Shown: one piece after another, positions 1 through 64,000 of the stretch
Layout of the letters: every line of letters begins with the position of its first letter
Numbering within the stretch: the stretch's first letter is position 1
Assembly (NCBI GenBank): GCA_900696595.1
Contig: CAADGT010000084.1
Span: 1-64,000, forward strand
Length of the DNA stretch: 64,000 bases
Reading direction: 5' to 3'
DNA from: an uncultured Chloroflexota bacterium
GTDB lineage: Bacteria; Chloroflexota; Anaerolineae; Anaerolineales; Villigracilaceae
Notes under the pieces: model-generated
Told to the model about the DNA's origin: nothing
Seen by the model: only the letters and a program-made list of their open reading frames with translations
Databases searched by the model: none
Made by a program: the position numbers and the translations under genes

Positions 1-315
1 AAGATCACCGAAGGTCACGCCCGCGCCCTGCTTGGACTCTCCACCCAAAAGGCGCAGATATCCGCTTTGCAGACCGTCATCAATCTATCATTGAGTGTGC
101 GTCAGGCGGAGGAACTCGTCCGCAAATTGACCGGGCAAAGACCGGTAAAGGTCAGGAAGGTATTCCACAATGCCGATGTCTCGGATGTGGAGAAACGCCT
201 TCAGCGCAGCCTTGGCACGAAGGTCATGCTCAAGCACGGCAAAAAGGGCGGGACGGTGACGATCTATTATTATTCGAATGAAGAATTGGACGCGCTGTTG
301 AAAAAGATGACGTAG
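1..315 (+). CDS. parB: ParB-family chromosome partitioning protein, C-terminal part
   Basis: The frame is open from base 1, so the 5' end lies outside the window and 104 residues are visible. The fragment opens with ITEGHARALLGL, a signature of the helix-turn-helix DNA-binding region of ParB/Spo0J proteins. It continues through a basic segment to a C-terminal domain with alternating hydrophobic strands, as expected of the ParB dimerisation domain. ParB binds parS near the origin and loads SMC with ParA; parA is probably upstream and not visible. Any start inside this fragment would remove the HTH. Confidence 0.82.
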   Translation, partial: KITEGHARALLGLSTQKAQISALQTVINLSLSVRQAEELVRKLTGQRPVKVRKVFHNADVSDVEKRLQRSLGTKVMLKHGKKGGTVTIYYYSNEELDALLKKMT

Positions 316-325
316 GTTTCAAAGG

Positions 326-331
326 TATAAT
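326..331 (+). promoter_or_regulatory. -10 element TATAAT of the MNT/HEPN operon
   Basis: A perfect TATAAT ends 6 nt before the ATG at 338, so transcription should begin at or very near the A of the start codon. No Shine-Dalgarno site fits between them, which predicts a leaderless mRNA. No convincing -35 box was seen. Confidence 0.5.
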
Positions 332-337
332 CAACTT

Positions 338-721
338 ATGCAAAGAACACCTGGCTCTGCAAAGACTGTCAAAAAAAGCCGTCTGACCGGCAGGAAAACC
401 TTGCGGCCGCGCGTGCGCGCTTTAAAACTTGCAAGGGAATTTCGCAGGCGGATATCCAGGGAATTGGGGCTGCCGGTCAAGGTCATTATGTTCGGTTCCC
501 AGGCGCGGGGGGACGCCAGCCGTGAATCGGATATAGACCTGCTGGTGATCCTGCCCGCCATTGATAATCTCATGATCCAAAAAGCGTCTGCCATTGCCTG
601 GGAGGTGGGCTTTGACGCGGGCAAAGTGCTTTCGGTCATTCCAGATACCAGGGAAAATATGAAGAACTACGGTTTCCTGCCCTTTTATCGCAGCATCCGC
701 GAAGAGGGAGTCGCTGTGTGA
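338..721 (+). CDS. Nucleotidyltransferase-domain protein (MNT type), HEPN partner
   Basis: 127 aa. The core motif FGSQARGDASRESDIDLLV around residues 51-69 matches the GSx(10)DxD signature of minimal nucleotidyltransferases (NTP_transf_2, polymerase-beta fold). The first 40 residues are very basic. MNT proteins paired with HEPN proteins act as antitoxins in several studied systems by adding AMP to the HEPN toxin. The stop overlaps the GTG start of the HEPN gene (GTGA), so the two are translationally coupled. The start is set by a TATAAT just upstream. An unrelated housekeeping nucleotidyltransferase role cannot be excluded. Confidence 0.8.
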   Translation: MQRTPGSAKTVKKSRLTGRKTLRPRVRALKLAREFRRRISRELGLPVKVIMFGSQARGDASRESDIDLLVILPAIDNLMIQKASAIAWEVGFDAGKVLSVIPDTRENMKNYGFLPFYRSIREEGVAV

Positions 722-1113
722 CGGATTACAAAAAGGACCTGATTGCTTATCGTCTCGAACGGGCGCGGGAGTCTCTTCGCGATGCGGAGATTTTGTTCGA
801 TAACGGTGGAAGTCCCGCCAGCGTCGTCAACCGCGCGTATTATTCGATATTTTACGCGACCCTGGCATTGCTGGTGACAGCCGAAACCGAACCGTCCAAA
901 CATAGCGGAGCAATCTCGAAATTCGATGAACTCTTTGTTAAGCGCGGCGAGTTTCCAAAGGAAATGAGTCAGATCATCCATCGCGCGTTCGATATGCGCC
1001 AGGCGGGCGACTATCAGAAATCCATCACCTTGACTCGGGAACAGGCATTTGAGACGCTCGGTTCTGCGAAAGAATTTCTCAAGCGGGTTACAGGTAAAAT
1101 ATCCAACGGATAA
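718..1113 (+). CDS. HEPN-domain protein, partner of the upstream MNT
   Basis: 131 aa, mostly helical, with the HEPN (PF05168-like) motif NRAYYSIFYATLALL at about residues 38-52. Toxic HEPN RNases use an R-x(4-6)-H motif. Here Arg39 is present but the expected His position is Tyr46, so RNase activity is doubtful. It starts at GTG 718, overlapping the MNT stop by four bases. The order MNT then HEPN and the overlap support one toxin-antitoxin-like module sitting directly after parB. Confidence 0.78.
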   Translation: MTDYKKDLIAYRLERARESLRDAEILFDNGGSPASVVNRAYYSIFYATLALLVTAETEPSKHSGAISKFDELFVKRGEFPKEMSQIIHRAFDMRQAGDYQKSITLTREQAFETLGSAKEFLKRVTGKISNG

Positions 1114-1168
1114 ATAGCCTGCGGGCTGGTTTCCCAACCCTCGGCATATTCGATCCGGGAAGAAAACC

Positions 1169-2029
1169 ATGAAAAAATACATCTATTTTCTCAGCATAAT
1201 TTTTTTGACATTTTCCGCCTGCACATCCGTCCCGCAGGTGACTGTCACCTCTGAGGTGACAGTCACCTTAACTGCCATCCCAACCCTCCATCCGCAATTT
1301 GCCGCCCTGCAAGAATCAATCGCCGCTTCCGGTGAACGCTTCACGCTCCACGCAGACGGACTGCTCTACGACGGCGAGACCCCCGTCCCCGGCGTGACCG
1401 TATCCCCCGATGGGGCGATGACCATCACCGTGGACGGCGAGACCGTGACCCTCGACCCCGCCGACGTGGATTTTGACGATGAAAAGGGAATAACAATAGA
1501 AGGCTACGAACTGGACGAAGAAACTGGCGCGTGGGTGGAGGCGATATCCGAAGCGATGCAACAGACAAATAAACTAATCGAGACATATGGGCTGGCGGAT
1601 GAAGTGGCGGAGGGAAAAATCACTGTAACAGAGGAGGGCGGGGCGGTAAATGTGACAGATAACGAAACAGGCACGGTGCTGATGAGAACGATTGGTGAGC
1701 AGACCAAGTATGAGCTTGGCTTTGCGGTGGATGGAATTGCCGCAAAAAGCTGCGAGCCGACTGATTTTAGACCTAACAAACGTGGACTTCTTTTGGCGGA
1801 ATATGCCAAAGCTTACTTGGTGTATATGAATAAGATAATGAAAGAACTTGGTTTCAAAAAGTATAATGCAAATTTATATAGTATATTGATTGATAGAGAA
1901 AAACAGTGTTGGGGTTTAGTCGTTAGTAATGACATTATATTTTATAGAGATGGAGAAGGAGTGGCGCACGGACTCCCCTTGATTGCTATACCAGAATCTA
2001 AGATAGAAGATTTTCAAGTGACCAGATAA
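1169..2029 (+). CDS. Secreted lipoprotein of unknown function
   Basis: 286 aa. It begins with Lys-Lys, a hydrophobic stretch and the lipobox FSAC (Cys18), so it should be a membrane-anchored lipoprotein. The segment after the lipobox (VTVTSEVTVTL) is encoded by a 33-bp palindromic repeat at 1236-1268. Residues 35-130 are acidic and Gly/Asp-rich, like a beta-sandwich or repeat domain. From about base 1790 the codon use changes abruptly to A+T-rich, so the last 80 residues look like a different segment joined to the first. No family was recognised. Confidence 0.6.
   Translation: MKKYIYFLSIIFLTFSACTSVPQVTVTSEVTVTLTAIPTLHPQFAALQESIAASGERFTLHADGLLYDGETPVPGVTVSPDGAMTITVDGETVTLDPADVDFDDEKGITIEGYELDEETGAWVEAISEAMQQTNKLIETYGLADEVAEGKITVTEEGGAVNVTDNETGTVLMRTIGEQTKYELGFAVDGIAAKSCEPTDFRPNKRGLLLAEYAKAYLVYMNKIMKELGFKKYNANLYSILIDREKQCWGLVVSNDIIFYRDGEGVAHGLPLIAIPESKIEDFQVTR
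1236..1268. repeat. Palindromic repeat (family C) inside the lipoprotein gene
   Basis: Two 15-bp arms, AGGTGACTGTCACCT and AGGTGACAGTCACCT, are separated by CTG and are perfect reverse complements of each other. Each arm is also nearly self-complementary. The core GTGACTGTCACCT recurs at about 11500 across the mutY stop codon, so this is a dispersed element that here has become coding sequence. Confidence 0.7.
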
Positions 2030-2045
2030 GTTGATTTCTCGGTTT

Positions 2046-2073
2046 TTGCAATTGATCGCAGTTGTGCTACCAT
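2046..2073 (+). promoter_or_regulatory. Putative promoter TTGCAA-16-TACCAT
   Basis: TTGCAA at 2046-2051 and TACCAT at 2068-2073 are 16 bp apart. The -10 ends 6 nt before the ATG at 2080, the same near-leaderless geometry as at 326 and 4009. Confidence 0.35.
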
Positions 2074-2079
2074 CGAGGT

Positions 2080-2616
2080 ATGAGTAGGGGAAAAGTAATT
2101 GGCATTGGCATCATTCTGTTAATAATTTTATCGCTGATCTCTGGCTATCTTTTTTATGCAAATACTGGGGGCAAGGCGCTATCGCGAGTAGTATGGCACT
2201 ACTTTTTCCGTGATTTACCAGACAAGAAGTATAGCTGGCAGGACTTTACCGAGCGGGGGGAGGGGCAGGGCATAAGCGGGTTTTATGCCTGGGGGGATGA
2301 AGAGCGATTTTACCTATGGACGCTATCGGGGCTAAAGAGATTTGCCCATGTCCCTGGTATTAGTATTTACCAGCATGAGGATATCTGCGCGGCACTAAAG
2401 CGGGTGGAGGCAAATCCAGAGGCGGTGGGTAGCGCAAAAGCGAGCAAAACTGTGACGGGAAATATCGAAGCCTGGCAGGGACTAATCAAGCAGGAGAACC
2501 TGGTGAGCGTGGTGCGCCTGCCGAAGACAGAACACAGTAATGGAGTAGATAAAGTCTGGTCGTACTCGGGCAAATATAAAATACTCAACAAACTGGAGCG
2601 GGGAACATGCGACTAA
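2080..2616 (+). CDS. Membrane-anchored hypothetical protein
   Basis: 178 aa from ATG 2080; an upstream TTG at 2062 would place part of the promoter inside the gene. A short basic start is followed by one membrane helix (about residues 6-28, IGIGIILLIILSLISGYLF), then a soluble domain with no motif I recognise. The 3' end overlaps the next gene by 10 bases, implying co-expression. Codon choice (ATA, CTA, GGG runs) differs from the rest of the window, which suggests horizontal acquisition together with its neighbours. Confidence 0.55.
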   Translation: MSRGKVIGIGIILLIILSLISGYLFYANTGGKALSRVVWHYFFRDLPDKKYSWQDFTERGEGQGISGFYAWGDEERFYLWTLSGLKRFAHVPGISIYQHEDICAALKRVEANPEAVGSAKASKTVTGNIEAWQGLIKQENLVSVVRLPKTEHSNGVDKVWSYSGKYKILNKLERGTCD

Positions 2617-3845
2617 AGCAGGTTTTGATGAAAACACTACTACTGAGCGTATTTGCCCTGTTCTTTTGGGCTTTGCCGCCAACACCTACTAGAGCGGATG
2701 AGTGTGGGGGCGATTGCTCGGTTGTTCCATGTAATTTCGAAACGGTCTGCGATGATGAAACTGGTGACTGCCTTGAAGTGCATGATTGGTGTAGTGCGTG
2801 CGGGGGGAATGGGTGTGATAATGTAGGGTGTCCGCCGGGGCAGTATATGGCGAATGATGGGTGTCATGATATCGGGGAGGGGGGCGATGGTGGAGGTGGT
2901 GGGGGAATTGTCTTAGCCTCCTGCCCGAGCGGGACACAGCCGACGGGGGGCGTCATGTATCTGCCGGGGACTGCTGATATGTCCTGTAGGACGGCGGCAA
3001 ACTGTGATCAATACTTCCCCGTTAGGCATAGTGGTAACCCGGAGTGTAGTGGAAGCAGCCAAGGATCCTGCGAGGTTGCACAGCTCTGCTGCGCTCCCGG
3101 GCAGGCAGTAGAGTGTGGCGGGATTGTGTCTACTGATGAGGTGCTAAGTACTGACGTGAAATGGGATGGATATAGTAGGTGTCCGGTGGGGACGCGGGTC
3201 GCGGGCACCTTCTTCCTTGACTCACCCTCCGTCTACTGTCGCCAGAACTGCTCGTGTGTGACCCCATGCGGCACGCGACCTGGAACTACCGTGAGCTGCC
3301 AGGACGTCTCGATGGGGACGTATGAGATACAGACTTTTCTTCATCCGACTGTCTGCTATAACTGGCTAGATTCGCGTACAGCGGATGATCGCTATGTGAG
3401 CCATCGTGACTCAAATATTGTGTACGCTCGCTATAAGGATGAGAACGGTGAGTGGGTTACGGAGTATTACAAGATCACGACTTGTGAGCGGATCAACAGA
3501 GTATGTACGTGTAATCAGACATGTACCTCGACGGCGCCAACCAATCTGAGTGTGACACAGGGGGCTAGTGGTACGGCAGCGACATTGTCGTGGCGCAGCG
3601 GGACGGGGGGGACGTCGCAGGTGGTGTATGTGGGGAGTAACCAGAACTCGGTCAATAATGACTGCGCGTATGGCGGCTGTATTATCAGTGACGTGGCGCT
3701 ATCGCCGTTTTATGCCAACTATAACTTTAGCTACCCAGTGACGGGGCTGACACCCAATACGACCTACTACTTCCGTGTGGTGACGCAGGAGAACTCGTCG
3801 TGTAGACCGAGCGCGATTTTCGACGCCTCTATTGACATCTATTGA
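2607..3845 (+). CDS. Secreted cysteine-rich protein with C-terminal fibronectin III domain
   Basis: 412 aa. It has a signal peptide ending near TRA-DE (about residue 30). A long Cys- and Gly-rich region (residues 30-310) has many C-x(2-6)-C spacings and a GGDGGGGGG linker, suggesting a disulphide-rich exported protein. Residues about 312-412 form a fibronectin type III domain (APTNLSVTQ at its start, GLTPNTTYYFRVV near its end). It overlaps the membrane protein upstream and probably acts at the cell surface. Codon use is atypical, with many TAT/TGT/GGG codons. The function is unknown; adhesion or surface display is only a guess. Confidence 0.62.
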   Translation: MRLKQVLMKTLLLSVFALFFWALPPTPTRADECGGDCSVVPCNFETVCDDETGDCLEVHDWCSACGGNGCDNVGCPPGQYMANDGCHDIGEGGDGGGGGGIVLASCPSGTQPTGGVMYLPGTADMSCRTAANCDQYFPVRHSGNPECSGSSQGSCEVAQLCCAPGQAVECGGIVSTDEVLSTDVKWDGYSRCPVGTRVAGTFFLDSPSVYCRQNCSCVTPCGTRPGTTVSCQDVSMGTYEIQTFLHPTVCYNWLDSRTADDRYVSHRDSNIVYARYKDENGEWVTEYYKITTCERINRVCTCNQTCTSTAPTNLSVTQGASGTAATLSWRSGTGGTSQVVYVGSNQNSVNNDCAYGGCIISDVALSPFYANYNFSYPVTGLTPNTTYYFRVVTQENSSCRPSAIFDASIDIY

Positions 3846-3851
3846 TTGCGA

Positions 3852-3968
3852 GTGTAGCGCAAAAGTGTCGGCGATTCGCTCAAGCCGCCGTCCCCGGCGG
3901 CGTATTGCGCCAGAACCCCGCGCCGGGGACGGCGCTGGGAGCAGGTTACCGATAGTTTTGCGCTACAC
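3852..3968. repeat. MITE-like dispersed repeat, family A copy 1
   Basis: 117 bp with 13-bp perfect terminal inverted repeats (GTGTAGCGCAAAA / TTTTGCGCTACAC), extended to about 20 bp with mismatches. The interior shares CTCAAGCCGCCGTCC and GACGGCGCTGGGAGCAGG with the copies at 38088-38223 and 56698-56815 (the latter inverted). It carries no ORF. It marks the right edge of the atypical 1169-3845 segment. Confidence 0.72.
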
Positions 3969-4008
3969 CCATTGATTGCGGTTTTTATTTGTAGACGGTT
4001 TACGCGAT

Positions 4009-4014
4009 TATAAT
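4009..4014 (+). promoter_or_regulatory. -10 element TATAAT of the amidohydrolase gene
   Basis: TATAAT ends 6 nt before ATG 4021. No ribosome binding site fits between, so the mRNA is predicted to be leaderless. Confidence 0.5.
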
Positions 4015-4020
4015 TGCCCC

Positions 4021-5601
4021 ATGAAACTCCTCTACAACGCGGAAATACACACTCTTGATTCATCCCATCCGCACGGCTCTGCGATCCTCATCGCGGGCGG
4101 GCGGATTATTGCTCTTGGGGATAAAAACAAACTCGAAAGCCTCGCGCACGGCAAGGTCGAAAAGCAGGATATGAAAGGCGCGACCATCCTGCCCGGTCTC
4201 ACCGACGCGCACATCCACATCCAGCATTACGCGCTGGGACTCTCCAAAGTGGATTGCGAGACGAAGACAAAGGAAGAATGTCTGCGAAGGGTTGCGGAGC
4301 GCGCAAAAACCTCCAAACCCGGCGAGTGGGTGTTGGGTCACGGCTGGCAACAAAACGATTGGGACGGGAAATTCCCCACCGCAAATGAACTCGACGCCAT
4401 CGCGCCGAATAACCCGGTTTACCTCACAGCCAAATCGCTCCATGCGGCGTGGGCGAACACCGCCGCGCTGAAACTGGCTAACATCGCAGACGACACGCCG
4501 GACCCAAAAGACGGCGCGATCCAACGCGGCGCGGACGGAAAAGCCACGGGCATCCTGCTCGAAACGGCGATGGAACGGATCAGCCATATCGTGCGCAAAC
4601 CGACCCCCAGCGAGATCGAATCCGCAATCGAAAAAGCCCAACCCATCCTGCACCGAATGGGACTCACCGGCATCCACGACTTCGACCGCCGCGATTCATT
4701 CATGGCATTGCAATCCTTGAACGCGCGGGGCAAATTAAAATTGCGCGTGTGCAAAAACATTCCCGTTGAAAGCGTCGAACAGGCGAACGACCTCGGCCTG
4801 CGAACCGGCTTCGGGAACGGAATGTTGTGGATCGGCTCGGTCAAAGCCTTCATGGACGGCGCGCTCGGACCCCGCACCGCCGCGATGATCGAACCGTACG
4901 AAGGCGAGCCGCACAATCGCGGCATCCTCAACATGGACGGCGAAGAACTCTTCGAACATTGCCGCAAAGCCGCCGACGTCGGACTCAGCATGACCGTCCA
5001 CGCCATCGGCGATAAAGCCAACCACGAAGTCTTGAACGCCTTCGAACAATTGCGCGAATACGAAAAGAAAAACCGCCTGCCGCATCTCCGTCACCGCATC
5101 GAACACGTGCAGGTCATTCACCCAGACGACGCGCCGCGTCTCGCAAAATTAAACGTCATCGCCTCCATGCAACCCATTCACGCAACCTCCGACATGATCG
5201 CCGCCGACCGCTACTGGGGCAGCCGCGCCGCGCTCTCCTACGCCTGGCGGACACAACTGAATCACGGCGCGATTCTCGCCTTTGGATCGGACGCGCCGGT
5301 CGAATCCCCCAACCCGTTTTTGGGATTACACGCCGCAGTCACCCGGCAAAGGAGCGACGGCTCTCCCTCCGCCGAAGGCTGGTTGCCCGCCCAAAAATTA
5401 ACCTTCGCCGAAGCCTTGTCCGCCTACACCCTCGGCGCCGCCTACGCCGCCAACGCCGAACATCGCCTCGGCGCACTCGCCGCCAACTACTGCGCCGACC
5501 TCATCGTCCTCGATCGCGACCCGTCCGAAGCGAATCCCTCCGACCTGTTGACAATCGCCCCGTCCGCCGTCATGCTTGACGGCGAATGGGTCGTGCAATA
5601 A
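4021..5601 (+). CDS. Amidohydrolase family 3 protein (YtcJ-like)
   Basis: 526 aa, the usual length for YtcJ/LAF3-type metal-dependent amidohydrolases. Visible motifs in order: N-terminal beta-sandwich (IAGGRIIALGD), the metal motif DAHIHIQH near residue 61, KAFMDGALGPR around 277, TVHAIGDKANHEV, HRIEHVQ, and FGSDAPVESPNPF carrying the catalytic Asp. The family hydrolyses amides, formamides or cyclic ureas; the substrate cannot be told. The start at 4021 follows a strong -10 element. The kinase gene begins 9 bp after its stop, so the two may share a transcript. Confidence 0.88.
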   Translation: MKLLYNAEIHTLDSSHPHGSAILIAGGRIIALGDKNKLESLAHGKVEKQDMKGATILPGLTDAHIHIQHYALGLSKVDCETKTKEECLRRVAERAKTSKPGEWVLGHGWQQNDWDGKFPTANELDAIAPNNPVYLTAKSLHAAWANTAALKLANIADDTPDPKDGAIQRGADGKATGILLETAMERISHIVRKPTPSEIESAIEKAQPILHRMGLTGIHDFDRRDSFMALQSLNARGKLKLRVCKNIPVESVEQANDLGLRTGFGNGMLWIGSVKAFMDGALGPRTAAMIEPYEGEPHNRGILNMDGEELFEHCRKAADVGLSMTVHAIGDKANHEVLNAFEQLREYEKKNRLPHLRHRIEHVQVIHPDDAPRLAKLNVIASMQPIHATSDMIAADRYWGSRAALSYAWRTQLNHGAILAFGSDAPVESPNPFLGLHAAVTRQRSDGSPSAEGWLPAQKLTFAEALSAYTLGAAYAANAEHRLGALAANYCADLIVLDRDPSEANPSDLLTIAPSAVMLDGEWVVQ

Positions 5602-5610
5602 AGTGGATGA

Positions 5611-6636
5611 ATGATGGAATCGAACCAACCGAAACTATCCCCCGAAATGCTCGTGCCGCGCCTGGGCGAATATCTCGTCCAGAAAGGACTGATCAGCGAG
5701 ATTGATCTCCTGCGCGCCCTCACCTACCAGCAGGATGCCGCCGAAAAAGGCGGAACCGCCCTGCTGGGACAGGCGTTGATAGAGATGAAACTGCTCACGC
5801 AGGAGACCCTCGATCAGGTCATCACCGAGCAGATCATCCAGTTGCGCTCCGCCCTGCAATCGGCGAACCGCAACCTCGAACAGCGCGTCCGCGAACGCAC
5901 CTCGGAGTTGAACGAAGCCCTCAACCGCCTCTCCGAACTCAGCCAGATGAAGGCGAATTTTGTCGCCAACATCTCGCACGAATTACGTACGCCGCTCACG
6001 CACATCAAAGGCTACATCGAACTGCTCGTCTCCGAGTCGCTCGGCAGGATCACAGACGAACAACGCCACGCGCTCACCGTCAGCCAGCGCGCCGCCGGAA
6101 AACTGGAGGACATGATCGAAGACCTGATCATGTTCTCGCTTGCATCCAAAGGCGAAATGAGCATGAAACTCGCAAACACCGACATCCGCCGCATCGTTTC
6201 ATTGGTGGCAAAAGGCGCCGCCCGCAAAGCTGAGGAGCGCGGCGTCAATTTGATCGTAAACGCGCCCGAAGACATTCCCTTTGTGCAGGCGGATGGGGAA
6301 AAGATCAGTTGGGTCGTGGGACAACTCCTCGATAACGGGATCAAATTCACCCCGTCCGGCGGAAGCGTGACCGTCTCTCTGGAAGAAGAAGGGAATAATC
6401 TCATCCAGGTCGGCGTGCAGGATACGGGGGTGGGAATTCCCGCCAGCCGCATGAAGGAAATTTTTGAACCGTTCCATCAATTGGACGGTTCGCCCACCCG
6501 CCGACATGGCGGGACTGGGCTTGGGCTTTCGCTTGTGCGCCAGATCGTCGAGGCGCACGGCTCCCTGCTCGAAGTAAAATCCGCCGAAGGCAGGGGCGCG
6601 TCGTTCAAATTCCCCCTGCTTGCGATTCGAGATTGA
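5611..6636 (+). CDS. Soluble sensor histidine kinase with GspE-N-like input domain
   Basis: 341 aa and no membrane helix. Residues about 12-80 (LGEYLVQKGLISEIDLLRAL) resemble the N-terminal domain of GspE/PilB type II secretion ATPases, which is sometimes used in signalling proteins. A coiled coil (about 82-110) leads to the HisKA box NISHELRTPLTHIKGY with the phosphorylated His. The HATPase region has QLLDNGIKFTP, DTGVGIP and GGTGLGLSLV. No response regulator is adjacent, so its partner is elsewhere. Confidence 0.87.
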   Translation: MMESNQPKLSPEMLVPRLGEYLVQKGLISEIDLLRALTYQQDAAEKGGTALLGQALIEMKLLTQETLDQVITEQIIQLRSALQSANRNLEQRVRERTSELNEALNRLSELSQMKANFVANISHELRTPLTHIKGYIELLVSESLGRITDEQRHALTVSQRAAGKLEDMIEDLIMFSLASKGEMSMKLANTDIRRIVSLVAKGAARKAEERGVNLIVNAPEDIPFVQADGEKISWVVGQLLDNGIKFTPSGGSVTVSLEEEGNNLIQVGVQDTGVGIPASRMKEIFEPFHQLDGSPTRRHGGTGLGLSLVRQIVEAHGSLLEVKSAEGRGASFKFPLLAIRD

Positions 6637-6798
6637 TCGCTGAAACGATAAGCAACCGCAAAGACTGCGAAGAACACAAAGGTTTTTCTGGCGGGATCGG
6701 CGGTTCAAAAATTCTTGCACAAACAACAGGGTTTAATGCGCGGGATAATATGGCGTCAATTTACATCGGTTATAATACCCTCTGGAGGCGCTTGCTGA
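6637..6798 (+). promoter_or_regulatory. Intergenic region with family D repeat and -10 box
   Basis: Positions about 6650-6684 (ACCGCAAAGACTGCGAAG) match in reverse orientation a stretch at 12030-12066, so this is a dispersed short repeat. TATAAT at 6771-6776 and the RBS TGGAGG at 6782-6787 serve the hydrolase gene starting at 6799. Confidence 0.4.
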
Positions 6799-7446
6799 AT
6801 GGAAATCACCTGGTACGGACATTCCTGTTTTAGACTGACAGAACGCAACTACGCGACCGTCGTCACCGACCCGTTCGATCACAAGACGGTCGGTTACGAC
6901 GCGCTCAAACTCAAGGCGGATATCGTCACCGTCAGCCACGACGCGCCCGGTCACGCCCACCTCGACGCGGTCAAGGGCGCGGAGCACGTCATAGACGGCG
7001 CGGGCGAATTTGAGATCGGCGGCGTGTTCATCACAGCCGTTCAAACCGCAGGGGGCGGAAAGAAGACCAAAGACAAAACCCGCAACACCTTGTACGTCTT
7101 CGATTACGAAGGCATCACCGTCGCGCACCTCGGCGATCTTCAAGAGGTCCCAACCCAGAGCGAAGTCGAAGCCCTGGGGACGGTCAACGTGCTCCTCGTC
7201 CCGGTTGGAGGCGGAAGCAGTCTCAACGCCGCCAAAGCCGCCGAAGTCGTCAGCGTCATCGAACCGAATCTCGTCATCCCCATGCATTACGCCACAGACG
7301 GCGCAAAGATCAAACTCGAACCGCTGAATAAATTCCTCAAGGAGATGGGGCTGGGCAAGGTCGAGTCGCAGCCGTCCTTGAAAGCCACGCGCTCGTCCCT
7401 GCCGCAGGAGACGAAAGTGGTCGTGCTGGATTACCAGCAAGGTTGA
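6799..7446 (+). CDS. Metallo-beta-lactamase fold hydrolase (UlaG-like subgroup)
   Basis: 215 aa. It starts MEITWYGHSCFRL, typical of the Lactamase_B_3/UlaG-like branch of the MBL superfamily, with VTVSHDAPGHAHLDAV in place of the HxHxDH loop. Further core motifs are VAHLGDL and VIPMHYAT. The departure from canonical HxHxDH suggests an altered or weaker metal site, as in other members of this branch. The next gene starts 1 bp after its stop, so the two form a tight pair. Confidence 0.82.
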   Translation: MEITWYGHSCFRLTERNYATVVTDPFDHKTVGYDALKLKADIVTVSHDAPGHAHLDAVKGAEHVIDGAGEFEIGGVFITAVQTAGGGKKTKDKTRNTLYVFDYEGITVAHLGDLQEVPTQSEVEALGTVNVLLVPVGGGSSLNAAKAAEVVSVIEPNLVIPMHYATDGAKIKLEPLNKFLKEMGLGKVESQPSLKATRSSLPQETKVVVLDYQQG

Positions 7447-7447
7447 T

Positions 7448-7750
7448 ATGACCGTCAAAGTGATCATGACCTGGGACATCGCCGCCGAACGCGACCAGGA
7501 ATATTTCGAGTTTGTCATCGGCGAGTTCGTTCCGGGCGTGCAAAGGCTTGGCTTGCAACCCGCCGAAGCCTGGGCGACTCTCTACGGCGCATACCCCCAA
7601 ATACAGGTCGGCTTGCTTGCGTCCGACGCGGCTGAAGCGCGCCGCGCGCTCGCCTCTGCCGAATGGGGTTTGCTGCAAGACCGCCTGTTCGGTTATGTCA
7701 AAAACTACTCCTACAAAGTCGTCCCCGCCCGCCTCGGGTTTCAGTTTTAG
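7448..7750 (+). CDS. Conserved-looking hypothetical protein, 100 aa
   Basis: It starts one base after the MBL hydrolase stop, which implies translational coupling. The alternating pattern (KVIMTWDI, helix, YPQIQVGLLAS, helix, YSYKVVPA) fits a small ferredoxin-like alpha/beta-barrel fold, but no family was recognised. It is probably functionally linked to the hydrolase. Confidence 0.6.
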   Translation: MTVKVIMTWDIAAERDQEYFEFVIGEFVPGVQRLGLQPAEAWATLYGAYPQIQVGLLASDAAEARRALASAEWGLLQDRLFGYVKNYSYKVVPARLGFQF

Positions 7751-7757
7751 TCTCCCT

Positions 7758-7852
7758 CCGTCATTGCGAGGAGCGCGCTCTCCGCGACGAAGCAATCTAA
7801 TGAGCTAGAGGATTGCTTGGGGCGAAGAACAAGAGCGCCCTCGCAATGACGG
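7758..7852. repeat. Dispersed hairpin repeat, family B copy 1
   Basis: Terminal inverted repeats CCGTCATTGCGAGG / CCTCGCAATGACGG are perfect over 14 bp. Internal GAAGCAATCT and GGATTGCTT also pair. A second copy lies at 60837-60939. The element ends 10 bp before the start codon of the next gene and so forms most of its leader. Confidence 0.72.
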
Positions 7853-7862
7853 AAAACAAATA

Positions 7863-10346
7863 ATGCCAACCAAACTCGCCAACCTCCTGCCGTGGTATTT
7901 CATTGCCGCGGCATTTCAGTCTCTCATCGCAATCGCCGCCCTTCTTCGCGTCCCTTCCGAAGGCTTATCAATGGCGCGCCTTGCCCTGCTTGGCGCGATG
8001 GCGTTTCTCTTTTTTTCAGGGATTGGATTGGGACTTTATTCGCGCCGAAACCTGATCCGCTTCGAGAAATTTTTTTCCGCGTCCGCAGTTTTAGCCTCCG
8101 CGCTTCTTTCCCTGACCTTTGGCTTGATCCTGTTTCTCTTGCGTTATCTTAACCCGGAGCGTTTCCTTCCCTACTACGAACGCCTCAGCCCTCTCCTCTG
8201 GCTCCTTTTTTTTCTTGCCCTCGAAGCCGCTTTCTACTTTCTACTTTCCACCAACGGCTTCCATCCTCAATCACTATCCAATCTCAACCCCCTTTCCCCT
8301 GCCGCCCTCACCGCCTTCTGCCTTCTGCTTTCCGTTTTTCTCTTTATCTCCTTCACCAAAATCGGAATCACCCCCGACACCGCCTACTGGGGCGAACCCG
8401 GCGTCGCCATTCAAGCCTGGCAATTCATCCTCGCGCTCCTCATTGGCTTGATCATATATCTAATTACCAATTACCAATTATCAATCTCAACCCTCCAATC
8501 TCCACCCGCCCCCCCTCACGCATCACGCATCACGCATCAACCTCCTTTCATCCTTCATCCTTCATCCTTCATCCTTCCCCTCATTCTCTACGCAACCTCT
8601 TCCATTCTCTGGCTCTCCGTTCCTCTCTCCACTCTCGCGAACAGTTTCTATGTCTCCATCGTCCCGCCGACCAACGCCCCGCTCCCATACTCCGACGCCG
8701 GTTTTTACGACTTCTCCGCCCAAAGCCTCTTGATCGGCGCGGACTACTTCGGCGGAATCCCCCCGCGCCCGCTGTATGTGATCTTCCTCGCGCTTCTTCA
8801 TTTCTTCTTCGACCAGAATTATCCCGCCATCATCGCCGCGCAGGTTCTCGTATTGGCGTTCTTTCCCGTTGCCTTGTCTATTCTAGGAAAAAAATTCCAT
8901 TCCCCCGCCGCCGGCGTGACGGTCGCCCTGTTCGCCGTCTTCCGTGAATACACTTCATTATGGATTGCCTCGAATACCCGCGTTGCGAATTCCAAGACCT
9001 TCACCACCGACCTCCCAACCGCCTTTGCTGTTGTCGCCATCTGCCTCGTCGCGCTGTGGTGGCTGGAGCGGCGCGACCTGCGCTCGACGTTGATCGCGGG
9101 CGGGGCGTTCGGCTTGTTCCTGCTCTTTCGCGCCCAGTCCGCGCTGACTTTGCCCTTCCTTTTCCTGCTTGTCCTGTTCGCGATGAAATTCAAATGGGGC
9201 GAGTGGATAAAAACGGGAATTGTTTTTGCCGCGGCATTGATTCTCGTCGTCCTGCCGTGGTTGACCCATAACTACACCGTCTCCGGTAAATTTTCCTTCG
9301 ACGACCCCAACCAGGTGGGGGTCATCTTCAACCAATATTCCTTCGACGCCGTCGCAAGCCCGGCGGGATTCGACCCGCAGAAGGACAACGTCCGCGAGCG
9401 GATTATCTCCTTTACGCTCGAAAATCCCGGCTATGTGGCGAACTTCATCGCCTCTCACTTCCTCAACACCGAGATCGGCGGCTTGCTGACACTGCCTCTC
9501 GTCAAACCATTCAACGGTTTGCAGGAACCGATCAACCTCTACTGGGTCGAATGGGACGGGACTCTTGAATGGTACAACGTCGTTCTCGTCTTGTTCTATC
9601 TCTTCGTCATCGCCGTCGGCTTCGGCGCGGCATGGAAGCGTCTCGGATGGCTCTCCCTCATCCCGCTCGCCTTCAACCTGGGGTATGCGCTCTCCAACGG
9701 CGTCGCCCGCTTCTCCAGCTGGCGTTACAACCTGCCTGTGGACTGGGTCATTTACTTCTACTTTGGCGTAGGCATCGCCGAAATCTTCGGGGTAATCGCC
9801 CTTCTGTTTGGTTCTAAACTGCAGGTCGCAACAACCAAAATTTCACCGCCCACTCAACCGATTACCAATTACCAATCACTGATCACTCTGTCCCTTCTCC
9901 TCCCCTTCATTTTTGTTGGCTCCCTGCCCTGGCTTGCGAAAGGATTCGCCGAACCGCGCTATGCCTCCGCGCAGGGCGAACTGGTCTCCCGTCTCGAACA
10001 AAAGGGATACGCGCGCGCCGAGATCGAATCCTTTATTGCACAGCCCGACGCCGTCCTGCTCGAGGGCCGTTTGTTGTACCCGCGCATGTATTGGAAAGGG
10101 GAGGGGTTGACTTCGACAAATCCCTGGCCCGCATACGCCGCAATGGATTTTCCGCGCATCGGATTTATCCTGATCAATTCCGGCCATCAGAACCTGGTCT
10201 TTCCCACCAAAGAACTGCTTGATTTTAAACAAGGCGCGGATGCGACTGTTTTGGCTTGCTCGGATAACGATCTCCTCACCGTCCGCGTGATTGCCTTCGA
10301 CAACTCGACTTTCCAGAGCGCTTCACTGGCAGAGCCTTGTCCGTGA
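7863..10346 (+). CDS. Polytopic membrane protein, GT-C/ArnT-like glycosyltransferase candidate
   Basis: 827 aa with about 14 hydrophobic helices. The loop PYSDAGFYDFSAQSLLIG after the first helices carries an acidic residue placed as in GT-C (GT39/GT83-like) enzymes, and PPRPLYVIFLALLHFF follows as in dolichyl-phosphate-sugar transferases. A soluble C-terminal domain (about residues 690-827) ends the protein. Residues about 200-245 are low-complexity (QLSISTLQSPPAPPHAS, FILHPSS repeated) because heptanucleotide repeats lie in frame at 8463-8574. The likely role is lipid-linked sugar transfer to a surface polymer, but no catalytic proof is visible. Confidence 0.72.
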   Translation: MPTKLANLLPWYFIAAAFQSLIAIAALLRVPSEGLSMARLALLGAMAFLFFSGIGLGLYSRRNLIRFEKFFSASAVLASALLSLTFGLILFLLRYLNPERFLPYYERLSPLLWLLFFLALEAAFYFLLSTNGFHPQSLSNLNPLSPAALTAFCLLLSVFLFISFTKIGITPDTAYWGEPGVAIQAWQFILALLIGLIIYLITNYQLSISTLQSPPAPPHASRITHQPPFILHPSSFILPLILYATSSILWLSVPLSTLANSFYVSIVPPTNAPLPYSDAGFYDFSAQSLLIGADYFGGIPPRPLYVIFLALLHFFFDQNYPAIIAAQVLVLAFFPVALSILGKKFHSPAAGVTVALFAVFREYTSLWIASNTRVANSKTFTTDLPTAFAVVAICLVALWWLERRDLRSTLIAGGAFGLFLLFRAQSALTLPFLFLLVLFAMKFKWGEWIKTGIVFAAALILVVLPWLTHNYTVSGKFSFDDPNQVGVIFNQYSFDAVASPAGFDPQKDNVRERIISFTLENPGYVANFIASHFLNTEIGGLLTLPLVKPFNGLQEPINLYWVEWDGTLEWYNVVLVLFYLFVIAVGFGAAWKRLGWLSLIPLAFNLGYALSNGVARFSSWRYNLPVDWVIYFYFGVGIAEIFGVIALLFGSKLQVATTKISPPTQPITNYQSLITLSLLLPFIFVGSLPWLAKGFAEPRYASAQGELVSRLEQKGYARAEIESFIAQPDAVLLEGRLLYPRMYWKGEGLTSTNPWPAYAAMDFPRIGFILINSGHQNLVFPTKELLDFKQGADATVLACSDNDLLTVRVIAFDNSTFQSASLAEPCP
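8231..8574. repeat. Cluster of heptanucleotide tandem repeats inside a CDS
   Basis: Successive 7-bp arrays: TTTCTAC x2 with a partial copy (8231-8250), GCCTTCT x2 plus a variant (8313-8333), ATTACCA x2 plus variants (8463-8483), TCACGCA x3 (8516-8536) and TTCATCC x4 (8547-8574). All lie within the membrane protein gene and leave its frame open. The same units recur elsewhere in the window. Confidence 0.85.
9861..9888. repeat. Heptanucleotide repeats ATTACCA and ATCACTG
   Basis: ATTACCA x2 is followed by ATCACTG and ATCACTC, all with period 7, inside the 3' half of the membrane protein gene. It encodes a polar QPITNYQSLIT segment between predicted membrane helices. Confidence 0.75.
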
Positions 10347-10428
10347 ACAGTGTCTAGTGAATCGTGAATAGTGAATATTTCCCGCTAATCACCATTACCC
10401 AATTTACCAATTACCAATCTCCCCTCCC
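10347..10428. repeat. Intergenic heptamer/octamer repeats before mutY
   Basis: Degenerate copies of GTGAAT(A/C) are followed by TTACCAA x2 (10404-10417). These fill the space up to the mutY start, leaving no recognisable Shine-Dalgarno site. Confidence 0.65.
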
Positions 10429-11502
10429 ATGCCCCGCCTCTCGACCCTCCTCCTCGGCTGGTACAAAGCCAGTAAACGCGCCCTCCCCTGGCGCGATCAT
10501 CCCGATCCGTATGCGGTTTGGGTTTCCGAGATCATGTGCCAGCAAACGCGGGTGGAGACGGTCGTTCCCTACTTTGAAAAATGGATGAAGCAATTTCCCA
10601 GCGTGAAGGCTTTGGCGTCGGCGTCTGAGCGGGATGTTCTCGCGGTATGGGAAGGTCTCGGCTATTACAGCCGCGCGCGAAACCTGCGCAGAGCCGCGAA
10701 GATCGTCGTTGAAAAATTCGGCGGTAGACTGCCGTCAAATCTGGAGGACTTGCGAAGCCTGCCGGGGATTGGGCGATATACGGTTGGCGCAATCGCTTCG
10801 CTGGCTTTCAAGATGGACGAGCCGACGTTGGATGGAAACATCCGGCGCGTATTCTCGCGCCTGTTTGATGTGAAGGGATATGCCGATTCGCCTGGCGGTG
10901 AAAAAATTCTATGGGCTCTGGCTGGAGAAAATTTGCCGAAGGGCAGGGCGGGCGATTACAACCAGGCGTTGATGGATCTGGGCGCGATGGTCTGCCTGCC
11001 GAAGAATCCGCGTTGTTCGATTTGCCCGTTGAAGAATCTTTGCAAGGCGCAGAGGAACGGAACGCAGGAAATGCGCCCGACGATGAAGCCGAAGAAGCGG
11101 ATACCGACCTACGTCCATGCGGCGGCGGTGATTGTGGAGCGGGGCAGGGTGTTGCTCAGTCAACGCCCGGCGGATGGGTTATTGGGCGGGATGTGGGAGT
11201 TCCCAAACGCGAGGATAGATGGCGACCCGGCCAGGGAGTTGGTCAAAGCCTTGAGAGGCGCAACCCGGCTCAAGGTTCGCGTTGAAGCGCGTGGTGGACG
11301 TTCTCAAGCGTCCGCGCATGGAAGGCGGGAGTTAGGAACTGTATCTCATGCGTATAGCCATTTTAGGGTGGCGGTGTATCCGTTTTGGTGCGAGAAAGTT
11401 GAAATCCCCAAAGATAAGAATCTCAAATGGGTTAAGTTAAAAGATTTGGAGGATTATCCGATGGGGAAAGTGGAACGGCAGATTGCCCGCCAAATAAAGT
11501 GA
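10429..11502 (+). CDS. mutY: A/G-specific adenine DNA glycosylase MutY
   Basis: 357 aa, normal length. It removes adenine mispaired with 8-oxoguanine. Catalytic Glu34 lies in SEIMCQQTRV, the helix-hairpin-helix is LPGIGRYTVGAIASLAF, and Asp135 is in TLDGNIRRV. The [4Fe-4S] ligands follow C-x6-C-x2-C-x5-C (Cys189, 196, 199, 205). The C-terminal NUDIX-like 8-oxoG recognition domain starts near residue 225 (VHAAAVIVERGRVLL). An Arg/Gly/Ser-rich insert (GGRSQASAHGRR) precedes ELGTVSHAYSHF. The 5' leader consists of tandem repeats and lacks an RBS. Confidence 0.94.
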   Translation: MPRLSTLLLGWYKASKRALPWRDHPDPYAVWVSEIMCQQTRVETVVPYFEKWMKQFPSVKALASASERDVLAVWEGLGYYSRARNLRRAAKIVVEKFGGRLPSNLEDLRSLPGIGRYTVGAIASLAFKMDEPTLDGNIRRVFSRLFDVKGYADSPGGEKILWALAGENLPKGRAGDYNQALMDLGAMVCLPKNPRCSICPLKNLCKAQRNGTQEMRPTMKPKKRIPTYVHAAAVIVERGRVLLSQRPADGLLGGMWEFPNARIDGDPARELVKALRGATRLKVRVEARGGRSQASAHGRRELGTVSHAYSHFRVAVYPFWCEKVEIPKDKNLKWVKLKDLEDYPMGKVERQIARQIK

Positions 11503-11716
11503 CTGTCACCTGCGAGGATACTGTTGGCGAACTCGGCAGAGTTGCGGGTCGGCGGGTTTTCGTGGGTGGCTGTCGCTTGCGCGACTTTCACACAAGCGCC
11601 TCAAGTTTTTGGTTATGGCTGGTGAGAAAAGCATGATGAATGACGTATCTCACTGGAAACCTCGCAAGGTTGGATGTAAAATAAGGTTGAAACCGCTTGC
11701 GAAAGGAGCGCGACCC
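11503..11716. other. Intergenic region after mutY
   Basis: It begins with the rest of a family C half-palindrome (GTGACTGTCACCTGCGAGG spans the mutY stop). A possible extended reading frame from 11609 is not favoured, because an RBS GAAAGGAG at 11701 points to the ATG at 11717. Nothing else was recognised. Confidence 0.4.
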
Positions 11717-11980
11717 ATGAACGACAAACGACTCGACTCGCTTCTGGAAAAAGTCCATGCCGAGCTCCAAAATGTGGAACGGGTGGACGAGGACAGTCTC
11801 GAACTGTTGCGCGACCTGGAAAAGGACGTGCAGTCCTTGTTGAAAAAAGCCGAGGGGCTTGAAACCCCGTCCATCCTCGAAAGGATGCAGAAGGCGGCTG
11901 AAAGGTTCGGGGTTGAGCATCCCGTTCTGACTTCCATGTTGAGCGAGGCGGCTTCCATCCTGAGCAACGCCGGAATTTGA
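11717..11980 (+). CDS. DUF4404-like small helical protein
   Basis: 87 aa. The layout MNDKRLDSLLEKVHAEL, an acidic helix with DEDSLELLRDLEKDVQ, then a C-terminal helical pair, matches the DUF4404 family of small proteins of unknown function. The start at 11717 has a good RBS (GAAAGGAG, 8 bp upstream). It is cytosolic, with no cysteines or membrane segment. Confidence 0.7.
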   Translation: MNDKRLDSLLEKVHAELQNVERVDEDSLELLRDLEKDVQSLLKKAEGLETPSILERMQKAAERFGVEHPVLTSMLSEAASILSNAGI

Positions 11981-12029
11981 TAATCGTTTTCGCCGCCATG
12001 CAAGTTTGGTTTTAGCGCCAAACATGAAG

Positions 12030-12066
12030 GGGCTTTCTTCGCGTTCTTTGCGGGCTTTGCGGTGAA
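12030..12066. repeat. Family D repeat copy 2
   Basis: TTCGCGTTCTTTGCGGG with CTTTGCGGTGAA is the reverse complement of the AACCGCAAAG...GCGAAGAA stretch at 6650-6684. It is a short dispersed element with no ORF. Confidence 0.45.
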
Positions 12067-12112
12067 ATAAACGGCGGCGAAAATTCATCCTTCACCAAAA
12101 CGACACAATTCT

Positions 12113-12142
12113 TTGACGGGTTCTTTATCCTCTTGTTTTAGA
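12113..12142 (+). promoter_or_regulatory. Putative promoter TTGACG-18-TTTAGA
   Basis: TTGACG (12113-12118) and TTTAGA (12137-12142) are 18 bp apart and lie about 50 bp before the secreted-protein gene at 12191, which has the RBS AAGGAG. Confidence 0.45.
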
Positions 12143-12190
12143 CTGGAAGCGTAAGAACAAAACGACGGTTCTTCCAGAACAAGGAGATAA

Positions 12191-12685
12191 ATGATGAAAA
12201 AGACGATTTTGATCGCAGGTTTGGCGCTTGCGGCTGTGTTTGCTGCGGCGGTCTGGGCAGGCGCGGCTTATGCCCAGGATGTCAACCCGCCCTACGGCGG
12301 CGGCATGGCTCGCAACGGGCAGGGACCCCTGCACACCTTCATGGTGACTGAGTTTGCAAAGAAACTCGGCTTGAACGCGAACGACATCAACGCCCGGCTC
12401 GCGGCTGGCGAGACCATGTATGACATCGCCCTCTCCGCCGGTGTGAGCGCGGAGGAATTTCCGGCCCTGATGACCGAAGTCCGCGCGGCGGCTCTGGATG
12501 CGGCGGTGGCGGCGAACGCCATTACCGAAGAGCAGGCTGACTGGATGAAGTCTCACGGCTACGGGCAGGGCGGTATGTATGGAAACGGAAACTGCGACGG
12601 GACGGGTCCGCAGGGGCGGGGCGGCGGCTACGGTCACGGCATGATGGGCGGCGGAGGCAGGCAAAATTGGCAAGCCAGCCCGTAA
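12191..12685 (+). CDS. Secreted Gly/Met/His-rich protein
   Basis: 164 aa. It has a signal peptide (Lys-rich start, hydrophobic core, AYA-QD cleavage near residue 30). The middle has two helical repeats (KLGLNANDINARLAAGET, then GVSAEEFPALMTEV), like the small exported proteins annotated DUF2680. The tail is rich in Gly, Met, His and Tyr (GYGHGMMGGGG), possibly metal- or surface-binding. It is a single gene bounded by its own promoter and a strong terminator. Confidence 0.65.
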   Translation: MMKKTILIAGLALAAVFAAAVWAGAAYAQDVNPPYGGGMARNGQGPLHTFMVTEFAKKLGLNANDINARLAAGETMYDIALSAGVSAEEFPALMTEVRAAALDAAVAANAITEEQADWMKSHGYGQGGMYGNGNCDGTGPQGRGGGYGHGMMGGGGRQNWQASP

Positions 12686-12695
12686 CGATGCAAAT

Positions 12696-12729
12696 AACAA
12701 AAGAGGCGGCGCAGACCGCCTCTTTTGTT
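12696..12729 (+). terminator. Intrinsic terminator
   Basis: A perfect 14-bp stem (AACAAAAGAGGCGG / CCGCCTCTTTTGTT) with loop CGCAGA starts 10 bp after the stop of the secreted-protein gene. T-runs on both sides make it able to act in both directions. Confidence 0.88.
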
Positions 12730-12828
12730 GCAAACAGGCGATGGACGCGCCTGAAAATATCCGTCAATAACCATGCGCCCGCTTTCGAGACAGGCGCATT
12801 TCATCTGAAATGAAACGCGCCCTTTTGA

Positions 12829-12834
12829 TATACT
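12829..12834 (+). promoter_or_regulatory. -10 element TATACT of the epimerase/tilS unit
   Basis: TATACT lies 25 bp before ATG 12860, and the RBS AAGGAG is at about 12849. It serves the mce-tilS pair. Confidence 0.45.
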
Positions 12835-12859
12835 TGCCGCGTAAATAAAAAGGAGAATC

Positions 12860-13264
12860 ATGCCCCGCATCAAAGCAGTTAATCATGTCGCCGTCGTCGT
12901 GGAAGATATGGAGAAATCCCTTGCCTTCTGGCGCGACGCGTTGGGGATGGAATTGCGCGGACTGCGCGACGTCCCCGCCGAGAAGTCGCAGGTGGCTTTT
13001 TTGCCATTGAGTGGAGCCGAGGTGGAACTGGTCATGCCGACTTCGGGAGATTCCGGCATCGCCAAATATCTCGCCAAACGCGGCGCAGGGATGCATCACC
13101 TCTGCCTCGAAGTGGACGATATTGACGGGATGTTGGCGCAGTTGAAATCGAAGGGCGTCCGCCTCATCAATGAAGAACCGCGCATCGCCGTGGATGGGAA
13201 GAAGTATGCCTTCATTCATCCGGAGGCGGCGGGCGGCGTGCTGGTGGAGTTATATCAGGTCTAG
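12860..13264 (+). CDS. mce: Methylmalonyl-CoA epimerase (VOC superfamily)
   Basis: 134 aa, the normal length. Two VOC beta-alpha-beta-beta-beta modules are visible. VNHVAVVVEDMEKSLAFW carries the first metal His, VELVMP the Glu, MHHLCLEVDDID the second His, and GGVLVELYQV the last Glu. The enzyme interconverts (R)- and (S)-methylmalonyl-CoA in propionate metabolism. No mutase is nearby, so another VOC function is possible. The tilS start follows its stop directly. Confidence 0.82.
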   Translation: MPRIKAVNHVAVVVEDMEKSLAFWRDALGMELRGLRDVPAEKSQVAFLPLSGAEVELVMPTSGDSGIAKYLAKRGAGMHHLCLEVDDIDGMLAQLKSKGVRLINEEPRIAVDGKKYAFIHPEAAGGVLVELYQV

Positions 13265-14725
13265 ATGACCGAAAACGTCGAATCAATCCTGTCTGAAGAG
13301 TGCGGTCTTTCGAAGGAGCGCCTGACCGTTGTGGGCGTTTCCGGCGGACCCGACAGCCTGTGCCTGATGGAAACGCTGCGGCAGGCGGGCTATCCCATCA
13401 TGGTCGGGTATTTCGATCACAAACTGCGCCCGGAGTCCGCGTCCGACGCGCGCATGGTGGAGAAGACCGCGGCGCGGCTGATGCTTCCCTGCGTCATTGC
13501 CGGCGCGGATGTGCGCGCGCACGCCGATGAGAAGAAAATATCCATCGAAGAATCGGCGCGCAACCTGCGATATCGTTTCCTCTTCGATCTGGCGCGCAGG
13601 CATAAAGCGCAGGCGGTGGCGGTTGGCCATACCGCCGACGACCAGGTGGAAACAGTTCTGATGCACTTCCTGCGCGGCAGCGGCATTTCGGGCCTGAAAG
13701 GCATGTCTTATCGCTCGATCATCAAGACCTTCGACTCAGACATCCCCGTTGTGCGCCCCCTGCTCGATACCTGGCGCGAGGATACGGTTTTGTTTTGCGC
13801 CGTGAACGGCATCCGCCCGCTTTACGATTCGACCAACGACTCGCTGAATTTCCAGCGCAACCGCATCCGCCACCTGTTGATCCCGGCGCTGGAAACCTAC
13901 AACCCGAATTTCCGCGGGACGATCCTGCGCATGTCTCATACGCTCAAGGGCGATTTCGCCTTTGTGATGGAAACACTCGAACAAGCCTGGGGCGAGTCGG
14001 TGATCTCAGCCAACGATGAGATCGTCACCTTCGATCTGCTCCGGTTGACCTCGTTCAAGCCCGGGCTTCAGCGCAACCTGATCCGCCACGCCATGCAGAT
14101 CCTCCATCCCGGCATGGACATCGGATATCTCACTTTGAAACGCGCGGAGGAATTTATCAAGTCGTCGGCGCCCATCCTGCGCCTGGATTTGAAAGCGGGT
14201 ATGCGGATGATTCGCGAAGCGGGACATGTGTATGTCTGCGCGCCTCACGCCCAATTGCCTTTCGACCGCTGGCCCCAAATGCCGGATGAGAGATCCATTT
14301 CATTTGCGCCCGGCGAACAGGTTATGATAGCCGGCGGCTGGAGGGCAACCTGCGAACACTGGCGACTCCCCGCCCTGGCGAAGGAACAAGCCGAAGCGAA
14401 CGAGGACCCGTTCCAGGTCTGGTTGGATGCGGCGGCTTTGCCCCAAAAATTCGAGTTGCGGTCCCGTCGTCAGGGGGATGTTTTCTTTCCGCTCGGCATG
14501 GATGGACATTCGCAAAAACTTTCGAACTTCTTCGCCAATGAGAAACTTCCCCAACGCGCGCGCGACCGTTGGCCCCTGTTATGCGCGGGGGAGGAAATCG
14601 TCTGGATTCCGGGTTTTCGCCCCGCTCATCGCCATCGTTTGAAAGAGGAGACGGCGGACGCGCTATATTTTTCCCTTGCGCGCCCTTCGCCGCAATATTC
14701 GAGCGACGAAAATCCCCAGCCGTAA
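13265..14725 (+). CDS. tilS: tRNA(Ile)-lysidine synthase TilS
   Basis: 486 aa. PP-loop ATPase motif SGGPDSLCLM at about residues 23-32, then GYFDHKLRPES, SIEESARNLRYRFL, VAVGHTADDQVETVLMHFLRGSG and DSTNDSLNFQRNRIRHLLIP, all typical of TilS. A C-terminal TilS substrate-binding domain follows (LRSRRQGDVFFPLGM, KLSNFFANEKLPQ). It converts C34 of tRNA-Ile(CAU) to lysidine, an essential step. Its ATG abuts the mce stop. The stop codon lies inside the loop of a bidirectional terminator. Confidence 0.94.
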   Translation: MTENVESILSEECGLSKERLTVVGVSGGPDSLCLMETLRQAGYPIMVGYFDHKLRPESASDARMVEKTAARLMLPCVIAGADVRAHADEKKISIEESARNLRYRFLFDLARRHKAQAVAVGHTADDQVETVLMHFLRGSGISGLKGMSYRSIIKTFDSDIPVVRPLLDTWREDTVLFCAVNGIRPLYDSTNDSLNFQRNRIRHLLIPALETYNPNFRGTILRMSHTLKGDFAFVMETLEQAWGESVISANDEIVTFDLLRLTSFKPGLQRNLIRHAMQILHPGMDIGYLTLKRAEEFIKSSAPILRLDLKAGMRMIREAGHVYVCAPHAQLPFDRWPQMPDERSISFAPGEQVMIAGGWRATCEHWRLPALAKEQAEANEDPFQVWLDAAALPQKFELRSRRQGDVFFPLGMDGHSQKLSNFFANEKLPQRARDRWPLLCAGEEIVWIPGFRPAHRHRLKEETADALYFSLARPSPQYSSDENPQP

Positions 14726-14740
14726 ACGACTGGGGATTTT
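14709..14740. terminator. Bidirectional intrinsic terminator between convergent genes
   Basis: AAAATCCCCAG and CTGGGGATTTT form a perfect 11-bp stem around a 10-nt loop that contains the tilS stop. It ends 1 bp before the stop of the minus-strand recombinase-like gene, so it serves both genes. Confidence 0.85.
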
Positions 14741-14741
14741 G

Positions 14742-15644
14742 TTATTTCAACTCGCCGTTCAACTGACGTATCTTGATGAACAACTCGCGCCACTGGATCT
14801 TGGACACCCCCAGTTTTTGCCGCACCTTGTCCGGTTCGATCCCGCTTTGATAATCGCGCAGGGCGCTCGTCCAGCGGCACATGTCGAATGACAAATGTTT
14901 ATTCAAACCCGCTTCGTTGCCGATATCTTCCAGCAAATATTCCAGGCGGCGCGGCGACCAGGGAAATGCCTGGTCGTTGGGATGGTACTGGGAGAGATAT
15001 TCTTCGTATGCCACAACCCAATCGTCGGTCAATTCGATCTTGCGTTCCTTGTAACGGTTCGCCGGGCTGGCATAGCGGACGAAGAGAAAGGGCCCATTTT
15101 TTCCGTCCAGTTCGAAATGGTTGATGTGGATGCCGAGGCACTCGCTTTTCTTGATCGCCGTATGCAGGATCAGGGCGACCAGCGTGTAGGGGCGCGCATC
15201 CGGCTTTTTACTCCGGCGGTGACGGTCTGCCGCGAGCAGGACGGCGTCGTATTCGTCGTCGGTCAATACCTGCGGAAGCGGGCTGATGGCGGAGCGCTGC
15301 GCGACTTTTTCGGCGGGGTCAACGCTTAATGTCCCATGCTGATGTAGCCAGCGGAAAAAAGATTTGACCGAGGTGATGCGCCGCGAAAGCGTCTTGGGAC
15401 TGCACGCCACGCCGCGGTCTTTCTCCATCCATGTAAAGAAGCGGTTGAGTTCCTCGGTGGTCACGCCGCCGATGGTCTGGTCTGGAGATAGGAACTTCGT
15501 CAGCAGGCGGACGTCCGAAAGAAAGGCTTTGAGGGTGTGATGCGAGCGTCCCTGATCGAGCAGGTACATCTCCCAGCCGTTGATGGCGGCGGGCAGGAGC
15601 GTTTTGGCATTGATATGGGTGGGGGGAGTGGGTGTCTTCGCCAT
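14742..15644 (-). CDS. Tyrosine recombinase-like protein lacking catalytic residues
   Basis: 300 aa. Residues about 18-105 form the SAM-like core-binding domain of XerC/D integrases (YLLDQGRSHHTLKAFLSDV, KTLSRRITSVKSFFRWL). Residues 125-300 follow the catalytic-domain layout, but the active site is degenerate. TGLR is TAIK (Lys165), H-x-x-R-H reads D254-M-C-R257-W258, LGH is LGV (280), and the nucleophile Tyr is Phe289. Arg257 and the beta-hairpin Lys (YKER) remain. Cleavage is therefore unlikely, and a DNA-binding role is inferred. Catalytically degenerate XerD-like proteins are known in streptococci. There is no att site or phage gene nearby. Confidence 0.8.
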   Translation of the reverse strand: MAKTPTPPTHINAKTLLPAAINGWEMYLLDQGRSHHTLKAFLSDVRLLTKFLSPDQTIGGVTTEELNRFFTWMEKDRGVACSPKTLSRRITSVKSFFRWLHQHGTLSVDPAEKVAQRSAISPLPQVLTDDEYDAVLLAADRHRRSKKPDARPYTLVALILHTAIKKSECLGIHINHFELDGKNGPFLFVRYASPANRYKERKIELTDDWVVAYEEYLSQYHPNDQAFPWSPRRLEYLLEDIGNEAGLNKHLSFDMCRWTSALRDYQSGIEPDKVRQKLGVSKIQWRELFIKIRQLNGELK

Positions 15645-15707
15645 AAGATCTCTCTTGCGTGTAGTTGTGCGTATAGTTTAGCGAATTTGGAGGGCGCTGT
15701 CAACTGA

Positions 15708-16889
15708 CTACGGCGGCGGCAAAAAATCCCATGGATTAACTTTAACCCCAGCCATGATCTCGAAATGCAGGTGAGATCCGGATGAACGCCCCGATGAACC
15801 GATCGCGCCGATCACCTCGCCCTGTCCCACGCTCTGCCCGCATCCCACATTGATCGCGCTTAGATGGGCGTACAACGATTGAAAGCCGTTGCCGTGGTCT
15901 ATCATCACCATATTGCCATAGCCGTAATCGTTCCATCCCGAATACACGATCACGCCCGCATCCGAGGCGTAGACGGCTTCGCCGGTCTCCCCGGAAAAGT
16001 CCAACCCGTTGTGATTCGTCTGCGGCGAAAAATCAAAGCCCGAAAGGTAATGCTTGTTCGCCGGGTAGATGAAATAACCGTAGCCCACCGCGCCGCCGCT
16101 GATCGGGTCGCAGGCGCCCTCTCCAAGCACGCGCGCCGAGGCGGGGTTTTCGCGCGTCACGCCCAACGGCGCGGACCAACTCACAAAGTCGCGCTTCCCG
16201 CCGGGGATGATCAACCACGTTCCAGGCTTGATGTTCGCGTTCTCGTAATCGCCGACCGCGTTCGGATCGAGATGATTGGCCGGATAATCAATCACGTCCG
16301 CCGCGCTCACCCCGTAAAAACGCGCCCACTCGCCAAACGGGATTCCGCCCAGCCATTCCCAATACACGCCGTCCACCGGCATGATGTTCAACTCCTGCCC
16401 CGGACGAAGCGAATGAGGATCGTCCAGCAGGGTGTTGTAATTTCCCCACAGAATCGTCTCCGGCTTCAAACCGAACTTTTCCGCAATGCCGAAGACCGTA
16501 TCGCCGTCCTGCACGATATACTGAGTCAACTCCTTGCGCGGGCGGCTGGGGATGTTGGTATGCAATTGCGCCGAACGATTGACTCCATCGGTGACGGGCA
16601 GATTCGGCTCTGTGAGCGGATTGACGCCCGCCGCCTCGACCGTGACCGGGGGCTGGTCTGCCCCATTTGGCGTTTCCTGCGCCTGACGGTAGAACGATCG
16701 CGCGAGAATTACGACCAACGCGACGGTAAGGATGGAAAAAAGATTCGCGCCAAACTTAAGCAACGGCTCGCCCAGCCCGATGTCGAGCAAACCCGTCATC
16801 CAACGGAAAAGAAGCGGGCGCTTCCCCGGCGCGGTTGCGGAACTTTCCGAATCCGTTTGCGGCGCGTTGCCGTTAAAGTCGTTTTGCAT
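15708..16889 (-). CDS. Membrane-anchored M23 peptidase with LysM domains
   Basis: About 393 aa from ATG 16889; an ATG at 16898 is possible but overlaps a -10 box. One membrane helix (NLFSILTVALVVILA) follows a short cytoplasmic part. LysM (YIVQDGDTVFGIAEKFG) comes next, with a second LysM-like region (GIPFGEWARFYGVSAADV). The C-terminal lysostaphin-type M23 domain has NHNGLDF and HLHFE zinc motifs. It should cut peptidoglycan peptides at the cell surface, or act in hydrolase regulation. Confidence 0.9.
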   Translation of the reverse strand: MQNDFNGNAPQTDSESSATAPGKRPLLFRWMTGLLDIGLGEPLLKFGANLFSILTVALVVILARSFYRQAQETPNGADQPPVTVEAAGVNPLTEPNLPVTDGVNRSAQLHTNIPSRPRKELTQYIVQDGDTVFGIAEKFGLKPETILWGNYNTLLDDPHSLRPGQELNIMPVDGVYWEWLGGIPFGEWARFYGVSAADVIDYPANHLDPNAVGDYENANIKPGTWLIIPGGKRDFVSWSAPLGVTRENPASARVLGEGACDPISGGAVGYGYFIYPANKHYLSGFDFSPQTNHNGLDFSGETGEAVYASDAGVIVYSGWNDYGYGNMVMIDHGNGFQSLYAHLSAINVGCGQSVGQGEVIGAIGSSGRSSGSHLHFEIMAGVKVNPWDFLPPP

Positions 16890-16896
16890 ACCGGTC

Positions 16897-16902
16897 ATGA
16901 TA
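16897..16902 (-). promoter_or_regulatory. Extended -10 element (TGTTATCAT) of the M23 gene
   Basis: On the minus strand TG-T-TATCAT ends 7 nt before ATG 16889, predicting a leaderless mRNA. This favours that start over the ATG at 16898. Confidence 0.4.
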
Positions 16903-16944
16903 ACACGGCGAAAAAATCGCGGTCAAGCCAAGATGAGACGGCGT

Positions 16945-18201
16945 TCATTTTTTGCCGTTCTTGTTAAAGAAAACCAGCCATACGACGGCAAACCCCATCA
17001 GGCAGGCGATCCCCCCGGCAAAGATCGCTTTTTGCACGCCCCAACCCTGCGCCGCCCAACCGATCAGAATGCTTCCGAACGGAGCCACGCCCTGCAACCC
17101 CCAAAAATAAACGCTGAACACGCGCCCGCGCAATTCGTCCGGCACGCGCATCTGGATCATCGTATTCATGCTGATAAGTTGCGTCACCGTCCCCCAACCG
17201 GCAAAGATCAATAGAAAGAAAGCCAGCGGCGCATTTGCGACGACCCCCAACCCGATGATCGGCAGGACGAAGAAGACCTGCCCCCAAAGCAGGGTGGAAC
17301 TTTTATTCGCCGCGGCGAAATACGCCATCATCAACGCCGCCGCCACCGCGCCGATGCCCTGCGCCGCGTAAAGGTTGCTCGTGCGCGCCGCGATCGCCGC
17401 CTCCGAGGTCAATGCAGGCTGGAGGATGTCGCGCGCGACCGCTGGGATCTGTTGAATGAGCGGGATGCCGAAGAAACCCAACAGGGCGGACATTAAAATG
17501 GCGGACATCACCACAGCGTTGGAGCGAATGTAACGCAGTCCCTCCCTGAACTCGCTCCCCATATCGCGCGACGATTCAGCCTCTTTCTCCGCCTTGTATC
17601 GGGCGCGCGCCATGAATAAACCCGCCATCACGAAGATATAACTGATTCCGTTTGCAAGGAAGACCGCGCCTTCATTGGACGTCGCCGCGATCAGCCACGC
17701 CGCGCATAACGGCCCGATGACGCGCCCGAGATTGAACGCCGTGGTTTGAAGCGCGATCGCGCTTGGCAGGGCTTCCTTCCCGGCGAGCTCGATCAGCATC
17801 GCCTGGCGCGCCGTCACTTCGATTGCGATGGCGCTTCCGTATATGAAAGCCAGAACAAGGATTTGCCAGATCTGAATCCGCCCGGTGAAGGCGAGGAACG
17901 CCAGCCCGAACGCCTGCGCCGACATGACCGCCTGGAGCAGGATGACCGCCTTGCGTTTGTCCATGCGCTCGACCAGCACGCCGGCGGGGAGCGCGAACAA
18001 CAGAGTCGGCAGAGTCTGGGCGAAACCGATCAACCCCAAATCCAGCGGACGGCCTGAGATGCGATAGGCGAGATACGGCAGGGCGGTGGATTGCATCCAC
18101 GAACCGACGACGGAGAGGAACTGTCCGGCGAGGAAGAGGACGAAATCGCGCGAACCGAGCGCGGGGAAGCGGCCGATGAGCGCGCGCTTGAACGGCGTCA
18201 T
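16945..18201 (-). CDS. MFS transporter (EntS/MFS_3-like)
   Basis: 418 aa with 12 predicted helices. It opens FPALGSRDFVLFLAGQFLSVVGSWMQ, typical of the MFS_3 group that includes the enterobactin exporter EntS. VERMDKRKAVIL is the loop 2-3 signature. The ATG at 18201 overlaps the SRAP stop (ATGA), which is preferred to a start eight codons further upstream. The substrate cannot be inferred; no siderophore genes are nearby. Confidence 0.85.
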   Translation of the reverse strand: MTPFKRALIGRFPALGSRDFVLFLAGQFLSVVGSWMQSTALPYLAYRISGRPLDLGLIGFAQTLPTLLFALPAGVLVERMDKRKAVILLQAVMSAQAFGLAFLAFTGRIQIWQILVLAFIYGSAIAIEVTARQAMLIELAGKEALPSAIALQTTAFNLGRVIGPLCAAWLIAATSNEGAVFLANGISYIFVMAGLFMARARYKAEKEAESSRDMGSEFREGLRYIRSNAVVMSAILMSALLGFFGIPLIQQIPAVARDILQPALTSEAAIAARTSNLYAAQGIGAVAAALMMAYFAAANKSSTLLWGQVFFVLPIIGLGVVANAPLAFFLLIFAGWGTVTQLISMNTMIQMRVPDELRGRVFSVYFWGLQGVAPFGSILIGWAAQGWGVQKAIFAGGIACLMGFAVVWLVFFNKNGKK

Positions 18202-18875
18202 TGTTGCGATGCGGGCGCGATACATTCCGGGCGGTCGTTGCCGGGTTTATTGACCATCGTCGAGACGGGGAACGCAGACATGGCATCGGCGGGGTAGGGC
18301 TTGATTAAGTGGATCAACTTATCCGGAGTCTGAGGCGCAGGCTCCAGCCACAGATCGTAATCCCCCGGATTCAAAATCACCGGCATCCGGGTATGAAGCG
18401 CAGACATCAACTCGTTCGGCTCGGTGGTGATGATCGTGCAGGTTCGTAAACTTCCGCCGTCGGGCGAGTTCCATTCGTCCCACAACCCGGCGAAGGCGAA
18501 GGGCTTGCGGTCTTTCATGTGGATGAAATAAGGCGTTTTCGTTTTCGCCCCGGCTGCGGCTTTCCATTCATAAAAACCATTTGCGGGAATGAGACAGCGT
18601 TTATGTTTGAACCCGCCGCGAAAGGACGGTTTCTCCGCGAGGGTTTCGCCGCGCGCGTTGATGAGCTTGTTTCCGATTGACGGGTCCTTTGCCCACGATG
18701 GGATCAAACCCCAGATGAAGAAGTCCGCCTTGTTCTTCGCGTCGTTGGGGATGGCGAGGACCGGCTGCGTGGGCGCGATGTTGTAGCGCGGCGCAAACTG
18801 CTTTGGGAACGTGTAATTGCTGAAAGCGTCCGCCAATTCGGCGGGGTCAACAGTGAGTGTGAATCTTCCGCACAT
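18198..18875 (-). CDS. SRAP-domain DNA-protein crosslink protein (YedK/HMCES family)
   Basis: 225 aa. It starts MCGRFTLT; Cys2 becomes the N-terminal catalytic residue that crosslinks to abasic sites in single-stranded DNA. Other motifs: APRYNIAPTQPVLAI, INARGETLAEKPSFR, CLIPANGFYEWK (active-site Glu) and the late His region ALHTRMPVIL. RBS AAGGAGAACC precedes the ATG. It is coupled to the MFS gene by an ATGA overlap. Confidence 0.93.
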   Translation of the reverse strand: MCGRFTLTVDPAELADAFSNYTFPKQFAPRYNIAPTQPVLAIPNDAKNKADFFIWGLIPSWAKDPSIGNKLINARGETLAEKPSFRGGFKHKRCLIPANGFYEWKAAAGAKTKTPYFIHMKDRKPFAFAGLWDEWNSPDGGSLRTCTIITTEPNELMSALHTRMPVILNPGDYDLWLEPAPQTPDKLIHLIKPYPADAMSAFPVSTMVNKPGNDRPECIAPASQQ

Positions 18876-18888
18876 GGTTCTCCTTCTT

Positions 18889-18914
18889 GTAAGGCAAGTT
18901 TAAACTTGCCTTAC
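18889..18914. terminator. Perfect 26-bp palindrome, likely terminator
   Basis: GTAAGGCAAGTTT / AAACTTGCCTTAC is a perfect palindrome spanning the TAA stop of the upstream PAS kinase gene and lying just before SRAP. It has no long T-tract, so termination is plausible but not certain. Confidence 0.5.
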
Positions 18915-20956
18915 GCAACCGGCAGAGTGAAATAAAAGGTCGTTCCAGCCCCGGGCTGGGATTCAAGCCATATCCTGCCGCCATGCACTTCGACGATGCG
19001 TTTGACGAGCGGGAGACCGATGCCCGTGCCTTCGCTGTTCGCGTCCAGTTTGTTGAACAGACCGAAGATGCGTTCCTGGAATTGCGGCTCGATGCCGATG
19101 CCGTTATCCTTGACGAAGAAGACGGGGGCGCCGTCTGCTCCTGCGAACGAACCGATCTGAATGTGGGGATCGGATTGGTTGCCCATAAACTTGACCGCGT
19201 TCTCGATCAGGTTTTGCAGGACCTCCAGCAGGCGCACGCGGTCGCCGACCACGTTGTACCCCTGATCGTCGAATTCGACGCGGACGCCGCGCGCGGTGAT
19301 CGCCCCGTCCAGCAGGGCGAGCGTGTCGCGCACGAGCGTCTTGAATTCGGTCTCGACCGATTCGTTGCGGATGCGTCCGATGCGGGAGAGTTCGAGCAGG
19401 TCGTTGAGCAGGATCTGCATTTTTTTCACCGCCTGAGCGATGCGGTTCAAATCGCGGGTGAAGTTTTCGATATTGCCGGCTTTTGCATCCCGCTCGATGT
19501 AACCCAAAAATCCGTTGATCGTCACCAGCGGAGATTTGAGGTCGTGCGAGACGGTATAGGTGAAACTTTCCAGTTCGGCGTTCTTGGCCCCGAGTTCGGC
19601 GATGAAGAGTTCCCGTTCCAACTCAGCCGCTTTTCGTTCGCCGATGTCGCGGGCGATGCCCGTGGTGCCGACCACCTTGCCATGCTCGTCCCGGATCGGC
19701 GTCTTGGTCGTCTCGATCCAGTAAACGCGCCCGGCGCTGTCCCTCTGTTTTTCTTCGATGGTCTTGCGCTTTCCGCTTTGAATGACCTCCAGGTCGTCTT
19801 TGCGGTAGAACTCGGCGAAGGACTTTTCCCAAATTTCGATATCGGTCTTGCCTATTACGTCTTCCATGTTGCGCCCGCAGGCGCGCAGGAACTGCTCGTT
19901 GACCGCAATGTACCGGCTGTCGAGGTCCTTCAACCAGGCCATGTCGGGGATGTTGTTCAGGATGGCGGATTGCTGAAGCAGGGTCTCTTGAACCTTTTTC
20001 TCCGCTTCCTTTTGTTCGGTGACGTCCTGCACCGCGCCCACGATTCCCACAAGGCGATTCTCTTTTTCATCCCAGATGGGATGGGCGAACACGCGCTCCC
20101 AGCGAATTTCGCCGCTTTTCGTGAACGTGCGGATCTCCGACGCGACGACGTCCTGGTTGTTCAATAATTTTTCCATGTCTGCGGCGTCTTTTTCCAAATC
20201 GTCCGGGTGAATGTGCCCGTACCATCCCCCGGCGGCGAGGTACTCCTCCGGCGTGTAGCCGGTCATTTTTTCCACCGCTCCCCCCAGCCAGATGGTCTCC
20301 CCCATCCCGCTCTCGCCGATTACGCTTTCGAAGGCGTAATCTGATATTACGCTGGATATCAACTTGTATCTTTCCTTGCTACGCCGCGCCCGCTCCAGCG
20401 CCTGCCCAACAGTCTGCGCCGCCAGCCATTGCAAGACCGCGCCCATCGGAAAGACCACAAGACTCACCACCCAACTCATGATCGCGGGACGCTCCACATT
20501 CGTTTCGATCAACCCCAAGAATTCGGCGCGAACCATCCCAAAACCGGCGGCGAGCGAAAGCAGGGTGACGCCCAGCGCCGCGCGCCCGCCCAGCAGAACC
20601 CCGGCGATCACGATCACCAGCGGATGCCCCAAAAGGTACGACTCGCCCTGAACGCCCACGCCCGTCCATGCCGAGACGGTGAAGAACAACCAGATGAAGG
20701 CGACCTGCAGGGCGGAGGCGATGCGGACATGCCCGCGCTTCAGCAGAAACAGCAAAAACAGGTTGATCGCCTCCACCGAAACGGTTTGCGGCAGGGCGCG
20801 CTCCAACAGCGACGGCATGGAAAACAACGCAAAGGCTGCATAAGGAATTGGGATGGCGATCATGCCCCACAGGATGACGTTGAGCAAATACGCCTGATGC
20901 GTTTTCTGCTCGTCTTCGAACACGGGCGGCTTGAATAAGTCGGATATTTTCTTCAT
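18911..20956 (-). CDS. Membrane PAS-domain sensor histidine kinase
   Basis: 681 aa from ATG 20956 (MKKISDLFK). Longer frames from 21043 or 20986 would run into selB. About six membrane helices (residues 20-190) are followed by a PAS domain (about 205-320, GYTPEEYLAAGGWYGHIHPDD), a second PAS (about 330-455, PDMAWLKDLDSRYIAVNEQF), HisKA with SYTVSHDLKSP-like sequence (YTVSHDLKSPLVTING), and HATPase motifs LIENAVKF, DNGIGIEP and GTGIGLPLV. Phytochrome-type kinases share this HisKA. No regulator is adjacent. Confidence 0.86.
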   Translation of the reverse strand: MKKISDLFKPPVFEDEQKTHQAYLLNVILWGMIAIPIPYAAFALFSMPSLLERALPQTVSVEAINLFLLFLLKRGHVRIASALQVAFIWLFFTVSAWTGVGVQGESYLLGHPLVIVIAGVLLGGRAALGVTLLSLAAGFGMVRAEFLGLIETNVERPAIMSWVVSLVVFPMGAVLQWLAAQTVGQALERARRSKERYKLISSVISDYAFESVIGESGMGETIWLGGAVEKMTGYTPEEYLAAGGWYGHIHPDDLEKDAADMEKLLNNQDVVASEIRTFTKSGEIRWERVFAHPIWDEKENRLVGIVGAVQDVTEQKEAEKKVQETLLQQSAILNNIPDMAWLKDLDSRYIAVNEQFLRACGRNMEDVIGKTDIEIWEKSFAEFYRKDDLEVIQSGKRKTIEEKQRDSAGRVYWIETTKTPIRDEHGKVVGTTGIARDIGERKAAELERELFIAELGAKNAELESFTYTVSHDLKSPLVTINGFLGYIERDAKAGNIENFTRDLNRIAQAVKKMQILLNDLLELSRIGRIRNESVETEFKTLVRDTLALLDGAITARGVRVEFDDQGYNVVGDRVRLLEVLQNLIENAVKFMGNQSDPHIQIGSFAGADGAPVFFVKDNGIGIEPQFQERIFGLFNKLDANSEGTGIGLPLVKRIVEVHGGRIWLESQPGAGTTFYFTLPVA

Positions 20957-20963
20957 CTTCCGG

Positions 20964-22835
20964 TCACTTTCGCAGTTTTCTTGCATCGCCATCGCGTATT
21001 GTCTCCCCATCCGCGTCCAAATGTTCGAGCAGGGCTTGCGCATACTTTCTCGTCGTATCGAACATGTCCCTGGTTTCAGCCAGCGTGATCGTCCCCCGCT
21101 CGCCGATCGCGGACAGGACGCGCCGCCTCATTTCGTCGTAATCCGTCTTGCGGAACACAACCTCCTGTGAAACCTGAACCAACTCGCCCAATTCGATCAG
21201 CGCGTTATAGATTTCTTCGCCCGCCTGCGCCAGACATTCCTTGACGCTGGGCGGCGAAAAGGGATTCGACTCGACCCCGCGCCTCAACGCCCGGACTTTG
21301 GCTTGATTCTCCCCATCGAACCGAATCTCATGCCCCGGGCTGGATACCGCTCCGCGTTCGTCCAGCAGCGAGCGACGAGCGGCGAGGAACGCGATGGCGG
21401 CGTTAAAAATTTTAGGCGCGAGGTTTAGCCTGCTTTTCAACTCCTCTCGCGGAACTCCGCGCCGTAACGGAAATTGTCGGAGGTAAGCGTCCACCGTTTC
21501 CAGCATGTTCGATTCGAGCGCCTTCCAGACCGGTAGAGCCGCCGCCAGCGTTTCATTCAGCGCGACCAGCCTGCCCGATTCCAACAACTCGCGCAAAGCG
21601 GAATCGGCGGATTCGGATTCCAGCCTTGATTTGGCGATCATCTCGTTAATGGGCGCAACCTGCAGGGCAAGCGCGGCTTCAAAAAGCACATCGGCGGGAG
21701 AGCCCTGCGCCAGCGCTTCCAACGATTTGACGACGTTTTTGTCGAAGCGTTTATGCCTGCCTTTCGGCTGGTGATCCGCCACCGCGCCGCCGCCCAGCGT
21801 TTCGCCGGGCGAGGGTCTTCGCAAAACGTAACGATCTCCGCGCAGGGCGACGACGGGGTCGCGCAGTTCCAGTTGAATCCAACCTTCCTCCCCGGCTTGA
21901 ATCTCTTCCGCGCCGAGCAGACGCAGGGTTGCAATCGTCTCGCTTGCGCCGACGAAGAACTTGACCTCGTCGTTGTGAGCGATGGACTTGCGAATATCCT
22001 TGAGCGCTTTGAACCTGGCATCCAACCGGCGCGTGGCTTGATACTGACCCGGATGGACAAGCACATTTCCGCGGCGGATTTGTTCGGTGTTCACTCCCGA
22101 AATATTGACCGCAGTCCGTGAGCCTGAAACGGCAGTCTCTTCTTTCTGTTTGTGGGACTGCAAACCGCGGATGCGCCCCTTTGCGCCGCCCGGCAAAATC
22201 TCCACTTCGTCGCCGACGGAGAGACGGCCGTCCTGCAACGTGCCGGTCACGACGGCGCCGAATCCGCTCATGCTGAAGACGCGGTCAATCGGCAGGCGCG
22301 GACGGTTGAGGTCGGCGCGGGAAGGTTTATTTTTCAATAGAGATTGGAGATTGGAGATTAGTTCATCGAGCCCGGTTTTCGTCTTCGCAGAAACCGGAAT
22401 GATCGGCGCGTCTTTGAGAACGGTCTCGCTCACAGCGGAGCGAATCTCCGAGGAAACAAGATCAAGCCACCCTGAGTCAGAAGCGAGGTCCGCCTTCGTC
22501 AGCGCGATCAGCCCGCTGTGAATCTGCAACAGGTCGAGGATCGCAAGATGTTCCTTCGTTTGGGGCATCACGCCTTCGTCGGCGGCGATGACCAATAATG
22601 CCGCGTCAATGCCGCCGACGCCGGCGAGCATGTTTTCGATGAAGTCGCGGTGACCCGGCACATCCACAATGCCGACCTCTTCACCGTCCGGCAGGGTCAA
22701 CCAGCCGAATCCTAGTTCGATGGTCATCTCGCGGGCTTTCTCTTCCTTGAGACGATCCGGGTGCGCGCCTGTGAGCGCTTCGATCAATGTGGATTTTCCG
22801 TGATCCACATGACCGGCTGTGCCGATGACTCTCAT
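20964..22835 (-). CDS. selB: Selenocysteine-specific elongation factor SelB
   Basis: 623 aa. The GTPase motifs GHVDHGKST, DVPGHRDF and LTKAD are at the N-terminus. The EF-Tu-like domains 2-3 follow (SMSGFGAVVTGTLQDG, GNVLVHPGQY), and a C-terminal set of winged helices (about 400-623) reads the SECIS element. It delivers Sec-tRNA to UGA codons. The selA, selC and selD genes are not in the window. A heptamer array (22340-22360) lies in frame in the linker after the G domain. It ends 7 bp before the kinase start. Confidence 0.93.
   Translation of the reverse strand: MRVIGTAGHVDHGKSTLIEALTGAHPDRLKEEKAREMTIELGFGWLTLPDGEEVGIVDVPGHRDFIENMLAGVGGIDAALLVIAADEGVMPQTKEHLAILDLLQIHSGLIALTKADLASDSGWLDLVSSEIRSAVSETVLKDAPIIPVSAKTKTGLDELISNLQSLLKNKPSRADLNRPRLPIDRVFSMSGFGAVVTGTLQDGRLSVGDEVEILPGGAKGRIRGLQSHKQKEETAVSGSRTAVNISGVNTEQIRRGNVLVHPGQYQATRRLDARFKALKDIRKSIAHNDEVKFFVGASETIATLRLLGAEEIQAGEEGWIQLELRDPVVALRGDRYVLRRPSPGETLGGGAVADHQPKGRHKRFDKNVVKSLEALAQGSPADVLFEAALALQVAPINEMIAKSRLESESADSALRELLESGRLVALNETLAAALPVWKALESNMLETVDAYLRQFPLRRGVPREELKSRLNLAPKIFNAAIAFLAARRSLLDERGAVSSPGHEIRFDGENQAKVRALRRGVESNPFSPPSVKECLAQAGEEIYNALIELGELVQVSQEVVFRKTDYDEMRRRVLSAIGERGTITLAETRDMFDTTRKYAQALLEHLDADGETIRDGDARKLRK
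22340..22360. repeat. GAGATTG x3 heptamer array inside selB
   Basis: Three consecutive 7-bp units (the last ends in A) sit within selB without breaking the frame. They encode ISNLQSLL in a G-domain loop. Confidence 0.75.
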
Positions 22836-23031
22836 GCCTGTAATTTAACCACACTTTAACCGCGCTCCCGCGACATAAAAAAGCGCGCGCGCAAAGGTTG
22901 CCTCACGCCGCATTCGCTTCGATAAACTCAACGCGCGCCCTGCCCCGCTTGCGCCGATTATTCTTCGCCGCGCGCGCCTCTCTTTCTTGTGTCTCGTGTA
23001 ACGAAAAGCATTCCCGCGTCATCAAAACGGC

Positions 23032-23613
23032 ATGAACATTTTCCTCATCCTGTTCGCCTTCGCCTTGTGGGGATTGCTCCACTCTGTCCTCGCTTCCCGT
23101 TTCGTCAAGGATAAATTCCGCGGCTTGATCGGCAGGGGCGGGATGCGCCTGTATCGGCTCGGCTACAACCTTTTCTCCGTCGTTTCTTTCGCGCCTCTTT
23201 TATATCTCGCCGCGACCCTTGAAGATCAGCCGCTGTATCGGATCCCTCCGCCGTGGAACTTTCTCTTTTTCGGGTTTCAGAGCCTGTCCGCTCTTTTGCT
23301 CTTCGTCGCCGCCTTTCAAACCGACCTCCTTTCCTTGACCGGACTCCGCTCGTTGTTTCAAGAGGAGAATCCGGATCAACTTGTGCCGCGGGGTTTGTAC
23401 GCCGTCGTACGGCATCCGTTATACCTGTTCAGCCTGACTCTTCTTTGGCTCGATCCGACAATGACCGTCAACTCGCTGGTTTTTTACATCGGCGCGACCG
23501 CCTATTTCATCGTCGGCGCATATTTTGAAGAGCGTAAACTCCTGCGCGATTTCGGCGAGGCGTACGCGGAATACAAGCGGAAAACTCCGTTTCTAATTCC
23601 GATGATGAAATAG
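23032..23613 (+). CDS. NnrU/isoprenylcysteine-methyltransferase-like membrane protein
   Basis: 193 aa with five or six membrane helices. The C-terminal half has [11 protein letters not shown] and [21 protein letters not shown], the cofactor-binding signature shared by ICMT/PEMT methyltransferases and NnrU proteins. The N-terminal LLHSVLAS fits NnrU. The substrate is unknown; a lipid or small amphiphile is likely. It is a single gene upstream of atpA. The 196 bp before it hold no clear promoter or repeat beyond a short GCGCAAAGGTTGCC segment shared with family E. Confidence 0.72.
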
Positions 23614-23693
23614 ACCCGCTCGAGCCGCTTCCCCGGGAGCAGGCGATGCGTTCTGCCCCGATTCGACGTTCCGCTTCGGGGAAGCCCGGCAAC

Positions 23694-23722
23694 TGGACAA
23701 TCCCCCCCCTTTCAGGTATCAT
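23694..23722 (+). promoter_or_regulatory. Promoter of the atpAGDC operon, TGGACA-17-TATCAT
   Basis: TGGACA at 23694-23699 and TATCAT at 23717-23722 have the ideal 17-bp spacing. The predicted leader to atpA is about 105 nt, unusually long for this window. Confidence 0.6.
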
Positions 23723-23773
23723 TGCCCAACTTGTGACCGAACTCACGAAGTCGCAAGAATTCAAAATCATCTT

Positions 23774-23796
23774 CCCGGATAAGCCCCTTATCCGGG
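23774..23796 (+). promoter_or_regulatory. Stem-loop in the atpA leader
   Basis: CCCGGATAAG / CTTATCCGGG form a perfect 10-bp stem around a 3-nt loop, about 40 nt before atpA. It could be a translational or attenuation element, or an mRNA-stabilising hairpin. The RBS GGAGG at 23823-23827 lies downstream and free. Confidence 0.5.
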
Positions 23797-23834
23797 TTGT
23801 TGTGCGTAAACGTATTTTTGGCGGAGGCTACCGA

Positions 23835-25493
23835 ATGTCAGATTTGATCAAGCAGATCACAAGCGATTTGCAAAAGCAGATAGATGGTTTCAAACCCACG
23901 CTTAACGTCAGCGATATGGGCGTGACGCTGGAGGCGGGCGACGGCATCGCCCGCGTGCAGGGACTTGCGAACATCAAGGCGCAGGAACTTGTGCAGTTCG
24001 CCAACGGCGTGGTCGGCGTCGCGTTCAACCTCGAGAAAGACAACGTCGGCGTGATCGTCATGGGCGATTACGAAGGCATCACCGAAGGCATGTCCGTGCG
24101 GGGATTAGGACGCATCGCCTCCGTCCCGGTGGGGGATGCGATGATCGGAAGAGTGGTCAACGCCCTGGGCGAGCCGATTGACGGCAAAGGGCCCATCGCC
24201 ACGACCGGCTATCGCCCCATCGAACGCATTGCGCCGGGCGTGATCGAACGCCAGGATGTGGATACCCCGGTGCAGACCGGCATCAAATCCATCGACTCGA
24301 TGATCCCCATCGGGCGCGGCCAGCGCGAATTGATCATCGGCGACCGTCAGACCGGCAAGACCGCCATCGCCATTGACGCGATCATCAACCAAAAAGGCAA
24401 GGATGTGATCTGCATCTATGTGGCGGTGGGGCAAAAGAAAGCCGCCATTGCCCGCACGCTCGGCACGCTCGAAAAATACGGCGCGATGGAGCACACCATC
24501 ATCGTGGTCGCTTCGGCGGATGAATCTGCCGCGCTTCAATACATCGCCCCGTACGCCGGGACCGCCATCGGCGAAGAGTTTATGGAAACCGGGCGCGACG
24601 CGCTGATCATTTACGACGACCTTTCCAAACACGCCTGGGCGTACCGTCAGGTCTCGCTCCTGCTCCGCCGCCCGCCCGGACGCGAAGCCTACCCCGGCGA
24701 CGTGTTCTATCTCCACTCGCGCCTGTTGGAACGCTCCGCGCGGCTTGCCAACCAATATGTGGTGGTAAAGAAGGATTACGGCAACGAACTTGCGGAAGTC
24801 GCGGACGGCGTGGACGGCAAATCGTACACCGGTCCGCTTTCCAAGCATGAGGCGGAGGAAGCCGCCAAGGCAAAGGGCGCCGACTTTAAGGCGGTCAAGG
24901 TCAGGGGAACCGGCGGCTCGCTCACTTCGTTGCCGATCATCGAAACGCTTCTCGGCGACGTTTCGGCGTATATCCCCACCAACGTCATTTCCATCACGGA
25001 CGGGCAAATCTACCTCGAAAGCAACCTGTTCAACGCGGGCATCCGTCCGGCGGTGAACGTGGGTATTTCCGTGTCGCGCGTGGGCGGCGACGCCCAAACC
25101 AAAGCCATGAAGCAGGTGGCGGGACGTCTGCGCCTTGATATGGCGGCATACCGCGAGTTGGCAGCCTTCGCGCTCATGGCTTCAGACCTGGATAAATCCA
25201 CCCAACAGCAATTGAGCCGCGGTCAGCGGATGCAGGAAATCCTCAAGCAACCGCAATACCAACCGGTCGAACTCCAGAATCAGGTCATGGTCATCTTTGC
25301 GGGGACGAACGGATACGCCGACAACGTCTCGCTGGATAAGATGGCGCAGTGGCAGGCGGATTTGATCCGTTACATGGAATCGTCCTATCCTGAAATCGGC
25401 AGGGACATCATTGCGAAGAAAACCATCACGGAAGAGAATCGCGCCGCATTGGTTAAGGCTCTCGACGGCTTCCGCGCGGGCTGGGCGGGGTAG
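23835..25493 (+). CDS. atpA: F1F0 ATP synthase subunit alpha
   Basis: 552 aa from ATG 23835, chosen for the GGAGG 7 bp upstream; the frame stays open upstream without support. Walker [22 protein letters not shown], the [21 protein letters not shown] signature and a C-terminal helical bundle are all present. It is somewhat longer than the roughly 505-aa proteobacterial form; the [18 protein letters not shown] region near residue 340 is the likely insert. It forms the catalytic hexamer with AtpD. No delta or F0 genes precede it. Confidence 0.97.
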
Positions 25494-25497
25494 TTGG

Positions 25498-25684
25498 ATA
25501 GTTGGGATGGTCGAATAGTCGGATGATCGAATAGTCGAATGGTCGGGGTTTCTCCGGTTAATGGACAATAAGACCACCCGACCACCAGACCACCAGACTA
25601 CCCGACTACCAGACTACCCGACTACCAGACTACCAGACTACCAGACTACTAGACTACCAGACTACTAGACCACCAGACCAAAGG
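25498..25684. repeat. Octanucleotide tandem repeat between atpA and atpG
   Basis: The left arm (25498-25555) has degenerate units such as ATAGTCGA and ATGGTCGG. The right arm (25570-25684) has about a dozen units of ACCAGACT and variants, also with period 8. The two arms are roughly complementary (TAGTCGG against CCGACTA), so the transcript could form a very long imperfect hairpin. It fills nearly the whole gap and ends about 9 bp before the atpG start. Confidence 0.85.
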
Positions 25685-25692
25685 ACTAACTT

Positions 25693-26586
25693 ATGGCTTC
25701 TGCCCGCGAGATGCGGCTTCGCATCAAAAGCGTCAAGAATATTTCACAGGTCACGCGCGCTCTCGAGACGGTGAGCGCCAGCAAGGTTCGCAAAGCGATC
25801 AACGCCGTCATGGCGACCCGCTCCTATGCGACCAAGGCGTGGCAGGTGTTGAAACATGTCGCCGAACAACCGGGGCGCGATTCCCTGCATCCCCTGCTGA
25901 CCAAACGCCCGGCGGTGAAGAACACCCTGGCGGTGATCGTCACCGGCGACCGCGGCCTGGCGGGCGCGTACAACTCCAACGTGATTCGCTTTACGGCTCA
26001 GACATTCGACCGATACCCCCGCCCGGTCAAGTACATCGCAGTGGGGCGCAAGGGCAGGGATTTGCTCTATCGCCGCCGCAAGGATGTTCTGGCGGAGTTC
26101 AGCAGCCTGCCTGCGGCTCCCTCTTTCAACGACGTGGCCGCCATCGGAAGACTCGCCGTGCAAGAATATGAAAAAGGCGCTGTGGATGAGGTGTTCCTTA
26201 TTTATACCGATTTCATCAACATGGGGAGGCAAGCCGCCACGGTGAAGAAACTTCTGCCGCTCGAACTCGAAAGCGGGGGCTTGGTGGAGGATTTTGAACA
26301 CAAACCGTCGTCCGGCATAGCCGCGGCGTATGAATACGAGCCCGACGGGCGCGAACTGCTGGACGCGATCATCCCGCGTTTTACCGCCCTGCAGGTCTAT
26401 CAGGCGATACTCGAATCGCAGGCGAGCGAACACGCCGCCCGCATGATCGCCATGCGCAACGCGACCGACAACGCCAAGGAACTCGTCGGCGCCCTGCAAC
26501 TGGCTTACAACAAAGTTCGTCAGCAAGGCATCACAAACGATATTTTGGATATTGTCGGCGGCGCGGAAGCGCTGGCCGCGAACTAA
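25693..26586 (+). CDS. atpG: F1F0 ATP synthase subunit gamma
   Basis: 297 aa. The N-terminal helix MASAREMRLRIKSVKNISQ and the C-terminal helix AMRNATDNAKELVGALQLAYNKVRQ are the two halves of the rotor coiled coil. The central Rossmann-like domain contains VTGDRGLAGAYN. It is the central stalk linking F1 to the c-ring. Little RBS is visible: the leader is octamer repeat followed by AAAGGACTAACTT. Confidence 0.96.
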   Translation: MASAREMRLRIKSVKNISQVTRALETVSASKVRKAINAVMATRSYATKAWQVLKHVAEQPGRDSLHPLLTKRPAVKNTLAVIVTGDRGLAGAYNSNVIRFTAQTFDRYPRPVKYIAVGRKGRDLLYRRRKDVLAEFSSLPAAPSFNDVAAIGRLAVQEYEKGAVDEVFLIYTDFINMGRQAATVKKLLPLELESGGLVEDFEHKPSSGIAAAYEYEPDGRELLDAIIPRFTALQVYQAILESQASEHAARMIAMRNATDNAKELVGALQLAYNKVRQQGITNDILDIVGGAEALAAN

Positions 26587-26598
26587 CTGGAGGAATAA

Positions 26599-28002
<1,404 letters not shown>

Positions 28003-28068
28003 GCAGAGATTTGTAACCAGAGATTGATAATTGATCGCAGCAATCTCCAACCTCTAAAAGGGTTTTCC

Positions 28069-28509
28069 ATGACCATTCGTTGTGAAATCGTATCCCAGGA
28101 CCGCACCGTCTTTTCGGGCGACGTGGATATCGTCGTCATTCCCGGTTCGGCAGGCGAAATGGGCATCCTGCCAAAACACGCGCCTGTGCTGACCACTTTG
28201 AAATACGGCGTGGTCAAAGTTCGCGCGCGCGGACGCGAGGAACTGTACACTGTCGCCGGCGGGGTTGCCGAAATCCAGCCGGATGTCGTCACCATCCTGG
28301 CCGACCGCGGCTCGGAGAATATCGCAGAAATTGACATTGACCGCGCGCTTGCCGCCAAAAAACGCGCCGAAGAATACCTCGCCAAGGGGTTGCCGGCAGA
28401 CCTTGACCGCTACGAGATCATGGAAGCCGCCCTGCGCCGCGCCAATTTGCGCCTGGATGCCGTGCGTCGCTATCGCAAGTCCGCCGCGCCGCGCCTCCCG
28501 GAGATTTAA
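28069..28509 (+). CDS. atpC: F1F0 ATP synthase subunit epsilon
   Basis: 146 aa from ATG 28069 (MTIRCEIVSQD). The beta-sandwich region with IPGSAGEMGILPKHAPVLTTLKYG is diagnostic, and a C-terminal helical hairpin follows (DRALAAKKRAEEYLA). It regulates ATPase activity and couples F1 to the c-ring. It ends 6 bp before the MreB-like gene. Confidence 0.95.
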   Translation: MTIRCEIVSQDRTVFSGDVDIVVIPGSAGEMGILPKHAPVLTTLKYGVVKVRARGREELYTVAGGVAEIQPDVVTILADRGSENIAEIDIDRALAAKKRAEEYLAKGLPADLDRYEIMEAALRRANLRLDAVRRYRKSAAPRLPEI

Positions 28510-28515
28510 CCTCTC

Positions 28516-29529
28516 GTGTTTTCAATGTTCTCCAAGGACCTGGGCGTTGACCTGGGCACCATGTTCACCCGCTTTGCCGATAATAACAATGTGTTGTTAG
28601 AGGAGCCTACCATCGTAGCCATCGAGGTTGCGGATCAGAAGATGGTCGCGGCAGGCATGGAGGCGCGGGATATGTTGGGGAAAGTCCCGGTGGAGACCAT
28701 CGAAGTGGCGCGTCCGCTTCGCAACGGCGTAATCGCCGATTATGAGATCACCGAAACCCTGCTGGCTTACCTGCTCCAGCGCGCGAGCGGCGCAATGCGC
28801 ATCTTTCGCCCGCGCGTGATGATCACCGTCCCCTACGGCGTGACCAGCGTGGAGCGCAGGGCGGTCTACGAAGCCGTCATGGAGGCGGGCAGCCGCGAGG
28901 CCTATCTCATTCAGCAGCCGCTCGCCGCCGCCATCGGCATTGATCTGCCGATCAACTCCCCGTCCGGCAACATGATCATCTGTCTGGGCGGCGGCTGTAC
29001 GGAATCCGCTGTTATGGCCATGTACGGCGTCGTTTCAGCGGATACCCTGCGCGTCGGCGGCATGGACCTGGACGAAGCCATCGTTAACTATGTCCGTCGC
29101 AAATATGGCGTGGTGATCGGCCAGCCGACGGCGGAGCAATTGAAACTTCGTATTGGGGCGGCTGTGCCGCAAGATATCGAGAACAGCATGGAAGTGCAGG
29201 GGCAGGACCAGGTCACAGGTCTGCCCCGTCCTGTCACCCTGACCACAGGTGAAATGGTCGAGGCGCTTCAAGAGCCGCTTAAGCAGATTGTGGAATCTGG
29301 AAGAAAAGTTTTGGAAAAAACCCCGCCCGAACTGGTCTCGGATATTATTGACCGCGGCGTGGCGTTGTGCGGCGGGGGCGCGCTCCTGCGCGGGGTGGAT
29401 AAATTGCTCACGAAATCGCTCGGCATCCCCGCCTATCTCGTGGATAACCCATTGACCTGCGTCGTGCAGGGCGCATCCAACGCCTTTGGGATGTTGAACG
29501 TCATCCGCAGGAATTTGCCGCAGGTATAA
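28516..29529 (+). CDS. Divergent MreB-family actin-like protein
   Basis: 337 aa from GTG 28516 (ATG 28525 is an alternative). It aligns along its whole length with MreB: DLGT phosphate-1 loop, VPYGVTSVERRAVYEA, GGMDLDEAIVNYVRRKYG, EKTPPELVSDIIDRG, GGGALLRGVDKLL. The nucleotide site is altered. The EEPMAAAIG motif reads QQPLAAAIG, losing the water-activating Glu. The phosphate-2 loop DIGGGTTE reads CLGGGCTE, with Cys156 for Asp and Cys161 for Thr. ATP hydrolysis is doubtful. It is placed 6 bp after atpC with no mreC, mreD or rodA nearby. Confidence 0.85.
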   Translation: MFSMFSKDLGVDLGTMFTRFADNNNVLLEEPTIVAIEVADQKMVAAGMEARDMLGKVPVETIEVARPLRNGVIADYEITETLLAYLLQRASGAMRIFRPRVMITVPYGVTSVERRAVYEAVMEAGSREAYLIQQPLAAAIGIDLPINSPSGNMIICLGGGCTESAVMAMYGVVSADTLRVGGMDLDEAIVNYVRRKYGVVIGQPTAEQLKLRIGAAVPQDIENSMEVQGQDQVTGLPRPVTLTTGEMVEALQEPLKQIVESGRKVLEKTPPELVSDIIDRGVALCGGGALLRGVDKLLTKSLGIPAYLVDNPLTCVVQGASNAFGMLNVIRRNLPQV

Positions 29530-29557
29530 AAAAACAGCCGCGCGGCTGTTTTTTTAT
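29526..29557 (+). terminator. Intrinsic terminator of the atp-mreB operon
   Basis: A perfect 32-bp palindrome with GC core CAGCCGCGCGGCTG flanked by A7 and T7 starts in the stop codon of the MreB-like gene. Confidence 0.92.
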
Positions 29558-29559
29558 GC

Positions 29560-29665
29560 GCCGCAAAGGTTGCCGCCCCGGACTGCAAAATCTTCAGATT
29601 TTGCCTCGAAAGTCGGGAGACGTTCGACTCAGCCCATGACATGTTTTGCGCGCGTACGTTTTTTT
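29560..29665. repeat. Dispersed repeat, family E copy 1
   Basis: It contains the hairpin GCAAAATCT-TC-AGATTTTGC (29585-29604), then CCTCGAAAGTCGGGAGACG and GACATGTTTTGCGCGCGT. It aligns with 37998-38075. There is no ORF. Confidence 0.6.
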
Positions 29666-29679
29666 GTTCGTCGTTTTTC

Positions 29680-30051
29680 CTATTCGATAACCCTCACAAA
29701 TTTATACTCCGCTTTTGCGCCGCTGGGGTCAATGAGGGTGAAAGAATCGGGAAACACCGGTCCCGGGGGAGGCGTAGGGTCTTCGATCTCCTTGAAGTTA
29801 TCGCAGATAGGAACGCCTTTGTGTATGTAGGCCATCCAGCCGCGTTCGGTCACGTTGACGCCGTCCACAGAGACGACGCGCAGCCACTTATCGCCCTTCT
29901 TCACTTCGCTTCCGTCGGCGGGCGCTTCCCAAACCTCGTCGCCGACAACCACCTGTCCGCGCCCGAAGGAAGCGATCACGGCCGCGAAGGTATTGTGGTC
30001 TTTCCGCAGGCGCGTGCCGTTGCTGATGGGGGTCATGCTGTATTGGGTCAT
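29680..30051 (-). CDS. SH3-like domain protein paired with GH25 lysozyme
   Basis: 123 aa, no signal peptide. Residues about 9-85 (NGTRLRKDHNTFAAVIASF, then VVVGDEVW, KWLRV and GWMAYIHKG) have the strand and turn pattern of a bacterial SH3 domain. A Pro-rich linker and short tail follow. Its ATG overlaps the GH25 stop (ATGA), so the two are produced together; it may supply wall binding to the lysozyme in trans. Confidence 0.6.
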   Translation of the reverse strand: MTQYSMTPISNGTRLRKDHNTFAAVIASFGRGQVVVGDEVWEAPADGSEVKKGDKWLRVVSVDGVNVTERGWMAYIHKGVPICDNFKEIEDPTPPPGPVFPDSFTLIDPSGAKAEYKFVRVIE

Positions 30052-30806
30052 GAGACTCTCCTGTATTCGACGAGCGTGCCGTTGAAGTTGGCGATCAGCG
30101 TCGTCTGGGCCGTTTCCGCATTGTAACGGGCAAGAAAGTCCGACTCGCTGCCGTTGAAATAGTTCAAGTCAATGTCCTGGCTTTCCACGCCGAAGAGCGC
30201 GCCGTCGCCGTTGGAGGTGAATTGCCAATAGGTCCAGTCTTCCCAAACGGAGGGGACGAGCGGCTCGGTCGGGTTGTACCATGCGATCCATAGCGGATAT
30301 TGGGCAAAGTAGCGCACGCCCGCCGCGTTTTCCTGGAAATAATAGTAACCCGTATAAACGCCGAGTTTCTTTTCCGGGAGCAAAACCTTTATGCGTTCCA
30401 TGAAGTCGAACCAATTGCGCCAGCCGCCGTAGGGACCGCCGTAATTTTCTTCAAAGTCGCCCCACATTTCCATTTCGCCTGTATCGTCGCCGAGAATCTC
30501 AACCCATTTCTCCGCCTGCCGTTTCGGGTTCACGCGGCTGTCGTAGAACCAGTACGATCCGCGCAACAAACCTGCCGCCCTGGCGTTCTTCCACGAGGTT
30601 TTGAAAACCCGGTCTGCGTAATTCCCCTGCCCGGCGCGGATGATGACTCCGCGAGTCTGGGATGCCATCTTGAAAAAGTTGATCCCCGGCGCGGTGGTTG
30701 GGTCATCCTGCCAGAAGGAGACATCCGGCAGTTTGAAGTTCGTGAGAATCTGTATCCTTTGCGGCTGGATGACGGGCGGGCGGGCGGGGCGCGGCGGTTC
30801 GGTCAT
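30048..30806 (-). CDS. Glycoside hydrolase family 25 (lysozyme-like) protein
   Basis: 252 aa from ATG 30806. GH25 features are LPDVSFWQ at the first strand, GVIIRAGQG, the catalytic region MEMWGDFEENYG with Asp and Glu, LGVYTGYYYF, PLWIAWY, and the final WQFTSNGDGALFGVESQDIDLNYF. GH25 enzymes cleave the MurNAc-GlcNAc bond. There is no signal peptide or membrane helix, as for phage endolysins that need a holin; no holin or other phage gene is present here. Confidence 0.86.
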   Translation of the reverse strand: MTEPPRPARPPVIQPQRIQILTNFKLPDVSFWQDDPTTAPGINFFKMASQTRGVIIRAGQGNYADRVFKTSWKNARAAGLLRGSYWFYDSRVNPKRQAEKWVEILGDDTGEMEMWGDFEENYGGPYGGWRNWFDFMERIKVLLPEKKLGVYTGYYYFQENAAGVRYFAQYPLWIAWYNPTEPLVPSVWEDWTYWQFTSNGDGALFGVESQDIDLNYFNGSESDFLARYNAETAQTTLIANFNGTLVEYRRVS

Positions 30807-30818
30807 GAGGTTTCCGCT

Positions 30819-30824
30819 ATTATA
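30819..30824 (-). promoter_or_regulatory. -10 element TATAAT of the GH25 operon
   Basis: On the minus strand TATAAT ends 12 nt before ATG 30806, implying a leader of only about 5 nt. Confidence 0.45.
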
Positions 30825-30899
30825 AAGCATCCCAAACTCCCAGGACGCGAAAATCTCCCGGCTTTCGCGTTCCCAACAATGAGAGTCGTTGGGAACGCG

Positions 30900-31388
30900 C
30901 TAATTATTCAACGCGCCTGCGTTGATCCAATTTTTGATGACCTGCAATTCAGCCTCCGTCACTTTCGGTCCGCGGTCGGGCATCTCTCCTTCCGCGATCA
31001 ACTGCGCCAGCAGGCTTTCATCGGCGTTGCCGGGGACAATCACTGGCCCGTTGAAAGAGCCAGCCATGAGTTGTTCGTAGGTCAGCATATTGAGACCTTC
31101 CTTGACCCGTTCCACGCCGTGGCATTTGACGCACTTCGCTTCGAGGATGGGGTAAACGTCGGAGGCATAACTGATTGCGGTCGAGGCGGATTCTGTCGGG
31201 GGAGGCGCCGCCTCGACCGTCGGGACGAGCGTCTCTGTTGGAGGCGGAGTCGTCGTCGGCGGGGGAGGGGTTTGGGTGGACGGGACAGGCTCGGTCGGAG
31301 TCTGAGGCGCGGCGCCTGCGCATCCTGCGAGGAATGCGGCGAGAGCCAGGGCGCTCAGGAGGAGGACGGCATTCTTTAGGTTTTTCAT
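30900..31388 (-). CDS. Lipoprotein with single-haem cytochrome c-like domain
   Basis: 162 aa from ATG 31388, with AAGGAAACC upstream. The signal has lipobox FLAGC (Cys about 22), then a Pro/Thr-rich linker of about 45 residues. The C-terminal domain has the haem-binding motif CVKCH, preceded by YPILEAKCV, and GEMPDRGPKVTEAELQVIKNWI with the distal Met. This resembles planctomycete-type c cytochromes. It should be an exported electron carrier tethered to the membrane. Confidence 0.85.
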   Translation of the reverse strand: MKNLKNAVLLLSALALAAFLAGCAGAAPQTPTEPVPSTQTPPPPTTTPPPTETLVPTVEAAPPPTESASTAISYASDVYPILEAKCVKCHGVERVKEGLNMLTYEQLMAGSFNGPVIVPGNADESLLAQLIAEGEMPDRGPKVTEAELQVIKNWINAGALNN

Positions 31389-31507
31389 GGTTTCCTTTTC
31401 CATCTCGATAAAAATTTGGCATACTTTACGCGAAACGAATAAGGAAAGGATGAAGATTGTGTGCGATTTCTTACCGCGCAACCCTGTGAGTTTTGGCGGG
31501 AGGAAGG

Positions 31508-31513
31508 TATAAT
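31508..31513 (+). promoter_or_regulatory. -10 element TATAAT before the unknown two-gene unit
   Basis: TATAAT lies 40 bp before ATG 31554. The spacer contains AAGG close to the start codon. Confidence 0.45.
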
Positions 31514-31553
31514 TCGTCCGCTTCAAAAAAGACACTTCACTTCAAGGCTGAGT

Positions 31554-33125
31554 ATGACCGGCGCAATTTCACTACCCAACGAGTATTGGATCAACCTCCA
31601 GGTTACACCCAAAGACATCGAACATTTGCATACATTTCTCTTTGAGAAGGAGACGCCCATGACTGCGGGCGACCTTGTCGCGGAGTTTGTTGAGTCGCGC
31701 CTGCGCGCGGAGAAACTTTCGGCGGAAAAGCAAAAACCGGCCGGGAGGACTTTCCTGCCGAAGGAAAAATATTCCGTGGGCGAAGAACTGGTCTTTCCCG
31801 CGCTCGGCTGGCGCAGCGGGGCGGTGATAAGCGCGCGCGCGGGCGTAAACCCGGGGGTGGATTCCTTCGATGTCATCACGGTTAAGTTTGACGACGGATC
31901 GTCGCGTATGTTTGCGGCAGGACTTGCCTTGCACGCTCTGAACGAATCTCCCGCTGATAAGCCCGTTGAAAACGATTCGCCCACCGCGCAGGTTGTGGCG
32001 GAACACGGCGACGCGCTCGATAAAAAACTGGAGGAAGCCTTCGCCGCCGACGAGGGACTGGTAAAGATTGCGGGGCGCTGGTTTCCGCGCTCGCTGTTGA
32101 TAGACGTTAATGAAGGGCAGTTGAATCTCGTTGAAGCCGCGCTGGATATGGCCGGCGGCGAACCCATGCCAACGAGCGACTTGATGAAGGACAGCGAACT
32201 CCCCGTCGGGGCGAATCCAAAACTTGCGGAGTTTTCCCTGAATTATGCCATGCAGGCGGATGGGCGCTTCGATGAAGTCGGTCCTGTTGGGCAGGTGCTT
32301 TGGTGTTTGCGCCGCCTCGAGCCGGATTTCGTGCGCGAAGTTCCGCCGCCGCTGCGCTACGTCGAGATTCCTCACGACCGGAGCCTGCTCAACCCTGAAA
32401 TGATCGCGCTCGAAGCCCAATTGGACGACGAGTTGACCGACGCCGACGGCGCCGAAGCGCGCGATGAAATCTCCTCGGCTTCGATTACGTTGATCTATCC
32501 GCATCTGCGCGCCGGGACTCTGCCGGTTTCTCCGCGTACGCGCAAGTTATTCCCGACCGCCTATGAATCGCCGCGAGTGCGCTTCACCCTGGTGGATGGA
32601 AAGACGAATCAACGCTTTCCAGCCTGGGTTGTTCTCGAACACGGTTATGTTTACGGTTTGCGCGAATGGTACAAGGCGCATCAGTTGATCCCCGGCTCGC
32701 TGGTGCAACTTCGCCGGGGAGATCGTCCCGGCGAGGCGATCGTCGAGGCGCGCACGCAGCGCTCTGCCAAAGATTGGGTGCGCACGGTCATGGTTGGTTC
32801 GGATGGCGTCGTCGTTTTTGCTCTGCTCAAACAGCCCATCACAGCCGAATTCAACGAGCGCATGGTCGTGCATGTGCCGGACTTCAAGGCGCTCGACCCG
32901 GTCTGGGAGAAGAAACGTCCCTTCGATGAATTGCTCCTGATGGTGACGCGCGAACTGGCGAAATCGAACCCGCAGGGACACGTCCACGCGCAGGAGTTGT
33001 ACGCGGCGATGAACCTCGTCCGCAGGACGCCGCCCGCGCCGATATTTGCCGCCCTGGAATCAAACCCGGCATTCAAACATGTCGGCGACTTGCACTTCCG
33101 CCTCGCCGAGGAGGTGGCGGTATGA
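31554..33125 (+). CDS. Unknown protein with winged-helix-like and SH3-like segments
   Basis: 523 aa from ATG 31554. No family was recognised. The segment TPMTAGDLVAEFVESRL (about residues 26-42) looks like a helix-turn-helix. KYSVGEELVFPALGWRSGAVIS to DDGSSRMFAAGLALH (about 72-130) looks like a small beta-barrel of CarD/KOW/SH3 type. KIAGRWFPR to FDEVGPVGQVLWCLRRLEP (about 180-265) and the C-terminal GHVHAQELYAAMNLV to GDLHFRLAE resemble HARE-HTH-like winged helices. A nucleic-acid-linked role is inferred only. It is coupled to the next gene by ATGA. Confidence 0.62.
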   Translation: MTGAISLPNEYWINLQVTPKDIEHLHTFLFEKETPMTAGDLVAEFVESRLRAEKLSAEKQKPAGRTFLPKEKYSVGEELVFPALGWRSGAVISARAGVNPGVDSFDVITVKFDDGSSRMFAAGLALHALNESPADKPVENDSPTAQVVAEHGDALDKKLEEAFAADEGLVKIAGRWFPRSLLIDVNEGQLNLVEAALDMAGGEPMPTSDLMKDSELPVGANPKLAEFSLNYAMQADGRFDEVGPVGQVLWCLRRLEPDFVREVPPPLRYVEIPHDRSLLNPEMIALEAQLDDELTDADGAEARDEISSASITLIYPHLRAGTLPVSPRTRKLFPTAYESPRVRFTLVDGKTNQRFPAWVVLEHGYVYGLREWYKAHQLIPGSLVQLRRGDRPGEAIVEARTQRSAKDWVRTVMVGSDGVVVFALLKQPITAEFNERMVVHVPDFKALDPVWEKKRPFDELLLMVTRELAKSNPQGHVHAQELYAAMNLVRRTPPAPIFAALESNPAFKHVGDLHFRLAEEVAV

Positions 33126-33562
33126 GCCTGCTAAAGCCAAACGCTAAAACCCCGTTTCACATTGATTTTGATTGGTGGAAGCAGAACGAGCGCGACTGGC
33201 ACGTCTTCCTGCGTTCCTTTCTGTGCGCCGACCATCAGGAAACGTTCGCCAATGTCGAGGAAGACGGCTTGATGGATTGGATAGATCCGCATACCGCCGA
33301 AGTGAAACAGGTGGACGGCGTGCAGCACGCGCTCATCAGCCACTGCGCGCAACTGCCGGATTTCGTCAACCAGCGCACTGCGCTCGTCGAGGCGATCTTC
33401 CGCTTGTTTCTCGCCAACGGCAATATTCCCATGACCGCCGAGGAATTGAGCAAAAAACTTGGGAAGTCAGCCGACACCATATTGCGCACCATCGCCGGTC
33501 CGCGCGTGTACCGCGGCTTAAGACCGATCTTGAGCCAGTCAGCCGGACCGCGCGCCGGGTAA
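33122..33562 (+). CDS. Unknown protein with HTH-like C-terminus
   Basis: 146 aa; its ATG overlaps the stop of the 523-aa protein. The N-terminal half is rich in Trp, Asp and His (FDWWKQNERDWHVFLRSFL). The C-terminal part MTAEELSKKLGKSADTILR TIAG reads as a helix-turn-helix. No family was recognised. It presumably works with its upstream partner. Confidence 0.58.
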   Translation: MSLLKPNAKTPFHIDFDWWKQNERDWHVFLRSFLCADHQETFANVEEDGLMDWIDPHTAEVKQVDGVQHALISHCAQLPDFVNQRTALVEAIFRLFLANGNIPMTAEELSKKLGKSADTILRTIAGPRVYRGLRPILSQSAGPRAG

Positions 33563-33573
33563 AATAAAAATGT

Positions 33574-33646
33574 GCCCCCGTAGCTCAATGGACAGAGCAG
33601 CAGCCTTCTAAGCTGTTGGTTGGGAGTTCGATTCTCTCCGGGGGCG
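33574..33646 (+). tRNA. tRNA-Arg (anticodon UCU)
   Basis: 73 nt. The acceptor stem GCCCCCG pairs with CGGGGGC. The D arm is GCTC..GAGC. The anticodon stem GCAGC/GCTGT holds the loop CTTCTAA with anticodon TCT. The T arm is GGGAG-TTCGATT-CTCTC. The 3' CCA is not encoded (CTGG follows the discriminator G). A TAAAAT at 33560-33565 may be its -10. Confidence 0.95.
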
Positions 33647-33684
33647 CTGGAAAGTTGCCGGTGCGATATTCAAGGAGTTTCCCC

Positions 33685-34068
33685 ATGCCTACCGTGATTC
33701 GAAAAACGCATGAAACACTCATGGAGGTTCGGCGCGGCATCCTCCGTTCGGTCAGTTGGCAGGTCAGGACTGGCGTTTGGGACCCCCCGACGGACGTTTA
33801 CGAGACCGAAGACGCCTACATCGTGCGCATGGAAATAGCGGGAATGAGCGAGGGAAATTTCGACGTCTCGATACAGGATGACACGCTTTACGTCACGGGT
33901 TTCAGACCCGACTTCCCCGCGAGGCGCGCCTACCATCAGATGGAAATCCGTTCCGGAAAATTTACGAATGCGGTGGCCCTGCCCGGTCCCGTCAATTCAG
34001 ATCGCGCCCTCGCCGAATACCGCGACGGCTTCCTGACCATCACCCTTCCGAAAGAAACGACGAACTGA
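33685..34068 (+). CDS. Small heat shock protein, Hsp20/alpha-crystallin family
   Basis: 127 aa from ATG 33685 with RBS AAGGAG. The alpha-crystallin domain runs from [21 protein letters not shown] to [12 protein letters not shown]; the last stretch carries the I-x-L-type strand. It is a holdase chaperone. It lies 10 bp before lon, so folding protection and proteolysis are encoded together. Confidence 0.92.
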
Positions 34069-34078
34069 GGCTGAAGCG

Positions 34079-36697
34079 ATGCCCGCAGAAAAATGGCAGT
34101 CCGGCTTGCAAAATTTCCTCCACATGGCGGGCGATAACGAAGGGGATTTTTCCAGATCGCTCCTGTCTTCCTTGATCCCCCAGTTCCAGAAAAAGGGAGA
34201 CGGCTCATCGTCCGCGTCGGGAGCGGAGGGCGCCCCCGAAAAAATGAGTCTACCCGACATCCTTCCCATCCTGCCCCTGCGCGGCGTGGTCGTCTATCCA
34301 AACACCGCCGTCCCGCTCACGGTTGGACAGCCGCGCTCCATCCGCCTCGTGGACGACGTTGTCAGCGCCGACAAACTCGTTGGGCTGGTGGCTGCGATCA
34401 ACCCCGAATTGGAGACGCCGGGACCGAACGAATTATATAAAGTAGGCACCATCGCCACCGTCCATCGTTTGCTTCGCGCTCCTGATGGGACGGTCAGGCT
34501 TCTCGTGCAAGGCATGGAGCGCTTCCGCCTCGGCGAATTTGTCGAAGAGGAACCCTACCTTAAAGCCCGCATTCTGCGCGCGCCTGAATCGGACGAAAGA
34601 AACATCGAAACTGACGCCCTCGCCCGCAACGCCCGCGACCAGTTTCAGGCGATCACGCAGATGATTCCCTCCTTCCCGGAGGAACTGGCCAGCTCCATCC
34701 TCTCGCTCGAAGACCCGCTTCAGACCGTGTACACCATCGCCAACTTCCAGCGCATCGAGTTGAAGGATGCGCAGGAGATTCTCGACCTCGATTCGGTCTA
34801 CGACAAATTAAAGAAATTGATCGGCTTGCTCGTGCGCGAAGCCGAAGTCCTGACCATCGGGCAGAAGATCCAAAACGAGGCGCGCGGCGAGATCGAAAAA
34901 GTCCAGCGCGACTACTTCCTGCGCGAACAGATGAAAGCCATCCAGCGCGAACTCGGCGAACGCGATGAACAGGGCGTCGAAATCGAAGAGTTTCGCAAGA
35001 AAATCGAAGAAGCGAAAATGCCCGAAGAGGCGGATAAACAGGCGAAGCGCGAACTGGACCGCCTCTCACGCCTGCCGACCGCCGCCGCAGAATACGGCGT
35101 CATCCGCACCTATCTCGACACGCTCGTCTCGCTTCCGTGGGCGACCGGCACCGAGGACAACCTTGACATCTCCCATGCGCGACAGGTCTTGAACAAAGAT
35201 CACTACGGCTTGGAGGATGTGAAAGACCGCATCCTTGAGTTTCTTGCCATCCGCAAACTGCGCCTCGACCGGATCAACGACAAGAAGGAAGAATCTACCG
35301 ATTTAATCCGCCGCGAGCGCGAGGGCGTCATCCTCTGTTTCGTCGGCCCGCCCGGGGTTGGCAAGACCTCCCTGGGACAATCCATCGCCCACGCCATGGG
35401 ACGCAAATTCATCCGCGCCTCGCTCGGCGGCGTGCGCGACGAAGCCGAGATTCGCGGACATCGCCGCACCTACATCGGCGCCATGCCGGGGCGCATCCTG
35501 CAATCCCTGCGGCGCATCGGCTCGCGCAACCCGGTCTTCATGCTCGACGAAGTGGATAAACTCACCAACGACTTTCACGGCGACCCGTCCTCCGCCCTGC
35601 TCGAAGTCCTCGACCCCGAACAGAACGGCGAATTCCGCGACAACTACCTCGAAGTCGCCTACGACCTCTCGCAGGTCTTCTTCATCGCCACCGCCAACAC
35701 GCTCGAATACATCCCCGGCCCCCTGCGCGACCGCATGGAGATGATCTACCTCTCCGGCTACACCGAAAGCGAAAAAATGCACATCGCGCGCGGATATCTG
35801 ATCCCGCGCCAGATCCGCGAAAACAGCCTGCGCAAGAACGAAGTCACCTTCAGCGACGAAGCCTTGAAGATGATCATCCGCCAATACACGCGCGAAGCGG
35901 GCGTGCGCAATTTGGAGCGCAAGATCGGCGCGGTTTGCCGCAAAGTCGGAACGCATATCGCCGAAGGCAAGGCGAAGAAATATCGCATTAACCCAAAACG
36001 GGTCGAAACCTTCCTCGACACCCCGATCTTCCTTGGACCCGAAGAACTCAACAAACGCACCTCCATCCCCGGCGTCGTCCCGGGACTCGCGTGGACGTCC
36101 TTCGGCGGCGACGTCATGCTGATCGAAGCCACCGCCATGCCCGGCGGGCGCGGATTCCAGATCACCGGCTCGGTCGGCAACGTCATGCAAGAATCGGCCC
36201 GCGCCGCATTATCCTACGTCCGCTCCCGCTCCGAAGACTTCAGCATCCCGCATGAATACTTCGACAAGCACGACATCCACATGCACGTCCCGGCCGGCTC
36301 CACGCCCAAAGACGGCCCCTCTGCCGGAATCACCATGGCAGCCTCGCTCATCTCCCTCATCACCGGGCGCAAGGCCAACCCCCAAATTGGCATGACCGGC
36401 GAGATCACCCTCCGGGGTCAGGTGTTGCCCATCGGCGGCGTCAAAGAAAAAGTCCTCGCCGCGCATCGAAGCGGACTCAGCACAGTCATCCTCCCCAAAC
36501 AGAACGAAAAAGACCTGGACGACGTGCCGGACGAGATACGCAAATCCATGAAGTTCGTATTCGCCGAAAGCGTGGACGACGTTATTTCCGCCGCATTAGA
36601 GAAACCGAAAGGCAAAAAGAAAAAACCGGGCAAAACGGCAAAACCCAAAACGAAGAGAGCAAAAAAGAATGGCAAAACAAAAAATCCTGCTCGCTGA
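34079..36697 (+). CDS. lon: ATP-dependent protease Lon
   Basis: 872 aa. An extra N-terminal segment of about 60 residues, Ser/Gly-rich at the end, precedes the LON substrate-binding domain ([19 protein letters not shown]). AAA+ motifs are Walker A GPPGVGKT, Walker [11 protein letters not shown] and [11 protein letters not shown]. The protease domain has the catalytic Ser in [11 protein letters not shown] (around residue 750) and Lys in [11 protein letters not shown] (around 790). The tail is Lys-rich. The receiver gene starts 29 bp inside its 3' end. Confidence 0.97.
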
Positions 36698-37031
36698 GGA
36701 CGATCACACCATGGTTTCCCTGCTGACGACGCTCCTGACGATGGAGGGTTATGAAGTGACCAGCATAGACGCCGGCGCGGACGTGGTCGCCGCCGCGCGC
36801 TCCATCAAACCCGACGCGCTGATCCTGGACGTGCATCTCTTCGGGCAGAACGGGTTGGATATTATGGAAAAATTGCGCAAGTCGAAAGACACAAACAGAC
36901 TGCGCGTGTTGATGTCTTCCGGCGCAAACGTGCGCGAGGAATGTATACAACGCGGCGCAGACGGCTTCCTGATGAAACCCTACATGCCCGACGACCTGTT
37001 CAACCTGCTTCGGCGGGTCATCTCTCCATGA
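36669..37031 (+). CDS. Single-domain response regulator (CheY-like)
   Basis: 120 aa, a receiver domain only: acidic pair LLAEDDH, phosphoacceptor Asp in [15 protein letters not shown], Ser/Thr switch LMSSGA and Lys in [12 protein letters not shown]. It has no output domain. It starts within the Lys-rich 3' end of lon and is followed by a GNAT gene in ATGA overlap. The kinase partner is unknown. Confidence 0.9.
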
Positions 37032-37450
37032 AGATACGCCAATTCGATTTCGCCGCAGATTACGAGCGCGTCGTCAAATTGTGGGAGACCATCGAAATCG
37101 GCATGCGCGTCGGTCCCTCCGACGCGCCCGATGAGATAAAAAAGAAACTCGAGCGCGACCCCGACCTCTTCCTGGTCGCCGAAAACAAAAACGAGATCGT
37201 CGGCTCGATCATTGGCGCCTTCGACGGACGCCGCGGCATGATATACCACCTCGCCGTGCGGAGCGATTTCCGTCGCAGGGGGATCGGGCAGGCATTGCTG
37301 ACGGAAGTCGAAAAGCGTCTCAAGGCAAAAGGCTGCATCAAGTGCCTGCTCATCGTGACGGACGACAACGACGGCGCAAAACATTTCTACCATGAGCGCG
37401 GCTGGAATTTGCTCCCCGACGATCGCGTCTTCTCGAAGATGTTCGTATGA
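37028..37450 (+). CDS. GNAT-family N-acetyltransferase
   Basis: 140 aa from ATG 37028, overlapping the receiver stop. The acetyl-CoA site is visible as YHLAVRSDFRRRGIGQALL, with a late TDDNDGAKHFYHERGW motif typical of RimI-like GNATs. The substrate is unknown; coupling with the receiver suggests joint expression. Confidence 0.9.
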   Translation: MKIRQFDFAADYERVVKLWETIEIGMRVGPSDAPDEIKKKLERDPDLFLVAENKNEIVGSIIGAFDGRRGMIYHLAVRSDFRRRGIGQALLTEVEKRLKAKGCIKCLLIVTDDNDGAKHFYHERGWNLLPDDRVFSKMFV

Positions 37451-37501
37451 CGATTCTAAAAATGATCCTGCGTCGTTCCCGGCGCGGGGAGCGGTAAACA
37501 C

Positions 37502-37996
37502 ATGACGATTCGATTTGGGATCATCACCCTCTCCGACCGATCCGCGCGCGGCGAACGGGAAGACGCCTCCGCTCCCGCCCTCGCCTCTTTTCTCCAAGCC
37601 GAAAACTGTTCGGTCTTAAAGCGCCTCATCCTCCCCGACGACGAATCTGCGCTGCGCCAGACCCTCGCGGAATGGGCGGACAGCGACGAACTCGACGTGA
37701 TCCTCACAACGGGAAGCACCGGCTTCTCGCCCCGCGACATCGCCCCCGAAGCGACCAAAGCCGTCGTTGAAAAAGACGCCCCCGGCCTCGCCGAAGCGAT
37801 GCGCGCTCAATCGCTCACGAAAACCAAACACGCCATGCTCTCGCGCGCCGCAGCCGGTATCCGCGGCAGAACCCTGATCATCAACCTGCCCGGCAGCCCC
37901 AGGGGCGCGCTTGAGAACCTGGGCTTTATCTTCCCCGCCCTCCCGCACGCCGTCCAACTCCTGCGTGAAGACCCGCGCTCCGAAGCGTCGCATTGA
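37502..37996 (+). CDS. mog: Molybdopterin adenylyltransferase (Mog/MoaB family)
   Basis: 164 aa. The MoCF-binding core is present: IITLSDRSARGEREDAS, DVILTTGSTGFSPRDIAPEAT and INLPGSPRGALENL. It adenylates molybdopterin before Mo insertion. No other moa/moe genes are in the window. Confidence 0.9.
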   Translation: MTIRFGIITLSDRSARGEREDASAPALASFLQAENCSVLKRLILPDDESALRQTLAEWADSDELDVILTTGSTGFSPRDIAPEATKAVVEKDAPGLAEAMRAQSLTKTKHAMLSRAAAGIRGRTLIINLPGSPRGALENLGFIFPALPHAVQLLREDPRSEASH

Positions 37997-37997
37997 A

Positions 37998-38225
37998 GCG
38001 CGGGACGCAAAGCCCCCGGATTTTGCCTCGAAAGCCGAGAGACTTTCGACTCCGCCCCTGACAACCTTTGCGCGCGTCTTGCCCGGTGTGCAAGCAAAGG
38101 TTGTCAGCGCCTCCGCTCAAGCCGCCGTCCTGTGCGAAGCCCCCTGTGGGCGGCGGTTTACGAGGGAAATCCCGCGCCGAGGACGGCGCTGGGAGCAGGT
38201 TACCTGACATGTTTTGCATGCACAC
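37998..38225. repeat. Composite repeat: family E copy 2 followed by family A copy 2
   Basis: The gap between mog and efp (314 bp) is filled mainly by repeats. 37998-38075 aligns with the family E copy at 29585-29665 (GATTTTGCCTCGAAAG). CTGACAACCTTTGC (38058-38071) and GCAAAGGTTGTCAG (38094-38107) are perfect 14-bp inverted repeats. 38088-38223 is a family A copy with imperfect ends GTGCAAGCAAAGG / GTTTTGCATGCAC and the shared CTCAAGCCGCCGTCC core. The rest holds the efp promoter and leader. Confidence 0.7.
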
Positions 38226-38262
38226 TTGCCCGGTCTACTAGCCATGAATCGCAACTCATTGG

Positions 38263-38268
38263 TATAAT
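38263..38268 (+). promoter_or_regulatory. Extended -10 element (TGGTATAAT) of efp
   Basis: TGGTATAAT has the extended TGn form. It lies 42 bp before the efp ATG and is followed by AAGGAAAT. No -35 was seen. Confidence 0.5.
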
Positions 38269-38310
38269 CCGCCCGCTTTCATAAAAACCAAACCAAGGAA
38301 ATACAATTGT

Positions 38311-38868
38311 ATGATAGATGTAAACGAACTTCGCAAAGGAGTCACCTTCGAACTCGACGGCGGACTCTATAAAGTGGTGGACTACAGCCATAACAAGACC
38401 GGGCGCGGCAATGCCAACATCCGCATCAAGGCGCGCAACCTGCTCACCGGCGCCAACATCGAACGCACCTTCAATTCGGGGCTTTCCGTGCAGGATGTCA
38501 GCCTTGATTTCGCCAACGTCTCCTACCTTTATAACGACGGCGACCTGTACTATTTCATGGATAAAGTCACCTTCGAACAGCCCGCCATCAAAAAAGAATC
38601 GCTCGGCGAAAGCGCGCAATACCTCCAGGAAGGCATGGAGGTCAAACTGACCTTCTACAAAGGCGAAGCCATAGACGTGGAAATGCCCACCTCGGTGGAT
38701 TTGAAAGTCGTCGAAGCCGAAATGGCGATCCGCGGCGACACCGCCACTGGTGTGACGAAGAAAGTCACGACCGAGACCGGGTTGACCGTGCAATGTCCGA
38801 ACTTCGTCAACGTGGGCGACACCATCCGCGTGGACACGCGCACGGGCGAGTACGTCACGCGCGTGTAA
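38311..38868 (+). CDS. efp: Translation elongation factor P, Arg-tip type
   Basis: 185 aa, three beta-barrel domains as expected. It relieves ribosome stalling at polyproline. The domain I loop that reaches the peptidyl-transferase centre reads NKTGRGNANI, with Arg32 where E. coli has the beta-lysylated Lys34. Arg32 EF-Ps in Pseudomonas and relatives are rhamnosylated by EarP; no modification gene lies nearby. The C-terminal signature VGDTIRVDTRTGEYVTRV confirms the family. The Cys-rich gene begins 2 bp later. Confidence 0.95.
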   Translation: MIDVNELRKGVTFELDGGLYKVVDYSHNKTGRGNANIRIKARNLLTGANIERTFNSGLSVQDVSLDFANVSYLYNDGDLYYFMDKVTFEQPAIKKESLGESAQYLQEGMEVKLTFYKGEAIDVEMPTSVDLKVVEAEMAIRGDTATGVTKKVTTETGLTVQCPNFVNVGDTIRVDTRTGEYVTRV

Positions 38869-38870
38869 AG

Positions 38871-39203
38871 ATGAAAACCCCCTCCGGTCAGGAGTGCATA
38901 CACTTCTACGGCGACTACTTCCGCGGCAAAAACGTGGAGGAATGCCGGTTACTCAAGGCGCAGAACCAGCCGTGGACGCGCGACCTGTGCGCGACCTGCC
39001 CGGTTCCGGCGATCGCCCGCGCCAACTCCTGCCAGCATATGAAACTGAACGCCGTTGTCGCGCGTCCTTTGACCGCCCTTTTTCAACGCCGCGTCCAGGT
39101 TCAGGCAATTTGTGAAAAATCGAAACAAAACATCCCAGAACCTCAGGTAGGGTGCGGCGAATGTCACGCCCTGCCGTTCAAGTTCGAGATCCGCGAAAAT
39201 TGA
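38871..39203 (+). CDS. Small cysteine-rich protein of unknown function
   Basis: 110 aa from ATG 38871, right after efp. It has cysteines at CIHFYGD, EECRLL, LCATCPVPAIARANSC, AICEKS and VGCGECHAL, enough for a zinc or iron-sulphur site. No signal peptide or membrane helix. No family was recognised. Its position suggests co-transcription with efp. Confidence 0.6.
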   Translation: MKTPSGQECIHFYGDYFRGKNVEECRLLKAQNQPWTRDLCATCPVPAIARANSCQHMKLNAVVARPLTALFQRRVQVQAICEKSKQNIPEPQVGCGECHALPFKFEIREN

Positions 39204-39359
39204 ATCCGCTAAAAGAACGTTTCTTGAGTCATTCCTGCGCGCAGAATTGACCGATTGCGCCGACAAACACGGTTTTTTTTTGATTGTGATAATTCCGCAA
39301 GGATGCGCGCCTTCCGCGCGCCCAAGAAAAAGTCTTTAAAGCGGGGGAAATTTCACCTC

Positions 39360-40559
39360 ATGACCCTGACCCTCCTGCTCGACCTCGACGACACCCTGCT
39401 CGGAACAAACCAGGACGTTTTCATACCCGCCTACTTTCAGGCGCTCTCAGCCCGCCTTGCGCCGACCCTCGCCCCGGCGCTCGTTGCGCGCGCGCTCCTC
39501 GCAGGCACAAGCGCCATGAACGGAAGCGAAAACCATTCGCGCCCCTTGAGCGAAGTATTCGACGACGTCTTCTACCCGACGCTCGGCTTGCAGAAGGGGA
39601 ATCTCGATTCTGCGATCGAAAAATTCTACGACGAAACCTTCCCCACGCTCGAACCCGTCACACAGAAAAAGCCCGATGCGAAACCGTTCGTGGAGTGGGC
39701 AAAGACGCAGGGCTTTCGACTCGTCGTCGCCACCGACCCGCTCCTGCCGCGCAAGGCGACCTATCACCGCATTCGCTGGGCGGGCTTCGACCCGGCCGAA
39801 TTCGAGCTCATTTCCAGCTTCGAAGATTTTCATTTTTCCAAATCCTTCCCCGCATACTACGCCGAAGTCCTCGGGCGCATCGGCTGGCAGGAGGGACCCG
39901 TCCTGATGGTGGGCAACGACCTGCAACGCGACATCCTTCCGGCGAAGCGGCTTGGGTTGCAGACCTTCTTCCTGGACGGCGAATCCGCCTCAAATCCCGG
40001 ACCCGAGGCGGGGCTGCGCGGATCGCTGCCTGATCTCCGCCGATACCTTGAGTCCGCAGATCACAGCGTTTTGAATCCGAATTTCACGTCGAAGGAATCC
40101 ATCCTGGCTATCCACGCATCCACGCCCGCCGTATTGAACGGACTGACGCGCGGCTTGTCGCCGGAACAGTGGACGCGAAAACCTTCGCCGGCTGAATGGA
40201 ATCTGACCGAATTGATCTGTCATTTGCGCGACACCGAGCGAGAGATCCATCACATGCAGTTGAAGTTGTTCGACGCGGGCAGCGAGCCTTTCATCCCGCG
40301 TCCCGATACCGGCGTTTGGGCGAGCCAGCGCGATTATCTTCATGAAGACGGCGCGTCGGCTTTGCGCGAGTTTAACGAAGCGCGACAAGACACGCTCGAA
40401 ATGTTGAAGAATATGCCGGGCGCGGGCTGGGAGCGCAGGGCGCGCCATGCCATCTTCGGACCGACCAACTACCGCGAATTCGCCGGGTTCATGGCGGATC
40501 ATGACCGGATGCACATCCAGCAGGCGTGGAAGTTGTTGAAAAACATTTCTCGCGAATGA
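39360..40559 (+). CDS. HAD hydrolase fused to a DinB-like domain
   Basis: 399 aa from ATG 39360. Residues 1-235 form a HAD hydrolase: DLDDTLLG with the nucleophile Asp at residue 8, VVATDPLLPRKATYHRI, and motif IV MVGNDLQRDILPAKRLGLQT. Residues about 250-399 fit the DinB/YfiT four-helix fold (VLNGLTRGLSPEQWTRKPSP, NLTELICHLRDTE, ADHDRMHIQQAWKL), with His residues placed as in metal-binding members. The fusion suggests one pathway for both activities, but neither substrate is known. Confidence 0.82.
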   Translation: MTLTLLLDLDDTLLGTNQDVFIPAYFQALSARLAPTLAPALVARALLAGTSAMNGSENHSRPLSEVFDDVFYPTLGLQKGNLDSAIEKFYDETFPTLEPVTQKKPDAKPFVEWAKTQGFRLVVATDPLLPRKATYHRIRWAGFDPAEFELISSFEDFHFSKSFPAYYAEVLGRIGWQEGPVLMVGNDLQRDILPAKRLGLQTFFLDGESASNPGPEAGLRGSLPDLRRYLESADHSVLNPNFTSKESILAIHASTPAVLNGLTRGLSPEQWTRKPSPAEWNLTELICHLRDTEREIHHMQLKLFDAGSEPFIPRPDTGVWASQRDYLHEDGASALREFNEARQDTLEMLKNMPGAGWERRARHAIFGPTNYREFAGFMADHDRMHIQQAWKLLKNISRE

Positions 40560-40673
40560 TTCGCCGGTTGTGCGGGGGCGGGATTTTTGCGCGTGTCTAT
40601 TCCCATTATTTTGTGTTAATGAGAGCAAGTTCGTTTATACAGGTGTACAGCCCTTTGAAGGAGTTCCCGGTAA

Positions 40674-41921
40674 ATGAGAAAACGAGTGGTTGTGACAGGT
40701 CTGGGCTGCGTCAGCCCGCTGGGGAATAATGTCCAAGAAACGTGGAGCGCGCTGCTTGCGGGGAAATCCGGCGCGGCTCCGATAACTTCGTTCGATACCG
40801 GCGCGCACAAGACGAAATTCGCCGCCGAGGTGAAAGGCTTTGACGGCGCGGCATTGCTCGGCGGACGCGAAGCGCGCAAAATGGATCGCTTCGCGCAGTT
40901 CGCCATCGCCGCCGCCATCGAGGCGCTCGAGGGATCCGGTTTGAAGGTGGACGAATCGAACCGCGACCGGGTCGGCATTCTGATCGGCTCCGGCATCGGC
41001 GGCGTCATCACGACCATCGAACAGTATCAGGTCTATCAGGCCCGGGGGCCCGAGCGGGTCAGCCCCTTTTTAGTCCCCATGATGATCTCAGACAGCGCGG
41101 CGGGGAATCTAGCCATCCGCATTGGAGCGCGCGGCCCGAACATGTCGCTGGCGACAGCCTGCGCCTCCGGCACAAACGCCCTGGGCGAGGCGGCGGAGAT
41201 GATCCGGCGCGGCGCGGCGGACGCGATGATCGCAGGCGCGTCCGAAGCGGCGATTCACCCGCTGACGATGGCGGGCATGAACGTCATGACCGCCCTCTCG
41301 ACCCGCAACGACGACCCCGAGCGCGCATCCCGCCCCTTCGACAAGGATCGCGATGGCTTTCTGATGGGCGAGGGCGCGGCGATTCTTATTCTTGAATCGC
41401 TCGAAAACGCTCAGTCTCGCGGCGCGAAGATTCTTTGCGAATTTACCGGCTATGGCACAAGCGACGACGCGCATCACATTTCCGCCCCGGCCGAGAACGG
41501 CGAAGGCGCGGCAATCTCGATGACCAATGCCCTGCGGGATTCCGGCTTCAAGAAAACGGATATTCAATACATCAACGCGCACGGCACATCCACACAGTTG
41601 AACGACAAGAGCGAGACGGCCGCCATCAAGACCGTCTTCGGCGAACAGGCGTATCAACTTGCCGTCTCCTCCACCAAGTCCATGACCGGGCATCTGTTGG
41701 GCGCGTCCGGCGCGCTGGAGGGCGTCATCTCCGCGCTCGCCATCATGGATCAGACCCTGCCGCCCACCATTAATTACGAAACGCCCGACCCGGTCTGCGA
41801 CCTGGATTATGTGCCGAACCAGCCGCGCAAAACGAGCGTGGAGAATGTCATGTCCAATTCGTTCGGCTTTGGCGGGCACAACGCCACATTGATCCTCAGC
41901 CGATTTCAGCAAGGAGAATAA
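40674..41921 (+). CDS. fabF: 3-oxoacyl-[ACP] synthase II
   Basis: 415 aa. The Cys-His-His triad is visible: Cys163 in TACASGTNALGEA, His in NAHGTSTQLNDKSET and His in KSMTGHLLGASGALE. It elongates acyl-ACP in fatty acid synthesis. RBS GAAGGAG lies before the ATG. fabH starts immediately after its stop. No acpP or fabD/G is nearby. Confidence 0.96.
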   Translation: MRKRVVVTGLGCVSPLGNNVQETWSALLAGKSGAAPITSFDTGAHKTKFAAEVKGFDGAALLGGREARKMDRFAQFAIAAAIEALEGSGLKVDESNRDRVGILIGSGIGGVITTIEQYQVYQARGPERVSPFLVPMMISDSAAGNLAIRIGARGPNMSLATACASGTNALGEAAEMIRRGAADAMIAGASEAAIHPLTMAGMNVMTALSTRNDDPERASRPFDKDRDGFLMGEGAAILILESLENAQSRGAKILCEFTGYGTSDDAHHISAPAENGEGAAISMTNALRDSGFKKTDIQYINAHGTSTQLNDKSETAAIKTVFGEQAYQLAVSSTKSMTGHLLGASGALEGVISALAIMDQTLPPTINYETPDPVCDLDYVPNQPRKTSVENVMSNSFGFGGHNATLILSRFQQGE

Positions 41922-43025
41922 ATGCCATACGCGCATATCACGGGCTGGGGCGTCTCCGTCCCCGAACCTGTATTAACCAACGACGATATCGCCAAGATGG
42001 TGGATACGAACGACGAATGGATCCGCGAACGCACGGGCATCCGCGAAAGGCGCATCGCCCGCGAAGACCAGTACACCTCCACGCTCGCAATCGAAGCCTC
42101 GCTCAAAGCCCTGCAAGTGGCGAACCTCGCGCCCACCGAACTGGACTTGATCATCGTCTCATCCTCCACCCCCGAGCATATCTTCCCCGCCACCGCCTGC
42201 ATCGTGCAGGACGCAATCGGCGCGACCAAAGCGGGGGCGTTCGACCTGCTGGCTGCCTGCACAGGCTTTATTTACGCCGTGAATATGGCGGGACAGTCCA
42301 TCCGCAGCGGCTCGATCAAGAATGCGCTGGTGATCGGCTCCGAGACCTTGTCGCGTTTCGTGGATTGGAAGGATCGCAACACCTGCATCCTGTTCGGCGA
42401 TGGGGCGGGGGCATTCGTCATGCAGGCGAGCGACCAGCCCGGCGGTTTGCTTTCCGCCGTCATGCGCTCGGACGGTTCCGGCGCGGATTTGCTGACCCTG
42501 CTGGGCGGCGGCGCGCGGTATCCCGCTTCCGAGGCGACTGTCCACGAAGGCAAGCATTACATCCGAATGGAAGGGAAGGCGGTCTTCCGTTTTGCTACAC
42601 GGGCGGTGGGGAGCGTCACCCGCGAAGCCCTCGACCTTGCCGGTTTGAAGGTCGAAGACGTGGACTTGATCGTCCCGCACCAGGCGAATTATCGCATCAT
42701 CGAGACTGCCGCGAAATACCTCAAGATGCCGCTGGAGAAATTCGTAGTCAACGTGGACCGCTACGGCAACACCTCCACCGCCTCCATACCCATTGCGGCG
42801 GTCGAAGCGGTTGAAAAGGGCAAACTGAAAGCAGGGGACAAGGTCGTCTTTGTCGGCTTCGGCGCGGGACTGACCTGGGGCGCCCTCGCCGCCGAGTGGA
42901 CGGGACCCGTCCCGACGAAGAAACACGTCCACCCCGAACAATACCGCTTCTTCGCCCGTCTGCGCTCGCTCGCGCGCCGCGCCCTGCGCTTCATCGAAGG
43001 CTTGTTCTCGCGCCGCGAACTTTAA
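41922..43025 (+). CDS. fabH: 3-oxoacyl-[ACP] synthase III
   Basis: 367 aa, longer than the usual roughly 320 because of a basic C-terminal tail. Catalytic Cys113 (LAACTGFIYAV), His in VPHQANYRIIETAA and Asn in RYGNTSTASIP. It initiates fatty acid synthesis by condensing acyl-CoA with malonyl-ACP. Its ATG touches the fabF stop, with the RBS inside fabF. Confidence 0.94.
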   Translation: MPYAHITGWGVSVPEPVLTNDDIAKMVDTNDEWIRERTGIRERRIAREDQYTSTLAIEASLKALQVANLAPTELDLIIVSSSTPEHIFPATACIVQDAIGATKAGAFDLLAACTGFIYAVNMAGQSIRSGSIKNALVIGSETLSRFVDWKDRNTCILFGDGAGAFVMQASDQPGGLLSAVMRSDGSGADLLTLLGGGARYPASEATVHEGKHYIRMEGKAVFRFATRAVGSVTREALDLAGLKVEDVDLIVPHQANYRIIETAAKYLKMPLEKFVVNVDRYGNTSTASIPIAAVEAVEKGKLKAGDKVVFVGFGAGLTWGALAAEWTGPVPTKKHVHPEQYRFFARLRSLARRALRFIEGLFSRREL

Positions 43026-43083
43026 CCGCTTTCTCAGCCTTTCGTGGTACGATGGGCGCAAGATAAAGAATAGGAGCAATCAC

Positions 43084-43272
43084 ATGCCATTTCGATTTGG
43101 ACCCCTCGAACTGATCATCCTGCTGGCGATCATCGTTCTGCTCTTCGGACCCGGGCGCATCGGCAAGGTGGCGGGAGAGATCGGCAAAAGCATCAAATCC
43201 TTCCGCGACGGCTTGGGCGGCAGGGACGACGATGAAAACCATCCCCCCGTGACCGACGAAAAAAAGACGTAA
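43084..43272 (+). CDS. tatA: Twin-arginine translocase TatA/E family protein
   Basis: 62 aa. A single N-terminal helix (GPLELIILLAIIVLLFGPGRIG) ends in the FGPxR/K hinge, then an amphipathic helix (VAGEIGKSIKSFRDGL) and an acidic tail. It forms the Tat pore for folded proteins. tatC is not in the window. A strong terminator follows. Confidence 0.93.
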   Translation: MPFRFGPLELIILLAIIVLLFGPGRIGKVAGEIGKSIKSFRDGLGGRDDDENHPPVTDEKKT

Positions 43273-43305
43273 GTTGAATTGTCAGCCCGACACCCTGCAA
43301 TAGAA

Positions 43306-43350
43306 ATAAAAAAACAGCCCCGCGAATCTTCCGCGGGGCCGTTTTTTTTT
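43306..43350 (+). terminator. Intrinsic terminator after tatA
   Basis: A stem of AACAGCCCCGCG and CGCGGGGCCGTT (one mismatch), flanked by A-rich sequence upstream and T9 downstream. It lies between tatA and the convergent SET gene and may serve both. Confidence 0.87.
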
Positions 43351-43369
43351 ACGCAACCATCACCGAACG

Positions 43370-43957
43370 CTACCCGCCCACTTGAACGCCGCCCCCGGCG
43401 TACGCGCCGCGCGTCTTCTCGCGCAGCGCCCGTTCGAAAGCCCGCTGTTCCGCTTTCAACGCGTCTATCTTGCGCTGGACGTGGGGAGAAAAATAGCCCG
43501 CGTATCGTTTCTGGAGTTCCGGCTTCTGCCAGTCCGCGCCGCTTACTTTACCGCGACAGTTCGGCGCGCCGCACAGGCAGTCGAACTCGTCGTAAGGCGC
43601 GGTGTCGCTCATGGCATAGTCGAAACAGACTTCCTCGCCGATCTGAATGTCTCGCATGGCAACGAGTATGATCTGGCCCGAAAGACCTGCGTTCGGGTTG
43701 CACGAGTGATTGACAAAATCTCCCTTGCCGATGGGGCGCGGAACCAGAAAGTGCCGGTCTTCGATCTGAAGACTCAGACTGCGTTCGCGTTCGGGAAGGC
43801 AGATAAAGGTCTCCCATTCATACACAACGCCGCCGAAAACAGCGAGCAACCCGCCCTTTTGAACGGGCTCGCGGGCGACAACGCTGTTTCCGCTTTTATC
43901 GGCTTTCAGGCGACCTTCCAACTTAGAAGACAGATAGGAACTCGGTTGCTTGGACAT
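43370..43957 (-). CDS. SET-domain protein (putative protein lysine methyltransferase)
   Basis: 195 aa. SET core motifs are FVNHSCNPNAGLSG (the NHS-CxPN S-adenosylmethionine/pseudoknot motif) and IGEEVCFDYAMSD (the GEE-L-x-x-DY motif). The post-SET CLCGAPNCRG has the zinc-binding CxCxxxxC arrangement. A charged helix ends the protein. Bacterial SET proteins methylate lysines on proteins; the target is unknown. It is a single gene, convergent with tatA. Confidence 0.85.
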   Translation of the reverse strand: MSKQPSSYLSSKLEGRLKADKSGNSVVAREPVQKGGLLAVFGGVVYEWETFICLPERERSLSLQIEDRHFLVPRPIGKGDFVNHSCNPNAGLSGQIILVAMRDIQIGEEVCFDYAMSDTAPYDEFDCLCGAPNCRGKVSGADWQKPELQKRYAGYFSPHVQRKIDALKAEQRAFERALREKTRGAYAGGGVQVGG

Positions 43958-44265
43958 TCATATAACTTCCTTTCGTTTTTGAGGGTTAAAGATGAACAGC
44001 GCCTCCCGCGGTGGACGAGCCGCGAAAAACGCCATTGACGGACGTATGATACATCAAACAGCCCGCGTGTAAAGGTTTTGCGCCGCGCAGATTTTTTTTC
44101 CTGCGGTGACGATTCGTTACTGCAACCGTCCCCGCAATACATAAACGACATCGCGCAAACTTTTAGGATGCAAAAACCTCACGCCGGATTCCTGTCCCGA
44201 ATCGCGCCTCACGACTCCGCCCCGGCTTGATCCTCCCCATTTTGCCTTTTCCTCTGTCTCCTCGC
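43958..44265. other. Gene-free region upstream of the SET gene
   Basis: About 308 bp without a credible ORF. It presumably holds the SET gene promoter; on the minus strand the stretch near 44080 (CGCGGCGCAAAACC) is unremarkable. No RNA gene or repeat was recognised until the heptamer block begins at 44266. Confidence 0.3.
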
Positions 44266-44424
44266 TCTCTACTCTCTATTTTCTACTCTCTACTCTCTAT
44301 TCATCCTTCATCCTTCATCCTTCATCCTTCATCCTTCATCCCTCACCCTTCCCTCACTCTCCACTCTCTATTCATCCTTCATTCTTCTCAAATCCCCATT
44401 CCCCAATTACCAATTACCAATTAC
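44266..44424. repeat. Intergenic block of heptanucleotide tandem repeats
   Basis: Five units of TCTCTAC/T (44266-44300) run directly into six units of TTCATCC (44300-44341). More degenerate units follow, and three units of CAATTAC (44404-44424) end 4 bp before the stop of the pseudokinase gene. TTCATCC and ATTACCA-type units are the same as those inside the membrane protein gene at 8463-8574. Confidence 0.88.
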
Positions 44425-44428
44425 CACC

Positions 44429-46402
44429 CTATTCCCCCCACCGCGCCCCCCAATCCGGTTCAGGGTCGTTCGTCAACTGCCGCATCCCGGAGCCGTCCGC
44501 CTCCATGATATACAAATCCGCCTGGTCGTCGTTGCGCAGGGAATTGAACACAATATATTGACCGTCCGGCGAATAGGACGCCCCGGCGTTATTCCCGCCG
44601 AACGTCAATTGGACGGATTTCCCCGTCGCGGCTTCGATCTCGAAAATATCCTTATCCCCGAATGGGCCGGCGTACACCAACAACGACCTCCCGTCCGGCG
44701 ACCAATCCACGCTGCCGCCGATCCCCTGCAAACCCTGCGAGACTTTGAGATGGTTTCGCCCGCTTATGTCCATTGTATAGATTTCATATTCCTGCGGTCT
44801 TCCGGCGTTCATGGCGTAAGCGATCCTCTCCCCGTCCGGCGACCAGGCGACAGCGACGATATCCCTCGCGCCCGTATAAACCAGCCGCGGGTTCAGCCCG
44901 TCGGCGTTGACCATCCAGATCGCGGTGGGCGCGTCCCCGACCTTGTTCGCAAAGACGATCGCGCGCCCATCCGGCGAAAAATCCGGCGAGACGACGTCGC
45001 CGACCCCGTCCGTCAATTGATATACCTCGCGTTCAACGAAGTTGAGGATGAAGAAGTCGAAGTTCGGTCCGGCGCGATTGGAGGCGAACAATATCGAACT
45101 CGCGTCGGTTGTGAAAATTGGATAGTAATTGTTCGCCGCCATATCCGTCAGTTGGACAAGGTCGCTGCCGTCGCGGTTGATCATGCACAATTGGTTGTAG
45201 TCGCCGCGCGTGCAGGTGAAGACGATCCGCCCGCCGCTTGTCAATGTCGGTCGCGGCGTGGGCGTGGACGAAGGCTCAGGCGTGATGTTCGGGACGAATT
45301 TGGTGAAAACGATCGGCGTCGGCAGCGGCGTCTCGTCTGCGGGGCGGACGAGGAAGAACAGGGAGAGAAACCCGGCGATGATGACAAATAAAAGAATGGG
45401 GACAAAAGCGGGTCGAGCGGGCGTTTTCTTTTTAGGCGCGGATAGCGACGCGAGTCTTTCATCGAGGGGAATCGTATCTTCGCCGACGGTCTTCGTTTTG
45501 GGCGGCGGCAGGAACTCCCAGGCGCTGAGCGCGGCGGAGATCACCGGCGCTGTTTTCGGTTCGGCGCGCGGCGGAATTTTATCCGGCGGGACCCCGGCGG
45601 CGAGCGCGAGCGACGAGGTCAATTCTGTGGCGGTCTTGAGGCGGTCTTCGGGATTTCTTCTCAACGCCCAGAGAATCATGCGCGAAAACTTGTCGGGTAG
45701 ATTCTTGTTCAGGGTCGCAGGAGCCGGTATCGGCGAGGCAAGATGCGCGGCGCGGATGGAGTCGAAAGCCCGGGGCGGAGTCTTCCCGTTTATCCACGCG
45801 CCGGTTGTTAATTCATAGAGAATCACTGCCAGGGCGTAGAAGTCGGCGGCGGGGGCGGCGTCCTTTCCTTGAATTTGTTCGGGGGCGAGATAATGCGGCG
45901 GATATTTCGCCGCGCCGATCTGTCGCGTTCCTGCCGCGCCAATGCCGCACACGAGGATTTCGCCGCGTTTGACGATGCGGATAAGTTCGGGCGCGAGATG
46001 CAGGTGTGGGAGATTCAGTTTGTGAAGCGCGGTCAATCCCTTGCAAACCGCATCTGCGACGAAGAGCGCCTCCTCCGCGTCGAGCCGCCCGCGCTCGCGG
46101 ATGTGTTTCAGCGTCGGACCGTCCGCCCATGTTTCGAGAAAAAATGTATGCGTGGAGGTTTTGTGAATCCCAAGATATTCGTTGATGTTCGGATGCGCGA
46201 TGCCCTGCAAACGAATCGCGTTCGATTCGAGTTCTTTGAGGGCTTCGGTATTTGCGGCGACAGTTTTGGGAAGGAGGGTGAGGGCGAAGGGTTTGTTTGC
46301 GCGCTCGTCCACGGCGCGATACAGTTCCCCCAGCGGCGTGTTGGCGATGAATTCTTCGATGCGATATTGATGCAGGAGGGTTTTGACGGCGAGGGCGGGC
46401 AT
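44429..46402 (-). CDS. Ser/Thr pseudokinase with membrane helix and TolB-like propeller
   Basis: 657 aa. Residues 10-270 have the Pkn2-type kinase layout, but catalytic motifs are missing. The VAIK Lys is Thr42 (ALTLLP), HRD is H133-L-H135, DFG is G153-I-G155, and the Gly loop is absent. The APE-like YLAPEQIQG, DFYALAVILYELTTG and RNPEDRLKTA remain. A membrane helix (about 332-353) follows. The C-terminal 270 residues have about six WD40/PD40 TolB-type repeats (SPDGERIAYA, WSPDGRSLLVY) outside the cell. It is probably a non-catalytic sensor or scaffold. Confidence 0.84.
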   Translation of the reverse strand: MPALAVKTLLHQYRIEEFIANTPLGELYRAVDERANKPFALTLLPKTVAANTEALKELESNAIRLQGIAHPNINEYLGIHKTSTHTFFLETWADGPTLKHIRERGRLDAEEALFVADAVCKGLTALHKLNLPHLHLAPELIRIVKRGEILVCGIGAAGTRQIGAAKYPPHYLAPEQIQGKDAAPAADFYALAVILYELTTGAWINGKTPPRAFDSIRAAHLASPIPAPATLNKNLPDKFSRMILWALRRNPEDRLKTATELTSSLALAAGVPPDKIPPRAEPKTAPVISAALSAWEFLPPPKTKTVGEDTIPLDERLASLSAPKKKTPARPAFVPILLFVIIAGFLSLFFLVRPADETPLPTPIVFTKFVPNITPEPSSTPTPRPTLTSGGRIVFTCTRGDYNQLCMINRDGSDLVQLTDMAANNYYPIFTTDASSILFASNRAGPNFDFFILNFVEREVYQLTDGVGDVVSPDFSPDGRAIVFANKVGDAPTAIWMVNADGLNPRLVYTGARDIVAVAWSPDGERIAYAMNAGRPQEYEIYTMDISGRNHLKVSQGLQGIGGSVDWSPDGRSLLVYAGPFGDKDIFEIEAATGKSVQLTFGGNNAGASYSPDGQYIVFNSLRNDDQADLYIMEADGSGMRQLTNDPEPDWGARWGE

Positions 46403-46463
46403 TAGTGTGGGCTTGAAAATCTTCCGATTTTCGAAAGCCGGCGACGGAGGGCGTTGGATGCTT

Positions 46464-46667
46464 TTACAACGCCCACGCCAGCATCAAACCGAAAATGGCG
46501 ATGATCAGGCCGAGGTGCAGGCAAAGGTTTGAGGCGACGATGATCGAGCCGGGCAGGATGAATTGAAGCGCAAGATTCAAAGCGATAAAAACCAAACCGA
46601 CGATGGGTAGCAGACCTTTGCGGCGGGCAAGATAATTGGAAAGCGCATCGAGCAGTTTCGAGATCAT
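46464..46667 (-). CDS. Small membrane protein
   Basis: 67 aa, mostly two hydrophobic helices (GLLPIVGLVFIALNLALQFIL and ASNLCLHLGLIIAIFGLMLAWAL) after a basic N-terminus. Its ATG overlaps the hflX stop (ATGA), which supports it being real. Its function is unknown. Confidence 0.65.
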   Translation of the reverse strand: MISKLLDALSNYLARRKGLLPIVGLVFIALNLALQFILPGSIIVASNLCLHLGLIIAIFGLMLAWAL

Positions 46668-48031
46668 GCTTCCTCCGGGTTGGTTTCGTTGCGGCGCGGG
46701 GCGTTCCCGTTCGTTTTGATCTTCCAGGGGGCAAATTGCGCCAGGAGCCTTCCAGGCAGGCTGCCATGGATGACGACCCCGCCGCGTTCGTGTTCGAGAC
46801 GTTCGACCTGACCCAATTCGTGATAGAGCGAGATTAACGCGCCTTCCTTATATGGCAGGCGTACGCCGATGGGTTCAAAGGCTTCGAAGAGTTCTTCCTG
46901 CGCGAGCCTGAGCAGGTCCGCGATGCCCGCGCCTTTCAGCGCGGAGACGGCGACCGATTTGGGGAAGTTTTCCAAAACGCGCGCGGCGTTCTCCGGGTCT
47001 TTCAGGCGGTCGGCTTTGTTCAGCGCGGTAATCATGGGAATGTGACCCGCGCCGATCTCTTCCAGCGTTTGCAATACGGCTTGGTACTGACCGAGCGCGT
47101 TCGGGTGAGAAATATCAACCATGTGCAGGAGCAGGTCGGCTTCGGCGATCTCTTCAAGCGTGGCGTGGAATGCCGCGATCAATGCGGTGGGGAGTTTTTG
47201 GATGAACCCGACGGTGTCGGTGAAGAGCGCGGTGTGATCGCCGGGGAGTTGCACTCTGCGGGTCGTCGGGTCGAGCGTGGCGAAGAGTTGGTCGGCGACG
47301 TAGACGTCGGCTTTGGCGAGACGATTCAACAGCGTGGACTTGCCCGCGTTGGTGTACCCGACCAGGGCGACGGTGGGGATGCGCGAACGCTTCCGCTGGG
47401 CGCGGTAACGGTGACGATGTTCTTCGACCTTCTCCAATTCTTTCTTGATGCGCGAGATGCGCCTGCGGATGGCGCGGCGGTCAACTTCGAGCTGGGTCTC
47501 GCCGGGACCGCGCAAGCCCACGCCGCCGGTGGAGCCGGCTCTTCCGCCGCCGCCGCCCGCCTGCCGTTCGAGGTGAGTCCATGCGCGGGTCAGACGCGGC
47601 AGGTTGTACTCATATTGCGCGAGTTCCACCTGCAACATGCCCTCCTTTGTGCGCGCGTGTTGGGCGAAGATGTCGAGGATCAACGCGGTGCGGTCAATGA
47701 CGCGCACGGTTTTGCCGAGCGCCTTTTCCAGTTCGCGCTGGTGACGCGGCGAGAGTTCTTCGTCGAAGATCACAACTTCGGCGAGCGTTTCCTCTGCGAG
47801 TAATTTCAATTCCTCCACTTTGCCGGGACCGATGTAGGTTTCGACATGGGGGCGGTTGAGGCGTTGGGTGAGTTCGCCGACCACGTCCACGCCGGCGGTG
47901 TCGGCGAGCAGGGATAACTCGGCAAGAGAATCTTCAAGAGGCAGGATGTTCTTGTGATCGTGGAGCGCGACGCCGACCAGAAAGGCGCGTTCACGCGGGG
48001 GGGTTGTCGGTTGGGGGATTTTCTTCGCCAC
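46664..48031 (-). CDS. hflX: Ribosome-associated GTPase HflX
   Basis: 455 aa. The HflX N-terminal domain (VDVVGELTQ, YIGPGKVEELK, DEELSPRHQRELEKAL) is followed by the Gly-rich GGVGLRGPGETQLEVDRR linker helix. G motifs are GYTNAGKST, DTVGFIQKLP and TALNKAD. It splits stalled ribosomes under stress. The first 40 bases overlap the end of the histidine kinase gene upstream. Confidence 0.95.
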   Translation of the reverse strand: MAKKIPQPTTPPRERAFLVGVALHDHKNILPLEDSLAELSLLADTAGVDVVGELTQRLNRPHVETYIGPGKVEELKLLAEETLAEVVIFDEELSPRHQRELEKALGKTVRVIDRTALILDIFAQHARTKEGMLQVELAQYEYNLPRLTRAWTHLERQAGGGGGRAGSTGGVGLRGPGETQLEVDRRAIRRRISRIKKELEKVEEHRHRYRAQRKRSRIPTVALVGYTNAGKSTLLNRLAKADVYVADQLFATLDPTTRRVQLPGDHTALFTDTVGFIQKLPTALIAAFHATLEEIAEADLLLHMVDISHPNALGQYQAVLQTLEEIGAGHIPMITALNKADRLKDPENAARVLENFPKSVAVSALKGAGIADLLRLAQEELFEAFEPIGVRLPYKEGALISLYHELGQVERLEHERGGVVIHGSLPGRLLAQFAPWKIKTNGNAPRRNETNPEEA

Positions 48032-49264
48032 TGGTTTCCGTTTCTATTCTTTGTTCTTCGAGGTTTCCGAAAAATTTGAGCATGACCGGGTTGTCCGGCT
48101 CGGTGCGCGTAGGCAGGAGGATGTGGAAGGTGGCGCCGGGCAGTTCTTTTTCATCGTATCCGGGCGATTCGACCCAGATCGTGCCGCCGTGCGCCTCGAT
48201 GATTCCGCGCGAGATGGAGAGTCCCAGACCGGGACCGCCTCCCTTGAATTTGGTCTTGCCGCTCGAGTGCAGGTCTGTGCGTCCCAACAGCCCGAACTTT
48301 TCGAAGATGAGCGTCTGCTTTTCGGGCGAGATGCCGATGCCGGTGTCTTTGACAGTGATCTCGACGAAGCCGGGCAGCAACCGCCCGTCAATGACGATCT
48401 GACCGCGGTCGGGCGTGTATTTGATGGCGTTGGTGATGACGTTGTTGAACGCCTGATACAGCCTGCCTGAATCGCCGTAGATCATCAAATCGCTTCCTTC
48501 AAAGTCGTTCACGATCAGCGTTTGTTTGCGTTCGGCGATTGGCTTGCGGAATTCGTTGCGCGCCAGGTCGAGCAGGTGGCTGATCCACATCGGCTGGACA
48601 TTGAGCGTGAGCAGATTGTTGTCTATCAGCGAGACGTCTATCATGTCGTCTATGATGTCGGCAGGCGCAGGATGCCGGTATTGACGCCGTCGAGATAATT
48701 CTTCATCGGCGTTTCGCCGTCGTCCGACGCCAGGTCCGCCATCATCGAGGCATAGCCTTCGATCAGGGTCAGGGGCGTCTTTAGTTCGTGCGCCGCCACC
48801 GAGATGAATTTCGATTTGTTCTGGTCGAGCGCCTGGAGTTTCTCCTGCACTTCGCCCAATTCCTTCGAGACGTGCGCCACGCGCGTCTCCATTTCGTAGC
48901 GGATGACCACTCCCAGGCTGTGAGCCAGCACGGGGACGACCGCGCCAAGCAAATCCAACGCCTCTTTCGGTTTCAAGCGGTCGCGCGCGATCTCAATGGT
49001 GAGCGCGATCATGCGGTTGAGGATGAAAGAAACGGAATAATCGGCCGCTTCCAGGTTCGTTTCGGTGGGGGAGCGTCCCCAATCGTACAGGATCGGGTCG
49101 AGCCACGCCATGTCCCCGGTGACGATGGATTGTTCGAGCAGGTCGAAAAAACGTTCCAGCTGTTCGTTAAATCCCGCGCGCACGCCCTCTCCAGCCGCCA
49201 TTTCGCGGGAGACGCGTTCAACCCAGATGGTGCGGAGTTTTTTTAACGACGCCTGTACTGTCAT
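47991..49264 (-). pseudogene. Sensor histidine kinase split by a frameshift
   Basis: The 5' part (49264-48650) encodes a helical input region and HisKA with SVAAHELKTPLTLIEGYASMM, then reads GILRLPTS and stops. The 3' part (48644-47991) opens MIDVSLIDNNLLTLNV and holds the HATPase motifs NVITNAIKYTP, DTGIGISP and GPGLGLSISRG. Adding one base in CTGCC-GACATCATAGAC at about 48655 joins them to the expected continuation DIIDDMIDVS. It is a one-base deletion (real or a sequencing error) in an otherwise intact kinase of about 424 aa. The start at 49264 has AAGG upstream. Confidence 0.82.
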
Positions 49265-49321
49265 TGCCTTAAGTTTACGCCCAGTTTCCGCTTTTTGGGT
49301 AGGTTGGATTGCCAATCCGAC

Positions 49322-50227
49322 CTATTTGGGCAATTGCTGATCCGCCGCCCAATGCCAGAGGGTGTCGCCCACGACTTGCAGACTCTCCGGCGAAACTTTG
49401 TCCGGCGTATCGGCGACCGTATGCCAGTATGGATAATCGAAATCAATGATGTCCACAGCCGGGATGCCTTTTTCAAGAAATGGCGTGTGATCGTCGAGCA
49501 TGTTGAATCCTTCGTCGGGGATGAAGACGCCGCCATGTCCCAATCGCTGCGCCGTCCCCCAAATTTCCGCGCGGATGGCTGGGTCGGAATTCGCCTCGTA
49601 ATGGATGTTCAGGTCTGCGTCGCCGACCATATCCACGACGACGACCGCCTGCGGGGCGACGGGGATCTCTTCGACAAAGGCGCGCGAGCCGAGGATCCAA
49701 TCCCAACCTTCGATGCGCCCGTTGTCTTCGGCGTCGAAGAAGACCAGCCAGAGGGGAACTGTGTCTGTGGGCAGGGTGCGCGCAAGCTCGATCAAGACCG
49801 CCACGCCGGATGCGCCGTCGTTCGCGCCGGGGACGGGTTTGTTTTGATTCGCGGGGTCGGGATCGTGATCGGCGACGAAGCGCGTATCGTAGTGCGCGGC
49901 AAGGATTATTTGCGGCGGCTCGCCGCTCCGTTTTGCGATGTAGTTGTAAATGGGATGACCGAGCCGTTCACTCTCATGGATTTCCACCGTCCATCCCGCA
50001 TTTTCCAATTCCACGCGCATCCACTCGCGGATTTGGGCGTGACCCGGCGACCCAGGCGTGCGCGGGCCCATTTCCACCTGACGTTTTACATCTTCATAGG
50101 CGCGATTTCCGTCGAAGAGTTCCGGCGCGCCGCCGTATACCTTGAAAGAGAAGGCATACCAGCCCGACACCCCCAGAAAGAGCAGCAGGATGACGCTCAG
50201 GTAAACGAGAACGCTTCTTTTATTCAT
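49322..50227 (-). CDS. Membrane-anchored M28-family metallopeptidase
   Basis: 301 aa. An N-terminal membrane helix ([20 protein letters not shown]) precedes an exported M28 domain. Zinc-site motifs are [34 protein letters not shown] and [10 protein letters not shown]. The pattern is also close to glutaminyl cyclases (FFDxE), so aminopeptidase or QC-like activity are both possible. The ATG overlaps the trmFO stop. Confidence 0.86.
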
Positions 50228-51636
50228 TCCAAATTGCCGGACAGGAAATCATCCAAAGCCCGCGAGGAACGTTCGGCATAAGCCTGTCCTTTTTCCCGTT
50301 TGCCGATCTTTTTACCGAAATTCAGTTCCGGCAGGATGCCGAAGTTGGCTTTCATCGGTTGGAAGTCTTTCAGGTCGGCATGGGTGATGTAATGGCAGAG
50401 TGAGCCAAGCATGGTCTCGCGCGGAAGTTCAAGCGGGGTTTTTCCTTGCGCCAATCTTGCCATGTTGATTCCCGCAAGCAAGCCCGTGGCGATGTTGCCC
50501 ATGTAGCCTTCCACGCCCGTGATCTGACCGGCGAAGAACAGGTCGCCGCGTTTCTTGTGTTGAAGCGTGGGTCGCAATAATTTCGGCGAAGCGATGAAGG
50601 TGTTGCGGTGCATCTGACCGTAACGCTCGAACTCGGCGTTTGCGAGTCCGGGGATCATCCTTAACACGCGGCGTTGTTCGGGAAATTTCAGGTTGGTCTG
50701 GAAGCCGACGATGTTGTATAAACTCCCGGCGAGGTTGTCCTGGCGCAACTGCGCCACCGCATGGGGGCGCTTTCCTGAGCGCGGATCGCGCAAACCGACC
50801 GGACGCATCGGGCCGTACGCCAGCGATTCGTCCCCGCGTTCGGCGATGATCTCGACCGGCAGGCAGCCCTCGAAGAAATGACCCGCCTTCACGCCGGTCT
50901 TGATCGCGTCTTCGAACGAGCGCAGTTCGATCCGTTCCGCCGCGCGCAACGCTTCGAGGAAGGAGTAATATTCCTCCTTTGTGAACGGGCAGTTGATGTA
51001 GTCGCCGTCTTCTCCGTCCTGCGAAGCCCCCGAAGGGGGGGCGGAGGATGGCGCGTTCGTTGCGGCGTCCGTACTTGAAGGACGACTGTTTTTGTCGTAA
51101 CGCGAGGCGCGGAACGCGACGCTCATGTCTATGCTTTCCGCGCGGACGATGGGCGAGATGGCGTCGAAGAAGAAAAGATGCTCGTCCCCGCTTAGAGCCG
51201 CAATGGATTTTGAAAGACTATCCGAGGTGAGCGGTCCGCTGGCGACGATGACCGGTTCGGGCGGAATCTCCGTCACTTCTTCGCGGATCAACTCGATGTG
51301 TGGGTGAGCCGCGATTTTTTGCGTCACTCGTTGCGCGAAAGCCTCACGGTCCACGGCGAGAGCGGCGCCGGCAGGCAGGGCTGTCTCTTCGGCGCACGCC
51401 ACGAGCAGGGAATTTAATCGGCGCAGTTCATTTTTCAGGACGCCCGACGCCCTGTCAGCCTGGTTCGAACCGAGCGAATTGGAACAGACCAATTCCGCAA
51501 GTTGATCCGTCACATGCGCCCCGGTCGGGTTGCGGGGGCGCATCTCGTAAAGTTTTACCTTGATGTTGCGTTCGGCGATCTGCCAGGCGGCCTCGCTCCC
51601 GGCAAGACCGCCGCCGACGACGATGACATGATTCAT
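50224..51636 (-). CDS. trmFO: Folate-dependent tRNA m5U54 methyltransferase TrmFO
   Basis: 470 aa. The FAD dinucleotide-binding [55 protein letters not shown] and [20 protein letters not shown] are diagnostic. Residues about 183-210 (Ser/Ala/Pro-rich, between RYDK and GDYINCP) are an insertion absent from the usual TrmFO layout; its DNA resembles the family A repeat. It is coupled by ATGA to the M28 gene. Confidence 0.95.
51007..51090. repeat. Repeat-derived in-frame insertion in trmFO
   Basis: This 84-bp segment contains CCGTCCTGCGAAGCCCCC and GGGGGCGGAGGATGGCGC, close to the family A interior at 38125-38155 (CCGTCCTGTGCGAAGCCCCC). Its length is a multiple of three and keeps the trmFO frame. 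Confidence 0.5.
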
Positions 51637-51645
51637 GGAACAGTT

Positions 51646-51697
51646 ATTTTACGCGAGGTTGTAGAACAAGTCTATAGACTTGGTTCTACTGTATAAT
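51646..51697. promoter_or_regulatory. Divergent promoters around a 29-bp palindrome
   Basis: The minus-strand TAAAAT (51651-51646) serves trmFO, and the plus-strand TATAAT (51692-51697) serves the kinase operon. Between them GTAGAACAAGTCTA / TAGACTTGGTTCTAC (51661-51689) is a palindrome with one unpaired base. It covers the -35 position of both promoters, as an operator would. Leaders are about 3 and 9 nt. Confidence 0.6.
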
Positions 51698-51713
51698 TTG
51701 CAAAACAACCGCC

Positions 51714-54308
51714 ATGCAGACCGATACGAACATCGAGACCCAGCTTAAGGACGCCGCGCAATTGACCGGCGCGAATTGGGTTGCGCTGGCGGAGCGGGTG
51801 GGGGGCGTGTGGCTGGCGCGGGCTTCATATCGTTTGAGCAGGGCGGCGCAAAACGAATTGACCGGCATCATGGCCGCGGCGATGGACGCCTGGTTGTGCG
51901 GCGCGCTTTCCGGCGGACATGCGCGCTCGGCTGAGATGGGCGAAAACCGCTGGCTGGGCAAGGGGAGATTCTACGCCTTCCCGATCCTGAATTCATCAAA
52001 GCTAATTCTCGTCGGCGCGGAAGAATTGACGCCTGAATCTCAACGGACGTGGCGGCTGGTGACTTCCCTGTTAACCGGGCAACCCGCAAAGCGAGTTCAA
52101 CCGCTTCTTCCCGATCTGCAAACGGGTCTCGCCTTCGATCTGCCGGTCGCCCTCGACAAAGTCCTCGGCAATTTCGTCCAGGCGGTGACCTGTCAGGGGG
52201 CGTGGCTGGCGATCCGGCGCGGAGATACGCTCGATGTGCAAGCCGAATGGAACGCCCCCAGAGCGCGCGCTCAATCGCTTGTGATGGACGACAACCCGAT
52301 CTTTCGGCGGGTAAACCGTTCCTTGTCAGACTTGTTGCTCACACGCGGACAACCCAACTTCGACCAACTTCCGTTCATGAATTTGAAACCGAGCGGCGGT
52401 TCATGGATTTGCCTGCCGCTGGTCGTCGGCCAGCGTTTGATCGGACTTGTGGCGATGTGGCGTCAGAAGGATTTTACCGCCGCAGAGCGCGGGCAATTGC
52501 GCGAACTGGCGGTGAGCGCGCCGCAGACGGTGGATATCGTCGTGACATTCTCGGAAATGTCCTCTCACTTGCGCCGCCTGGGCTTGCTGAACGATTTTGT
52601 GATGACGGTTTCCTCCGCGCAAAACCTCGACCAGATCGCGCGGCGCATGTTCGGCTTGCTTTCGCGCGCCTTCAACACCGAATTGATCGCGCTCTTCCTG
52701 CGCTCCAGCGACGGGCGCATCCTGCGCGACTATCGTTTGTTTGACGGCAAATTGAACGTCGTCAGCCTCTCGGTCGCGGATCATCCCATTCAACCCCTGC
52801 TCAAGGAAGGGCGCGCGCGGCGCGTTTCGGATGCGACCCGCGAGGGTTATGCCGGCATTCATCGGGAAGCCCGATCCCAACTGCTCATCCCTTTGCGTTT
52901 TCGCGGGCAGGCGACCGGCGCGTTGGCGATTGAAAACGCTCAGGCGGAGGCGTTCAGTCAGTATGACGAGCATCTCATGGTCGTCATCGCCAGCCATCTT
53001 GCGGGTTTAATCGAATACACCCGCTTGCGCGAAGAGGCGGAAGGACGCGCCAGGAGCCTGGGGTTGATCCATGAAGTCGTTCAGCAGGTCATCGGCTTGA
53101 ACGACAAAAAGGAAGTCGCCTCCATCGCCGCCGAACTGGTGGCGCAATACTTTCGCTACGAACTCGCCGCCATCATATTGCTCGACGCTCGCAACGAATT
53201 TTCCATCCGCGGCATTGGCGGGACGCAGGCGGAAACCTTTGCCGAATTGTTGGGCGGAGAGGATTTTGTCGTTCTCGAAAACGCGACCGGGTACGTCGCC
53301 CGCAGCGGCGAAAGCGTCCTGCTTAACGATACTTCGCAGAGCGACCTTTACAAACCGACCAAGGGCCGGAGGGCGCGCTCGGAGATCTGTGTGGCGATAA
53401 AAGACGGCGGGCGTATCCTCGGCATCATTGACGTGGAGAGCCGCGAACTGAACGCCTTCTCGCACAACGACCTGATCGCCATGGAGGCGTTGGCGGGCAT
53501 CCTCGCCTCGGTGGTTACGAGCGCGAATCAATATCAGCGCTTGCAGGAGACCGTCCATCAATTGCAGATGACCGAACTGGAATTGAAGGAGCGCATGGAG
53601 GCGCAGCGCGCCGCGGAAAACCGACTCCTGCAAACGGCAAAACTTGCCGCGGTGGGCGAAATGGCGGCAAGCGTGGCGCACGAGTTGAACAACCCGCTGA
53701 CGACGGTGACCGGATTTGCCGAACTCGCCCTCGAAGACCTGCCCGAAGATTCGGCGCATAGACACGAACTGCTCATGGTCTTGCAGGAAGCGCGGCGGGC
53801 AAGTTTGGTTGTGCGCCGCCTGCTCGACTTCTCGCGCCCCGGCGAACGCAACCGCGCCAGCGCGGATTTGAACGAAGTCGTCAACGACGTGATCGCCCTG
53901 ACCCGCCATTTGATCCAGACCAACAACGTGGCGTTGATCCTCGAACTCGACGCGTCCCTGCCCTGGGTCTCGATAGATTCGAACCAGATGAAACAGGTCC
54001 TGCTCAACCTCATCCACAACGGATTGCAAGCCATGCCGAAGGGCGGCGAGATGCAAGTGCGCACCTTCGCGGGCAAGCGCGAGAACCGCGATTGGGTCGT
54101 CATGTCCGTCAAGGATACGGGCTTGGGCATCTCGCCTGAGGCGCAGGCAAGAATCTTCGAACCGTTCTTCACCACCAAAGGCAACAGCGGCGGGACGGGT
54201 CTGGGGTTATCGGTCACGTATGGCATCGTCGCCGATCACGGCGGCACGATCGAAGTGTTGAGCCAACCCGGTCGCGGCTCGGCATTCGAGGTCTGGCTGC
54301 CGTTGTAA
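51714..54308 (+). CDS. Soluble multi-GAF sensor histidine kinase
   Basis: 864 aa with no membrane helix. A region at residues 1-120, then about three GAF domains (roughly 130-275, 285-440, 450-610; e.g. RSQLLIPLRFRGQATGALAI, IKDGGRILGIIDVES), a coiled coil, HisKA SVAHELNNPLTTVTGF, and HATPase LLNLIHNGLQAMP, DTGLGISP and GGTGLGLSVTYG. It heads a three-gene signalling operon and has a palindromic operator candidate upstream. Confidence 0.9.
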   Translation: MQTDTNIETQLKDAAQLTGANWVALAERVGGVWLARASYRLSRAAQNELTGIMAAAMDAWLCGALSGGHARSAEMGENRWLGKGRFYAFPILNSSKLILVGAEELTPESQRTWRLVTSLLTGQPAKRVQPLLPDLQTGLAFDLPVALDKVLGNFVQAVTCQGAWLAIRRGDTLDVQAEWNAPRARAQSLVMDDNPIFRRVNRSLSDLLLTRGQPNFDQLPFMNLKPSGGSWICLPLVVGQRLIGLVAMWRQKDFTAAERGQLRELAVSAPQTVDIVVTFSEMSSHLRRLGLLNDFVMTVSSAQNLDQIARRMFGLLSRAFNTELIALFLRSSDGRILRDYRLFDGKLNVVSLSVADHPIQPLLKEGRARRVSDATREGYAGIHREARSQLLIPLRFRGQATGALAIENAQAEAFSQYDEHLMVVIASHLAGLIEYTRLREEAEGRARSLGLIHEVVQQVIGLNDKKEVASIAAELVAQYFRYELAAIILLDARNEFSIRGIGGTQAETFAELLGGEDFVVLENATGYVARSGESVLLNDTSQSDLYKPTKGRRARSEICVAIKDGGRILGIIDVESRELNAFSHNDLIAMEALAGILASVVTSANQYQRLQETVHQLQMTELELKERMEAQRAAENRLLQTAKLAAVGEMAASVAHELNNPLTTVTGFAELALEDLPEDSAHRHELLMVLQEARRASLVVRRLLDFSRPGERNRASADLNEVVNDVIALTRHLIQTNNVALILELDASLPWVSIDSNQMKQVLLNLIHNGLQAMPKGGEMQVRTFAGKRENRDWVVMSVKDTGLGISPEAQARIFEPFFTTKGNSGGTGLGLSVTYGIVADHGGTIEVLSQPGRGSAFEVWLPL

Positions 54309-54342
54309 CAGATTTACCGCGTAGGGCGCGTTCTCTTAGTAC

Positions 54343-54376
54343 GCGCCTGCGGGCGTTGGAGAACGCCCGCAGGCGC
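54343..54376 (+). terminator. Strong hairpin between kinase genes
   Basis: GCGCCTGCGGGCGTT and AACGCCCGCAGGCGC form a perfect 15-bp stem with a loop of about 4 nt (coordinates within 1 nt). No T-tract follows, so it may reduce rather than end transcription, or be another dispersed palindrome. Confidence 0.5.
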
Positions 54377-54388
54377 AAATTGGAGATT

Positions 54389-55972
54389 ATGGAATCCCCT
54401 TTCATTTACGTCGTGGACGACGAACCCGGAATTGCCATGCTGTGCGAGCGGGTGCTTTCGCGCGCCGGGTATCGCGTCGCCACCGAGACCAACCCGCGTA
54501 ACGCCGTCGAATATTTCGAAGACCATCCCATTGACCTTTTGCTGGTTGATATTCGCATGCCCGAAGTGGACGGTTTCGAAGTCATCCAGCACGCGCAACG
54601 CTGGCAGCCGGATGCCGCCACTTTAATCATGACCGGTCACGGCACGGTGGACACCGCCATCCGCGCATTGCGCCAGGGCGTGGACGGCTTGATCCTCAAA
54701 CCGTTCAAACAGGGCGCGGAACTCGTGGACGCCGTCAAACTCGCGTTCGCCGACAATCAAAAGAAACGCGACGCCGCGCGCACGCAGGCGCTCCGCCCGT
54801 TGTTCGCCGTCACCGAAGCGATGCTGTCGGAGATCCGCCGCGCGCCGTTGCTCGATCTCATAATCAAAGCCCTCATCGCGCAGGTCAATTGTTCGCAGGC
54901 GGCGTGCTACCAAAAACCAAAAGACGCAAAAGAATACTCGCGCCTCGCCGCAAAGGGAATCTATGAGTCGGATTCATTATTGGAATTGATCTCACGCGCA
55001 GGCGACTCGGACTCCCCGATCTTGATCAATGCCTCCGGGCCGGGCGACCAAGCCCTGAAAACGCTTCTCGCGGACCTCGGGCTGGTTTCGGCGATTCTCG
55101 CGCCGGTCCATCACCCAAGCCTTCACACGATCTTCTACGCCGCGCGCGGAAAGGAGGAACTTCCCTTCCGCGAGTCCGATCTCGAGATGTTCCAAATTCT
55201 CGCGCGCCAGGCCGCGACCGCTCTTGAAAATTCCCGCCTGTACGCCGAACAATTGGAATACGTCCGGCAACTTGAAGCCTCGCAGAAAGCCCTGATTCAG
55301 GCGGAGAAGATGGCGGCGGTGGGAAGACTCTCCGCGTCCATCGCGCACGAGTTGAACAACCCGCTTCAAGCCGTGCAGAACTGCCTGCATCTCGCCGGGC
55401 GCGAGGACCTTCCAGAAGAGAAGCGCAGGGAATATTTCGACCTGGCGCGAACCGAACTCGAACGCCTGATGATCACCGCCCGCCGCATGTTGGATTTCTA
55501 CCGCCCGAATGCCTCGACCCAGACCCAGGTCAACCTGGCGGACATGCTCGATTATGTGCTGAGCCTGATGTCCAAGCAGTTATCCGAGGCGAAGGTGAAC
55601 GTCCTCAAGGACATTCGCGACGACCTGCCGCTTGTTTCGGCGGTGGGCAGCCAGATCCAGCAAGTCTTCATTAACCTGATCCTCAACGCCGCGGACGCGA
55701 TGGCTCCGGGCGGCGGCGACCTGCGCATTACCGCGCGAATGTGCGAGGGCGGCGTGGAATTGTTCTTCCAGGACAGCGGCAGGGGCGTTTCGCTCGACGC
55801 GCAGGGAAATGTCTTCGAGCCGTTCTTTAGCACCAAGGACGGCGGCACGGGGTTGGGCTTGACCGTGAGTTACAATATAATTACCGCGCACGGCGGTTCG
55901 CTGGAATTGCTCCCAGATCGCGCGCCCGGCGCCTGTTTTCGAATTATTCTGCCAACCGGAGGAACCCAATGA
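54389..55972 (+). CDS. Hybrid protein: receiver - GAF - histidine kinase
   Basis: 527 aa from ATG 54389; a TTG at 54356 lies inside the hairpin and is not favoured. The N-terminal receiver has VVDDEPG, Asp in LLLVDIRMPEVDG, MTGHGT and LKPFK. A GAF-like domain (about 145-300) and HisKA SIAHELNNPLQAVQNC follow, then HATPase NLILNAADAMAP, DSGRGVSLD and GGTGLGLTVSYN. It could receive phosphate from the upstream kinase and signal onward. It overlaps the next regulator by ATGA. Confidence 0.9.
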   Translation: MESPFIYVVDDEPGIAMLCERVLSRAGYRVATETNPRNAVEYFEDHPIDLLLVDIRMPEVDGFEVIQHAQRWQPDAATLIMTGHGTVDTAIRALRQGVDGLILKPFKQGAELVDAVKLAFADNQKKRDAARTQALRPLFAVTEAMLSEIRRAPLLDLIIKALIAQVNCSQAACYQKPKDAKEYSRLAAKGIYESDSLLELISRAGDSDSPILINASGPGDQALKTLLADLGLVSAILAPVHHPSLHTIFYAARGKEELPFRESDLEMFQILARQAATALENSRLYAEQLEYVRQLEASQKALIQAEKMAAVGRLSASIAHELNNPLQAVQNCLHLAGREDLPEEKRREYFDLARTELERLMITARRMLDFYRPNASTQTQVNLADMLDYVLSLMSKQLSEAKVNVLKDIRDDLPLVSAVGSQIQQVFINLILNAADAMAPGGGDLRITARMCEGGVELFFQDSGRGVSLDAQGNVFEPFFSTKDGGTGLGLTVSYNIITAHGGSLELLPDRAPGACFRIILPTGGTQ

Positions 55973-56694
55973 AGTCGAACATCCTTGTCGTTGACGATGA
56001 ACCTGTAGCCCGGCAATCCCTCACGGATATTTTGAAACTGGAAGGATTTCTCGTCATGTCTGTCTCAAACGGGCAGGCGGCGGTGGAACACATCCGCACT
56101 CACGCCGTGGATTTGATGATCGTGGACCTCAAAATGCCCGGCATGGACGGACTCGAAGTGATCCAGGTAGTCAACCAGACTTCCCCCGAAACAGAAATCA
56201 TTTTGTTGACGGCGCACGGCTCTATTGAGACCGCCGTCCAGGCGCTGCGTTTGCGCATTCACGATTATTTGTTGAAGCCCGCCTCTCCGGCGCAGATCCT
56301 TGCCAGCGTAAAGAAAGGCTTGGGGCGGCGAACCAAACTGCGGGCGGGGAATGCGGCGGTGACCGGGTCTGAATCCGCCCAGGATGTGTTTACCCTCAAG
56401 GATGGAACCGTGGTTGATTTGTCGCGGCGTCAAATCAAATTCAGAAACAAGGTCGAGCATCTTACGCCCGCCGAGGGGCGTTTATTGCGAATCCTGATGG
56501 AGAATGAGGGCAAGGTTTTCTCGCACCGCGAACTGGTGTTGCTTGTGCAGGGATACGACACGTCGCAACGCGAAGCCCCCGAGATTTTGCGCCCGCTCGT
56601 CAGCCGCCTGCGCCATAAATTGGAAACCTTCCCCGCGCTTTCGGAGAAAGTCGTCAGCGTGCGCGGGACGGGGTATTTGTACGAGGGGGGATAG
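55969..56694 (+). CDS. OmpR-family response regulator with winged helix
   Basis: 241 aa. The receiver has VVDDEPVARQS, Asp in LMIVDLKMPGMDG, LLTAHGS and LKPAS. The C-terminal winged helix has LTPAEGRLLRILMENEGKVFSHREL and RPLVSRLRHKLE, ending VVSVRGTGYLYEG as in OmpR/PhoB proteins. It is the likely transcriptional output of the three-gene operon, and may act on the palindrome upstream of the first gene. Confidence 0.92.
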   Translation: MKSNILVVDDEPVARQSLTDILKLEGFLVMSVSNGQAAVEHIRTHAVDLMIVDLKMPGMDGLEVIQVVNQTSPETEIILLTAHGSIETAVQALRLRIHDYLLKPASPAQILASVKKGLGRRTKLRAGNAAVTGSESAQDVFTLKDGTVVDLSRRQIKFRNKVEHLTPAEGRLLRILMENEGKVFSHRELVLLVQGYDTSQREAPEILRPLVSRLRHKLETFPALSEKVVSVRGTGYLYEGG

Positions 56695-56697
56695 TAT

Positions 56698-56815
56698 TGC
56701 AGCGCAAAGCCGCTCCCAGCGCCGTCCTTCCTGTGCGACACGCCGCCGCCCGCAGCGGGCTTCGCGCAGGACGGCGGCTTTGAGCGTGACCTTGCGCAAT
56801 GATGGGACGCCGGTA
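56698..56815. repeat. MITE-like dispersed repeat, family A copy 3 (inverted)
   Basis: It contains CGCTCCCAGCGCCGTCC and GGACGGCGGCTTTGAGCG, the reverse complements of the family A landmarks. Ends carry GCGCAAAG and CTTGCGCAAT. It lies between the regulator stop and the convergent membrane protein gene. Confidence 0.68.
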
Positions 56816-56821
56816 TAACGC

Positions 56822-58576
56822 CTATTTTTCGAATAGGAATAGCTGCTCGCCGTCGTCAATACCTCCCACGATTATTCCGTTGTTGACCGCGGCTCCGCTG
56901 GTGGCATAAGGAGCTGTGATGACCGGCTCGATCTTCGCGTCCAGAATGGCTGCGTCTCGATAAAGATAAGCGAACACCGCCGGAAAAACATCCTGTAAAA
57001 CGGTTATGTCGTCGTATTTTTCGTAATCTCCCGTCGGCCACCTGATCGCAAGAAAAGAGCCGTGCCGGTCTTGAATGTCCAGGCGCGATATTTCCGATAT
57101 GTCGTTTGTGGTTTCGAAGCAGTTCTTGGTCAAATAGGGTCCGTGATCGCCGGCGATGATCACAACAGCCCCGGGATCGTTCTCGATAATCAAATCCACA
57201 TCCGCCCGCATTTCAATATTGGCGTCTTTGAGTCTTGCTTCGAACAATTCAGTCTCATCCGGCAGGCAGGCGCCTGAATTCTGGCTGTGGCCGGGAAAGT
57301 TCGTCTGCATAAAAAGAAAAACGCGCTGTTTGGGGAGTTCTTCGAAAATGCCCTGTTTCGCTTCGATAAATTGCTCTCTGGTCGTTTTACTGAATCCGAC
57401 ATCCTCCATGTCGAACCTGAATTCGCCAAGAAAAACCGCTTTCAGCAATTGGACATAAGCCGGAACGATCTTATCGGGATATGAATAATCATAGCTGTCC
57501 TCGTAACCCCGAAAAAAATAATCGGACCAGAATACGCCGTACGTTTCGTATCCAAGTTCTTTGAATATCTTTTGCGTTACGCCGTCCCCGGACGCCGCCC
57601 TTCTTTCGTTCCCATAATATTCGGACGAAGCGTTCAGGACTCTGGACATGGTCGGGATGGTCGCCGCGCCTATGGAATACGTCTGCGGGTAAAGGACAAA
57701 TCCCTGCGCGGCCAGGTATTGCTCCTGGGCGCCGTTGTCAATGCCGTACGCCAGCATGGTCTCATTGGAAACATAGGAGTCGTACACGAGCAAATATACA
57801 TTCGGGGTGGAGGCGGGGGTTTTGCCCTCGACGAGAGGCAATAATGCGTTTCCTTCGAACGAAGATGATTGGGCGACTTCTGCGACGGGTTGCGAGACCA
57901 GTTGAAAGACGCCGACGACGATAAAGTTGGCGGCGATGAATAAATGCAACAGCCGCTCCGCCCGATATTTGTTCGAGAGCCATGCCGCCAGCAGGACGGC
58001 GAAAAAGAAGGACGCCTGAATCCACAGCGCCCCTTTTTCGAACCATGCAAATTGGCGGCTGAGCGCCGCCATGTTGACGATGGTGTGCGAGAAAGCCAGC
58101 CCCACTGCGATCATCAGCCTCTTCGGCGCCAGTCTGCCGAGGAGCGCGGGAACCAAAAACATGTAGAGACCCGAAAAAAGGGCAACCAGCGTCAACACAA
58201 GCAATGAGTCTTCGAGAGACAGGATTTTCCGGTTGCTCAAAACGTATTGAAGCGCGGGAGTTAAGGGAAGCAATAAAAGAAACAGATCCCCGGGTTTGAA
58301 CCTTTCGGGAAACGCCTTAAATCTCAAGCGCGCCGGTTTGTTCCGCGCAAGGAGCGCCCCAAAAAGGAGACAAGCCGCAATCGTTGCGACCAATACGATT
58401 TTCCCGAAACGGTCGGCGAAGTGATAGTTTACGCCCGTAAGTAAATAGCGGGATGAAAGATATGAAAACGACCCGCAATACAATAGCAGCGCCGCCGCGG
58501 GCATGATGACAGCCGGGAAAAAATCGTTGAGGTCGAAGTTTCTTTTCAATTTCGACAAAATGACGGGAGTTTTCAT
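56822..58576 (-). CDS. Membrane protein with alkaline-phosphatase-superfamily domain
   Basis: 584 aa. The N-terminal half has about seven membrane helices. The C-terminal half (about residues 255-550) is an extracytoplasmic sulfatase/phosphoglycerol-transferase-like domain, with NVYLLVYDSYVSNETM at the metal/nucleophile strand, FMQTNFPGHSQ, and VVIIAGDHGPYL, the metal-binding DH motif. The Thr/Ser nucleophile would be in DSYVSNET. Such proteins modify lipids or surface polymers. No clear operon partners. Confidence 0.78.
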   Translation of the reverse strand: MKTPVILSKLKRNFDLNDFFPAVIMPAAALLLYCGSFSYLSSRYLLTGVNYHFADRFGKIVLVATIAACLLFGALLARNKPARLRFKAFPERFKPGDLFLLLLPLTPALQYVLSNRKILSLEDSLLVLTLVALFSGLYMFLVPALLGRLAPKRLMIAVGLAFSHTIVNMAALSRQFAWFEKGALWIQASFFFAVLLAAWLSNKYRAERLLHLFIAANFIVVGVFQLVSQPVAEVAQSSSFEGNALLPLVEGKTPASTPNVYLLVYDSYVSNETMLAYGIDNGAQEQYLAAQGFVLYPQTYSIGAATIPTMSRVLNASSEYYGNERRAASGDGVTQKIFKELGYETYGVFWSDYFFRGYEDSYDYSYPDKIVPAYVQLLKAVFLGEFRFDMEDVGFSKTTREQFIEAKQGIFEELPKQRVFLFMQTNFPGHSQNSGACLPDETELFEARLKDANIEMRADVDLIIENDPGAVVIIAGDHGPYLTKNCFETTNDISEISRLDIQDRHGSFLAIRWPTGDYEKYDDITVLQDVFPAVFAYLYRDAAILDAKIEPVITAPYATSGAAVNNGIIVGGIDDGEQLFLFEK

Positions 58577-58605
58577 TTGTTTGCGCCTGAATTCAATCTC
58601 GAAAC

Positions 58606-59568
58606 TTAGTTTCCGCTGAACTGCCCGCGATCGTCTGCGGACGGTCTCCCCTTTGGCGGAGGCGGGTTAATCATCTGCTTCTTCGCTTTTTGCAAATCCG
58701 CTTCGTGCTTAAGCAATACCGATAACGTATCCTCCAAAACATCCTTGTCCAAACTGGAGGCGTTCAACGCCAGGAGCGCATTCGCCCAATCCAGCGTCTC
58801 GCTGATGGACGGAGATTTGCGCATGTCCGCTTTGCGAAGTCTCTGGACGAATTCCACAGCCTGCTGGGCAAGTTTCGGATTCAGGTCCGGAACTTTGAGG
58901 CGCACGACGGCCAGTTCCTCCTGCAAGGTCGGGTAATCAATGAAGAGATAAAGACAACGCCGCTTCAACGCTTCCGAGAGTTCGCGGGTGTTGTTGGAGG
59001 TCAATACTACAAAAGGCTTGTGTTTTGCCGCGAGCGTCCCCAACTCCGGCACGGAGACCTGGAAGTCGCTCAAAACTTCAAGAAGAAACGCTTCGAACTC
59101 CGCGTCGGCGCGGTCAATTTCGTCAATGAGCAGAACCGTCGGCGCGTCGCTCAGGATCGCCTTCAACAGCGGGCGTTCGAGCAGGAAACGCTCCGAGAAA
59201 AAGACATCTTCTTCTTTTGCAAGTTTATCCGCCGCCTCGCTCAGGGATTCGGCTTTGCCGAGCGTGTCGTTCAGTTTGTCGCGCAGCAATTGCGTGTAAA
59301 GCAACTGCTTGGAATATTCCCACTCGTACAACGCCTTCGACTCATCCAGCCCCTCATAACATTGCAGGCGGATCAACTCGCGCCCGGTCGCGGCGGCGAT
59401 GGCTTTGGCGAGTTCGGTCTTGCCCACGCCCGCGGGTCCCTCCGCGAGGAGCGGCTTGCCCAGTTTCTGCGCGAGATAAACGATGGTGGCGATTTCGTCC
59501 GAAGCGATGTAGTTTTTCCTGTTGAGCTCGGATTTTACGGTTGCTGTCGTGTCGAAAAGATTTGCCAT
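58606..59568 (-). CDS. MoxR-type AAA+ ATPase
   Basis: 320 aa. Walker A GPAGVGKTELAKAIA, Walker B VLLIDEIDRAD, the sensor region VVLTSNNTRELSEALKRRCL and a C-terminal lid. The tail is Pro/Lys-rich. MoxR ATPases act as chaperones for VWA-domain metal proteins. No VWA or DUF58 partner is adjacent, so its client is elsewhere. Confidence 0.9.
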   Translation of the reverse strand: MANLFDTTATVKSELNRKNYIASDEIATIVYLAQKLGKPLLAEGPAGVGKTELAKAIAAATGRELIRLQCYEGLDESKALYEWEYSKQLLYTQLLRDKLNDTLGKAESLSEAADKLAKEEDVFFSERFLLERPLLKAILSDAPTVLLIDEIDRADAEFEAFLLEVLSDFQVSVPELGTLAAKHKPFVVLTSNNTRELSEALKRRCLYLFIDYPTLQEELAVVRLKVPDLNPKLAQQAVEFVQRLRKADMRKSPSISETLDWANALLALNASSLDKDVLEDTLSVLLKHEADLQKAKKQMINPPPPKGRPSADDRGQFSGN

Positions 59569-59657
59569 TTGTCACCTATGGTGTTGCTCTTTAAAAACCA
59601 CGCCAGCCGCGAAGATGTGGCGCGGCGCTGCGAACTTCAGTTTGATTCTGGCGCAGG

Positions 59658-59675
59658 CGCAAACTAAAGTTTGCG
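59658..59675. terminator. Short hairpin after the glycosyltransferase gene
   Basis: CGCAAACT / AGTTTGCG form an 8-bp stem with a 2-nt loop, just past the minus-strand glycosyltransferase stop. It has no T-run, so it is only a weak terminator candidate. Confidence 0.3.
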
Positions 59676-59687
59676 GTACGAGCCGCG

Positions 59688-60824
59688 CTATGGTTTCAAG
59701 CCGAGAATTCGATATGCCTGTAGGTTGGCTTGCAGTTCATTGTCCAGCGCAAACCTTGTTGCGGCGGTCTCTCGCGCATGGATTCCGAGCGCGGCTTGTT
59801 TTTCGGGATTTTTCAGCGTCGCGAGAATTTTTTCAGCCAGATCGTTTGGATCATTGACGTTGACAAGCATACCATTCTTTCCATCTTCGATTATGTCCAG
59901 CGCGCCGCCGGCAGGGGTTGCGATGACCGCCTTTCCGCACGCCATCGCCTCGAGCAGGGCGTTGGGCATCCCGTCGCGCAGGGAGGGGTGGGCGAAGACA
60001 TCCATCAGCGAGTAATAGGCGGGCATGTCTTTATGGGAGATTTGTCCGGTAATTGTGATTGGTAACTGAGGATTGGTAATTTTGAATTCGTCGAAAAATT
60101 TCTTATCTTCGCCTTCGCGGACTTCGCCGACAATAAGCAATGACAAAGACAATTTCTTCGCCGCCTGCGCGCAGCCGGATAAGAGAGCCGCCATCCCTTT
60201 TTTCGCGCGCAATTCACCCGTAAAACCGACGGTAAAGGTTGAAGGTTGAAGGTTGAAGGTTTCCGCCAGCGACTCGTTTTTCTCCATTGGCTTGAATCGT
60301 TCTGCGTCAACTCCATTTGGGATGACTTGAATATCCCTGTCAATAAATGCATGCGCCTTTTGCGCCAGACTGCTTGCGTTGGTCGTCAATGCGCTTGCGT
60401 TTTGCAGCGCGTACATTACATGCGAGAATTTTCCCGGGTCGAACGCCGCCCGTTCGATGTCGTTGCCCCGAATTGATACCACGCTGGGGACGCTCAAATA
60501 TTTCCCGGCGTACGCGCCGACGAAGCCAGCCATTGGCAGAAAGAAGGCGTGGATCAAATCGAACGGCTCGCGCTTGTGTTCTGCGACGATCAACTCGAAC
60601 CAGTCCACAAGCGTGTCGTCCACGCGTTTGTGCGCGCCGAAGCGGGCGACGCGGACTCCGCCCGGGCGTTGACTCTGCTCAATGGACGGAGGCAGGCTGG
60701 GGGTCGGGGCAAAGAGGCGGACGTCATGTCCGGCAGAGACAAGCGACTCTCCCAATCGTCCCGCCGAGATTGCGAGACCGCCGAGGTCTGGTGTATACTT
60801 TTCCGAAAGCAAGGCAATTTTCAT
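59688..60824 (-). CDS. Glycosyltransferase family 4 protein
   Basis: 378 aa from ATG 60824 (a TTG two codons upstream is possible). The GT-B fold is visible: YTPDLGGLAISAGRL at the start, VSIRGNDIER, NGVDAERFKP linker, TVGFTGELRAKKGMAALL, and FAHPSLRDGMPNALLEAMACGKAVIAT with the EX7E-type acidic region, typical of GT4. It transfers a sugar from an NDP donor. The heptamer TTCAACC x3 lies in frame (NLQPSTF) before the second Rossmann domain. Confidence 0.9.
   Translation of the reverse strand: MKIALLSEKYTPDLGGLAISAGRLGESLVSAGHDVRLFAPTPSLPPSIEQSQRPGGVRVARFGAHKRVDDTLVDWFELIVAEHKREPFDLIHAFFLPMAGFVGAYAGKYLSVPSVVSIRGNDIERAAFDPGKFSHVMYALQNASALTTNASSLAQKAHAFIDRDIQVIPNGVDAERFKPMEKNESLAETFNLQPSTFTVGFTGELRAKKGMAALLSGCAQAAKKLSLSLLIVGEVREGEDKKFFDEFKITNPQLPITITGQISHKDMPAYYSLMDVFAHPSLRDGMPNALLEAMACGKAVIATPAGGALDIIEDGKNGMLVNVNDPNDLAEKILATLKNPEKQAALGIHARETAATRFALDNELQANLQAYRILGLKP
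60237..60257. repeat. GGTTGAA x3 heptamer array inside the glycosyltransferase gene
   Basis: Three perfect 7-bp units sit at the interdomain linker and encode FNLQPST on the minus strand without breaking the frame. Confidence 0.78.
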
Positions 60825-60836
60825 TTTCAATTTCCA

Positions 60837-60939
60837 TCATTGCGAGGGCGCTCTTGATTTTGCCCGAAGCAATCTCCTGATTTGTTCCGAGATTGCTTCC
60901 CTTCGACAGGCTCAGGGCAGGCGCTCCGGCTCGCAATGA
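60837..60939. repeat. Dispersed hairpin repeat, family B copy 2
   Basis: Ends TCATTGCGAG / CTCGCAATGA match copy 1 at 7758-7852, as do internal GAAGCAATCT and AGATTGCTT. It also contains CTTCGACAGGCTCAGG. It fills the divergent gap between the glycosyltransferase and the Cys-rich gene. Confidence 0.7.
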
Positions 60940-60952
60940 CATCAGAGGCGCT

Positions 60953-61237
60953 ATGGCGAATCAATGTGAAATGGTGATCGGCTATCTCATTCCGCATCGC
61001 TGCGAAAACCCGGCGTTGGGGACGTGCGCGAAATGCGGGCGCGGATATTGCGAGGAGCATACCAACGCGACCGCCGAGGGGCGCGTGTGTCTTGCCTGCC
61101 AACAGGGGCTCGACATGCCCGTCGCCCTGCCGATTGCCGCCGCCACATTCACCGCCGCCGACTTGAATACATTCGGTCGTTCCAGCAGGTGGGACGATGA
61201 CGACGACAGCGGGGATATGTTTTCCGATTTGAGTTAA
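60953..61237 (+). CDS. Small zinc-finger-like protein
   Basis: 94 aa from ATG 60953; an earlier in-frame start would lie in the repeat. Cys/His pattern C-x(7)-C-x2-C-x4-C-x2-H, then C-x2-C near residue 45 (CAKCGRGYCEEH, VCLAC) resembles B-box-like zinc fingers. An acidic tail (DDDDDSGD) follows. The function is unknown. Its end overlaps the convergent radical SAM gene by four bases. Confidence 0.65.
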   Translation: MANQCEMVIGYLIPHRCENPALGTCAKCGRGYCEEHTNATAEGRVCLACQQGLDMPVALPIAAATFTAADLNTFGRSSRWDDDDDSGDMFSDLS

Positions 61238-62298
61238 TACGGTCCGACCGTCTCCCAAATTTTTTTGTTCTCTCCTATAAAATCGTCGCAACGCTGACAT
61301 GGGCGCAAGGCGGGCGGGTGCATCTTTAAGCGCATCCGCCGATACGCCGCGCCTTCCCAAATTTCCTGGAACGATTGATGGATGATGTTTCCCAGCGGGG
61401 GGATTTTCTCGCGGGTCATGCAGCAGACATAAACATTGCCGTTGAAATCAATCATCGCGTGCGTCCACGGCGCGTAGCAGGGATGATCGTTGTAGTAGCC
61501 GAAAGCGTACCTGCCCGCGCGTCCCAGGCGGACCTCGGACTCTTCGCGCCCGAAGGGGAAGGCGTCGTCGTTTGAGAGGATCAGCCCCAGTGCGAGCGCG
61601 CGTTCCGCGATGCGCGGCGCGATCTCTTCGTTGAATTTGGCGATGTCTTTCTTCCGCATCGAGAGCATTTCGCCGCAGTGATCGTCAACCGGAATCAGGT
61701 TGATTCCGTCCGCGCCGAGTTCGTAAGCCAGGTCGGGCAGCGCGGCGAGCGCCTCGTAATTTGTGCGGCTGACCACGGTGTTGATGCGGATGGTCAATTT
61801 TCCCTTGCGCTTGTAACGGCGAAAGAGTTCCACGGCTTTGCTGGCGGCTTTGAAAGAGCCTGCGACCCCGCGGATTTTTTCGTGCATCTTGCGGATGGGC
61901 GAATCCATGGAAATGTTCACTCCGCGCAGACCCGCCTCAGCCAGGCGTTTGGCTTTTTCCTTGTTGATGAGCGTGCCGTTGGTCGTCATGGTGACTCTCA
62001 TGCCGAGCGAGGAAGCCAGTTCCACCATGTCTGGAATCTGCGGTCGCAACATCGGCTCGCCGCCGGAGATGTGAATTTTCTTCGTCCCCAGCCCCGCCAG
62101 TTCGGCGATGATTTCCTTGAACCTTTCCGCGCCGATGGGCGGCTCGCGCGTCTCGCGCCAGTGATTGCACATCTCGCATTTGAGGTTGCATCCGTAGAAA
62201 ACCTTGATCTTGACGTATAGCGGCTTGAACGGGCGCGCGTTCAGGACGGCGTTTTTGAATTCTTCTTTTTCGCTGGCGATGGATTCGAGGCTGTACAT
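61234..62298 (-). CDS. Radical SAM protein with SPASM-like C-terminus
   Basis: 354 aa. The [4Fe-4S]-SAM motif CNLKCEMC (C-x3-C-x2-C) is near residue 35, then HISGGEPMLRPQ and TMTTNGTLINK. The C-terminal Cys set (VYVCCMTREKIPPLGN and PCQRCDDF) resembles SPASM/twitch auxiliary cluster sites. It is similar in layout to MoaA/PqqE-type and heme- or peptide-modifying enzymes. The substrate cannot be told; no peptide precursor is evident. Confidence 0.87.
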   Translation of the reverse strand: MYSLESIASEKEEFKNAVLNARPFKPLYVKIKVFYGCNLKCEMCNHWRETREPPIGAERFKEIIAELAGLGTKKIHISGGEPMLRPQIPDMVELASSLGMRVTMTTNGTLINKEKAKRLAEAGLRGVNISMDSPIRKMHEKIRGVAGSFKAASKAVELFRRYKRKGKLTIRINTVVSRTNYEALAALPDLAYELGADGINLIPVDDHCGEMLSMRKKDIAKFNEEIAPRIAERALALGLILSNDDAFPFGREESEVRLGRAGRYAFGYYNDHPCYAPWTHAMIDFNGNVYVCCMTREKIPPLGNIIHQSFQEIWEGAAYRRMRLKMHPPALRPCQRCDDFIGENKKIWETVGPY

Positions 62299-62317
62299 AT
62301 AGGTTCTTTGCTCATAT

Positions 62318-62605
62318 TTACAAATTAACTTTCAGTCCTATCGTTACGTTGCCGCCCTCTTTGAGATTTTCCGCCTTCTGCGCGCTCATGCGGATGGGGA
62401 CAAGATAACGCCCGTCTTTCGGGAAGAGGGAGGTCTTCCATTCGGTTTTGCCCACGCTTACCATCACGGGAATAACCCCCCAGCCGTAGGTCACGAGTTT
62501 GGAAACCGCCTTGATCGCGGCGCTTTGTTTATCCGGGACGGCCACGAACAGGTAGGGAGCCGGTCCGCGCCATTGGAAGATTTTGCCTTTGAACTCGATC
62601 TTCAT
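62318..62605 (-). CDS. DUF1905-domain protein
   Basis: 95 aa from ATG 62605 (MKIEFKGKIFQW). KLVTYGWGVIPVMVSVGKTEWKTSLFPKDGRY (split here as the core GWGVIPVMV and KTEWKTSLF) matches DUF1905, a small beta-rich domain of unknown role. A TATACT 7 nt before the ATG indicates a leaderless mRNA and fixes the start; the longer frame upstream is in the repeat. Confidence 0.85.
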   Translation of the reverse strand: MKIEFKGKIFQWRGPAPYLFVAVPDKQSAAIKAVSKLVTYGWGVIPVMVSVGKTEWKTSLFPKDGRYLVPIRMSAQKAENLKEGGNVTIGLKVNL

Positions 62606-62612
62606 ATTTTGC

Positions 62613-62618
62613 AGTATA
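62613..62618 (-). promoter_or_regulatory. -10 element TATACT of the DUF1905 gene
   Basis: On the minus strand TATACT ends 7 nt before ATG 62605, giving a leaderless transcript. Confidence 0.45.
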
Positions 62619-62683
62619 ACAAACGTTGCCGCCTTTATCGTGTACAATCTGGCGCGCTTAAAGGTTGTCACCGCAGATTGCAA

Positions 62684-62708
62684 AACCTGAAACCTGAAAC
62701 CTGAAACC
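62684..62708. repeat. AACCTGA x3 heptamer array before the DMT transporter
   Basis: Three perfect 7-bp units plus AACC end 4 bp before ATG 62713, so the array forms the leader and leaves no Shine-Dalgarno site. A truncated family E segment (AAAGGTTGTCACCGCAGATTGCAAAA) precedes it. Confidence 0.82.
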
Positions 62709-62712
62709 ATCC

Positions 62713-63615
62713 ATGCGCCTCAAAGCCGACCTGACTCTCTTTCTCATCTCCATCATCTGGGGCTCCGCCTTCGTCGCCCAGCGCGTCGCCGGGCAGGCGG
62801 GTGGAGTTTACATCTTCAACGGAATCCGCTATTTGCTCGCCGCGGTGGTCGTCTTCCTCTTTGTCTCCCTTCGCGCAGGGCGGATTGCCAACCCGACCCA
62901 CTCCCGCGGCCAATATAAATGGATGCTCATCGCCGGGTTCTTTCTCTTTCTCGGCAGCGCCCTCCAGCAAGCGGGGATGCAATACACCACGGCCGGCAAC
63001 GCCGGATTCATCACCAGCCTGTACGTCGTGCTGATCCCGCTTATCCTATTCGTTTTATGGGGCGAGAAACCGCACTGGCTTTTCATACTCGCAGTCGTCC
63101 TTGCAATGGCGGGCGCGTTCCTGCTTTCCACGGGCGGCAAAATCAATGCGATGCAATTCGGCGACCTGCTGGAACTGATCGGCGCGTTGTTCTGGGCGTT
63201 CCACGTCGTCATCCTCGGCAAATACGCCGCGCGCTTTGAACCCATGTCCTTCTCAGTCGGTCAACTCGCCGTCTGCGGATTGTTGAACCTCACCCCCGGC
63301 TTGTTCCTCGAACCCATGCCCATCTTCGACGCAAATCTGCTGTTCGCAATCGGCTACACCGCCGTTCTTTCGCTCGGCTTGTGTTACACGCTCCAGGTCT
63401 GGGCGCAGAAGCACACCCCGCCCGCCGACGCGGCGTTGATCCTCGGACTCGAATCCGTTTTTGCGGCCCTCGCCGGCTGGCTGATCCTCGATGAACGCCT
63501 TACGCCGATCCAAATCCTCGGCGGGGCAATGATCTTCGTCGCCGTCATCCTCTCGCAATTCAAAGAGTGGACTTCGGGTAAAATGGACACCGAACATTTG
63601 GTGGAAGGCAGGTAA
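62713..63615 (+). CDS. DMT-superfamily (EamA) transporter
   Basis: 300 aa with ten predicted helices in two EamA repeats. The start ADLTLFLISIIWGSAFVAQRVAG and the second repeat end (ALILGLESVFAALAGWLILDERLTPIQILGG) are typical of the YdcZ/RhaT-like drug/metabolite transporters. The substrate is unknown. There is no RBS; the leader is a heptamer array. Confidence 0.92.
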   Translation: MRLKADLTLFLISIIWGSAFVAQRVAGQAGGVYIFNGIRYLLAAVVVFLFVSLRAGRIANPTHSRGQYKWMLIAGFFLFLGSALQQAGMQYTTAGNAGFITSLYVVLIPLILFVLWGEKPHWLFILAVVLAMAGAFLLSTGGKINAMQFGDLLELIGALFWAFHVVILGKYAARFEPMSFSVGQLAVCGLLNLTPGLFLEPMPIFDANLLFAIGYTAVLSLGLCYTLQVWAQKHTPPADAALILGLESVFAALAGWLILDERLTPIQILGGAMIFVAVILSQFKEWTSGKMDTEHLVEGR

Positions 63616-63666
63616 ATCAATGTTATACATCACGGACTTTATAATTCATAATCTGTAACGCTTAAT

Positions 63667-63699
<33 letters not shown>

Positions 63700-63710
63700 C
63701 CTCGCCCCCC

Positions 63711-64000
63711 ATGCCAGCCTCCCTCGACCTTTCCTTCCATCCCCTCACCCAAAAACTGTGGCGCGACTTTGAGATTCTCTTTGGCGAGAACGGCGCCTGC
63801 GGCGGATGCTGGTGCATGTATTGGAAGTTGCGCGGAAAAGCCTTCAGCGAAAACAAAGGCGGGGGAAACAGGCAAATGCAAAAGTCCATAGTGGATGCGA
63901 AAATCGTCCCCGGCTTGCTCGCATACTCCGAAGGCTATCCCGTCGGCTGGGTCGCAATCGAGCCGCGGAGTCAATACCCAAAACTTGCATCGTCCCGCAT
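63711..64000 (+). CDS. GNAT-family N-acetyltransferase, N-terminal part
   Basis: The frame runs off the window; 96 residues are visible. NGACGGCWCMYWKL and PGLLAYSEGYPVGWVAIEPR, with YPKLASSR at the edge, fit the GNAT subgroup with a Cys-rich entry motif. The start is ATG 63711, right after a heptamer array. Confidence 0.72.
   Translation, partial: MPASLDLSFHPLTQKLWRDFEILFGENGACGGCWCMYWKLRGKAFSENKGGGNRQMQKSIVDAKIVPGLLAYSEGYPVGWVAIEPRSQYPKLASSR

Follow-up and report, generated by a model that had tools for sequence, protein, structure and literature searches.

A single-pass membrane pseudokinase with an outer TolB-like propeller in Anaerolineales, a candidate receptor-like scaffold

Introduction

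PknD of Mycobacterium tuberculosis joins an inner kinase, through a transmembrane (TM) helix, to an outer β-propeller that has been proposed to bind ligands (PMC3601408), and reports of WD-repeat kinases exist for Chloroflexus and cyanobacteria (PMC1262709). The MviN pseudokinase of Actinobacteria (ActPs3) is a membrane protein in which every catalytic motif is degraded, and for which a docking role was shown. In ActPs1, also from Actinobacteria, all three catalytic residues are substituted and a PQQ_2 domain lies at the C terminus. ActPs2 is defined by an Arg in β3 and a large activation-loop insert, and the GLW family by GLW in place of HRD and Leu or Trp at the position of the β3 Lys (PMC12599244). 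Bacterial pseudokinases are a little-studied group, and the text of a review that distinguishes seven families mentions neither propellers, nor TolB, nor Chloroflexi.

Here we analyze a gene for a 657-residue protein in a 64,000-nucleotide stretch of DNA (the window) from an uncultured Chloroflexota bacterium of the order Anaerolineales. An initial annotation had described the product as a TM pseudokinase tied to an outside propeller and had suggested that it is a ligand-sensing scaffold.

Results

Architecture of the protein

Both Pkinase (PF00069, residues 24 to 261, E = 6e-21) and PD40 repeats (E = 1e-20) were detected in the protein above the Pfam cut-offs (Table 1). The AlphaFold2 model has a mean pLDDT of 81, with about 90 for the kinase part. 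In VIA-align comparisons of the model, the best bacterial kinase matches of the kinase domain were PknB and PknA, with Z scores of about 27; the value for PknB, 27.8, together with the Pfam match identifies a Hanks-type kinase-like fold. The propeller matched TolB with a Z score of about 33 and an rmsd of about 2.4. The segment between the two domains shows a hydropathy peak of 2.91, preceded by five Lys or Arg residues and followed by one, and this positive flank on the kinase side places the propeller outside. Thus, Pfam matches, alignment, model and hydropathy agree on the proposed combination of a non-catalytic kinase domain, a single TM helix and an external TolB-type propeller, the kinase being confidently modeled as PknB/PknA-like.

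The likeness to TolB is one of propeller fold. As a candidate for TolB of the Tol-Pal system, the protein scored 142 against a cut-off of 343 with TIGR02800, and the genome, which is 94% complete, contains no match to TolB_N (PF04052) or to the MotA/ExbB/TolQ family of Tol partners (PF01618). An assignment as TolB is thus rejected.

Table 1. Positions of the gene, its parts and its conserved neighbors in the window
Feature	Position	Strand	Evidence
Pseudokinase-TM-propeller gene	44429..46402	minus	657 aa; ORF, translation, orthologs
Pseudokinase domain, residues 10-268	45599..46375	minus	Pfam PF00069, AlphaFold2, PknB/PknA matches
Thr42, at β3 (VAIK) Lys position	46277..46279	minus	Lys in 0/40 orthologs
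His135, at HRD catalytic Asp position	45998..46000	minus	Asp in 0/40 orthologs; mostly Asn
Gly153, at DFG Asp position	45944..45946	minus	Gly in 40/40 orthologs
Juxtamembrane motif WEFLPP, residues 295-300	45503..45520	minus	Trp in 34/34 fused proteins checked
Transmembrane helix, residues 334-352	45347..45403	minus	Hydropathy peak; positive flank on kinase side
Extracytoplasmic TolB-like PD40 propeller, residues 388-657	44432..45241	minus	Pfam PD40; TolB structural match
HflX GTPase gene, conserved upstream neighbor	46664..48031	minus	Pfam, synteny
SET-domain protein gene, conserved downstream neighbor	43370..43957	minus	Pfam PF00856, synteny

Loss of the catalytic residues

Residue conservation was read from an alignment of 40 orthologs. 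Position 42 is occupied by Thr, Ile, Phe or Val, and position 135 by Asn in most proteins and by His, Ala, Ser, Arg or Lys in the others, while position 153 is invariant. The three replacements are exactly those that the initial annotation had named, and they extend to the family, as none of the 40 proteins has any of the β3 Lys, the HRD Asp and the DFG Asp of an active Ser/Thr kinase. The glycine loop and the position of the αC Glu (N61) are likewise devoid of conservation. The C-lobe motifs do survive as had been claimed, since the structural residues E175 (of APE), D187 and R254 are present in all 40 orthologs. Because they are common to orthologs that are 50 to 72% identical, the substitutions go beyond chance, and a kinase fold whose catalytic motifs are lost across a conserved family corresponds to a bacterial pseudokinase.

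A shifted register that would restore the catalytic residues was found in none of the aligned orthologs. All of them lack Asp in the catalytic-loop window, residues 128 to 143, in addition to having Gly153 and no Lys at position 42. A basic residue is conserved at position 37, before β3, and K46 follows β3 in 31 of the 40; judged from the alignment, neither is the β3 Lys. The pseudokinase probably does not bind ATP. An unconventional enzyme, whose fold binds nucleotide or catalyzes a different transfer, for which a few atypical kinases are a precedent, is highly improbable: G153, which is invariant, and the conserved H-L-N-L-A-P-E segment could represent an altered active site, but none of the glycine loop, the β3 Lys, the catalytic Asp and the metal-binding Asp is left, and the residue at position 135 is variable.

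Origin of the pseudokinases

In a tree of 67 kinase domains, all 21 pseudokinase rows grouped in a single clade (99/99) that lies within the intact kinases, and the clade persisted when the motif columns were removed (91/96). The intact kinases around it have the K/D/D residues and read HCD for HRD. This topology points to a single origin of the pseudokinases from intact kinases. Those of another family, f14, branch at the base of the clade, and two of them (L139 and L166) keep the β3 Lys with both Asp residues gone, which suggests that the Asp residues were lost before the Lys. L089, which read V/D/D in the raw alignment, was labeled intact by hand, as its β3 region looked misaligned; the tree placed it far from the pseudokinases. 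Kinase genes of the HCD type or close to it also occur in groups: three intact HCD-type genes are in tandem at L095:1-5637, the middle one with PD40 repeats, and at least nine near-HCD-type genes lie within about 35 kb on contig C30 of genome G072 (L152, L169, L176, L181).

Distribution, neighborhood and selection

A search of the genome itself and 60 relatives identified orthologs in 35 of the 37 genomes of the same genus, several of these orthologs being truncated at the end of a contig; none was recognized in the remaining two, G002 and G015. Most orthologs have fixed neighbors, HflX upstream and the SET protein downstream, and most sufficiently long loci show the order TrmFO, M28 peptidase, histidine kinase, HflX, pseudokinase gene, SET protein. 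The genes linked to it in this way are all housekeeping genes, and the linkage holds chiefly inside the genus. G215 retains HflX together with its upstream genes, but its propeller is kinase-less (L138, which seems to share a contig with L076). At 47991-49315 of the window, the histidine kinase gene that precedes HflX consists of two ORFs in different frames, with the HisKA and HATPase parts, and in relatives such as L067 it is one ORF of about 424 aa; the split is a frameshift, either in the genome or in the assembly.

The conserved neighborhood bears on the possibility that an intact membrane Ser/Thr kinase is the partner of the pseudokinase and is regulated by it, either through allostery or by a decoy effect. 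Seven kinase matches in the genome are stronger, among them L088, which is intact and matches the propeller weakly, and back-to-back dimers are known from some bacterial kinases as well as from the MviN pseudokinase (PMC12599244). Against this, the conserved gene neighborhood showed no intact Ser/Thr kinase, and we consider such a partnership quite unlikely. L088 (contig C168; 741 aa) is itself a candidate active form of the same architecture.

For the 14 closest ortholog pairs, dN/dS was 0.06 to 0.27 for the kinase part and 0.035 to 0.17 for the propeller, so that the former evolves about twice as fast. Ratios this low between close pairs indicate purifying selection on the kinase part; by this measure the pseudokinase is constrained, though less so than the propeller.

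The propeller with and without a kinase domain

Propeller matches at a threshold of E 1e-60 were found in 92 of 400 genomes of the order. Matching open frames of about 600 to 725 aa occur in genera g1, g30, g45, g29, g37, g41 and g38; all fused proteins examined are pseudokinases, three of those from g38 with a shortened C-lobe. At least 10 other genera of the family have frames of mostly about 340 to 480 aa that lack the kinase domain, showing that the two parts are separable. In G269, from family f14, a gene for a 525-aa sister pseudokinase lies 16 bp upstream of that for a 375-aa sister propeller. No further pair of this kind was present at the same threshold among 38 genomes of f14, and the 1.5 kb of sequence examined with the propeller match of G200 contains no kinase. 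Four f14 pseudokinases are separate genes (L160, L162, L166 and L139), and two of these, L160 and L139, have a TM-like segment followed by a small terminal domain of similar appearance. A separate pseudokinase gene was also sought in the 15 f1 genomes, G072 aside, that have a kinase-less propeller, and no match exceeded about 168 bits, which is what generic kinases reach; G072, also an f1 genome with a kinase-less propeller, has intact HCD-type kinases.

In the propeller tree, three fused g38 proteins fell outside all others (98/92). This favors fusion as the older state, with later loss of the kinase, on a root that is weak and in a tree that has long branches. As to one or several losses, a single kinase-less clade was not rejected (p-AU 0.37).

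The juxtamembrane segment

A Trp lies between the kinase and the TM helix in every one of the 34 fused proteins checked, even in those with a shortened C-lobe. It is part of a W-x-[FY]-L-P/S motif in 33 of them, the exception being L114 with WKSPSLP. The N-terminal tails of kinase-less propeller proteins showed no such motif, nor did three of four f14 pseudokinases and three intact relatives scanned; the fourth f14 protein, L166, has one match further along. We infer that the segment may serve in docking.

These data also allow us to weigh whether the kinase fold is a fading relic that persists merely as an anchor while the function lies with the membrane-anchored propeller. The many genera with kinase-less orthologs, the faster evolution of the kinase part and the shortened C-lobes of g38 would fit. 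However, the low dN/dS of the kinase part, the retention of the ortholog in nearly all genomes of the genus and the Trp of every fused protein, shortened ones included, make a relic unlikely.

Discussion

The protein is likely to be a non-catalytic, receptor-like single-pass membrane scaffold. This reading draws on the loss of the catalytic residues while E175, D187 and R254 are invariant, on the presence of the ortholog across the genus and the dN/dS of both parts, on the model matches to PknB/PknA and TolB, on the single pseudokinase clade within intact kinases, on the juxtamembrane Trp, which marks the fused proteins, and on the adjacent sister genes of G269. Counted against it are the twofold faster evolution of the kinase part, the genera without a kinase domain and the shortened g38 C-lobes, and a gene order linked to housekeeping genes alone. 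As a dead kinase of single origin from working kinases has been kept genus-wide, the domain is probably a docking platform rather than an enzyme.

The ligand-sensing scaffold suggested at the outset is plausible, and we favor it. The outer propeller would bind a protein or another ligand, and the inner pseudokinase, with the W-x-[FY]-L-P segment, would offer a docking surface to a partner in the cytoplasm, which might be an active Ser/Thr kinase or a substrate of such a kinase. Ligand binding outside would then alter how that partner is held. More tentatively, the protein may represent a lineage of TM pseudokinases of single origin from intact kinases that need no phosphotransfer, dock through W-x-[FY]-L-P and have been joined to, and cut from, the outer propeller in a modular fashion. 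With intact relatives, dead versions and kinase-less versions, the lineage lends itself to comparisons that show what a dead kinase adds.

Closest in the kinase tree are the intact HCD-type kinases of Anaerolineales (e.g., L095 and L096), one of which, L095:2181-4205, shares PD40 repeats with the pseudokinase protein. They differ from it by having the glycine loop, Lys, Asp and DFG all present. PknD resembles the 657-residue protein in its order of inner kinase, TM helix and outer β-propeller, a likeness of architecture, but it is an active kinase and its propeller is six-bladed. Compared by description only, ActPs1 shares the substitution of the three catalytic residues and a C-terminal repeat domain, PQQ_2 being a propeller-type repeat, but it differs in repeat type and phylum. 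Similarly compared by description, MviN/ActPs3 is also a membrane protein, and its catalytic motifs are all degraded; in contrast, it has a hallmark activation-loop deletion, no propeller has been described for it, and it belongs to a different phylum. The β3 Thr and the lack of a large activation-loop insert set our protein apart from ActPs2, as do its HLN or HLH sequence and the same Thr from the GLW family. Bacterial membrane pseudokinases are already known as a kind, and the Anaerolineales protein is a variant of it.
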